Assembly: GCA_030629775.1 (NCBI GenBank)
Contig: DAOVOJ010000004.1
Coordinates: 1-34,405, forward strand
Origin: Candidatus Moraniibacteriota bacterium
Lineage (GTDB): Bacteria; Patescibacteriota; Minisyncoccia; JAHIHE01; DAOVOJ01
Direction of reading: 5' to 3'
Length of the DNA stretch: 34,405 nucleotides
Made by a program: the position numbers and the translations under genes. Positions within the stretch are counted from its first letter, which is position 1, and every line of letters begins with the position of its first letter. Under the pieces are notes generated by a model. That model ran no database searches. It had not been told where the DNA came from and saw only the letters and a program-made list of their open reading frames with translations. Below are positions 1-34,405 of this stretch, piece by piece.

Positions 1-1
1 C

Positions 2-67
2 CACACGCAATGGATCTTAATAGGATTATTTCCAATTGTTGTTTATTTGTTTTTTACAAAAAAATAA
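2..67 (+). CDS. C-terminal end of a membrane protein (5' end outside window)
   Basis: Frame 2 is open from the window edge to a TAA at 65-67 and encodes 21 residues ending ILIGLFPIVVYLFFTKK. This is a hydrophobic helix followed by two lysines, the usual end of an inner-membrane protein with a cytoplasmic tail. It converges on the minus-strand gene at 90-368 and stops just before the hairpin between them. The family cannot be identified from so short a tail, and the open frame could be chance. Confidence 0.45.
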   Translation, partial: HTQWILIGLFPIVVYLFFTKK

Positions 68-91
68 AAGCATTGTCTGTAAAACAATGCT
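60..91 (-). terminator. Rho-independent terminator of the 90-368 gene
   Basis: Read on the minus strand, AGCATTGT and ACAATGCT form a perfect 8-bp stem around a 7-nt loop, followed by TTTATTTTTTTG. The stem starts inside the stop codon of the minus-strand gene. On the plus strand there is no T tract, so it should act mainly on the minus-strand transcript. Confidence 0.75.
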
Positions 92-368
92 ATGAACGAA
101 ACTCTATCCAATGAATACTGGATAGTTTTACTTCGATCAGTTCTCTTATTATTTTCGCTGGCACCTTTTTACTTGGGGGATAAATATAACAGCAAAAACC
201 TCTTTCTGTTTTTTCTTTTCTCCCGATAAAACGCGGCAACACATTTCCTTTTGGAACTTGTCTTACGACAATGACAATTTTCATTGCCCCTTTTATTTTG
301 TTTGTTAGATCTTTTCTTGCTTTTCTTCTTACTTGAGATGAATACAATACATCCACATTGTAAGTCAT
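90..368 (-). CDS. Small basic protein of unknown function, 92 aa
   Basis: I do not recognise this family. The product is lysine/arginine-rich near the N-terminus (KARKDLTNKIKGAMK), then has a beta-rich middle (IVIVVRQVPKG) and a patch CCYIYPPSKK; no signal peptide or membrane helix is visible. It is very probably a real gene. A full AAAGGAGG ribosome binding site lies 7 nt before the ATG, a TTGACA/TAGGAT promoter with 17-bp spacing lies just upstream, and a perfect intrinsic terminator overlaps its stop. It therefore seems to be a one-gene transcription unit, divergent from the sensor kinase. The strong binding site is unusual in this window, where most genes have none, and suggests high expression. 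A nucleic-acid-binding or small regulatory role is possible from the charge but is a guess. Confidence 0.75.
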   Translation of the reverse strand: MTYNVDVLYSSQVRRKARKDLTNKIKGAMKIVIVVRQVPKGNVLPRFIGRKEKTERGFCCYIYPPSKKVPAKIIRELIEVKLSSIHWIEFRS

Positions 369-400
369 TACAGTTCCTCCTTTATCGTTTTAATAATAAA

Positions 401-429
401 ATCCTAATACATAATAATAAAAATGTCAA
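401..429 (-). promoter_or_regulatory. Sigma-70-type promoter for the 92-aa gene
   Basis: On the minus strand, TTGACA (plus-strand TGTCAA at 424-429) and TAGGAT (plus-strand ATCCTA at 401-406) are separated by exactly 17 bp. A consensus ribosome binding site and the ATG follow downstream. Confidence 0.65.
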
Positions 430-467
430 CGCCTAAATTTTTTAAACTAGCCTTGAAATTTAAAATG

Positions 468-476
468 TGTTATAAT
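468..476 (+). promoter_or_regulatory. Extended -10 promoter for the sensor kinase
   Basis: TGTTATAAT is a perfect extended -10 (TGnTATAAT). The expected start of transcription is about 25 nt before the ATG at 507. No good -35 is present at 17 bp; a TTGAAA at 453-458 is too close. The same TGnTATAAT form recurs before ftsA and ftsZ. Confidence 0.55.
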
Positions 477-506
477 TTAAATATTGAAAAATGAAAATAA
501 AAAATT

Positions 507-1451
507 ATGAAAAATTTTTTGGATCAATTAAATTTTGTTAAAAAATGCCGGGAATATCATCTGGGACTTTGGCAATGTCCCAGTTTTTTATTTATAATAA
601 TGGGAACAATGAATGTAGTGGCGATGCTAAGCACCTATATGATCGCTAAAAGATATGACAATCCGGAAATTGTTATTATCAGCGTTTCCGGGGTAAGCAT
701 CATTATTTTTGTAATCGGCTCCTCCATTATTAAGGGAGTAGAGCAAGTAGCTAGGGCTAGTATGATGAAATCGGAGTTTGTTTCAATTGTTTCTCATCAG
801 CTTAAATCTCCTTTAACGGGAATGAGATGGTCGCTGGAATTGTTGAGAGGAGAAAAAATAGGCGAACTTAACGACAAACAAAGCGATTATCTTAAATCCG
901 CTTATGAAAATGTGTCAAGAATGGTTAGGCTGGTAAATGATCTGCTTGATGTTTCAAGAATTGAAAACGAAGGGATAAAAATGATCCCTCAAAAAATTTC
1001 TTTTGACAAGACAGTAAAAGATGTTGTCAAAGAGCTGGAATTTTTTGCTAAAGCCAATAACACGCAAATAAAATTTAAATCAGAGGATAATATTCCCAAG
1101 GTTTACGTTGATCCGATAAGGGCAAGAATGGTTGTTCAAAACTTGATTGATAATGCCATTAAATATTCAAGTATGAAGGGAAATGTAGAGATAGAGTTGC
1201 TTAAAAAAGGCAGTTTTGTTTGTTGCCAGGTCCACGATTCCGGAGTCGGAATTCCCGAAAAGGAACAAAAAAAGGTTTTCAATAAATTTTTCAGAAGCAA
1301 TAATGTAACCAAAAAACAAACAGTTGGCACCGGTCTCGGACTTTATATCGCCAAGGCGATAATAGAAAGTTCGGGAGGAAAAATAGGGTTTACTTCGGAA
1401 GAAGGAAAGGGAAGCGTTTTTTGGTTCAGCTTGCCAATCGCGTCTAAATAA
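507..1451 (+). CDS. Membrane-bound sensor histidine kinase
   Basis: Two-component sensor kinase, 314 aa. Two hydrophobic helices (about residues 24-46 and 54-76) with almost nothing between them anchor it, so there is no sizeable extracellular sensor domain. A HisKA dimerisation domain follows, with the H-box SIVSHQLKSPLTGMRW; H97 is the predicted phosphorylation site. The HATPase_c domain shows the N-box NLIDNAIKYS (N216), the G1 box HDSGVGIPE (D244) and the G2 box GTGLGLYIAKA (about 272-282). All catalytic motifs are intact. With so little outside the membrane it may sense membrane state or a partner protein. It lies 65 bp before a single-domain response regulator and upstream of the pilus genes, so the pair plausibly controls pilus activity, which is inference. 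The start at 507 has no ribosome binding site but follows the promoter at 468 well. Confidence 0.93.
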   Translation: MKNFLDQLNFVKKCREYHLGLWQCPSFLFIIMGTMNVVAMLSTYMIAKRYDNPEIVIISVSGVSIIIFVIGSSIIKGVEQVARASMMKSEFVSIVSHQLKSPLTGMRWSLELLRGEKIGELNDKQSDYLKSAYENVSRMVRLVNDLLDVSRIENEGIKMIPQKISFDKTVKDVVKELEFFAKANNTQIKFKSEDNIPKVYVDPIRARMVVQNLIDNAIKYSSMKGNVEIELLKKGSFVCCQVHDSGVGIPEKEQKKVFNKFFRSNNVTKKQTVGTGLGLYIAKAIIESSGGKIGFTSEEGKGSVFWFSLPIASK

Positions 1452-1465
1452 TATCTGCTAACTAT

Positions 1466-1483
1466 TCCTCTCTCAAAAGAGGA
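1466..1483. repeat. Short palindrome between kinase and regulator genes
   Basis: TCCTCT and AGAGGA form a 6-bp stem around a 6-nt loop. It resembles a degenerate copy of the CCCCTCTCGAGAGGGG-type palindromes found elsewhere in the window. It has no clear T tract. Confidence 0.45.
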
Positions 1484-1516
1484 GCTATAAGAAATTTTTA
1501 TTTTTAATTTAAACTT

Positions 1517-1897
1517 ATGGAAGAAAATAAACAAAAAATTCTCATCGTTGAAGATGAAGCAACTTTACAAAAGACTCTTCAGGAGGTTTTAACAGCCGAA
1601 GGATACAGCGCTTTAAGCGCTCTTGACGGACAGAGAGGATTTGAAATAGCTAAAGAAGAAATTCCCGATCTGATTTTGCTGGATATTATCCTGCCCAAAA
1701 TGGACGGCTTTGAGGTTTTAAAAGCGCTTAAAGACGACGAAACGACAAAGTTTATCCCAGTAATTATTCTGACTAACTTGGGCGACCTCAATGACATTCA
1801 AAAAGCTTTGGATCTGGGCGCGACCACTTATCTTGTTAAGGCCGATTTTTCACTGGAAGATGTCCTTAAAAAAATAAAAGAGATCATGACGTCATAA
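1517..1897 (+). CDS. Single-domain response regulator (CheY-like)
   Basis: A 126-aa receiver domain with no output domain. The acidic pocket (E12, D13), the phospho-acceptor D56 in LILLDIILPKMDG, the switch threonine T86 in ILTN and the conserved K108 in LVKAD are all visible, so it should be phosphorylated normally. It directly follows the sensor kinase and is its likely partner. Lacking a DNA-binding domain, it must act by protein contact, as CheY or PilG/PilH-type regulators do; the pilus ATPase gene just downstream is the obvious candidate target, but that is inference. There is no ribosome binding site before the ATG, as for most genes here. Confidence 0.93.
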   Translation: MEENKQKILIVEDEATLQKTLQEVLTAEGYSALSALDGQRGFEIAKEEIPDLILLDIILPKMDGFEVLKALKDDETTKFIPVIILTNLGDLNDIQKALDLGATTYLVKADFSLEDVLKKIKEIMTS

Positions 1898-1902
1898 TAA
1901 CA

Positions 1903-2052
1903 GAACAATGAATTGTTCATTGAATTTGTTAAAAGTTAAAGTTAAAAGTATTTTGAATTTTAAGTTTTTAATTTAAATACTTTATAGACTTTACGATTTT
2001 ATAGATTTTGACTTTAATAATCCACCCCTAGCCTCTCTCGAGAGGGGAATAA
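1903..2052 (+). repeat. Hairpin, heptamer-like run and dispersed CCCCTAGCC-type repeat
   Basis: The gap before pilB holds a GAACAAT/ATTGTTC hairpin (1903-1918), a run of TTAAAAG-like units (1929-1949), and a segment (1940-2052) that is closely similar by eye to 16397-16507 upstream of yqeY. That segment ends in the palindrome CCTCTCTCGAGAGG. It is a dispersed repeat, not a gene. Confidence 0.7.
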
Positions 2053-2091
2053 TTGATAAAAATTACTAGACTTTAAATAATTAATTTATTT

Positions 2092-3879
2092 ATGCAAGTT
2101 GAAGATCAGCAATTAAAATCATTTTTATTGAATGCCGGTCTAGTTAGTTCTGAGAATTTAAAAAAGGCGTTGAAAGAATCCTCAAAAACAAACAAGAAGC
2201 TAGGGGAAGTTTTAATAGAAAAAAAATTAATTTCTCAGAACGAAATTGACAGGCTAAAAGCCTATATTTTAGGGATTCCTTTTATAGATCTGACAAAAAA
2301 TGACATTCCAAGAGAAATTATTGAAATAATTCCCGAACCAGTTGCCAGAAAATACCAAACGGTTGCTTTCCAGAAAAAAGGCAAAGAGTTAAAAATTGCC
2401 ATGGTTGATCCGGGCGATCTTCAAATTTTGGATTTTATCAGCAAAAAAACCGGCTTTAAAATTGTTCCCTGCTTGACTACCAAAGAAAGCGTTAAGTATG
2501 TTCTGAAACAATATCAAAAAAGTTTGGAGGCGGAATTCGGCGATATTATTCAGGATAAAGAAATAGAAGCAGAAATTTTAACGGAAAAAGGAAGCAAGGC
2601 GGCCGCTGTTTCAAAAGAAGAGGATTTAGATTTAAAAAAAGTAGCCGAGGATCTGCCTGTCATTAAGATCGTTGATACTTTATTAAAGCACGCCATTGTT
2701 GAAGGAGCAAGCGATGTTCATATTGAACCGGAAGAAAAAGATGTGGTAGTCAGATACAGAATTGACGGGATTCTCCATGACGCGATGACTTTGCCGTTAA
2801 AAGTTCTGCCGGGAATCGTAGCGAGGATAAAAATTCTGGCCAATCTAAAAATTGACGAGCATCGCCTGCCTCAGGACGGGCGGTTTAAGATTAAAACTCT
2901 GGATTATAAGGTAGCTTTTCGAGTATCGGTGCTGCCGGTTTTTGATGGTGAAAAAATTGTCATGCGGCTTTTAGACGAATCATCCAAAAGCCTGACTTTG
3001 GAGCAGATAGGATTTTCAGGAAGAGATTTGAAAGTTATTAAAAATTCCATTAAAAAACCAAACGGAATGATTTTAGTAACCGGTCCTACCGGCTCGGGAA
3101 AAACCACTACTCTTTATACCATTTTATTTATTTTAAATACTCCTGAAGTTAATGTTAGCACGCTTGAAGATCCGGTTGAATATAGAATGCCCCGAATAAA
3201 TCAAACTCAGATTAACCCTAAAATAGGCTTGACTTTCGCTTCGGGCCTGCGAACTCTTTTAAGACAGGACCCGGATGTTATTATGGTAGGAGAAATTAGA
3301 GACCATGAAACGGCCGAGATGGCAATTCATTCCGCCTTGACCGGCCACCTTGTTCTTTCCACTTTGCACACTAATAGCGCGGCTGGAACGCTTCCGCGGT
3401 TGTTGGAAATGGGAATTGAGCCTTTTTTACTGGCTTCAACCACTAATGTTATCATTGCCCAGCGGCTGGTTAGAAAAATTTGTCCTGATTGCAAGAAAAG
3501 TTATCAGCTTGACGCGGCGGCGTTAGAAAAATTATCCGAACAATACGATCTTGAAGCGATTATGAAAGTCTTGAAAAAAAGAAAAATTGTTAAAGATTCA
3601 GATAAAACATATAAAGAAGATTGGCTTGAACTGAAATTTTTTAAAGGAGAAGGATGCAGCCATTGCCACAATAGAGGATATAAAGGAAGAATCGGGATTT
3701 TTGAAGTGATGGAAATAACCGATAAAGTAAAAACACTGCTTAGCAAAAACGCTGAAACAGCATTGCTGGAAAAAAAGGCCATTGAAGAAGGAATGATAAC
3801 TATTATGCAGGACGGTTTCGCCAAGGCTGTCCAGGGAATTACGACTATTGAAGAGGTAATAAGAGTGACGAAAGAATAG
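2092..3879 (+). CDS. pilB: Type IV pilus extension ATPase PilB
   Basis: Hexameric ATPase that powers pilus assembly at the inner membrane; 595 aa, the normal size for PilB/GspE. The N-terminal part (about 1-150) is an MshEN-type domain. The ATPase core has the Walker A GPTGSGKTTT (331-340, K337), the Asp box and the Walker B region DPDVIMVGEIRD (393-404, E401), followed by the His box. A four-cysteine zinc site is present: C464/C467 and C522/C525. All key motifs are intact. pilC follows after a 282-bp repeat-filled gap, and the retraction ATPase pilT that often sits between pilB and pilC is absent. A weak promoter-like pair (TTGATA, 17 bp, AATAAT at 2053-2081) ends only about 10 nt before the ATG, which would give an almost leaderless mRNA; this is low confidence. 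Confidence 0.96.
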   Translation: MQVEDQQLKSFLLNAGLVSSENLKKALKESSKTNKKLGEVLIEKKLISQNEIDRLKAYILGIPFIDLTKNDIPREIIEIIPEPVARKYQTVAFQKKGKELKIAMVDPGDLQILDFISKKTGFKIVPCLTTKESVKYVLKQYQKSLEAEFGDIIQDKEIEAEILTEKGSKAAAVSKEEDLDLKKVAEDLPVIKIVDTLLKHAIVEGASDVHIEPEEKDVVVRYRIDGILHDAMTLPLKVLPGIVARIKILANLKIDEHRLPQDGRFKIKTLDYKVAFRVSVLPVFDGEKIVMRLLDESSKSLTLEQIGFSGRDLKVIKNSIKKPNGMILVTGPTGSGKTTTLYTILFILNTPEVNVSTLEDPVEYRMPRINQTQINPKIGLTFASGLRTLLRQDPDVIMVGEIRDHETAEMAIHSALTGHLVLSTLHTNSAAGTLPRLLEMGIEPFLLASTTNVIIAQRLVRKICPDCKKSYQLDAAALEKLSEQYDLEAIMKVLKKRKIVKDSDKTYKEDWLELKFFKGEGCSHCHNRGYKGRIGIFEVMEITDKVKTLLSKNAETALLEKKAIEEGMITIMQDGFAKAVQGITTIEEVIRVTKE

Positions 3880-3914
3880 TGTTATTTGTTATGTGAGAAT
3901 TACATGTTTCTAAC

Positions 3915-3950
3915 AGCTCCCCTCCTGAGAGGGAGGTTAGGGGTGGGTTA
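3915..3950 (-). repeat. CCCCTAACC-type repeat, inverted copy
   Basis: Contains the CCTCC/GGAGG stem followed by TTAGGGGTGGG. It is the reverse complement of the copies at 2023-2052 and 33841-33872 in outline. It lies 35 bp after the pilB stop, where a terminator might be expected, but there is no T tract. Confidence 0.65.
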
Positions 3951-3955
3951 ATTTA

Positions 3956-4047
3956 ATACCAAATATCAAATTCTATAATGATAAAATAATTTGATATTTT
4001 AACTTTAATATTCACTTGATATTTGACATTTGGTATTTGATATTTAA
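3956..4047. repeat. Heptamer inverted-repeat pair (TTTGATA units)
   Basis: The left arm ATACCAAATATCAAAT (from 3956) faces a right arm made of consecutive 7-base units TTTGATA, TTTGACA, TTTGGTA, TTTGATA (about 4017-4044). The period of seven with drifting sequence is the hallmark of this repeat class in the window. Confidence 0.7.
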
Positions 4048-4077
4048 ATGAATTAAAATACATCTCTTTTAGAAATC

Positions 4078-4150
4078 CTCCTAGCCCTCTTTCGCAAAGA
4101 GGGAATAATCAGCAAAAATCATCAGCCTCTATTTAATACAATAATTTAAC
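4078..4150 (+). repeat. CCCTCTTTCGCAAAGAGGG-type repeat before pilC
   Basis: A perfect 8-bp stem CCCTCTTT/AAAGAGGG (4085-4103) is followed by AATAATCAGCAAAAATCATCAG. The same tail follows the palindromes upstream of pilB (2053 on) and yqeY (16575 on), so it belongs to one dispersed family inserted just before start codons. Confidence 0.65.
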
Positions 4151-4161
4151 AAGTTGCTTTT

Positions 4162-5319
4162 ATGAATAACAATGATCTTTCAGAGCTTTTAGGCGGCGGG
4201 GAATATGAGACTTTTAAGCCTTCCAAAAAAGAAAAGGAGCCTAAAGGCTCTGTCAATATTAAGTTGCCGAAATTTTTAAGGAGAGTGAGTCTGGTTGAAA
4301 AGATGCTTTTCGCGCGCCATTTATCGGTAATGATGAAAGCGGGACTTTCCTTTTCCCGATCGCTAAAAACCATTTCTCAACAGACTAAAAATCAATATTT
4401 TGCCGAGGTTATCAGTCAGATTGAAAAAGACATTAAAAAAGGCAAGTCTCTGGCGGACAGTTTAGAAAAACATCCGAAAGTTTTCAACGAATTGTTTGTT
4501 AATATGGTTCGGGTGGGAGAAACGGGAGGAAATTTAGAAGAAATTCTGGAAAATCTGGCTGAACAGATGAAAAAAGACCATGAAATAATTTCTAAAGTTC
4601 GCGGAGCGATGGTTTATCCGGCGGTTATCGTTCTTGCTATGATCATCATCGGAGTCTTGATGATGATATTTGTCATTCCGACTCTGTTGGCAACTTTTCA
4701 AGATCTGGAAGTTGAACTTCCTTTTACGACTCAAATGATCATTTTTATAAGCGACGCTTTTCAAAATCATGGACTCGTTGTTTTGGGAGTTATGATTATT
4801 TTAACCTGGCTATTCATGGCAATTCATAAAACAGCTAAAGGAAAAAAGTGTTTTGATTTTTCATTATTACACTTGCCGATATTCGGAACTATAATTAAAA
4901 AGGTAAATTTGGCCAGATTTACCAGAACTTTAAGCTCGCTGATAGAAAGCGGAATTTCCATTAATAAAGCTCTCAATATTATTTCCAGGACGCTAGGCAA
5001 TACTTATTATAAAGAGTCTTTAAAAGAGGCAACCAAAGATATTCAAAAAGGAATAGACTTAAGCAAAATTATCAAACGATATGAAAATCTTTATCCCGCC
5101 TTGGTGGTTAATATGATTGAGGTAGGGGAAGAAACGGGAACACTGGAAGGGACATTAAAGCAAATCGCCGAGTTTTACGAGGAAGAGGTTGATCAAGTTA
5201 CCGCCAACCTTTCTTCAATTATTGAACCGATTCTAATGATGGTTATCGGCGCGGCGGTAGGATTTTTTGCCGTTTCTATGATTCAGCCAATGTACTCGCT
5301 AATGGAAGGAATAGCGTAA
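4162..5319 (+). CDS. pilC: Type IV pilus inner-membrane platform protein PilC
   Basis: Inner-membrane platform on which the PilB ATPase acts; 385 aa, close to the usual 400. Two T2SSF repeats are visible, about residues 45-170 and 245-370, each starting with a LARFTRTLSSLIESGIS-like helix. Membrane helices lie at about 152-178 (AVIVLAMIIIGVLMMIFVIP), 198-222 and 352-375. The first 40 residues are polar and unrelated to the family core. pilC lies in the same direction as pilB and the pilins. The ATG has no ribosome binding site. Confidence 0.95.
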   Translation: MNNNDLSELLGGGEYETFKPSKKEKEPKGSVNIKLPKFLRRVSLVEKMLFARHLSVMMKAGLSFSRSLKTISQQTKNQYFAEVISQIEKDIKKGKSLADSLEKHPKVFNELFVNMVRVGETGGNLEEILENLAEQMKKDHEIISKVRGAMVYPAVIVLAMIIIGVLMMIFVIPTLLATFQDLEVELPFTTQMIIFISDAFQNHGLVVLGVMIILTWLFMAIHKTAKGKKCFDFSLLHLPIFGTIIKKVNLARFTRTLSSLIESGISINKALNIISRTLGNTYYKESLKEATKDIQKGIDLSKIIKRYENLYPALVVNMIEVGEETGTLEGTLKQIAEFYEEEVDQVTANLSSIIEPILMMVIGAAVGFFAVSMIQPMYSLMEGIA

Positions 5320-5345
5320 TTAGTCTCTTGATTTCCTTATAATTT

Positions 5346-5360
5346 CCCTCTGGAGAGGGG
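5346..5360. repeat. Short CCCTC/GAGGG palindrome after pilC
   Basis: CCCTC-TGGA-GAGGG followed by GAGTAATCGG, a shortened copy of the CCCCTAACC-type family. It is 27 bp past the pilC stop. Confidence 0.5.
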
Positions 5361-5390
5361 AGTAATCGGGAAGCTTCTAACAAGGCTATT

Positions 5391-5466
5391 TTCAAGTTCC
5401 ACATTCCAAGTTTTAAGTTTTAAGTTCTAAACCTATGTTCCAAGTTCCAAGTTCCAAGTTCCAAGA
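5391..5466 (+). repeat. Heptamer array TTCCAAG running into the pilin start
   Basis: Units TTCCACA, TTCCAAG, TTTTAAG, TTTTAAG, TTCTAAA precede the ATG at 5435, and four exact TTCCAAG units follow it. The array thus spans the start codon and encodes the pilin leader. No facing inverted arm is seen nearby. Confidence 0.85.
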
Positions 5467-7702
5467 AAAAGGTTTTAGCCTTATTGAAGGCATGGTAAGC
5501 GTGGCAATTTTTTTGATTGTTTCTTTGGCGTTATTTTCATTATTTAGCGTTGCTTTTAATTCCATTAGAAACAACAAAGCAAAAGTGACGGCGAACAGCA
5601 TCGCGCTGGAGGAATTGGAAGTTATTCGCGGAATGGAGTTTGACAATGTTGCCACTACCACCGGCTGGGTGCCGGCGGGACCAATTCTTAGCGAGAAAAA
5701 TATTAACAGAGGCAGTTTTAATTTCACCGTTAAAGTAGATATTACCTTTGTTGACGATCCTTTTGACGGAACAGAAACCAGCTCTCCCGCCGACACTTTC
5801 CCTTTTGATTATAAAAAAGCGCGGGCGCAAGTTATCTGGACAAATCCAATCACAAAAGGTCAGGAGACAGTGGCAATGAGCACTAATATTGTTCCGCCGG
5901 GATTGGAAGGAGGAACCGGTTTGTATATTACCGTTTTTGACGCTTCGGGACAGCCGATAAATGAAGCGAAAGTTGATATAACCAGCGTTGATGAAGGTTA
6001 TACTCTTGACGACGCTTTGACGGATCCAAACGGTAATTTGTGGGTGCCTAACTTAGAACCAAATAATGACTATCACATTATAGCAACCAAAGACGGTTAC
6101 AGCACTGCCCAGACATACGCGATAGACAACGATTCCGCTTCACCAGACTATAATCCTAATCCCACTAAACAGGACGCTATTGTTATTGACGGAGAAGTAA
6201 CCCGAGTCGGATTGGCAATTGATGTTTTGGGAAATCTGAACATTCAAACCGTCAATTATAACAATCCTCAAAATTGGAAAATTAATTCTGATCTTGGGGT
6301 AGACAGCCAAACGGAAGTTGCCGTTGATATTGACAGCGGAGATAATTTATTTCTTGTCTGGCTGGATGATCGAGACGGTCCAGAACGGTTTTACGCCCAA
6401 AAATATAAATATAATTCAGTCGCCGGTTTGTATGAAAAACAGTGGGACCCTGACGCTCAGATTACCGTTGCCAATAATAAGCGAACTCCGAGAATATCGG
6501 TTTTTGGAACAAGCTATTTTTACATTGTCGGAACCGATGATCGAAATGGGAATCAGGACATCTTTTTGGAAAAATATAATTCTTCCACCGGCGGTTCAGA
6601 ATGGAACGATGTTAAGATTAATGTGGACGCCAATAATGACGCTCAAATAAAACCTGACATCGCAATTGATTCAACTGAAAATATTTATACCGTCTGGATG
6701 GACGACCGGAACGGGAACTGGGATATTTATGCCCAGAAGTATGATCCCGACGGAAATAATTTATGGACGGCGGACTTAAAAATTAACAGTGACACCGGAA
6801 TTCATAATCAGAAAAATCCAAAAGCGGTAGTTGACGACGAAGACAATTTTTACATTGCTTGGGAAGATGAGATTAACGGCGACAAAGATATTTATATGGC
6901 TAAGTTTGACGGCGATGGCAGCATTCTTTTTGCCGGAAAAAAAATAAATACCGACACTTCGGGATTAGATCAATATGAACCAAATATCGTTTTTGACGGT
7001 TCAGATTATTTATATCTTTGTTGGAGCGATAAAAGAAATTCCCAGCCGGATATTTACGCCGGAAAATACGATAAAGCGGGAACGCGAATAATAAGCGACA
7101 ATTGGGCGGGAGGAGATGTAAAAATAAACGACGATTCTATGTCTGACGCTTGGAGAACCAAACCAGCAGTCGCTTATTTCAGCGACAGCGCTATTTATTT
7201 TTCATGGCAGGACAACAGAAACGGAAACCCCGATATTTATTCCGCGAAATTTGATTCCAGCGGCAATAAACTTTGGACCTACGACTTGATTATGAACGGC
7301 ACCGCTTCCAATGATCAGGGCGCTCCGGATGTGGTCACCGATTCAATGGGTTACGGAATTACCGTTTGGGAGGACTTCAGAAGCGGGGACGCTGATATTT
7401 ACGCGGCTAGATATAAAGACCTGGGATTTTTTACCAGAACAGGTATACCGATTACGATTACCGGCGCTAAATTAAAAGGAACTTATCCGCCCGACAGTTC
7501 GCCAATCTATAAATACAGCGAAAACTTTACAAGCGACGACGCTGGCAATATCAGCATTGGCGACGGAGCTACCGTGATAGAATGGGACAGTTACAGTTTT
7601 ACCGCCGGCGACGGCCACACGATTATTTCTACCGACCAACCGGAACCGTTATTCATAGCCCCCGGAACAACTGAAAATGTAGTGATCAATGTAGAACCGT
7701 AA
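5435..7702 (+). CDS. Giant prepilin with a seven-repeat propeller-like domain
   Basis: A 755-aa protein that starts as a type IV prepilin. A short leader ends in G13, followed by the class III cleavage/methylation motif FSLIEGMVSVAIFLIV (Glu at +5) and a hydrophobic stalk. Next comes a pilin-like beta region, then about residues 160-260 a carboxypeptidase-regulatory-like fold (VFDASGQPINEAKVDITSV). Residues about 280-660 hold seven repeats with the signature WxDxRxGxxDIYAxKYD, for example VWMDDRNGNWDIYAQKY and SWQDNRNGNPDIYSAKF. A final beta domain ends in VEP. Seven such repeats suggest a seven-bladed beta-propeller, the kind of head PilY1 carries, here fused to a pilin. An adhesin or tip role is inference. 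The ATG lies inside a heptamer array, so residues 2-10 are repeat-derived; no later start would leave a leader. The repeat region is rich in Asp and Gly, which would suit calcium binding. Confidence 0.88.
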   Translation: MFQVPSSKFQEKGFSLIEGMVSVAIFLIVSLALFSLFSVAFNSIRNNKAKVTANSIALEELEVIRGMEFDNVATTTGWVPAGPILSEKNINRGSFNFTVKVDITFVDDPFDGTETSSPADTFPFDYKKARAQVIWTNPITKGQETVAMSTNIVPPGLEGGTGLYITVFDASGQPINEAKVDITSVDEGYTLDDALTDPNGNLWVPNLEPNNDYHIIATKDGYSTAQTYAIDNDSASPDYNPNPTKQDAIVIDGEVTRVGLAIDVLGNLNIQTVNYNNPQNWKINSDLGVDSQTEVAVDIDSGDNLFLVWLDDRDGPERFYAQKYKYNSVAGLYEKQWDPDAQITVANNKRTPRISVFGTSYFYIVGTDDRNGNQDIFLEKYNSSTGGSEWNDVKINVDANNDAQIKPDIAIDSTENIYTVWMDDRNGNWDIYAQKYDPDGNNLWTADLKINSDTGIHNQKNPKAVVDDEDNFYIAWEDEINGDKDIYMAKFDGDGSILFAGKKINTDTSGLDQYEPNIVFDGSDYLYLCWSDKRNSQPDIYAGKYDKAGTRIISDNWAGGDVKINDDSMSDAWRTKPAVAYFSDSAIYFSWQDNRNGNPDIYSAKFDSSGNKLWTYDLIMNGTASNDQGAPDVVTDSMGYGITVWEDFRSGDADIYAARYKDLGFFTRTGIPITITGAKLKGTYPPDSSPIYKYSENFTSDDAGNISIGDGATVIEWDSYSFTAGDGHTIISTDQPEPLFIAPGTTENVVINVEP

Positions 7703-7703
7703 G

Positions 7704-7738
7704 CGTGTAACGCAAAACGTATAACGTGTAACGTAAGA
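7704..7738 (+). repeat. Heptamer array CGTGTAA, left arm of gene-bearing element
   Basis: Exactly five 7-base units: CGTGTAA, CGCAAAA, CGTATAA, CGTGTAA, CGTAAGA, beginning one base after the pilin stop. The reverse-complement units (GTTACAC) occur at 8154-8181, on the other side of the four-helix-bundle gene. Confidence 0.85.
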
Positions 7739-7764
7739 CACACATAGTAAATTATATTAACACT

Positions 7765-8124
7765 ATGAAAGAGCAAAATCAATTTCATAACGAGTTAAAA
7801 AAATTAATGGATGAGTATGTTAATAAGGTTTATGATTATACTAAAAAGTTTCCAAGAGACGAATTGTTTGGAGTAATTTCGCAATTTAGGAGAGCAAGCT
7901 TATCAATAATACTCAATTATATTGAGGGATACGCAAGAGGAAAAAACAAAAGTAAAGTTTTAAAGAATTTTTTAGAAATCTCCTATGGCTCCTTGAAAGA
8001 AAGCAAGTATTTGGTCTATTTTTCTTACAAAAGAAAGTATTTAGATGAAAAAGAATACAGAGAATTAATAAAATTATCCGAAAGAATAGGCGCTATGCTT
8101 TGGGGAACCATAAAAAACATATAA
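7765..8124 (+). CDS. Four-helix-bundle protein (23S rRNA intervening-sequence protein family)
   Basis: A 119-aa all-helical protein. The core FPRDELFGVISQFRRASLSIILNYIEGYARG matches the signature of the four-helix-bundle family (TIGR02436/PF05635, IVP/S23), usually FPxxExxGLxxQxRRAAxSIxxNIAEG. The second half, LKNFLEISYGSLKESKYLVYFS, matches the family's LxxALGSAxELExxL segment. Members were first found in insertions inside 23S rRNA genes and are related to the Avd proteins of diversity-generating retroelements; their role elsewhere is unknown. No reverse transcriptase is visible here. The gene interrupts the pilin cluster and is enclosed by facing arrays of the heptamer GTGTAAC/GTTACAC (7704-7738 and 8154-8181). 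That suggests it was inserted together with them and has no job in the pilus. No ribosome binding site is seen. Confidence 0.9.
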   Translation: MKEQNQFHNELKKLMDEYVNKVYDYTKKFPRDELFGVISQFRRASLSIILNYIEGYARGKNKSKVLKNFLEISYGSLKESKYLVYFSYKRKYLDEKEYRELIKLSERIGAMLWGTIKNI

Positions 8125-8140
8125 TGCATATTATATTTTT

Positions 8141-8181
8141 GTTACATAAGTATGTTACACGTTACACGACACACGTTACAC
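8141..8181 (+). repeat. Heptamer array GTTACAC, right arm of gene-bearing element
   Basis: GTTACAT, then after six bases GTTACAC, GTTACAC, GACACAC, GTTACAC. It is the inverted counterpart of the array at 7704-7738. The ATG of the next prepilin (8152) falls within it. Confidence 0.85.
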
Positions 8182-8772
8182 GATAATGGTTTTACTCTTA
8201 TTGAAATGATAATCACTCTCGCTATCCTTGTTATTATGACGGGAGTGATCGTTACTTTTTTTATTTTTCTTTATCATGAACAGGCGGCTGATATTATCAG
8301 AATTAGACGGATAAATATTGCCAGTCACGCAATTAAAATAATGAGTTCTGAAATTAGAAAAATGAGTCGGGCGGAAGATGGCTCTTATACGATTGAATCG
8401 GCGAGCGGACAAACCTTGATATTTTATTCGGATGTTGATAACGACGGACTGACGGAAAAAATAGAATATTCCTTATCGGGAACAAACTTAGAGAGAAAAA
8501 TAATAGAACCGACCGGCGATCCTTATGAATATACTTCGGCTGAAACAGTAACCGTAACGGCGCGCGATATCAGAAACGGGACTGATCCGATATTTAAATA
8601 TTACGACGAAAGTTACACGGGCAGCGAAGCTTCGCTAGGTGATCCGGTAAATGTTACCGCAATAAAATTAATTGAAATCAGCCTGGACATTAATTCTGAT
8701 AATAATTATCTGACTCAGCCGTTTCACATTGAAACAAAAATCCATCCGAGAAATTTGAAGGAGTTTAATTGA
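8152..8772 (+). CDS. Type IV prepilin / minor pilin (PilW-like)
   Basis: A 206-aa prepilin. The leader MLHVTRHTLHDNG ends in G13, followed by FTLIEMIITLAILVIMTGVI, a textbook class III N-terminus with Glu at +5. The rest is a polar beta-rich region, with YTIESASGQTLIFYSDVDND typical of PilW/minor pilins that carry an N-methylation domain and a short structured head. A prepilin peptidase is needed but is not in the window. The leader is translated from the GTTACAC heptamer array; removing the array would remove the start codon. It lies between the four-helix-bundle gene and the PilX-like gene and is probably a priming minor pilin. Confidence 0.88.
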   Translation: MLHVTRHTLHDNGFTLIEMIITLAILVIMTGVIVTFFIFLYHEQAADIIRIRRINIASHAIKIMSSEIRKMSRAEDGSYTIESASGQTLIFYSDVDNDGLTEKIEYSLSGTNLERKIIEPTGDPYEYTSAETVTVTARDIRNGTDPIFKYYDESYTGSEASLGDPVNVTAIKLIEISLDINSDNNYLTQPFHIETKIHPRNLKEFN

Positions 8773-8774
8773 AG

Positions 8775-8887
8775 CGTATAACGTGTAACGTATATTATAA
8801 ATAATTTAAGTTACACGTTACACGTTTTGCGTTACACGTTACGTATTACACAGTATATAAAAATATGTTACACACTACACGCTACAC
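8775..8887. repeat. Empty heptamer inverted-repeat pair (GTGTAAC/GTTACAC)
   Basis: The left arm has CGTATAA, CGTGTAA, CGTATAT (8775-8795). After only 14 bp the right arm starts with GTTACAC, GTTACAC, GTTTTGC, GTTACAC, GTTACGT, ATTACAC (8810-8851), then GTTACAC, ACTACAC, GCTACAC (8867-8887). It uses the same unit as the pair around the four-helix-bundle gene but contains no gene. It runs over the start codon at 8865. Confidence 0.85.
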
Positions 8888-10334
8888 AAACCAAAAAGGT
8901 CTGATCACTCCTCTAATTCTCATCATCGCTTCAACAATGCTTATTTTTGCGACGGCGATCATAAATTGGTCAATCAGCGAACATAAGGATGCCAGCCGGA
9001 AAATCAGAACAACTCAGGCGCTTCAGATTGCCGAAGCGGGAGTGAATTATTACAAATGGCATCTAGAGCATGACGAAGGCGATTATCGGGACGGAAAAGA
9101 TTGGTGCTGTGACAACGATCCCGGCAAAAGTTTAATTGAATGCGGCGGAACTTGCGGCCCTTACGACCATCCATATTTAGATTATAACGATGTTAACATC
9201 GGCTACTTTTCTCTGCAAATAACTCCGCCGGAAGTTGGTTCTACAATCGTAACAGTGAAATCAATCGGCTATGCCTATGATGATGCTAATAATAAAAAAG
9301 AGATTACTTCGCGAGTCGGAAAAAGGTCACTGGCAGAATACAGTTTTTTAAGTAATACCCCGATCTGGATCGGCGCCGGTGAAGCAACTTCCGGACCGCT
9401 GCATTCCAATGGCGGGATTAGATTTGACGATGTCTGCAACACAGAAATAACCAGCGCGGTAGAAAATTACGACTGTGCTGACGTAGGACATGATTGCACC
9501 GGTATTAAACCTGGAATTTGGGGGTCAGGCGGACCAACAACTTACTGGCGTTTTCCTGTATCAGTAATTGATTACGATCTTTTTACAGTCAGTTTAGCGA
9601 ACATACAAACAAAAGCCGCCAAAGAAGATGGCACTTGTAATGGAGATAGCGGGGAGGGGAGAGGTATTTGTTTTGAAGACAGCGGAGCGGAAGGATATTT
9701 AGTGGAATTTTTATCGGACGCCACTGTTAATATCTATCAAGTTGACTCTTTAGAGTCGCCGTTAAAATATTGGAATTATCCCGGCTGGAAACAGGAAGCG
9801 GAAAAAATTGAAAATAAAACATTGCTGGGCAATTATAATATGCCTGACAACGGACTTATTTTTATTGAAGATGATATTTGGACAGAGGGAACAGTAAATG
9901 GTAAAGTGACAGTAGCAGCGGCTAAGTTTCCGGAAAATCAGAATAATTACGCTCAGATTAGAATAAATAGCAATATTCAATATTTAGCGCGCGACGGCAA
10001 TCATATTTTAGGACTGATCTCACAGGGAGATTTAACAGTGCCACGGCATGCTCCTGACAATCTTATTGTTGACGCCACTTTGCTTTCTCAAAAAGGACAT
10101 GTTTATTTTAGAAGATACGAAAACAGTTCTTTTGTGGTAAAGAATAATATAGAAATTTACGGCGGAATAATTACTAATTTATTTTGGACATGGAGTTATG
10201 TCACCAGTAGTGGTATAATAGTAAATGGATATACTACTACAAACACTATTTATAATAACAACCTTACTTTCAGTCCTCCTCCTTCTTTTCCAACCTCGGA
10301 AAATTTTGAAGTGTTGTCATGGAGTGAAGATTAA
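8865..10334 (+). CDS. PilX-like pilus assembly protein with large beta-rich head
   Basis: A 489-aa protein. The N-terminus has a short leader ending in G12 followed by LITPLILIIASTMLIFATAI, a pilin-like helix lacking the +5 glutamate, as in PilX/GspK-type minor pilins. The motif TTQALQIAEAGVNYYKWHL is the conserved PilX N-terminal segment. The head is Cys-rich at first (DWCCDNDPGKSLIECGGTCG), then resembles the DUF4900-type beta-helix seen in pilus-associated proteins (NGLIFIEDDIWTEGTVNGKV). It probably sits at the pilus tip complex with the two prepilins. The start lies in the heptamer array and the leader is repeat-derived. The lack of Glu+5 fits the first-added subunit in GspK-like complexes, which is inference. 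Confidence 0.82.
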   Translation: MLHTTRYTNQKGLITPLILIIASTMLIFATAIINWSISEHKDASRKIRTTQALQIAEAGVNYYKWHLEHDEGDYRDGKDWCCDNDPGKSLIECGGTCGPYDHPYLDYNDVNIGYFSLQITPPEVGSTIVTVKSIGYAYDDANNKKEITSRVGKRSLAEYSFLSNTPIWIGAGEATSGPLHSNGGIRFDDVCNTEITSAVENYDCADVGHDCTGIKPGIWGSGGPTTYWRFPVSVIDYDLFTVSLANIQTKAAKEDGTCNGDSGEGRGICFEDSGAEGYLVEFLSDATVNIYQVDSLESPLKYWNYPGWKQEAEKIENKTLLGNYNMPDNGLIFIEDDIWTEGTVNGKVTVAAAKFPENQNNYAQIRINSNIQYLARDGNHILGLISQGDLTVPRHAPDNLIVDATLLSQKGHVYFRRYENSSFVVKNNIEIYGGIITNLFWTWSYVTSSGIIVNGYTTTNTIYNNNLTFSPPPSFPTSENFEVLSWSED

Positions 10335-10366
10335 AGAATTAAATAAAATAGAAATTGGTAGAAATT

Positions 10367-10447
10367 AATAGAAATTTAATTGTCGTGTGGCAAACAACAA
10401 TTTAATTGCCATTAATTTCGCGAAGCGAATTTCCATAAATTTCTATT
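10367..10447. repeat. Inverted repeat in the gap before pilM
   Basis: AATAGAAATTTA (10367-10378) and TAAATTTCTATT (10436-10447) are a perfect 12-bp inverted pair. AATTTCGCGAAGCGAATTT lies inside the loop. ATTAATTC-like tandem units continue to the pilM start. No gene is seen in 10335-10494. Confidence 0.65.
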
Positions 10448-10494
10448 CTATCAATCCATTAATTCATTAATAAATAATCCGCTAATTCATTTTT

Positions 10495-11631
10495 ATGTCA
10501 TTATTTAACAATAATCTAGACGCTTTTGGTCTTGACTTAAGTGATCAAACAATTAAAGTTGCTCAACTCAAAAAAAGCGGAGGGAAATTAAAATTGGCGG
10601 GACATAACAGAATAGAAATTCCCGAAGGGATAGTGGAAAACGGTGAAATAAAAAAAAGCGACGAGCTGGCGAATATAATTCGAAAGACAATTTCCGAAAG
10701 CAAGCCCAAGCCGATTTCAACGAAATTTGTTATTTACTCAATCCCGGAAACCAAAGGTTTCATCCGAGTCGTTAGACTGCCAAAGTCAAAAAAAGAAGAA
10801 ATAGTTAAAGCGATTGCCGACGAAGCGGAACAATCTTTTCCCATTAATCTTAAGGAGTCGTATCTTGATTGGCAAATTCTGCCAAAAAATACAGGGAATG
10901 ATAAAATAGAAGTTCTAGTCGCCACCGCTCCTAAAAATTTAGTTGATTCTTATTCAAGAGTGTTAAAAAAAGCGGGGTTAAAGCCCATTGCGGCGGAAAT
11001 AGAATCAATTGCCATTATCAGAAGCCTCATTAACAGGCAGCAATCTTCCAGACCAGTATTGATTATTGACTTGGGGAAAGACAGAACAAGCTTTATTATT
11101 TTTAAAAAACCGGCAGTTCAATTCACGGCAAGCATCCCTGTTTGCGGCAATGAATTTAATAAAGCGGTCGCTAAAGAATTTTCCGTTGACATAGAAGAGG
11201 CAGAGAGAATAAAATTGGAGTTCGGACTCAGCCAACAGGGAAAATCCGGAAGGACATACAAGGCAATGTTGCCCGTTTTGGTTAACTTGGTAAAATACAT
11301 TGACAAGCTCCTTGATTATTATAAGGAACATTTCAGTTCTGAATTTCATTCCGAACTTCATTCTGATCAAATCAAATTAAAGCATGATTTAAAAATTTCC
11401 GAAAAAAATAGTTCTCCCATTTCAAAAGTTATCGTCTGCGGCGGAGAATCAAAAATACCCGGGATGAATTTTTATTTGTCTTTACAGATTAAAAAAGAAG
11501 TTGAAAGAGGAAATCCATGGATTAATATTATGAATTTTGACAAAGACATAATCCCGCCCATTTCCAGAGAAGATTCATTGGTATTTGTTACCGTTTTAGG
11601 ACTGGCAATGAGGGGAGTGGGAGAATACTAG
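10495..11631 (+). CDS. pilM: Type IV pilus assembly protein PilM (actin-like ATPase)
   Basis: Cytoplasmic actin-fold protein that links the pilus motor to PilN/PilO; 378 aa, slightly longer than typical (about 350). The N-terminal phosphate-1 loop FGLDLSDQTIKVAQL (D14) is clear. The second subdomain starts LIIDLGKDRTSFIIF, and the adenosine-site-like motif VIVCGGESKIPGMNFYL lies near the C-terminus. The segment around residues 280-305 (SEFHSELHSDQIKLKHD) looks like a polar insertion. pilN and pilO follow in the classical order. It shares its fold with FtsA, encoded later in the window, but lacks the FtsA C-terminal amphipathic helix. Confidence 0.93.
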   Translation: MSLFNNNLDAFGLDLSDQTIKVAQLKKSGGKLKLAGHNRIEIPEGIVENGEIKKSDELANIIRKTISESKPKPISTKFVIYSIPETKGFIRVVRLPKSKKEEIVKAIADEAEQSFPINLKESYLDWQILPKNTGNDKIEVLVATAPKNLVDSYSRVLKKAGLKPIAAEIESIAIIRSLINRQQSSRPVLIIDLGKDRTSFIIFKKPAVQFTASIPVCGNEFNKAVAKEFSVDIEEAERIKLEFGLSQQGKSGRTYKAMLPVLVNLVKYIDKLLDYYKEHFSSEFHSELHSDQIKLKHDLKISEKNSSPISKVIVCGGESKIPGMNFYLSLQIKKEVERGNPWINIMNFDKDIIPPISREDSLVFVTVLGLAMRGVGEY

Positions 11632-11707
11632 TAAATTTTTGTAAGTCGAATTTTGCGGAAATGAGAGTAGAATTTAAAATATTCTTTTTTAAACAGGTTG
11701 TTAATAC

Positions 11708-11808
11708 TAAATTACAAATTATAAATATCAAATGAATTTTAAATTTCTAATGTCAAATTTTTTTATTTGGCATTTGGCATTGATTTGATATTTGGAATTT
11801 GTAATTAT
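11708..11808. repeat. Heptamer inverted-repeat pair (ATTTGGC units)
   Basis: The left arm (AATTACAAATTATAAATATC and beyond, to 11758) faces a right arm with ATTTGGC, ATTTGGC, ATTTGAT, ATTTGGA, ATTTGTA (11765-11803). It occupies most of the 242-bp gap between pilM and pilN; the rest is A/T-rich with nothing recognisable. Confidence 0.7.
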
Positions 11809-11873
11809 AAACATTATTTAACGCCACAAAAAATCTTAATACTTTATTGTCTTGTATTAAACAATGAAATTTT

Positions 11874-12455
11874 ATGATCAAACTTAATCTTCTTTCTTCT
11901 CAAGAAAAAGAAGAAATCAGATGGGAGAAAATAAATCGTATTTTGATGATTAACGGAACGGTGATTATCGCCGAACTGGTTATTTTTATTGTTCTTTTTT
12001 TGGCGATGGATTTTTATTTATCAAGAGAATTTTCTAAAATTGACAATTTGGTAGTACAAAAACAGCAAGAAGCGGAAGTAAAAGAAATTGGAGAACTTAA
12101 AATTAAAACTCAGTCTTTTAATGAGCGGCTTAATTTAGTTGATGAAATACAAAACCAACAGATTAGTTGGACAAAAATATTAGAGAAGCTAAGTTTAATA
12201 ACGCCGGAATCAGTTCAAATTATCAGTCTAGACATAAGTCCGAAAAATAACGAAACTGATGTCATTAATAGTGAGCAATATCTTTTTAATTTAGTTGGAC
12301 ACGCGAAAACAAGAGAAGATATGTTGGAATTTGAAAATAGATTAAAAGATTCCGATTATTTTTCCAACCTGGAATCAAATCGATCAAACTATTTAGAATC
12401 CTACAATGTCAACTTTCGTTATAGATTTAATCTTGCGGAAAAAATCTTAAATTGA
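11874..12455 (+). CDS. pilN: PilN-like inner-membrane pilus protein
   Basis: A 193-aa bitopic membrane protein. The N-terminus MIKLNLLSSQEKEEI is the conserved INLLP-like motif by which PilN binds the PilM groove. A single membrane helix follows (about 28-49, GTVIIAELVIFIVLFLAMDF), then a coiled-coil stretch and an alpha/beta domain containing VQIISLDISPKNN. The length and order after pilM fit PilN exactly; sequence identity to model PilN would be low. pilO follows 15 bp later, consistent with one operon. TGA is the stop codon. Confidence 0.85.
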   Translation: MIKLNLLSSQEKEEIRWEKINRILMINGTVIIAELVIFIVLFLAMDFYLSREFSKIDNLVVQKQQEAEVKEIGELKIKTQSFNERLNLVDEIQNQQISWTKILEKLSLITPESVQIISLDISPKNNETDVINSEQYLFNLVGHAKTREDMLEFENRLKDSDYFSNLESNRSNYLESYNVNFRYRFNLAEKILN

Positions 12456-12470
12456 TTTTTATTAATAAAT

Positions 12471-13052
12471 ATGTTGACTTCCAAGAAAAAAACTTATTTC
12501 ACTTCTCTTATATTTTTAGCGGGAATGATTTTACTGCTTTTTGTGAGCGGAACTTTTTTAATTGATCAAATCAGAGCGGATAGCGAAAAAATTAAGAATT
12601 GGAAAATTGCGTTGAACCGCCTTGATGATCAAAAAAATCAAATTAATAGAATCAGAGAAAATTACTATGAAAAAGAGGATGATATGGAAGCAATAGAGGG
12701 GCTCTTTCTAGATCCTGAAAAAACGGTTGACTTCATTATTGAAATTGAAAATATTTCCGAGAAAGCAATGGTAGAATTGGAAAAAAAGGCTTTGGAACAA
12801 AACATCGCCGTTAAAAACGATAAAAACGAGCCATCAGTTTTTAATTATCAGCTGACCGCCAAAGGAAAATTCAATAATATTATGCATTTTCTAACATACC
12901 TTGAAAATATGAACTATAGTGTTATAATTAATAATCTGAAAATAAAAGCTCTTAGCGGAAGCGGAAAAAATTATTTGTATTCCAACGCTAACGACGAGAT
13001 TGAAATGTCAATAAATTTGGGAGTTTACATCCTTGAAAAAACCCGTAAATAA
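12471..13052 (+). CDS. pilO: PilO-like inner-membrane pilus protein
   Basis: A 193-aa protein with one N-terminal membrane helix (about 10-31, TSLIFLAGMILLLFVSGTFL), a long coiled-coil rich in Lys/Asn/Gln, and a small C-terminal alpha/beta domain with FNYQLTAKGKFNNIMHFLTY. That last segment matches the PilO core, where LTGxFxxLxxFLxxLE is typical. PilO pairs with PilN in the periplasm or wall space to connect the motor with the fibre. It is placed directly after pilN and 11 bp before a further small membrane protein. Confidence 0.82.
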   Translation: MLTSKKKTYFTSLIFLAGMILLLFVSGTFLIDQIRADSEKIKNWKIALNRLDDQKNQINRIRENYYEKEDDMEAIEGLFLDPEKTVDFIIEIENISEKAMVELEKKALEQNIAVKNDKNEPSVFNYQLTAKGKFNNIMHFLTYLENMNYSVIINNLKIKALSGSGKNYLYSNANDEIEMSINLGVYILEKTRK

Positions 13053-13063
13053 AATAAATTACT

Positions 13064-13429
13064 ATGAAAAAGATTAGCATAAAATTAAAATTCAATTCTA
13101 AAAAAATTATCGGGCTTGCTTATAAAAGAAGGTTTGTACTGTTTACGGCATTGTTTGCCACCTTATTGCTAATTGCTTTCAATGTGTGTTATAATGAAGC
13201 TTATTTAAAAATCAGTATTCTGGAAGCTGAAACTGGCGATCAAAACAATTATATTGGAATAAGAAAATCAAAACTGTCCAAAGTGATAAACAAAATTGAA
13301 GAAAAAGAAAATAATATTAAAAATGGAATAGCCAAAGAATACCAAAGTCCTTTTGATGTTGTTAAAGGCGGTGAAGATGATAATTCTGATAAAAACTCTG
13401 ATTTGGAAATATCACCAACACTGAGGTAA
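13064..13429 (+). CDS. Small membrane protein of unknown function at the end of the pilus cluster
   Basis: I do not recognise this 121-aa protein. It has a basic N-terminus (KKISIKLKFNSKKI), one membrane helix at about 24-44 (RFVLFTALFATLLLIAFNVC), a predicted coiled-coil around 50-90 and an acidic tail (GGEDDNSDKNSDLEI). The topology mimics PilN/PilO without their C-terminal fold. It starts 11 bp after pilO and ends before an inverted repeat, so it is probably the last gene of the pilMNO unit. It sits where pilP often does, but it has no lipobox or PilP-like domain. Confidence 0.7.
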   Translation: MKKISIKLKFNSKKIIGLAYKRRFVLFTALFATLLLIAFNVCYNEAYLKISILEAETGDQNNYIGIRKSKLSKVINKIEEKENNIKNGIAKEYQSPFDVVKGGEDDNSDKNSDLEISPTLR

Positions 13430-13435
13430 ATTATA

Positions 13436-13515
13436 GAACATATAATATGGAATATATAATATAGAGCACAAAGTTTGAATATGGTCATTTGTTCCGTGTT
13501 CCATATTATATGTTC
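13436..13515. repeat. Perfect 17-bp inverted repeat before tRNA-Arg
   Basis: GAACATATAATATGGAA (13436-13452) and TTCCATATTATATGTTC (13499-13515) are exact reverse complements, separated by 46 bp. It lies just after the last pilus gene and nine bases before the tRNA. It may act as a terminator-like fold, but there is no T tract. The unit resembles the heptamer class (ATATAAT-like steps). Confidence 0.8.
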
Positions 13516-13523
13516 CATGATTT

Positions 13524-13595
13524 GTCCCCGTAGTTCAACGGATAGAACGGGAGCCTTCTAAGCTCTTGATGTAGGTTCAATTCCTGCCGGGGATA
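13524..13595 (+). tRNA. tRNA-Arg(UCU)
   Basis: A full cloverleaf can be folded. The acceptor GTCCCCG pairs with CGGGGAT, the D stem is GTTC/GAAC, the anticodon stem is GGAGC/GCTCT with loop CTTCTAA giving anticodon UCU, the T stem is GTAGG/CCTGC, and A is the discriminator. The T loop TTCAATT is normal. CCA is not encoded. It reads AGA, the main Arg codon in this AT-rich sequence. Confidence 0.95.
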
Positions 13596-13600
13596 CTATA

Positions 13601-13646
13601 AAGAGTCAAAAGTTTATAAAGTCAAAAGTTAAAAGTTTAAAATAAG
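13601..13646 (+). repeat. Heptamer array AAAAGTT before dacA
   Basis: Units AAGAGTC, AAAAGTT, TATAAAGTC, AAAAGTT, AAAAGTT, TAAAATAAG fill the whole space between the tRNA and the ATG of the carboxypeptidase gene. No facing inverted arm is seen. Confidence 0.65.
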
Positions 13647-14630
13647 ATGTTCAAGGAATTGGTGATAATTATTTTTGTTTTTTGGGGCCAGTATAATACT
13701 TCTTTTATAGACGAGAAGCCGACTGGCTCTGTTTTAAGTTCATTTAATTCTGAAATAGATGTTTCTGTTGAAATAAAAAATGATAAAATTGCGACTATTA
13801 TTAAAAGCGAAGATAAAACAAATGAGATAAATAAAGATCAATTTTATTCAGCGCCGGCTTTATCTCAAATTAGCAACCCTAACTATAATTATTTTAAAGT
13901 AGGCGCAAAATCGGCAATAGCCGCGAATATGGAAACAGGCGTCATTCTTTACGAAAAAAATATTCAAGAAAAAGTGCCAATCGCCAGTCTAACTAAATTA
14001 ATGACCGCTCTGATAGTTCTGGAAAAAAATGAATTAGACAGTCTAACAATTATTAGTAAAAATGCCATCGCGTCAGAAGGGGATAAGGGGAGTTTAAAAG
14101 TAGACGAAAAAATAACCGTGAAAAATCTGTTGTATTTATTGCTAGTAAATTCCAGCAATGACGCGGCGGTAGCGCTGGCAGAGCATATTGCCGGATCAGA
14201 AAATGAATTTGTTAAATTAATGAACCAAAAAGCGGAGGAATTGGGACTAAATAATACCCGCTTCATTAACACAACGGGACTGGATTTAAATAACAAAAAT
14301 AATTATTCCACCGCTTATGATTTGGTGAAATTAACCAAACACGCTTTAGATAAACCGCTGCTTTGTGAAATAATGAGAGTTCAAAATTTAAATGTTTTTT
14401 CAGTTGACAAACAAATAAAGCATCGTTTGAAAAACACCAATAAGTTACTGGGAAAATTACCGGGAATTAATATTATTAGTGGAAAAACAGGATTTACAAA
14501 CAAAGCAGGGGAGTGCTTGATTTTAGCAATCAGCCACCCGGATAATAATCAAAAAATCGTCTGCGTTATTTTAAACAGCGAAGATCGGTTTGGAGAGATG
14601 GAGCGATTAGTTAATGAATTAACGAATTGA
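13647..14630 (+). CDS. dacA: D-alanyl-D-alanine carboxypeptidase (peptidase S11, PBP5/6 family)
   Basis: Trims the terminal D-Ala from peptidoglycan stem peptides; 327 aa. All three serine-type penicillin-binding motifs are visible: SLTK (S114, K117), SSN (169-171) and KTG (280-282). The N-terminus MFKELVIIIFVFWG is a short hydrophobic export or anchor segment, followed by an unstructured stretch before the catalytic domain at about residue 85. The usual C-terminal beta domain of PBP5 is absent, giving a catalytic-domain-only form. The gene lies between a tRNA and mraY and is not in an obvious operon. The symbol denotes the family only. The ATG follows directly on a heptamer array and lacks a ribosome binding site. 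Confidence 0.93.
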   Translation: MFKELVIIIFVFWGQYNTSFIDEKPTGSVLSSFNSEIDVSVEIKNDKIATIIKSEDKTNEINKDQFYSAPALSQISNPNYNYFKVGAKSAIAANMETGVILYEKNIQEKVPIASLTKLMTALIVLEKNELDSLTIISKNAIASEGDKGSLKVDEKITVKNLLYLLLVNSSNDAAVALAEHIAGSENEFVKLMNQKAEELGLNNTRFINTTGLDLNNKNNYSTAYDLVKLTKHALDKPLLCEIMRVQNLNVFSVDKQIKHRLKNTNKLLGKLPGINIISGKTGFTNKAGECLILAISHPDNNQKIVCVILNSEDRFGEMERLVNELTN

Positions 14631-14712
14631 CTGGATTTTTACTATAAACTATAACTTACAAAATGTATTAAGATTGTCATCCTGAAATAAGTCTGCCATT
14701 CTAAACCAAGCT

Positions 14713-14822
14713 TGTCATCCTAAGCTTGTTTCAGGATCTGTCGTCTGTTACTGTAGGTTTTAAGATAAATAAAAAAGCATTATATGGCATATAACAGATC
14801 CTGAAACAAGTTCAGGATGACA
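14713..14822. repeat. GTCATCCTGA-type palindromic element between dacA and mraY
   Basis: Two 29-bp arms (14713-14741 and 14794-14822) are inverted copies with about two mismatches. They begin TGTCATCCTAAGCTTGTTTC and end GTTCAGGATGACA. A decayed additional copy of the end (GTCATCCTGAAATAAG) lies at 14676. It is related to the elements at 28264, 30804 and 32371. Confidence 0.85.
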
Positions 14823-14875
14823 GTTAATAAAGTATAAAACCAATAAACAACAATTTAAAATGTTAAAATGATCTT

Positions 14876-15937
14876 ATGCTTTCATTTGAAAACCCCGTTA
14901 TTATTATAAACCTAGCAAGAGTCTTCACTATTCTGGCAATAACTTTTGCCATAGCGATTTTAGCAACTCCGATTTTGACCCGCTTTTTATACAAATATAA
15001 ACTGGGCAAGCAAATTAGAAACGAGGGCGACACGCCAATTTTTTCGGCGCTTCACAAAAAGAAAGCCGGCACGCCGACAATGGGAGGACTGCTGATCTGG
15101 ATAACGGTAACCGCTTTGATGATAATTTTTTGGCTGGGGGATAAATATTTAGATATTTCTTTATTCAACAACTTGAATTTTTTAGACCGGTCCCAGACAC
15201 TTTTGCCACTGGGAATTTTAGTCCTGGCGGGAGCGGTAGGAGCTCTTGATGACATTCTGGGAATTAGGGGAATCGGTCCAAAAGGAGGAGGTTTGAGAAT
15301 AAGAGACCGACTGCTGGTTTATGTCGGCGTGGCAATGATCGGAGCTTTTTGGTTTTATTTTAAATTGGATTGGGATATGATCCACATTCCCTTTCTGGGC
15401 GACTTTTTCATCGGAGGATGGTATATTCCTCTTTTTGTTTTTATTATTACCGCGACCTCTTTTTCCATCAATGAAACTGACGGACTAGACGGATTGGCAG
15501 GCGGAACAATTTTGCCGGCCTTTGGCGTTTTCGGAGTAATCGCTTTTGTCCAGGGTAATGTAGAGTTATCAATGTTTTGCGCCGCCATCTCAGGAGCGCT
15601 TTTGGCATTTCTTTGGTTTAATGTTCACCCGGCCCGATTTTTTATGGGCGATACGGGAGCAATGGCTCTGGGAGTAACGCTGGGAACAATCGCCATGCTG
15701 ACCAATTCATTTTTAATTTTACCTCTTGTTTGTTTTATTCCCGTAATTGAAACCCTTTCAGTGATCATTCAAATAACTTCTAAAAAATTAAGAAATGGCA
15801 AAAAAATATTTAGAAGCGCTCCCATCCATCACCACTTTGAAGCGCTCGGCTGGCCCGAAACCAAAGTTACCATGCGCTTCTGGATTATTTCCTGGGTTAT
15901 GGCGGTAACCGGATTGGTGATCGGATTAGTAGGATGA
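14876..15937 (+). CDS. mraY: Phospho-N-acetylmuramoyl-pentapeptide transferase MraY
   Basis: Integral membrane enzyme that joins UDP-MurNAc-pentapeptide to undecaprenyl phosphate, forming lipid I; 353 aa, the normal length, with about ten membrane helices. Signature residues are intact: KKKAGTPTMGG, the catalytic loop NETDGLDGLAGG (D202, D205; the usual N-LTD is N-ETD here), FMGDTGA (D259) and the HHH motif PIHHHFEALG (H318-H320). It lies alone, outside the usual mur/fts cluster, although ftsA and ftsZ are only 2-8 kb downstream. TGA is the stop. An upstream run of TTAAAATG-like units touches the start region. Confidence 0.95.
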   Translation: MLSFENPVIIINLARVFTILAITFAIAILATPILTRFLYKYKLGKQIRNEGDTPIFSALHKKKAGTPTMGGLLIWITVTALMIIFWLGDKYLDISLFNNLNFLDRSQTLLPLGILVLAGAVGALDDILGIRGIGPKGGGLRIRDRLLVYVGVAMIGAFWFYFKLDWDMIHIPFLGDFFIGGWYIPLFVFIITATSFSINETDGLDGLAGGTILPAFGVFGVIAFVQGNVELSMFCAAISGALLAFLWFNVHPARFFMGDTGAMALGVTLGTIAMLTNSFLILPLVCFIPVIETLSVIIQITSKKLRNGKKIFRSAPIHHHFEALGWPETKVTMRFWIISWVMAVTGLVIGLVG

Positions 15938-15938
15938 T

Positions 15939-16031
15939 ATCATTTTAACATCTAAACATAATAATAATAATTTTATAAAAACATTTTTAAATTTATTTCT
16001 TAGTGTTAAAATGTTAAGATATTAAAATGAT
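15939..16031. repeat. Inverted repeat after mraY
   Basis: ATCATTTTAACATCT (15939-15953) faces AGATATTAAAATGAT (16017-16031), with GTTAAAAT/GTTAAGAT steps inside the right arm. It ends five bases before the rpsU -35 element. Confidence 0.65.
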
Positions 16032-16035
16032 TTAG

Positions 16036-16064
16036 TTGACCCAAGTCAATTTAGCTGTTATAGT
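16036..16064 (+). promoter_or_regulatory. Strong sigma-70-type promoter for rpsU
   Basis: TTGACC at 16036-16041 and TATAGT at 16059-16064 are separated by 17 bp, with an extended TG at 16056-16057. The -35 overlaps the short palindrome TTGACCCAAGTCAA, which could be an operator. Confidence 0.75.
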
Positions 16065-16120
16065 TGCATTAGATTATGATAGTATTTATTTTTATTTAGA
16101 ACGGAGGTGAATTTAATTTT

Positions 16121-16336
16121 ATGGTAGAAGTAAAAAGAAAAGAAAGGGAAAATGTCGGTAGTCTATTAAGGCGTTTTTCTAAAAGAGTTCAGCAAAGTAA
16201 ACTGCTAATCCATGCCAGAGAAGTTAGATTCAGACAGCCTAAAAAAAGCCGGCCGGAACGAAGGAAAAATGCTTTGAAAAGAAATGAGATTAGAGAAGAA
16301 AAAGAGGTATTAAGAAAATTGGGAAAATTGGAATAG
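16121..16336 (+). CDS. rpsU: Small ribosomal subunit protein bS21
   Basis: A 71-aa, strongly basic protein. The N-terminal half VKRKERENVGSLLRRFSKRV matches the bS21 pattern VxVxExExxxxALRRFKRxV, and the KKSRPERRKNALKR segment matches its KPSxxRKRKxxxAxKR region. bS21 joins the 30S subunit late, near the mRNA exit site. It is one of few genes here with a full ribosome binding site (GGAGGTGA at 16103-16110) and has a near-consensus promoter, fitting high expression. The rpsU-yqeY order is a common bacterial pairing and supports the call. Confidence 0.93.
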   Translation: MVEVKRKERENVGSLLRRFSKRVQQSKLLIHAREVRFRQPKKSRPERRKNALKRNEIREEKEVLRKLGKLE

Positions 16337-16355
16337 AATCCGGAATCTGGAATTT

Positions 16356-16595
16356 AAATTATTCTCCTCTAGAAAGGGGCTGGGGTGTGTTGGATTAGTT
16401 AAAAGTATTTTGAGTCTCAAATTTTTAATTTAAATATTTTACAGACTTTACAGACTTTTGGCTTTAATAACCCACCCCCAACCCCTCTCCCGAAAGGGGA
16501 ATTATGAGACCTAACAACCCACCCCCTGAAATCTTCCTGATCAGTTTTTACAAAAGTGGGGTTCCTAAGAGGGGAATAATCGGTAAAAATCAGCA
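16356..16595. repeat. Compound repeat: inverted CCCCTAACC-type copies around a dispersed segment
   Basis: The rpsU-yqeY gap has a G-rich arm (AGAAAGGGGCTGGGGTG, 16371-16387) and C-rich arms at 16469-16500 and 16515-16580. Between them is 16397-16507, a near copy of 1940-2052 upstream of pilB. The element ends AATAATCGGTAAAAATCAG before yqeY, as it does before pilB and pilC. No gene is seen. Confidence 0.75.
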
Positions 16596-16613
16596 GGCTT
16601 TAATTAATTTATT

Positions 16614-17066
16614 ATGAATTTAAAAGAACAAATTCAAAACGATATAAAAGACGCGATGAAAGGCGGCGATCAAATGCGGCGCGGCGTTTTGCGGACGATT
16701 AACGCTGACATTAAAAATGTTGAGATCGCCAAAAAAAATGTTTTAAGCGATGATGAGGTCTTAGAAGTTATTTCAATAAACGCGAAACAACATAAAGACT
16801 CAATTGAACAATATAAAAAAGGTGGCAGAAATGATTTGGTGGAACAGGAAGAAAAAGAGTTGGAAATTTTACAAAAATATCTTCCCGAACAAATGAGCGA
16901 AGAAAAAGTTAGAAAAATAGTTCAGGAAGCAATTAAAAAAATGGGAGCGGCAGGAGCTTCTGATTTTGGAAAAATAATGGGAGCGACAATGAAAGAAATA
17001 AAAGGAAAAGCAGATGGAGGTTTGGTGAAAAAAATAGTGGAGGAAGAATTAAAAAGTAAGGATTAA
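16614..17066 (+). CDS. yqeY: GatB/YqeY-domain protein
   Basis: A 150-aa soluble helical protein of the YqeY family. The N-terminus LKEQIQNDIKDAMKGGDQMRRGVLRTINADIKNVEI and the segment RNDLVEQEEKELEILQKYLPEQ are family hallmarks; the C-terminus GASDFGKIMGATMKEIKGKADGGLV closes the helical domain related to the tail of GatB. YqeY may act on tRNA or its amidation, but no role is firmly established. It is full length and follows rpsU, a linkage seen in many bacteria. The ATG has no ribosome binding site. Confidence 0.94.
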   Translation: MNLKEQIQNDIKDAMKGGDQMRRGVLRTINADIKNVEIAKKNVLSDDEVLEVISINAKQHKDSIEQYKKGGRNDLVEQEEKELEILQKYLPEQMSEEKVRKIVQEAIKKMGAAGASDFGKIMGATMKEIKGKADGGLVKKIVEEELKSKD

Positions 17067-17131
17067 TAGAATTATTAAAATCGGTATTTCGTGATTGATA
17101 AATATTTGAGTAGCGATTTAGCGTAAGCACA

Positions 17132-17173
17132 TTAATATTTGTTAAAATGTTAATATGCTAAAATGTTAATATG
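17132..17173 (+). repeat. Octamer array TGTTAATA forming the ybeY start codon
   Basis: Eight-base units TGTTAAAA, TGTTAATA, TGCTAAAA, TGTTAATA run from 17140 to 17171, and the next TG completes the ATG of ybeY at 17171-17173. The start codon is therefore part of the array. Confidence 0.75.
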
Positions 17174-17647
17174 AAAGAGACCCTTCTAATTAAAAATTTT
17201 ACTAAACATAAAATTAGCCAAAAATATTTAAATAAAGCGGCAGAGAAAACTTTAGAAATTGTTGACTTTAAAGGGCCGGCGGAGATTAGTTTGGTGATCA
17301 CCGGCGACCAAAAAATAAAAACACTTAATAAAAAATATAGAAAAAAAGACAGAGTAACGGATGTACTTTCATTCAGCGCTCTGGAAAATAAATCGGGTAA
17401 AAAAAATAAAAAAATAAAATTTATTTCACCGAAAGAAAAAGCGTTTTTGGGGGAGATATTCATCTGTTATCCGCAAGCGGCAAGACAGTCTAAGTTTCAA
17501 AATCATTCAACTAAAAAAGAAATAAGCATTCTTTTAATTCACGGAATTCTTCACTTATTAGGTTATACTCACGCTAAAAAACCAGAAATGACTAAAATGA
17601 AACAAAAGGAAAAAGCCATTTATTCGCTTTGCTTAAACGAAAAATAA
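17171..17647 (+). CDS. ybeY: Endoribonuclease YbeY
   Basis: Single-strand endoribonuclease involved in 16S rRNA 3' end maturation and ribosome quality control; 158 aa. The zinc site motif HGILHLLGYTH is intact with H124, H128 and H134. The earlier RKKDRVTDVLSFSA and LGEIFICYPQA segments also match the family. A lysine-rich insertion (KSGKKNKKIKFISPKEKAF, about 77-95) enlarges the loop before GEI. It lies between yqeY and ftsA. The start codon is embedded in an octamer array; a later start would remove the first strand of the fold, so the given ATG is preferred. Confidence 0.94.
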   Translation: MKETLLIKNFTKHKISQKYLNKAAEKTLEIVDFKGPAEISLVITGDQKIKTLNKKYRKKDRVTDVLSFSALENKSGKKNKKIKFISPKEKAFLGEIFICYPQAARQSKFQNHSTKKEISILLIHGILHLLGYTHAKKPEMTKMKQKEKAIYSLCLNEK

Positions 17648-17672
17648 AAGGCTTTTTTATTTTGGTGAAAGT

Positions 17673-17681
17673 GTGGTATAA
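17673..17681 (+). promoter_or_regulatory. Extended -10 promoter before ftsA
   Basis: TGGTATAAT, a perfect TGnTATAAT, immediately followed by the octamer inverted repeat. The -35 region is weak. The same GTGGTATAAT string precedes ftsZ, suggesting matched control of the two division genes. Confidence 0.6.
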
Positions 17682-17684
17682 TTA

Positions 17685-17775
17685 TATTGTTAAATTGCTA
17701 CATTGTTAAATTGTTGTATTGCTGTATTATTTTAGCGGCGGTAAAACAATTTAACAATTTAACAATATAACAATT
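17685..17775. repeat. Octamer inverted-repeat pair (ATTGTTAA/AACAATTT) before ftsA
   Basis: The left arm is six units: ATTGTTAA, ATTGCTAC, ATTGTTAA, ATTGTTGT, ATTGCTGT, ATTATTTT (17685-17732). The right arm is four: AACAATTT, AACAATTT, AACAATAT, AACAATTT (17744-17775). The 11-bp centre includes GCGGCGG. A sister element with the same units lies after ftsZ at 24609-24683. As part of the ftsA leader it could form a long weak hairpin. Confidence 0.85.
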
Positions 17776-17782
17776 TATTTTT

Positions 17783-19036
17783 ATGTCTCGAAGAGAAGAA
17801 ATAATTGTCGGGCTTGATGTCGGCAGCAGCGCCATTAGAACTGTCATCGCCCAACGGTCCAACAGAAAAGACAGTAAACCAATTATCCTGGGAGTGGGAA
17901 CGGCTTTATCGTTGGGTATTAGAAGGGGGATTGTGGTGGATGTTGAAGAAACGGTTAGGTCAATCGCCACTTCCGTTGAGTTGGCCGAAAAGGCGGCGGG
18001 AGTGCCGGTTGAACACGCCTATGTCAGTATCGGCGGAAATCATATCGCCTCTCAAATTAGTAAAGGAGTGGTAGTGGTTTCCCGAGTTGACGGCGAAATA
18101 AGCGAGGAAGATGTCAGTCGAGTTATTGAAGCGGCTCAGGCTGTTTCTCTGCCCAATAACAGAGAAATGATTCACATTATTCCTTGCACCTTTAATATTG
18201 ACGACCAAGATAAAATCAAAGATCCTGTCGGAATGAATGGTACAAGACTGGAAGTGGAAGCTTTAATTATTGAAGGCGCCAGTCCTTTTATCAAAAATTT
18301 GTCTAAATGCGTTCATCAAGCGGGGATTGATATTGACGAATTTGTTTTTTCTCCTCTGGCTTCCGCAAAATCGGTTTTAAGCAAAAAACAAAAAGAGTTG
18401 GGAGTGGTAATGGTGGACATTGGCAGCGGGACAACGGAGATGTCAATTTTTGAAGACAACAGTATTCTCAGCGCGGCCGCTTTGCCCATCGGCGCGGGAC
18501 ATATTACTAACGATATTGCTATTGGTTTGCGAGTTTCAGTTGAGACGGCGGAAAAAATTAAATTGGAATACGGCACGGCTCTTCCGGAAGAAGTAAACAA
18601 AAAAGATAAAATCAACTTATCGGAAATAAGCGACGAAGAAGAACTTGTTTCCCGCCGCTATGTGGCCGAAATAATAAAAGCTCGCTTAGTGGAAATTTTT
18701 TCAATGGTTGATAAAAAATTAAAGGAAGTTGACCGAAGCGGAATGCTTCCGGCGGGAGTTGTTCTGACGGGAGGAGGAGCTAAATTGCCGGGAATCATTG
18801 ATGTTGCCAAAGAGACCTTAAGGCTTCCCGTCCAAATTGGATTTCCAACCGAACTAAGCGGCATAGTGGATAAAGTAGACGATCCGTCATTCGCCACAGC
18901 TATTGGACTTGTAATGTGGGAAACGGATGAAGAAAATTTTTTCTCCAATTCTAAAAATCACGGACTCTTAAATAAATTCGGGCTTAGAGGAGTAGAAGGA
19001 AAAATTAAAAAAGTTTTTAAAACATTTCTGCCATAA
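17783..19036 (+). CDS. ftsA: Cell division protein FtsA
   Basis: Actin-like protein that tethers FtsZ filaments to the membrane; 417 aa, normal length. The phosphate-1 loop IIVGLDVGSSAIR (D12), the SHS2/1C domain region with HAYVSIGGNHI, the second phosphate loop VVMVDIGSGTTEMSIF and the adenosine motif GVVLTGGGAKLPGI are all present. The C-terminus GVEGKIKKVFKTFLP is the amphipathic membrane-targeting helix. The next gene is not ftsZ: three exported-protein genes lie between. It is preceded by an extended -10 promoter and an octamer inverted repeat that forms most of its 5' leader. Confidence 0.96.
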   Translation: MSRREEIIVGLDVGSSAIRTVIAQRSNRKDSKPIILGVGTALSLGIRRGIVVDVEETVRSIATSVELAEKAAGVPVEHAYVSIGGNHIASQISKGVVVVSRVDGEISEEDVSRVIEAAQAVSLPNNREMIHIIPCTFNIDDQDKIKDPVGMNGTRLEVEALIIEGASPFIKNLSKCVHQAGIDIDEFVFSPLASAKSVLSKKQKELGVVMVDIGSGTTEMSIFEDNSILSAAALPIGAGHITNDIAIGLRVSVETAEKIKLEYGTALPEEVNKKDKINLSEISDEEELVSRRYVAEIIKARLVEIFSMVDKKLKEVDRSGMLPAGVVLTGGGAKLPGIIDVAKETLRLPVQIGFPTELSGIVDKVDDPSFATAIGLVMWETDEENFFSNSKNHGLLNKFGLRGVEGKIKKVFKTFLP

Positions 19037-19058
19037 ATAAAACAATAAGCAATAAAAT

Positions 19059-19721
19059 ATGAAAACTAAGAATAAAATAAACTCGGTTTTTTTTATTGTT
19101 ATAGTTATTGTGATGGCGCTGACCAGTCAAGTTTTTGCCGGCTACTCTCTTCCTTCTCAGCCAGCTGGTTTGCCAAGTAGCTTGGAAAACGCGGCAATAA
19201 ATGCTACTAGTTGGTTATTGGGTTTTATAGTTTTATTGGCCGTTTTATTTATTGTTTGGGGAGGAATTAAATATGTCTTTTCAGCCGGCAATAAAGAAAG
19301 CGCGCAAGCCGGCAAAAAAACAATCACTTACGCCTTAATCGGACTTATTGTCGCCGGAGGTTCATACGCCATGATAGCGGTAATTGTTGATGATGTTACC
19401 AATATAAAAGAGCCTATTATTACAAGTACTGCTATCAGTCCCACTTCGGGTCCGCCAGGAACAACTTTTACCATTATCGCCACTATCACGGCATCAGCGG
19501 GAGTGGACATTGCGACAACAATAGTCCATATTCAAAATCCTGACGAAACAGACATTGACACGGTAACTCTTTATGATGACGGCGCCCATAGCGATGGCGC
19601 GGCAGGAGATAATGTTTACGGAAACACTTGGAATTCCGGAGCTGCTCCGGCAGGACCATATTTTGTTGATATTAGCGCTTGCGATTTGTTAGGAAATTGC
19701 AATGAAGAAGAAAATATTTAA
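19059..19721 (+). CDS. T4SS-pilin-like membrane protein fused to an Ig-like domain
   Basis: A 220-aa protein. A signal peptide (about 1-29, ending TSQVFAG) is followed by two membrane helices (about 52-72, LLGFIVLLAVLFIVWGGIKY, and 90-110, ITYALIGLIVAGGSYAMIAV) joined by a short basic loop SAGNKESAQAGKK. This is the layout of the VirB2/TrbC-like 'T4SS pilin' family (PF18895-like) frequent in CPR genomes. From about residue 120 an extracellular Ig-like domain follows, with ISPTSGPPGTTFTI and the motif YDDGAHSDGAAGDNVYGNTW of the choice-of-anchor X kind. The same motif recurs in the next gene, so the two share a duplicated module. It starts 22 bp after ftsA. Its role is unknown; a membrane-anchored surface protein is likely. 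Confidence 0.75.
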   Translation: MKTKNKINSVFFIVIVIVMALTSQVFAGYSLPSQPAGLPSSLENAAINATSWLLGFIVLLAVLFIVWGGIKYVFSAGNKESAQAGKKTITYALIGLIVAGGSYAMIAVIVDDVTNIKEPIITSTAISPTSGPPGTTFTIIATITASAGVDIATTIVHIQNPDETDIDTVTLYDDGAHSDGAAGDNVYGNTWNSGAAPAGPYFVDISACDLLGNCNEEENI

Positions 19722-19800
19722 TATTGATGGCAGTTTGAATATATACCAAAATAATAATAAGCATAACAACTATTAATAATTTAATTATTAATCTACAATA

Positions 19801-22212
19801 ATGCTTGTAATAAACAGAATTAAAAAATTAAAAACCAACTCTAAATTATTATTATTGATAAGCGTTATTTTAGTAAGCGTTTCAATTATTTCTTTTGTCC
19901 AGAGCGCTTCTTTTGAAATTGCCGATCAGCCGGAACCGACCGTGAGCAATACCAGTGTTACTCCCGGGACTGAAGACAGAGGCAGTAGTGTAGCCATTTC
20001 TTCTAAAGTAATTGATGTTTCGGGGGTTACTTATGTCAAAATACAGATAAAAAACGGTTTTGATACAATCGTGGCAAATATTGATCTTTACGACGACGGT
20101 ACTCATAGCGATAGCGCGGCGGGAGATAATATTTATGGTAACACATGGACAATTCCTATAAGTTTTTCAGCGGGAAATTATAAAATATTTATTACAGCTT
20201 CTGACACTCTTGGCAATGTTTATCAAACAGGAATTACCACTCCTTTCGGCGAGGCGGGACCGCGAAGCGAGGAAACTAATTTTAATGTAACTGTTCCTGT
20301 GATTACTTGTCCCGACGGTTCTTGCGATGTCGCCGGCGGAGAATGTTCAAGCTGTCCTATTGATTGTACTGTAGCCGATTGTTGCGGAACCGATATTTCT
20401 TGCAATGCTGTGGTAGGAGAAGATTGCTCAAGCTGCTCCACTGATTGCGGATGCGTTGCGCCGAATATTTGCTGTTCTGGAACTTGCCAACTACCAGCTT
20501 GCGTGAATAATAGCGACTGTAATGATGGCGATAGCTGCACAACAGATACTTGTAATAATTCTGGCACTTGTAGCGCCACCTGTTCTAATCCTTCAGTCGG
20601 TTGCATAGATGACGATGGTTGTTGTCCGGCAGGTTGTGATAGCACTAATGATAATAATTGTAGCGCAATCTGCGTAACAGATGGCTCATGCGATAGTAAT
20701 TGTCCAATAGGTTGTACCGTTGCGGAAGATCCTGATTGCGGTTGTCAAGATGATAACGGTTGTTGCGGAATAGGATGCGATAGTACTAACGATAATAATT
20801 GTTGTACTAATACCTGTGCTACAGATGCGGGCTGTAGCGCTATTGTTTTGTCTAACGCTAATATTACAACCGACGTTTGTTGCGGAGTTGGAGAATCGTG
20901 TTATGAATGTGACACTTCTTATTGCTGGAATGGCAGTAGTTGTATTGAAGATTACGATCCAATACCGAACCCTGTGGTAGGAAGCGCTCCGAATCCGATC
21001 GGAATATCAACTACGGTCGCGATAGACGATACCGTATATTTTGACGGGAGCAGTTACTCTTTGGATCCATATGGAACGATAGTTAAATATGAATGGGATT
21101 TTGAAAACGATGGAGCTTATGATTGGACTCATACGACTACTGGGATAACGACACATATATACACAACAGCCGGTTCATACATCGCTAAATTGCGAGTCAC
21201 AGATGATTGTGGGGTAACAGCCACAGACACCGTGAATATTACAGTCAATCCTCCCGGATTAGCGGCGTCAATTTTATCGCCGACAGATGGAGATGCTTTT
21301 AGTGAAGGAGACACTATTACTTTTTGGGGTTCGGCCACGGGAGGCATTTCTCCCTATGCTTTTTCTTGGACATCCAGTATAAATGGACCCATTGGAAGTT
21401 CTCAGGTATTTAACAAAAATGATTTAAGTGTTGGTGATCATACTATTACTTTAAAGGTGATTGACAATGCTAGCACGGAAAATACGATAAGTATAAATGT
21501 TTATATTCCGCCTAACAGTTTTACCTGGCAAAATGTAAGCGGTCAAAATTGGATGACAAATATTAAAGATCAGGGAGCTTGCGGGAGTTGTTGGGCGTTC
21601 GCAACAGTAGGGTCAGTAGAAGCAAAATATCAAATAGAACAAAATAATTCAACTTCGGGTATAAATCTCTCAGAACAATATATTGTTTCAGGATGTTGTT
21701 CCGCGGGAGATTGTAGCGGTGGAACAGTGCTCGCGTTTTCTTGTGTTCAAAATATAGGTATAGCAGAAAAAAATTGTTATAATTATCTTGGCAGCAATAG
21801 CAGTTGTCCAGTCGCATGTGATGATACAAGTCCGATAGATTTATGGAAAATTAATAGTTGGGATCCCATAATTCCACAACCACAAGGAGATAAGGCAGAT
21901 ATACAACGCGCTTTAATTCAACATGGACCTCTATTTGTAGGAATAGCGGTGGATCCATCGGGAGGATATTTTGGAGTCACTGGAACAGTGGATGAAAACA
22001 GCTGCGCCGTCTATACATGCGGAACAACACCAAATCATGCTGTAGTTTTAGTAGGCTATGACAATACAAATCAGTATTGGATTATTAAAAATTCTTGGGG
22101 CGTTATCTCTCTTGATATATGTGATAATGGTTATGCTAGTATGGATTACGGAACATGTCTTATTGGATCTAATATGTACGGTTTTTATTCAGAAGGAGTT
22201 TTGTCTCCGTAA
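19801..22212 (+). CDS. Secreted multidomain papain-family (C1) cysteine protease
   Basis: An 803-aa exported protein. An N-terminal hydrophobic segment (about 18-37) acts as signal or anchor. Then come an Ig-like domain with YDDGTHSDSAAGDNIYGNTW, a very Cys-rich region (about 165-385) with repeated CSSCxxDC and CDSTNDNNC motifs, a PKD domain (about 395-485, YEWDFENDGAYDW), a second beta-sandwich (about 490-570) and a C-terminal C1 peptidase domain. The catalytic set is complete: Q591 and C597 in DQGACGSCWAF, H746 in PNHAVVLVGYD and N764 in IIKNSWG. No I29 inhibitory propeptide is visible, so control must be different. The Cys density implies disulphide formation outside the cell. It lies between ftsA and ftsZ. 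A cell-surface protease acting on a host, a partner or its own surface is the likely role; the target is unknown. Confidence 0.9.
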   Translation: MLVINRIKKLKTNSKLLLLISVILVSVSIISFVQSASFEIADQPEPTVSNTSVTPGTEDRGSSVAISSKVIDVSGVTYVKIQIKNGFDTIVANIDLYDDGTHSDSAAGDNIYGNTWTIPISFSAGNYKIFITASDTLGNVYQTGITTPFGEAGPRSEETNFNVTVPVITCPDGSCDVAGGECSSCPIDCTVADCCGTDISCNAVVGEDCSSCSTDCGCVAPNICCSGTCQLPACVNNSDCNDGDSCTTDTCNNSGTCSATCSNPSVGCIDDDGCCPAGCDSTNDNNCSAICVTDGSCDSNCPIGCTVAEDPDCGCQDDNGCCGIGCDSTNDNNCCTNTCATDAGCSAIVLSNANITTDVCCGVGESCYECDTSYCWNGSSCIEDYDPIPNPVVGSAPNPIGISTTVAIDDTVYFDGSSYSLDPYGTIVKYEWDFENDGAYDWTHTTTGITTHIYTTAGSYIAKLRVTDDCGVTATDTVNITVNPPGLAASILSPTDGDAFSEGDTITFWGSATGGISPYAFSWTSSINGPIGSSQVFNKNDLSVGDHTITLKVIDNASTENTISINVYIPPNSFTWQNVSGQNWMTNIKDQGACGSCWAFATVGSVEAKYQIEQNNSTSGINLSEQYIVSGCCSAGDCSGGTVLAFSCVQNIGIAEKNCYNYLGSNSSCPVACDDTSPIDLWKINSWDPIIPQPQGDKADIQRALIQHGPLFVGIAVDPSGGYFGVTGTVDENSCAVYTCGTTPNHAVVLVGYDNTNQYWIIKNSWGVISLDICDNGYASMDYGTCLIGSNMYGFYSEGVLSP

Positions 22213-22232
22213 ATTATTAATAATATAATAAT

Positions 22233-23300
22233 ATGATGACAATATTAAAAGCCAGTAAAATGAATCAGAAAATAATAATGGGAGTTATAGCAACTTTTAT
22301 TATAATAGTATTTGTTTTTATAAACACCGCGTTCGCTCTAAAAAATCCTTCCGCGGTTTATTGCGAACAAATGGGCTATGAATGGACCGTGCAAGAAACG
22401 GAAGCGGGCCAAATAGGAATTTGTAAATTTTCTAAAATAGAGGATTGTCCGGCTTGGGAATTTTTAAAAGGTAAGTGTGGAGAAAAACACAGCTTTTGTA
22501 TTAAAGAAGGTTATGAATTAAAAAACATTAATGATCAAGAAAAATGTTCTTCAATACCATTTTCTTCAGAGTGTGCTGTTTGCGTTCTGGCTAATGGAGA
22601 AGAGATTGAAGTTACAAAATTAATGGAGTTAGATTTTAAGGAAGCTATTTGTGGTGATGGCAAATGTGTTTTAGGGGAAAATTATAAAACATGCCCCGAA
22701 GATTGTTCTTCGGGTCTTTTTGATGGGTATTGTGATGGTGAAATAGACGCTATCTGCGATCCGGATTGTACATTAGAATCTGATCTTGACTGCGCAAAAA
22801 AACCTGTTAAAGCGAATGTTATCATTTGCGCGGATAAAAATTGCTCTCAAAAAAAATCAGCCTTTACTAAAAATGAAACAGTTTATTTTAAAATAAATTC
22901 TGATATTTCTAATTTAAATATTTCATCCACTGTTAAAATTCCCAGCGGTGAAATTAAATATTTAACATTTGAAGATAATCTTGCTTCGTTTCAGTCTAAT
23001 GAAATTGGTGATTTTTCTCTTTGGATTAATCTTTCCAAGAGAAATTATCAGAATTTGAAAATAGAAGAAAATTTTGTTTATTTGGCTAAAATTCCATCGG
23101 CGTCCATTTGCAATGGCAATGGAAAATGCGAGGGTGAAGAAAATGAGCAAAATTGCCCTCAGGACTGCCTGCCAAAAACAGCTGGAGAAAACAATAACAA
23201 ACTTTACATTTTAATAGCGGGAATTTTGTTGGTTGTTGGAGTGGGAATAGCGTTTGTTTTAAAAAGAAAAAGAAAAAAAACCGAAAAGTATCCTTATTAA
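22233..23300 (+). CDS. Membrane-anchored Cys-rich protein with DUF333-like domain
   Basis: A 355-aa protein with an N-terminal signal or anchor helix (about 14-35) and a C-terminal membrane helix with a basic stop (LYILIAGILLVVGVGIAFVLKRKRKK). After the signal, NPSAVYCEQMGYEWTVQET with GQIGICKFSKIEDCPAWEF matches DUF333 (putative hemolysin-type, PF03891). Two copies of CGDGKCVLGENYKTCPEDC / CNGNGKCEGEENEQNCPQDC follow, a motif related to the Cys-rich segment of the protease upstream, around a beta-rich domain (about 190-285). The gene starts 21 bp after the protease gene and is probably co-transcribed. A partner, anchor or inhibitor of the protease is possible but unproven. Two ATGs are adjacent at the start, and a third at residue 10 would still leave the signal. 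Confidence 0.75.
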   Translation: MMTILKASKMNQKIIMGVIATFIIIVFVFINTAFALKNPSAVYCEQMGYEWTVQETEAGQIGICKFSKIEDCPAWEFLKGKCGEKHSFCIKEGYELKNINDQEKCSSIPFSSECAVCVLANGEEIEVTKLMELDFKEAICGDGKCVLGENYKTCPEDCSSGLFDGYCDGEIDAICDPDCTLESDLDCAKKPVKANVIICADKNCSQKKSAFTKNETVYFKINSDISNLNISSTVKIPSGEIKYLTFEDNLASFQSNEIGDFSLWINLSKRNYQNLKIEENFVYLAKIPSASICNGNGKCEGEENEQNCPQDCLPKTAGENNNKLYILIAGILLVVGVGIAFVLKRKRKKTEKYPY

Positions 23301-23308
23301 TTTAAATG

Positions 23309-23317
23309 TGGTATAAT
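23309..23317 (+). promoter_or_regulatory. Extended -10 promoter before ftsZ
   Basis: TGGTATAAT (TGnTATAAT), preceded by GTG as at ftsA. The transcript would start about 70 nt before the ATG. A small GTGTCGCTACAC palindrome lies in the leader at 23341-23352. Confidence 0.6.
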
Positions 23318-23392
23318 GGTATTATTCTAAATGATTATTTGTGTCGCTACACTAAATTTTAGAAAAATAATTTTAGATTTAACATTTTAATT

Positions 23393-24544
23393 ATGAAAGA
23401 AATTAAACCGGATTTAGAAACTTTTGCCAGAATAAAAGTGATCGGCATTGGCGGAAGTGGCGGCAATGCCATTGGGAGAATGAAAGAATATAACCTCAAA
23501 GGTATTGATTTTATTGCCGTTAACACCGACGCGCAAGATCTTCACAACTCTAAAATTTCAGAGAAAATTCATATTGGCAAAAACTTAACAAAAGGTCTGG
23601 GAGCAGGAATGAACCCAGAGGTTGGCCGGCAAGCGGCGGAGGAAAATCGGGACGAAATCCATGAAGCCCTCAAAGGATCCGATATGGTTTTTATTACTTG
23701 CGGTATGGGGGGAGGAACAGGGACGGGAGCGGCGCCAATTATTGCCGAGGCGGCCCGTGACGCCGGCGCTTTGACGGTAGCGGTAATTACCAAGCCGTTT
23801 GCTTTTGAAGGCGCTCAGCGAAAAAAAATTGCTGGAGAAGGATTGGAAAATTTAAAAAGCCAGGTGGATTCTATTATTACCATTCCCAACGATAAATTAT
23901 TGCAAATTATTGACAAAAAAACTTCTCTTTTAGACGCTTTTCAAATTGTTGATGATGTCTTAAGGCAAGCGGTTCAGGGCATTTCTGACCTCATTACTTC
24001 TCCGGGAATGATTAACGTTGATTTTGCCGATGTTAAAACGGTCATGGAAAATACCGGTCCGGCGCTAATGGGAATTGGAAGGGCAACCGGAGAAAATCGG
24101 GCGGTAGAAGCGGCCCGCCAGGCGGTTAACAGTCCTTTGTTGGAACTGTCAATTGACGGAGCTACGGGTGTTTTGTTTAACATCAGCGGATCTTCGGATC
24201 TGGCGATGATGGAGATCAATGAAGCAGCTGAAATTATTACCGAGTCAATTGATCCTAGCGCTAGAGTGATTTTTGGAGCAACAAGCAATAGTAATCTCAG
24301 AAAAGGCGAAGTTAAAATAACAGTAATTGCTACCGGATTTGACAACGATTCACAGGAAAAGAAATTTAATTTAAACGACAATAAAAAAACAGAAAGTGAT
24401 AAAAATGGCAAAGAGAAAAATACAAGCCAAGAAATCAAAGACCGTCCAAAAGATTTTTTAAAGCCAAAAATAAATCCGGTATTAAGTGAAGAAGAAGACG
24501 AATTAGACATCCCGGCGTTTATTAGAAAAAAGATGAAGAATTAA
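23393..24544 (+). CDS. ftsZ: Cell division protein FtsZ
   Basis: Tubulin-like GTPase that forms the division ring; 383 aa, normal length. The N-terminal GIGGSGGNAIGRM, the tubulin signature GMGGGTGTGAAP (about 104-115) and the T7-loop catalytic residues in NVDFADV (D210, D213) are intact. A charged linker of about 45 residues (about 320-368) leads to the conserved C-terminal peptide LDIPAFIRKKMKN, the site bound by FtsA. It is separated from ftsA by 4.4 kb carrying three exported-protein genes, and has its own extended -10 promoter. No ribosome binding site is visible. Confidence 0.97.
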   Translation: MKEIKPDLETFARIKVIGIGGSGGNAIGRMKEYNLKGIDFIAVNTDAQDLHNSKISEKIHIGKNLTKGLGAGMNPEVGRQAAEENRDEIHEALKGSDMVFITCGMGGGTGTGAAPIIAEAARDAGALTVAVITKPFAFEGAQRKKIAGEGLENLKSQVDSIITIPNDKLLQIIDKKTSLLDAFQIVDDVLRQAVQGISDLITSPGMINVDFADVKTVMENTGPALMGIGRATGENRAVEAARQAVNSPLLELSIDGATGVLFNISGSSDLAMMEINEAAEIITESIDPSARVIFGATSNSNLRKGEVKITVIATGFDNDSQEKKFNLNDNKKTESDKNGKEKNTSQEIKDRPKDFLKPKINPVLSEEEDELDIPAFIRKKMKN

Positions 24545-24552
24545 AAGCGGAT

Positions 24553-24584
24553 AATTATATACCTAAGAAGTTAGGTATATAATT
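24553..24584 (+). terminator. Perfect 14-bp hairpin after ftsZ, possible terminator
   Basis: AATTATATACCTAA (24553-24566) and TTAGGTATATAATT (24571-24584) pair perfectly around GAAG, eight bases after the ftsZ stop. The stem is AT-rich and the following tract (GCGCATTTTGTTTTTG) is only partly T-rich, so it could equally be a small repeat. No gene is seen in 24545-24718. Confidence 0.55.
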
Positions 24585-24608
24585 TGCGCATTTTGTTTTT
24601 GCGAAGAA

Positions 24609-24683
24609 ATTGTTGTATTGTTATATTGTTAAATTGTTACATATCAGCTGAAACAATTTAACAATTTGGCAATTTAACAATAT
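24609..24683. repeat. Octamer inverted-repeat pair (ATTGTTAA/AACAATTT) after ftsZ
   Basis: The left arm is ATTGTTGT, ATTGTTAT, ATTGTTAA, ATTGTTAC (24609-24640). The right arm is AACAATTT, AACAATTT, GGCAATTT, AACAATAT (24652-24683). The centre contains the palindrome CAGCTG. It has the same units and period as the element before ftsA (17685-17775). Confidence 0.85.
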
Positions 24684-24718
24684 AATCTGTTAATTTTTTT
24701 TGCTTAAATTTTTTAATT

Positions 24719-26875
24719 ATGACTTCTAAAAAGATAACTAAAATCAGAAAACGGAGTGGGCGGGTGGTAAAATTTGAAAAAAATAAAATTACTAATGTAA
24801 TTTGCAAAGCGTTTAAAGCCACAGGTGAAGGCGGCAAGAGAGATTCTCAGAGTCTTGCGCAAAAAACAGAAGCAATTATTTTAAAGCGGTTCAAAATCAG
24901 AAATGGCCATAAAAAAGAAAATGGAAATGTTGAAATTCCAACAGTGGAGGAAGTTCAGGATATCGTTGAAGAAGTTTTGATCAGAGCCAATTATATTGAA
25001 ACGGCCAAAGCATACATTATTTACCGCGAACAGCATAAGATCTTGCGGGAAAACGAAGAAACGCTTCAGGACTCCGTTAATTTAGTTGCCGACTACCTTT
25101 CTGAAATTGACTGGCGAGTAAAAGAGAACAGCAACATGGCCTACTCTTTACAGGGGCTTAATAATCATATCGCCTCATTAGTAACTTCAAAATATTGGCT
25201 TCGGAAAATATATCCGCCGGAAATTAGAAAGGCTTACGAAAGCGGAGATTTTCATATTCACGATTTGGGAATGCTGGCGACCTATTGCTGTGGATGGGAC
25301 TTGAAAGATCTATTGGTACGAGGCTTTGGCGGTGTACCGGGAAAAATTGAAAGCAAGCCGGCCAAACATTTTCGAACCGCTCTTGGACAAATAATAAACT
25401 TTTTTTACACTCTTCAAGGCGAGTCAGCCGGCGCTCAGGCATTTTCTAATTTTGATACTTTATTGGCGCCTTTTATCAGATACGACCAGTTAAATTACCA
25501 GCAGGTTAAACAAGCTTTTCAGGAATTTTTATTTAATATCAATGTCCCGACCAGGGTGGGTTTTCAAACTCCATTTACAAACATAACGATGGATTTAAAT
25601 GTTCCTTCCACGATGGCCGAGGAAGCGGTGATTATCGGCGGAAAACAACAGAAGGAGCAATATAAAGATTTTGCCGAGGAAATGAAAATTCTTAACCGGG
25701 CTTTTGCCGAAGTAATGCTTGAGGGCGACGCCAGCGGACGGGTTTTTACTTTCCCGATTCCGACCTATAATATCACTAAAGATTTTGACTGGCAAGATTC
25801 AAACAATGATTTGATTTGGGAAATGACATCAAAATACGGCATTCCATATTTTGCCAATTATGTCAATAGCGAAATGAAGCCTGAAGACGCCAGATCAATG
25901 TGCTGTCGGCTGCGTTTGGATAATCGCGAACTCTATAAGAGGGGAGGGGGATTGTTTGGCGCTTATCCATTGACCGGTTCAATCGGAGTGGTAACCATTA
26001 ATCTTCCAAGGATTGGTTATTTGTCAAAAAATAAAAAAGAGTTTTTTAAAGAACTGGGAAGCTTGATGGATTTAGCCAAAGAGAGTTTGGAAATCAAAAG
26101 AAAAACCATTGAAAACTTTACCAAGAAAGGACTTTATCCTTATTCCAAACATTTTTTAAGCAACATTAAACTTCAACGAGGAGAATATTGGAGTAATCAT
26201 TTTTCCACAATCGGTTTGATCGGAACAAATGAGGCGCTTTTAAATTTCTTTAAAGGTAAGATTGATATTACCAGCGTAAAAGGAAAAAAATTTGCTGAAG
26301 AAATGCTTGATTTTATGAGAGATAAACTATTAGCCTATCAGGAAGAAACCGGAAATCTTTATAATTTAGAGGCTACTCCGGGGGAAGGAACTTCTTATAG
26401 ATTGGCAAAAGCTGACAAGAAAAAATATCCCGACATTATTACCGCTCAACATTATAATAGCGATAGCGACAAGTTTTACGATCCTTACTATACCAATTCA
26501 TCTCAACTGCCGGTCGGATTTACTGATGATTTGATCGAAGCGGTGAGCTTGCAAGATTCTTTGCAGACAAAATATACCGGCGGGACCGTCTTTCACGCTT
26601 TCTTAGGCGAACGGCTGCCAAGCGGAAATGAAGCAAAAATACTGGTGAACAAAATCTTTAAAAAGGTAAAGATGCCTTATCTTTCTCTAACGCCAACTTT
26701 TAGCATTTGTCCGGTGCATGGCTATTTAACGGGAGAACATTTTAAATGTCCGAAATGCGTTATTGATCAGGATTGCGAAGTGTATTCCCGAGTGGTTGGC
26801 TTTCTGCGTCCGGTCCAACAGTGGAATAAAGGCAAACGAACAGAATATGAGCAGAGGAAAGAGTTTAGGGTTTAA
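24719..26875 (+). CDS. nrdD: Anaerobic ribonucleoside-triphosphate reductase (class III)
   Basis: Glycyl-radical enzyme that makes deoxyribonucleotides without oxygen; 718 aa. The N-terminal ATP-cone (about 5-105) begins KIRKRSGRVVKFEKNKI and gives allosteric control. The catalytic barrel carries the active-site cysteine loop SMCCRLRLDN (C395, C396). The C-terminal zinc site has C664, C677, C680 and C686, and the glycyl-radical loop is SRVVGFLRPVQQWNKGK with G694. All key residues are present and the length is normal. The activating enzyme nrdG lies 235 bp downstream. The pair indicates growth with little or no oxygen. The gene follows an octamer inverted repeat and lacks a ribosome binding site. 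Confidence 0.96.
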   Translation: MTSKKITKIRKRSGRVVKFEKNKITNVICKAFKATGEGGKRDSQSLAQKTEAIILKRFKIRNGHKKENGNVEIPTVEEVQDIVEEVLIRANYIETAKAYIIYREQHKILRENEETLQDSVNLVADYLSEIDWRVKENSNMAYSLQGLNNHIASLVTSKYWLRKIYPPEIRKAYESGDFHIHDLGMLATYCCGWDLKDLLVRGFGGVPGKIESKPAKHFRTALGQIINFFYTLQGESAGAQAFSNFDTLLAPFIRYDQLNYQQVKQAFQEFLFNINVPTRVGFQTPFTNITMDLNVPSTMAEEAVIIGGKQQKEQYKDFAEEMKILNRAFAEVMLEGDASGRVFTFPIPTYNITKDFDWQDSNNDLIWEMTSKYGIPYFANYVNSEMKPEDARSMCCRLRLDNRELYKRGGGLFGAYPLTGSIGVVTINLPRIGYLSKNKKEFFKELGSLMDLAKESLEIKRKTIENFTKKGLYPYSKHFLSNIKLQRGEYWSNHFSTIGLIGTNEALLNFFKGKIDITSVKGKKFAEEMLDFMRDKLLAYQEETGNLYNLEATPGEGTSYRLAKADKKKYPDIITAQHYNSDSDKFYDPYYTNSSQLPVGFTDDLIEAVSLQDSLQTKYTGGTVFHAFLGERLPSGNEAKILVNKIFKKVKMPYLSLTPTFSICPVHGYLTGEHFKCPKCVIDQDCEVYSRVVGFLRPVQQWNKGKRTEYEQRKEFRV

Positions 26876-26915
26876 TGGTTAAGAATTGCTAGCGTTGTTT
26901 TTAGATTCTCTTTTT

Positions 26916-27097
26916 GTCATTCCGGAATGAGAATAAATGAATGTGTTAAAAGGTGTCCAACGCCTACACACTCATTTTTATATTAATGTATTTCTTTTTA
27001 TATAAACACAAGCTATAAATTACAACTTGTATTAAGGTGTTGGACACCTTGATACTCAGTTGTTATTAAACGCTTTTATATCTCAATCTGGGATGAC
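26916..27097. repeat. Nested inverted repeats between nrdD and nrdG
   Basis: The inner arms AGGTGTCCAACGCCT (26951-26965) and AGGTGTTGGACACCT (27035-27049) pair with one mismatch. Outside lie GTCATTCCGGAATGAG (26916) and CTCAATCTGGGATGAC (27082), decayed ends of the GTCATCCTGA-type family. No gene is seen. Confidence 0.7.
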
Positions 27098-27131
27098 AAG
27101 TAGAAAATAAATGTTCCAAGTTCCAAGTTTT

Positions 27132-27890
27132 ATGTTTATCGGCGGTCTCCAAAAATTCACTTTAATAGACTACCCTGGCAAAATTGCGGCGGTTGTTTTT
27201 TTAGCGGGTTGTAATTTCAGATGCCCATTTTGTCATAACGCGGAACTTGTGATTTATGATAAAAATAACTATCAAAATAAATTATCAGAAAAAGAAGTTC
27301 TAAAGTTTTTGAGTTCCAGAAAAGGGGATCTAGACGGAATTTGCATTACAGGAGGAGAACCGACCCTACAACCTGGTTTAACAAAATTTATAAAGAAAAT
27401 CCGAAAAATGGGATTTCTAATCAAGATTGACACCAACGGCTCCTACCCTTTGGTAATAAAAAATTTACTAGAAAATAAGCTTGTTGACTATTGGGCGATG
27501 GATATTAAAACCGCGCCGGAGAAATATAAAATGGTGATTGGCGGTAAAAAAAATATAGAAAATATAGGAAACGAAAATCTTCGTTCTCTACAAAAAAAAT
27601 TAGAAAAAAGTATTGAGCTTATTGTTTTAAGTAAAGTTGAATATGAATGGCGAACAACAGTAGCGCCAACAGTAGTTGATAAAAATGATATTATAAAAAT
27701 GATTGAATGGTTAAAGAAAATTCATCCCGACGCTCTAAAAAATGCCAGCCGCTATACTCTTCAACAGTTTAGACCGGATAAAACTTTAGATCCCGCTTTT
27801 CAGAAAATAAAACCTTATTCCGATGATGAGTTAAAAAAAATGGCGGACTTATTAAAACCACATTGTAAAAAAGTAGTTATTTTGGGTTAA
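27132..27890 (+). CDS. nrdG: Anaerobic ribonucleotide reductase activating protein (radical SAM)
   Basis: Radical-SAM enzyme that installs the glycyl radical on NrdD. From the preferred start the protein is 252 aa and begins MFIGGLQKFTLIDYPGKIAAVVFLAGC, the family's usual N-terminus. The iron-sulfur motif is CNFRCPFC (C27, C31, C34), and the GGE motif ITGGEPTLQPG and LIKIDTNGSYP follow. An upstream in-frame ATG at 27111 would add only FQVPSF-type residues encoded by a TTCCAAG heptamer pair, so the ATG at 27132 is chosen; the first is not excluded. At about 250 aa it is of the longer NrdG type paired with ATP-cone NrdDs. It is in the same direction as nrdD. Confidence 0.93.
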   Translation: MFIGGLQKFTLIDYPGKIAAVVFLAGCNFRCPFCHNAELVIYDKNNYQNKLSEKEVLKFLSSRKGDLDGICITGGEPTLQPGLTKFIKKIRKMGFLIKIDTNGSYPLVIKNLLENKLVDYWAMDIKTAPEKYKMVIGGKKNIENIGNENLRSLQKKLEKSIELIVLSKVEYEWRTTVAPTVVDKNDIIKMIEWLKKIHPDALKNASRYTLQQFRPDKTLDPAFQKIKPYSDDELKKMADLLKPHCKKVVILG

Positions 27891-27895
27891 ATTTT

Positions 27896-27930
27896 CCCCT
27901 CCTTGCGAAGGAGGGGGCAGGGGGAGGTTA
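27896..27930 (+). repeat. CCCCTCCTT palindrome after nrdG
   Basis: CCCCTCCTT-GCG-AAGGAGGGG is a perfect 9-bp stem six bases after the nrdG stop, followed by GCAGGGGGAGGTTAAAAAA. It is a copy of the CCCCTAACC-type family and may act as a terminator, though the tail is A-rich on this strand. Confidence 0.7.
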
Positions 27931-27952
27931 AAAAATACTAAGTGAACGCATT

Positions 27953-28222
27953 ATGAAATTCAAATGCAAAGTCATTACCCGCTCTTCGCGGAATGAAATT
28001 GTCGGCTTGGAACAGGAACAATTAAAGCAAACTAAGTTTGATTTTGGCGATGATGAAAATCTGCCAACGATAAAAGTTTATTTAACCGCTGTGCCGATAA
28101 AAGGGAAAGCTAATAAAGAATTGATAAAATTATTGGCGAATGAATTAGGAATTAGCAAAAGTAAAATTAGTATTTTGAAAGGGGAGAGAAATAAAGAAAA
28201 AATGTTGGAAGTTAGAAACTAG
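27953..28222 (+). CDS. DUF167 / YggU-family protein
   Basis: An 89-aa small alpha/beta protein. The segment TIKVYLTAVPIKGKANKELIKLLANELGISKSKISILKGERNKEKMLEV is the complete DUF167 (UPF0235) signature, with the conserved P-xx-GKAN and the KG-xx-xKxK-x-V end. The function of the family is not known. It is 62 bp after nrdG with a palindrome between, and no ribosome binding site is visible. Confidence 0.92.
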   Translation: MKFKCKVITRSSRNEIVGLEQEQLKQTKFDFGDDENLPTIKVYLTAVPIKGKANKELIKLLANELGISKSKISILKGERNKEKMLEVRN

Positions 28223-28263
28223 GAAGTTAAGTATTGAATTTTCAATTATAGTAAAATAGAAAT

Positions 28264-28450
28264 TACGCGTTTACTGTTATTCCGACCGAAGTGACCCTGC
28301 GGCGATAGCCGAAGAGAGAACGGAGTGGAGGAATCTGTAAGGGGAATATACTTGTGTTTTGTAAAGATATATTGAAACACAACACTTTACTCTTTTACAG
28401 ATCCTTCGACTCCTATCGTCGCTCAGGATGACAAGCTCAAACACGTAAGC
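28264..28450. repeat. GTCATCCTGA-type palindromic element after the DUF167 gene
   Basis: The left arm runs from ACGCGTTTACTGTTATTCC through GGAGTGGAGGAATCTGTAA to 28340. The right arm TTACAGATCCTTCGACTCC to GTCGCTCAGGATGACA spans 28395-28433, then CAAACACGTAAG. The arms pair imperfectly over about 70 bp. This element fills most of the 334-bp gene-free stretch 28223-28556; the remainder holds a terminator-like hairpin for efp. Confidence 0.75.
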
Positions 28451-28488
28451 TTTAAAAAATAGCATTCTAATTTCCTAATTTCTCAATC

Positions 28489-28523
28489 AAAAAATCTCCT
28501 CTATATAAAATAAAAGAGATTTT
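28489..28523 (-). terminator. Terminator-like hairpin downstream of efp
   Basis: On the minus strand AAAATCTC and GAGATTTT pair across a 17-nt loop and are followed by TTGATTG after a T run overlapping the stem. It lies 34 bp past the efp stop on the minus strand. The stem is short and AT-rich. Confidence 0.5.
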
Positions 28524-28556
28524 GCAAAATGGTAATATTATTTGAAAGAGATCCAA

Positions 28557-29114
28557 CTACTCTTTCCCGTCATACCTTCCCGTCTCGGTTTTAATTTTCA
28601 AAACATCTTCTTCTTTAATATGCAAAGGCACGGAGATTTTCAAACCGGTTTCAAGAGTAACTATTTTTGATCCACCGTCAACGGTGTTACCTTTGATTCC
28701 CGGCGGAGCGCTAATAACTTTTAATTTTACCTCCGGTGGCAGAATAATGCTAATTGGATTGCCGCGATACTTTTTAATTTTGACGATAATTTCTTCTACC
28801 AAATAATCAGCTTTACCACCAAGCTGGCTCTCGTTCAGACTAAACTGTTCGTAAGATTCTTGATCCATAAAATAAAAATCTTCCCCTTCTTTATAAAGAA
28901 ATTGGGCTTTTAATTCCTCAAGCTCCGCCTCTTCAAATTTATCGCCACTTTTGTATGTTTTATCAAGAACGCCGCCGGTAATCAAATTTCTAATTTTCGT
29001 CCGCAAAACTGCCCCGCCCCGCCCCATTTTACTGTGCTGGGTTTCCAAAATCTCATAAGGTTCATTGTCAATTTGAATAGTCGTTCCCTTTTTTAGATCG
29101 CTAATGGAAAGCAT
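28557..29114 (-). CDS. efp: Translation elongation factor P
   Basis: Relieves ribosome stalling at proline runs; 185 aa, normal length, with the three-domain all-beta layout. The N-terminal KOW-like domain has the modification loop HSKMGRGGAVLRTKIRNL; the tip residue is R32 rather than the lysine of E. coli (K34). Arg32 is the residue rhamnosylated by EarP in other bacteria, but no EarP gene is in the window and many Arg-type EF-Ps have no known modification. The C-terminal OB fold ends GLKISVPLHIKEEDVLKIKTETGRY, a strong family signature. It is the only clear minus-strand gene besides the orphan at 90-368. Confidence 0.96.
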   Translation of the reverse strand: MLSISDLKKGTTIQIDNEPYEILETQHSKMGRGGAVLRTKIRNLITGGVLDKTYKSGDKFEEAELEELKAQFLYKEGEDFYFMDQESYEQFSLNESQLGGKADYLVEEIIVKIKKYRGNPISIILPPEVKLKVISAPPGIKGNTVDGGSKIVTLETGLKISVPLHIKEEDVLKIKTETGRYDGKE

Positions 29115-29151
29115 GATTTTAGATTATGTTATTAATGTCGATAACAATTGT

Positions 29152-29180
29152 AATTTAACTTATTTTTTTACTTTTGACAA
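29152..29180 (-). promoter_or_regulatory. Candidate promoter for efp
   Basis: On the minus strand, TTGTCA (plus-strand TGACAA at 29175-29180) and TAAATT (plus-strand AATTTA at 29152-29157) are 17 bp apart and lie 38-66 bp before the ATG. The -10 is only four of six to consensus. Confidence 0.45.
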
Positions 29181-29188
29181 GAGAAAAT

Positions 29189-29252
29189 GAATCACGAATC
29201 ACGAATTAAGAATTTCTTATTCTTAATTCGTGATTTGTAATTCTTGATTCTT
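29189..29252. repeat. Heptamer inverted-repeat pair (GAATCAC) between efp and comEC
   Basis: The left arm is GAATCAC, GAATCAC, GAATTAA, GAATTTC (29189-29216). The right arm is ATTCTTA, ATTCGTG, ATTTGTA, ATTCTTG, ATTCTT (29219-29252). It ends at the comEC ATG. The unit GAATCAC also occurs three times in a row inside cysS at 31990-32010. Confidence 0.85.
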
Positions 29253-30770
29253 ATGCCTAAATCAAAGATATTTTTACTATCCTGCCTCTCGTTCATCGCA
29301 GGAATTTTTTTAAGCGGCTTTTTAAATATTGACCAATGGATATTATTACTGCTGATGAGCTGGGTGATAGCGGCGGCTTATATTTTTAAAAAAGATAGAA
29401 AAACAATGGCAATCTTTTTTTGCCTGTTATTTATTTTGAGCGGATTGTTTAGAGCGCAAAGCGTAGCGATCAGCCAGGAAAAATTATCAGAAATAATGAA
29501 ATGCGCGAATCAGAAAATGGTTTTAGGGGGAACGATTGGCAAAGAGCCGGAGATTAAAAACGGCAAACAAAAGTTAATTTTGGGAAATATTCATAATATA
29601 GGGTCCGTAGAAACAAGACACTGTCTCGTCTCTACGGCAGACAAAATATTAATTTACGCTGACAAATATCCGGAATATCGCTATGGCGACGTTTTGAAAA
29701 TTTCAACCAAACTGAAAATCCCGGAAAGTTTTGATGGATTTGATTATCAAAATTATTTATTTTCTCAGGGTATTTATTACCTTTCATATTATCCTAAAAT
29801 AGAATTTATAGGTGCTGTAGAGGCAGGTCGCGACCCGCCTCTACAAAAAAAATATTACGCCCAAATTTTGTCTTTCAAAAAAAATTTAATAGATCTGAAT
29901 AAATCAATTTATCCTCAGTCTCAAGCGTTAATAATTAACGCTATGGTTTTGGGAAATAAAACTGAAATTTCTCAAGAGGTTTTAGAAAATTTCAACCTTA
30001 CCGGCACGCGGCACATTGTTGCTATTTCCGGCTTGCATATTACCATTATTACCATAATGTTGATGTATCTTTTGCTGGCAGTGGGAATAAATCGCAATCG
30101 CGCGTTTTATCTTGCCGTTCTGCTGATAGCTTTTTTTGTAATTATGATCGGCTTGCCACCTTCGGCGATTAGAGCGGCGGTAATGGGCGGAATGGTTTTG
30201 CTGGCGATCAAAGTCGGGCGACTCAACAATTCTCTTAACGCGATTGTTTTTGCCGCGGCGGCAATGCTTCTAATAAATCCTAATTTGCTATGGCATAATG
30301 TCGGCTTCCAGCTTTCCTTCGCGGCAGTTTTAGGAATTGTTTATCTTTTTCCTGTTTTAGAAAAATATTCCGAGAAAATTATAAAAAACGATCTAGTAAT
30401 ATATCGTTTTATAAGAAGCATAATTTTAATTACTCTCTCAGCCCAAATCGCTACCTTGCCGATTTTGATCAACAGTTTTGAAAGTTTATCTTTAAGTTCA
30501 ATTTTAGCTAATGTTTTAATTTTGCCGCTCGTGCCGGCAGTTATTTTAGGCAGTTTCTTAGTTATGCTTATCAGTAGTGTTTCTCTTTTCTTCGGACAAA
30601 TTATTTCCTGGCCAATTTGGCTGGCGGTAACTTATCAAATGAAAATCATTGAATACCTCGCCGGATTTTCTTGGTCAGCGATCACGATTAAAAATTTCCC
30701 GGCTTGGGTTTTTGGAATTTATTATTTGTTATTGGCGATTTTTCTTGCCAAAAACGGGAAAACAAGCTAA
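29253..30770 (+). CDS. comEC: ComEC/Rec2-type DNA uptake channel, short form
   Basis: Inner-membrane channel that takes up single-stranded DNA during transformation. From the ATG at 29253 it is 505 aa. Two N-terminal helices lead to an extracytoplasmic beta domain (DUF4131-like, about 60-190), then the ComEC_N channel domain with NLTGTRHIVAISGLHITII, PPSAIRAAVMGGM and HNVGFQLSFAAVLGIVYLFP. The protein ends after the last helices, so the C-terminal metallo-beta-lactamase domain of the full-length family is absent. Two palindromic repeats are inserted in frame at 29605-29637 and 29816-29845, adding VETRHCLVST- and VEAGRDPPLQ-type peptides to the beta domain. An upstream TTG at 29244 lies inside a repeat array and is less likely. 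With the type IV pilus genes it fits a DNA-uptake system. Confidence 0.92.
   Translation: MPKSKIFLLSCLSFIAGIFLSGFLNIDQWILLLLMSWVIAAAYIFKKDRKTMAIFFCLLFILSGLFRAQSVAISQEKLSEIMKCANQKMVLGGTIGKEPEIKNGKQKLILGNIHNIGSVETRHCLVSTADKILIYADKYPEYRYGDVLKISTKLKIPESFDGFDYQNYLFSQGIYYLSYYPKIEFIGAVEAGRDPPLQKKYYAQILSFKKNLIDLNKSIYPQSQALIINAMVLGNKTEISQEVLENFNLTGTRHIVAISGLHITIITIMLMYLLLAVGINRNRAFYLAVLLIAFFVIMIGLPPSAIRAAVMGGMVLLAIKVGRLNNSLNAIVFAAAAMLLINPNLLWHNVGFQLSFAAVLGIVYLFPVLEKYSEKIIKNDLVIYRFIRSIILITLSAQIATLPILINSFESLSLSSILANVLILPLVPAVILGSFLVMLISSVSLFFGQIISWPIWLAVTYQMKIIEYLAGFSWSAITIKNFPAWVFGIYYLLLAIFLAKNGKTS
29605..29637. repeat. 33-bp palindrome inside comEC
   Basis: CCGTAGAAACAAGACA faces TGTCTCGTCTCTACGG with two mismatches and one central base. 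Its 33 bp are 11 codons, so the frame is kept. It is the GTAGAGACG-type repeat. Confidence 0.85.
29816..29845. repeat. 30-bp palindrome inside comEC
   Basis: TGTAGAGGCAGGTCG faces CGACCCGCCTCTACA with one mismatch. The 30 bp are ten codons, so the frame is kept. It is the same family as the one 200 bp upstream but a different sequence variant. Confidence 0.85.
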
Positions 30771-30803
30771 ATTATAATTGTAATAGGACTTACGCGTTTG
30801 AGT

Positions 30804-30920
30804 CTGTCATCCTGAGCGACGATAGGAATCGAAGGATTCCCGTGCGATAATTCTAAGAGCTGTCAGAAAGGGATCCTTCGACTCCACTCCGCTATCGCTT
30901 CGTTCCGCTCAGGATGACAG
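30804..30920. repeat. GTCATCCTGA-type palindromic element upstream of cysS
   Basis: The perfect 15-bp ends are CTGTCATCCTGAGCG and CGCTCAGGATGACAG. The interior includes GCGATAATTCTAAGAGCTGTC. Overall it is close to the reverse complement of the element at 32371-32486, so cysS sits between inverted copies. Confidence 0.9.
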
Positions 30921-30963
30921 CTAAAGTTTATTTCGTGATTTAAAACACTTAAACAAAAAACTT

Positions 30964-32370
30964 ATGCCTCTCAAACTTTATAACACTCTCACCAAGAAAA
31001 AAGAAAAATTTATCCCCATTAATAAAAATAAAGTCGGGATGTATTCTTGCGGACCGACGGTTTATAACCACGCCCACATTGGCAATCTGCGTTCTTATTT
31101 GGCGGCGGACCTTTTACAGAAGACGCTAAAATATAACGGCTACAAAATAAACTGGGTGATGAATTTTACGGACATTGATGATAAAACCATTAAAGGCGTA
31201 ACGGAAAATTATACTAAAGCGGCTGATAATAATGACCTGAAAAAATACACTCAGAAATATATTAACATTTTTAAAAGCGATCTAGCAAAATTAAATATTG
31301 AAAAGCCTGACTTTGTCAGAGCGACTGACAAGATTGAAGAGATAAAAAAAATGATCAAGAAAATTGTTGATTTAGGGTTTGGTTACGAAAAAGACGGCTC
31401 AATTTATTTTGACATTAAAAAATATCAAGAGAAATATCGGGACTATGGCAAATTAGTAGGAGAGAATTTTATGAAAGGAATGAAATTTGGCGCAACTGTC
31501 AACGCCGACGAATATGAAAAAGAAAATATTGGCGATTTTGCATTGTGGCGAGAATGGAAAGAAAACGACAGCAACATTTTTTGGGAGAATGAAAATTTTC
31601 CGAAAGGCAAGCCGGGCTGGCACATTGAATGCTCTGCTATCGGCGCCGATAAGCTAGGTGACCAATTTGACATCCATAGCGGGGGAGTGGATTTAATTTT
31701 TCCCCACCACTCCAACGAAATCGCCCAAAGCCAGACGGCGAGCGGCAAAGTTCCATTCGTAAAATACTGGTTTCACTCAGAACATCTTTTAGTAAACGAA
31801 GAAAAGATGGCAAAGTCAAAAGGGAATTTCTTTACTCTTAAAGATATAGAAGAGAAAAATTTTAACCCGCTCGCTTTGCGATATTTATGCTTAGGCGCCC
31901 ATTACCATTCCACATTAAATTTTACATGGCAGAGTTTAGAGGCAAGCCAGAATGCGTTGGAGAGGCTGTGTGAGTTTATGAAATCGGACGAATCACGAAT
32001 CACGAATCACGAATTAGAAATAGAGGTGGAGAGTAAATATGAAAGTTTATTTTTAGAAGCGATCAATAATGATCTGGACACGCCGCGCGCGTTGGCGATT
32101 GTTTGGGAAATGATTAAGTCAAAAGAGATGAGTTATCAAAACAAGAAAGCGCTGCTTTTAAAATTTGATCGTATTTTAGGATTGGGCTTGAGTCAAGTAA
32201 AAAAAGAGAAATTAATAATTCCCGATGAAATTCAAATATTAATCAAAGAAAGAGAAGAGGCGAGGGAAAATAAAAATTGGAAAAGAGCGGATGAATTGAG
32301 AGAGGTTATTAAGAAGAAGGGGTTTTTGGTTGAGGATGTGGAGAGCGAAACGGATATTAGAAAATTATAG
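30964..32370 (+). CDS. cysS: Cysteinyl-tRNA synthetase
   Basis: Class Ia aminoacyl-tRNA synthetase that charges tRNA-Cys; 468 aa, normal length. The HIGH-type motif is HAHIGN (about 37-42) and the KMSKS-type motif is KMAKS (281-285). The catalytic zinc ligands C29, C223, H248 and E252 are all present. Between the catalytic core and the helical anticodon domain, residues about 343-351 (ESRITNHEL) are encoded by three exact GAATCAC heptamers plus GAATTAG at 31990-32017, a repeat invasion kept in frame. The C-terminal zinc-free helical domain ends VEDVESETDIRKL. The gene is flanked by inverted palindromic elements; the downstream one begins on the base after the stop. Confidence 0.96.
   Translation: MPLKLYNTLTKKKEKFIPINKNKVGMYSCGPTVYNHAHIGNLRSYLAADLLQKTLKYNGYKINWVMNFTDIDDKTIKGVTENYTKAADNNDLKKYTQKYINIFKSDLAKLNIEKPDFVRATDKIEEIKKMIKKIVDLGFGYEKDGSIYFDIKKYQEKYRDYGKLVGENFMKGMKFGATVNADEYEKENIGDFALWREWKENDSNIFWENENFPKGKPGWHIECSAIGADKLGDQFDIHSGGVDLIFPHHSNEIAQSQTASGKVPFVKYWFHSEHLLVNEEKMAKSKGNFFTLKDIEEKNFNPLALRYLCLGAHYHSTLNFTWQSLEASQNALERLCEFMKSDESRITNHELEIEVESKYESLFLEAINNDLDTPRALAIVWEMIKSKEMSYQNKKALLLKFDRILGLGLSQVKKEKLIIPDEIQILIKEREEARENKNWKRADELREVIKKKGFLVEDVESETDIRKL
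31990..32017 (+). repeat. GAATCAC heptamer array inside cysS
   Basis: GAATCAC three times, then GAATTAG, read in frame as part of ESRITNHEL. Three heptamers are 21 bp, exactly seven codons. The same unit forms the left arm of the element at 29189. Confidence 0.9.
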
Positions 32371-32486
32371 CCGTCATCCTGAGCGGAACAGAGCGATAGC
32401 GAAGTGGAGCCGAAGGATCCCTTCCTGACAGCTCTTAGAATTATCGTACGGAAATCCTTCGGCTCGTTCCTCGCTCAGGATGACGG
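32371..32486. repeat. GTCATCCTGA-type palindromic element downstream of cysS
   Basis: Perfect 15-bp ends CCGTCATCCTGAGCG and CGCTCAGGATGACGG. It starts at the first base after the cysS TAG. Reverse-complemented it matches 30804-30920 closely, including the shared GATAATTCTAAGAGCTGTCA core. Confidence 0.9.
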
Positions 32487-32504
32487 TTATTATGACGCTT
32501 GCTC

Positions 32505-32532
32505 TTGCCAAAATCGTAAATTTCAATATAAT
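32505..32532 (+). promoter_or_regulatory. Promoter for tRNA-Ala
   Basis: TTGCCA (32505-32510) and a perfect TATAAT (32527-32532) with a 16-bp spacer, about 50 bp before the tRNA. Confidence 0.65.
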
Positions 32533-32551
32533 AAAATAGTATCATAAACGC

Positions 32552-32579
32552 TTAATACTAACTACTTGATACTTAATAC
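32552..32579 (+). repeat. Heptamer array TTAATAC before tRNA-Ala
   Basis: Four consecutive units TTAATAC, TAACTAC, TTGATAC, TTAATAC between the tRNA promoter and the tRNA, so it would be part of the precursor 5' leader. No facing arm is seen. Confidence 0.75.
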
Positions 32580-32584
32580 TAAAA

Positions 32585-32660
32585 GGGCCGGTAGCTCATC
32601 TGGTAGAGCGCCTCGTTTGCACCGAGGAGGTGGCGGGTTCAAGTCCTGTCCGGTCCACCA
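32585..32660 (+). tRNA. tRNA-Ala(UGC)
   Basis: The acceptor GGGCCGG pairs with CCGGTCC, the D stem is GCTC/GAGC, the anticodon stem is CCTCG/CGAGG with loop TTTGCAC giving UGC, the T loop is TTCAAGT, and A is the discriminator. CCA is encoded at 32658-32660, unlike the tRNA-Arg in this window. tRNA-Ala(UGC) often sits in the 16S-23S spacer; here it is 1.6 kb before the 23S gene with a protein gene between. Confidence 0.96.
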
Positions 32661-32667
32661 ATAAAAG

Positions 32668-32797
32668 TGTTGGTTCCATAGTAGCAACAACCCCGTGGAA
32701 CCAGAATGCGAAACTTTATTGTAAACATTCTGCATTAAGGATTCCACAGCCCGGAGCCTGCCCCGTACTGCGATACGGGGGGACCATGGAACCAACA
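32668..32797. repeat. 130-bp structured inverted-repeat element after tRNA-Ala
   Basis: The ends TGTTGGTTCCAT and ATGGAACCAACA are a perfect 12-bp inverted pair. Inside, GGTTCCA/TGGAACC, CAGAATG/CATTCTG and CCCCGTA/TACGGGG (32761-32780) can form further stems. The GC content is above its surroundings. It starts seven bases after the tRNA. It could be a small mobile element or a folded RNA; no open frame of note is present. Confidence 0.75.
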
Positions 32798-32807
32798 TCC
32801 AAAATTT

Positions 32808-32839
32808 GTTTAAATGTTAGTATGTTTAAATGTTTAAAT
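32808..32839 (+). repeat. Octamer array GTTTAAAT
   Basis: Four units GTTTAAAT, GTTAGTAT, GTTTAAAT, GTTTAAAT, ending nine bases before the -35 element of the next gene. Confidence 0.75.
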
Positions 32840-32847
32840 GATTTTGC

Positions 32848-32876
32848 TTGACACAAATCAATCTTAGACGGATAAT
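32848..32876 (+). promoter_or_regulatory. Near-consensus promoter for the 32934 gene
   Basis: TTGACA (32848-32853), a 17-bp spacer, then GATAAT (32871-32876). It resembles the rpsU and rRNA promoters. Confidence 0.75.
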
Positions 32877-32933
32877 AGAGACATAAAAAAGCAAAAATAA
32901 AAATTAACATTAAAACGAAAGGGGGTGAAAGAA

Positions 32934-33623
32934 ATGCAATATCTTTTAATGACTGATTATTATTTTCTGATGCTAAACGCAATGGTGGATTTTTTTAGTT
33001 CTCTATTTTCACAAGGAATGATCGCTGCTTTAATTATTTTAATTCTTGGCGGAATTTTCGGAGTTGAATTTGGCAAAGTCGCCAAAAAATTATGTAATAA
33101 AATAAAAATTGATAAAGCTCTGGAGGCGGCCGGATTGAAAAAATTTTTAAGCAAAGGAAATGTTAAATTTTCTTTCGGCGGTTTAATTGAGTGGATGGTA
33201 AAATGGTTTGTGATTTTGTTTGCCTTGATGATCGCGGTTGATATGCTAGCCTTAAAACAAGTTTCAGATTTCCTAAGCGAGATTCTCGGTTACATTCCTA
33301 ATCTCATCGGAGCCCTGGCTATTTTAGCAGTTGCCCTGACGGTCGCTCAATTTGTTTATGAAGCAATTAAAGGAACGGCAAAAGCGGCAAACATTAAAGT
33401 CTACAATCTTTTGGCGGTGATGGCTAAATGGACAATAATTATTATCGCTGTTTTAGTAGCATTGGAACAACTGGGATTCAAAACTTCAGTGCTTCAAATT
33501 TTCGCCGGCGGATTATCGTTAATGCTAGCTCTTGCCGGAGGATTAGCTTTTGGCTTAGGAGGACAAGGATTAGCGAGAGAAATTTTGGATGAGATAAAAA
33601 AGAAGGTATCGGGAAGAGAATAG
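32934..33623 (+). CDS. Small membrane protein with conserved TM-helix repeats (MscS/CmpX-related)
   Basis: A 229-aa protein with about five membrane helices: near 19-40, 78-98, 112-134, 150-168 and 174-198. It ends GGLSLMLALAGGLAFGLGGQGLAREILDEIKKK, the glycine/alanine-rich pattern of the pore-lining helix of MscS-like channels and of the 'conserved TM helix' family (PF05552). No cytoplasmic MscS beta domain follows, so it is a minimal relative; channel activity is inference. The start is taken at ATG 32934: the GGGGGTGA ribosome binding site (32921-32928) overlaps the alternative GTG at 32925, making that start unlikely. It has a strong promoter and a good binding site, so it is probably well expressed. 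Confidence 0.85.
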   Translation: MQYLLMTDYYFLMLNAMVDFFSSLFSQGMIAALIILILGGIFGVEFGKVAKKLCNKIKIDKALEAAGLKKFLSKGNVKFSFGGLIEWMVKWFVILFALMIAVDMLALKQVSDFLSEILGYIPNLIGALAILAVALTVAQFVYEAIKGTAKAANIKVYNLLAVMAKWTIIIIAVLVALEQLGFKTSVLQIFAGGLSLMLALAGGLAFGLGGQGLAREILDEIKKKVSGRE

Positions 33624-33643
33624 TTTTTTTGTAAATCTTTTCT

Positions 33644-33872
33644 TAAGAGGGGGTTAGGGGTATATTATTTAAAGATAATTTTCAATTTTCAATTTCTAAT
33701 TTTCAATCAATTCTCAATGACTAAATTTCCAATAATCTAAATGTTTGGAAATTGAAAATTGATTATTCGTTGAAAATTGAGAATTGGAAATTGAGGATTT
33801 ACAAAACACACCCCTAACCACTCTCAAGAAAGAAATAATTGCCCACCCCTAACCCCTCTCGAGAAGGGAATA
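33644..33872. repeat. Nested repeat: CCCCTAACC-type arms around a heptamer pair
   Basis: The outer arms AAGAGGGGGTTAGGGGT (33645) and ACCCCTAACCACTCTCAAG (about 33810-33828) face each other. Inside are the heptamer arms AATTTTC, AATTTTC, AATTTCT, AATTTTC (33677-33704) and GGAAATT, GAAAATT, then GAAAATT, GAGAATT, GGAAATT, GAGGATT (33747-33799). A second CCCCTAACCCCTCTCGAG copy follows at 33845-33862. No gene is seen in 33624-33882. Confidence 0.8.
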
Positions 33873-33882
33873 ATTTATATGC

Positions 33883-33910
33883 TTGACAGCTTAAAAGGTT
33901 GTGTTACACT
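33883..33910 (+). promoter_or_regulatory. Strong promoter upstream of the 23S rRNA leader
   Basis: Perfect TTGACA (33883-33888), a 16-bp spacer, then TACACT (33905-33910) with an extended TG at 33902-33903. Transcription should start near 33917. It is the best candidate promoter for the 23S gene. Confidence 0.75.
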
Positions 33911-33952
33911 GAAAAGCAGTTGGATAAATAAAATAAAAATAGCAAAATCTAA

Positions 33953-34003
33953 ATGAGAAAAATAGAGACAATCTACTCTTATCAAAGAAAACGACGGGAA
34001 TAG
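33953..34003 (+). CDS. Possible 16-aa leader peptide
   Basis: ATG at 33953, stop TAG at 34001-34003, product MRKIETIYSYQRKRRE. It lies between the promoter and the terminator and ends with a run of basic codons (AGA AAA CGA CGG), the layout of an attenuator peptide. There is no ribosome binding site, and short frames arise by chance, so this is weak. Confidence 0.2.
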   Translation: MRKIETIYSYQRKRRE

Positions 34004-34029
34004 GAATTTTAGGGTTTGTTAAAAACTTT

Positions 34030-34059
34030 AAAATACCGCTTTCCAAAAAGCGGTATTTT
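34030..34059 (+). terminator. Intrinsic terminator inside the pre-23S leader
   Basis: AAAATACCGCTTT and AAAGCGGTATTTT form a perfect 13-bp stem around CCAA, followed by GTTTGTCATTT. It is the best terminator in the window, yet it lies between the only strong promoter and the 23S gene. Confidence 0.8.
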
Positions 34060-34089
34060 GTTTGTCATTTATTTATCATGTAGCGCGAA

Positions 34090-34150
34090 ATGTGTAACAT
34101 GTAACATTATATTTTTATATAGTTATATGTTATACATTATACGTTATACG
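34090..34150. repeat. Heptamer inverted-repeat pair (TGTAACA/TGTTATA) in the pre-23S leader
   Basis: The left arm ATGTGTAACATGTAACATT (34090-34108) faces TGTTATA, CATTATA, CGTTATA, CG (34128-34150). It uses the same GTGTAAC unit as the elements in the pilin cluster. Confidence 0.75.
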
Positions 34151-34153
34151 AAT

Positions 34154-34165
34154 TGCTCTTTAACA
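34154..34165 (+). promoter_or_regulatory. boxA antitermination element
   Basis: TGCTCTTTAACA is identical to the boxA core of bacterial rRNA operons, which recruits the NusB-S10 complex to make RNA polymerase resist termination. It lies about 90 bp before the 23S 5' end and downstream of the intrinsic terminator. Confidence 0.85.
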
Positions 34166-34256
34166 ATTGAATAAATAATAAGTAGGTAAAACAATCATTA
34201 CCGTAATCACCAAAAAACAATATAGCAATTATTAATTGCTAGTCAATTTTATGCTA

Positions 34257-34405
34257 ATATAAACTCGTAAGGGTGTATGGTGGATGCCTAGACATAAAGA
34301 AACGATGAAGGACGCGACATGGCTGCGATAAGCCTCGGGGACCCGCTCAGTAGGGTATGATCCGGGGATTTCCGAATGGGGTAACCCGCGTTGATTAATC
34401 TCAGC
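34257..34405 (+). rRNA. rrl: 23S ribosomal RNA, 5' end (cut by window edge)
   Basis: The first about 150 nt of 23S rRNA. GGTGGATGCCTAG (34279 on), GATGAAGGACGCGACATGGC, TGCGATAAGCCTCGGGGA and GATTTCCGAATGGGGTAACCC are all 23S domain I signatures. The 5' end is estimated from the position of GGTGGATGCC in E. coli (base 23) and may be off by a few bases. A small AGCAATT/AATTGCT hairpin lies just before (34224-34240). No 16S gene or sequence occurs upstream in the window. Confidence 0.95.

Follow-up and report, generated by a model that had tools for sequence, protein, structure and literature searches.

Genes of the S23/IVP family are annotated without a function across very many phyla, and the gene studied here raises the question of what such a gene does between two pilin genes, outside any rRNA gene. 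In the window, by which we mean the whole stretch of 34,405 nucleotides that was analysed, this gene lies between two short tandem arrays of seven-base units that face each other, and a second facing pair of the same units close by holds no gene. The original prediction had read this layout as an autonomous element accompanied by a non-autonomous derivative. We addressed the question by comparing the locus with other parts of its genome, with related genomes, and with family members from many phyla, and we concluded, with a probability that we put at about 0.77, that the gene and its two arrays are one copy of a small mobile element that has mobile gene-less derivatives.

The features of the locus and the other gene-less pairs of the window are listed in Table 1. 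The predicted enclosure of the gene by facing heptamer arrays was confirmed by the sequence, by an inverted-repeat match, and by the Pfam assignment. Read in order, the left array consisted of CGTGTAA, CGCAAAA, CGTATAA, CGTGTAA and CGTAAGA (two of the five being degenerate), and the right array, at 8154-8181, of GTTACAC, GTTACAC, GACACAC and GTTACAC. The neighbouring empty copy with its 14-bp gap was also borne out. Counted with its degenerate units, this gene-less facing pair spans 8775-8887, and over the 33 nt of positions 8806-8838 its right arm showed 94% complementarity with the left arm of the gene-bearing element, both arms including the odd unit CGCAAAA. In the window as a whole, CGTGTAACGTGTAA was matched 10 times with at most two mismatches, against 0.09 matches expected, and no shuffle reached 10.

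Table 1. Gene, arrays and gene-less array pairs in the window.
Feature	Position	Strand	Basis or remark
Left array of gene-bearing element, five CGTGTAA-type heptamers	7704..7738	+	Sequence; TRF period 7
Four-helix-bundle gene (PF05635, S23/IVP), 119 aa	7765..8124	+	Pfam 89.8 bits, cut-off 33.8
Start and leader peptide of downstream prepilin gene (MLHVTRHTLHDNGFTLIE; MLHVTRHTLH), translated from right array	8152..8187	+	Orthologue comparison
Right array of gene-bearing element, four GTTACAC heptamers, inverted relative to left array	8154..8182	-	TRF; inverted repeat
Left arm of gene-less (MITE-like) element	8775..8795	+	Sequence, TRF; facing pair
14-bp spacer of gene-less element	8796..8809		Sequence
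Right arm of gene-less element	8810..8842	-	Inverted-repeat match, TRF, facing pair
More degenerate right-type heptamers, read as leader MLHTTRYTNQ of third pilin-like protein	8864..8888	-	
Gene-less facing pair, TATTGTTA unit of resident element L005 (contig C35)	17681..17774		
Gene-less facing pair, CACGAAT unit of resident element L001 (contig C4)	29184..29243		
Third facing CGTGTAA-family pair, gene-less	34091..34150		Absent from original prediction

Three consecutive pilin-like genes begin within arrays (5393-5465, 8152-8187 and 8864-8890), and the leaders that they read from heptamers are MFQVPSSKFQ, MLHVTRHTLH and MLHTTRYTNQ. The window leaders MLHVTRHTLHDNGFTLIE and MLHTTRYTNQKG are translated heptamers; their element-free orthologues have the ordinary leaders MKSIRNQVSGFTLIE and MKKNIRQKGFTLIE. 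In another element (L008) the open reading frame translates the array as IQNSKFKIQNSKFKIQNSNS and reads on into the next pilin gene, which agrees with the earlier suggestion that family members can carry tails resembling translated heptamers. An array can come to serve as the leader peptide or the reading-frame end of an adjoining gene.

We took flanks of 200 bp from 148 members of the family, 71 of them patescibacterial and 77 from many phyla, the latter found with the Xanthomonas protein XCC0516, and aligned each left flank to the reverse-complemented right flank, with a score threshold of 26 and with neighbouring ORFs of the same loci as controls. Flanks reached at least 26 for 79% of these 148 members, compared with 3.4% of 234 neighbouring ORFs (p = 1.7e-46), an enrichment of the kind anticipated by the original prediction; about one fifth of the 148 members scored below the threshold. 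The mean score was 37.9 in the patescibacterial and 35.6 in the many-phyla members (18.5 and 17.0 for the respective shuffles), and the signal was gone when a left flank was paired with the right flank of another element (means of 18.2 and 17.3). The repeat unit has 7 or 8 bases and is particular to each element. Among relatives of the source genome, 25 arrays of period 7 or 8 were found in 357 kb from ten that have the gene and 3 in 389 kb from ten that do not (p = 9e-6). Several copies of the gene were interrupted by stops or truncated. Two members with facing arrays were situated within the start of a 16S rRNA gene (L030 in G027:C46 and L050 in G003:C18), and three elements (L044, L045 and L048) lay between or adjoining tRNA genes, in the sense orientation where this was readable.

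The source assembly (829 kb, about 94% complete) holds five PF05635 genes, and the four whose flanks are both readable are enclosed by facing arrays, each with its own unit (CACGAAT, TAGCTTC, CGTGTAA and TATTGTTA); a contig end interrupts the fifth, whose free side bears TTAACGAA units. A control search of laboratory E. coli K-12 found no member of the family. Array counts, made on 413 kb of stretches from this assembly, gave 131 arrays of period 7 and 70 of period 8 per Mb, and the same scan found hardly any arrays of other periods or in shuffled sequence. The strict detector of facing arrays overlooks most degenerate pairs, and array counts were used and its pair counts discarded. Gene-less facing pairs that match the five resident units numbered 12 in the 413 kb, compared with a median of 0 for 70 foreign units (p = 0.003). 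Four of CGTGTAA type occurred in the 413 kb, plus the one at 34091-34150, and two gene-less copies on contig C23 have an identical 12-nt loop. This repetition of gene-less copies of resident units in the genome supported the predicted relationship between an autonomous element and a non-autonomous derivative. Additional gene-less facing arrays, which like the pairs at 17681-17774 and 29184-29243 had not been part of the original prediction, were read by eye at 24607-24690 and 33677-33799, and four Y1_Tnp (REP-type) transposase genes are present in the same genome (G000: C60, C37, C63, C44).

Comparison of related copies in unrelated surroundings defined the borders of the unit. Resident element L005 and an element in a genome of another family (L052) were alike over 442 bp at 87.6%, comprising arrays and gene, and their flanks were unrelated; the likeness was confined to arrays and gene in the pairs L033/L034, L065/L074 and L057/L059 as well, and matching between related copies ended at the outer ends of the arrays. 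Array length itself changes in steps of whole units confined to one arm, in the manner expected of slippage, the left arms of L078 and L086 differing by two heptamers. The site occupied in the window was empty in two related genomes (G002 and G011), where the three consecutive pilin genes, matched by protein-level orthology, carry neither the gene-bearing nor the gene-less insertion; the spacer between the first and second pilin genes measured 8 and 1 bp in these genomes, that between the second and third 10 and 86 bp, and neither contained arrays. Of the two outcomes named beforehand as refuting the original prediction, a lack of array enrichment around family members and constant presence of the gene at this site in related genomes, neither occurred.

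An exact pair of filled and empty sites was found on Nostocales plasmids whose flanks are about 97% identical, where the unit is present in Trichormus ATCC 29413 and Scytonema NIES-4073 and absent from three aligned plasmids as well as from others listed. The empty site AAAAAGTAATTAACAAA corresponds to AAAAAGTAAT, the unit, and GTAATTAACAA in the filled plasmids, with (G)TAAT on both sides, that is, a duplication of 4-5 bp. This was the one insertion with a clean target duplication, and 4 and 5 bp are indistinguishable there; the other five compared sites were too diverged to be read for duplication, one of them fitting a 4-bp TTAG, and no duplication was readable at the window copies. The same plasmid site holds a decayed copy in Nostoc pC052_E. 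On plasmid B of Nostoc C052 (L090), a gene-less unit is nested in a second gene-less unit, the outer of which stands alone on plasmid A (L089) and is missing from plasmid D of this strain and from Nostoc C057; the nested unit in pC052_B contains about 100 bp of unrelated content. In Picosynechococcus, an element separates cas10 from cmr3 in the type III-B CRISPR operon of strain PCC 7003 and is absent from PCC 7002 (L081 compared with L255), and the end of cas10 is altered between the filled and the empty strain. On the basis of these comparisons we regarded as established the class to which the units belong, a widespread mobile element of many phyla with autonomous and MITE-like forms.

In order to relate the arrays to the protein, we compared arrays across elements. 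Non-orthologous pairs with at least 65% protein identity had a cross-array score of 23.1, compared with a null mean of 16.1 (0 of 5000 permutations), and the rank correlation between protein identity and array similarity over all 11,025 pairs was rho = -0.03. As the link between protein and array was seen only above about 60% identity, units presumably turn over quickly. The two arms of an element, when matched within the element, gave a pairing of 43.2, compared with 43.6 with the arms of a sister element; since the arms of one element match each other no more closely than they match sister arms, we make no claim of compensatory change or of a selected hairpin. Taken together, the comparisons give good support to recognition of its own arrays by the protein; that it also moves them we infer, and we consider its role in the element likely.

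The window protein was modelled by AlphaFold2 with a pLDDT of 96, and its closest solved folds were XCC0516 (2gsc) and BT_0352 (2rld), followed by the Avd proteins of diversity-generating retroelements (DGRs), to three of which (8ub7, 8ube and 4dwl) it was aligned by VIA-align with Z of about 15-16 over 104-108 residues. A Pfam search of this protein returned PF05635 and a weak bAvd match only (PF22296, 39.1 bits, under the cut-off of 40), with no recognised transposase and no Y1 (HUH) domain. The original description of the family as 23S-intervening-sequence proteins stood as regards S23/IVP (PF05635) and had left out this structural kinship to Avd. Six residues (Q40, R43, S47, N51, E54 and E79) were conserved at 97-99% over 149 members, five of them along helix 2 with a spacing of 3-4. 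The PF05635 matches L330, L331, L332 and L333 adjoin reverse transcriptase genes and are of the DGR Avd type. These four Avd-type members have neither facing arrays nor most of the invariant residues; two borderline flank scores beside reverse transcriptases (26 and 27) came from flanks without a heptamer period. In an Avd-type subset that was defined after the sequences had been seen, 1 of 6 members had arrays, compared with 129 of 164 others (p = 0.003). The strict motif Q..R...S...N..E, which was tried as a separator of array-bearing from array-less members, gave p = 0.18 and was rejected. Because Avd-type members are without both the residues and the arrays, the conserved site appears to be tied to the arrays, which suggests that these residues may serve array recognition or movement, and not the scaffold that is common to Avd.

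We propose the following model for the element. It would measure about 400-480 bp, would be bounded by inward-facing arrays of 7-8-base units, and would have a four-helix-bundle protein of the S23/IVP family as its sole product. This protein probably forms a pentameric ring, like XCC0516 and Avd, and the ring would bind its own arrays, either as DNA or as the RNA hairpin that they can form. Binding would bring about movement of the protein's own unit and, in trans, of gene-less derivatives; cutting and joining could be performed by the protein itself, through the six conserved residues, or by recruited host enzymes, and the intermediate could be DNA or RNA. The intervening sequences of 23S and 16S rRNA would be the same element inside rRNA genes. 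We advance only tentatively, and at less than even odds, a bolder version, according to which S23/IVP proteins would be a new class of recombinase, or the sequence-specific core of one, whose ring reads the tandem 7-8 bp end units and whose active site, formed by Q40, R43, S47, N51, E54 and E79, was lost in the DGR Avd branch, the units evolving with the protein so that each genome would have its own end code.

A different route, through RNA, would also produce copies of this kind. The hairpin unit would be excised from transcripts, as RNase III does with rRNA intervening sequences, inserted into other RNAs and reverse-transcribed, after which the DNA copy would recombine into the genome; the protein would act on a reverse transcriptase as Avd does. 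The common fold with DGR Avd is consistent with this route, as are the copies mentioned above that lie inside 16S rRNA genes or next to tRNA genes. Orientation points the same way: all 55 of the 55 patescibacterial genes that lie between two ORFs run in the direction of both, compared with 70% of background triples (p = 6e-9), and between co-directional neighbours in other phyla 44 copies were sense and 5 antisense. However, this sense bias would arise equally from selection against untranslated antisense inserts in operons, the DGR-type members that do adjoin reverse transcriptases are without arrays, and no reverse transcriptase match (PF00078) was found in the source assembly, about 94% complete, or in 40 of the 54 genomes searched, many of which bear elements; most of the element-bearing relatives had no such match. 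We consider the RNA route unlikely.

It could also be supposed that the protein is a passenger or a regulator and that a host recombinase, such as that of an insertion sequence or a Y1/HUH transposase, moves anything bounded by arrays. The lack of a known catalytic domain in the protein is in keeping with this, and the four Y1_Tnp genes of the source genome would offer a candidate. Nevertheless, five genomes (G024, G034, G040, G043 and G053) carry 2 to 5 elements with no match to Y1_Tnp or reverse transcriptase, and the unit changes with the protein; since a genome can hold several units, each belonging to a different protein, the pattern is not one that would follow from a single host enzyme, and we judged such a host-driven mechanism distinctly unlikely.

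In Xanthomonas, the XCC0516-type genes lie between accB and accC with facing GGGAATC heptamers on both flanks. Matches to two consecutive GGGAATC units (GGGAATCGGGAATC) had a median of 96.5 in the 30 Xanthomonas species with an intact gene, and numbered 0, 41, 25, 15 and 12 in the five species in which the gene is missing or degenerate (p = 4e-4, by a statistic that ignores phylogeny); the reversed pattern, used as a control in Xanthomonas, gave no matches. In Luteimonas, all 10 of the 10 oppositely oriented gene-less neighbours within 200 bp of each other face inward. A second Xanthomonas element, with GGGACCG arrays, lies between carA and carB in 3 of 35 species; the spacer at this site is variable, and no exact empty site was readable.

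The accB-accC copy is common to Xanthomonas, Luteimonas and Dokdonella (L095-L099), and its presence in three genera points to an old insertion, perhaps retained for some function. A domesticated role, in which mobility belongs to the past and some copies are retained for the cell, would account for this copy, which is kept in 30 of the 35 Xanthomonas species and degenerate or missing in 5. As a general explanation it seemed to us quite improbable: sites are not shared in Patescibacteria or on plasmids, several copies are broken by stops or truncated, and the carA-carB element occurs in just 3 of the 35 Xanthomonas species. To the suggestion that the arrays are immobile, being either simple repeats that slippage has lengthened or else terminators or regulatory hairpins of the gene, we give almost no credence, for although arrays do change by slippage-like steps, as in the two heptamers between the left arms of L078 and L086, and GGGAATC has been published as a G-quadruplex repeat (PMC4692102), filled and empty sites are exact, borders are sharp at the array ends, and gene-less copies are scattered, with none at the orthologous pilin junctions.

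If the gene is indeed the coding part of a mobile element, the S23/IVP family gains a role, the rRNA intervening sequences gain a source and a means of spread, and orphan heptamers such as GGGAATC of Xanthomonas are explained; the element would also be one without a known transposase, with short tandem arrays in place of fixed ends. Mobility of the rRNA form was suggested long ago. What is new is the presence of arrays at both ends, the pairing of array and protein, and the gene-less copies, which were undescribed in the open-access papers found. None of these papers connected the family with orphan heptamers, with gene-less copies, or with arrays outside rRNA, and for the family together with tandem arrays they contained nothing beyond the heptamers of Coxiella.

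Among known systems, the 23S rRNA intervening sequences of Coxiella and Leptospira have the same protein family, terminal inverted repeats around one ORF, and a similar size. That of Coxiella has 428 nt, with an S23p ORF and terminal inverted repeats, and its mobility had been suggested earlier; upstream of its ORF stand 2-3 tandem GACAGAT heptamers, the number differing between strains (PMC4990558). As the Coxiella protein is, according to one report, probably not made in vivo (PMC4990558), some copies of the element may be relics. Insertions with an IVP ORF have also been reported from the 16S and 23S genes of CPR bacteria (PMC11270868). Unlike these, the window copy and nearly all copies studied here lie outside rRNA genes, mostly between protein genes, and the 23S intervening sequences look like one niche of the element. 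The orphan heptamers offer a second comparison. GGGAATC forms 186 arrays and 70 convergent pairs in Xcc and was treated as a G-quadruplex repeat with no source protein named (PMC4692102), and for the TAACTGA repeats of Beggiatoaceae a mobile TAACTGA-binding protein was raised as a possibility, again with no source protein named (PMC4679880). The published GGGAATC repeat has the same unit as the arrays on both sides of the XCC0516-type gene of Xanthomonas.

DGR Avd proteins (4dwl, 8ub7) have the fold in common with the window protein, but the Avd-type members beside a reverse transcriptase have no facing arrays and few of the invariant residues, whereas the source assembly has no reverse transcriptase match and the window protein falls below the cut-off of the bAvd model. 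Insertion sequences are resembled in the exact filled and empty sites met in relatives, although a recognised transposase is absent from the element. REP/REPIN sequences with their RAYT, and MITEs with their insertion sequence, likewise combine one coding copy with scattered short non-coding, hairpin-like copies that have the same ends; here there is no Y1 or DDE transposase, and the ends are tandem 7-8 bp arrays that vary by element. As in MITEs, the gene-less copy is short and non-coding, has terminal inverted repeats, exists in several copies, and has a related coding element.
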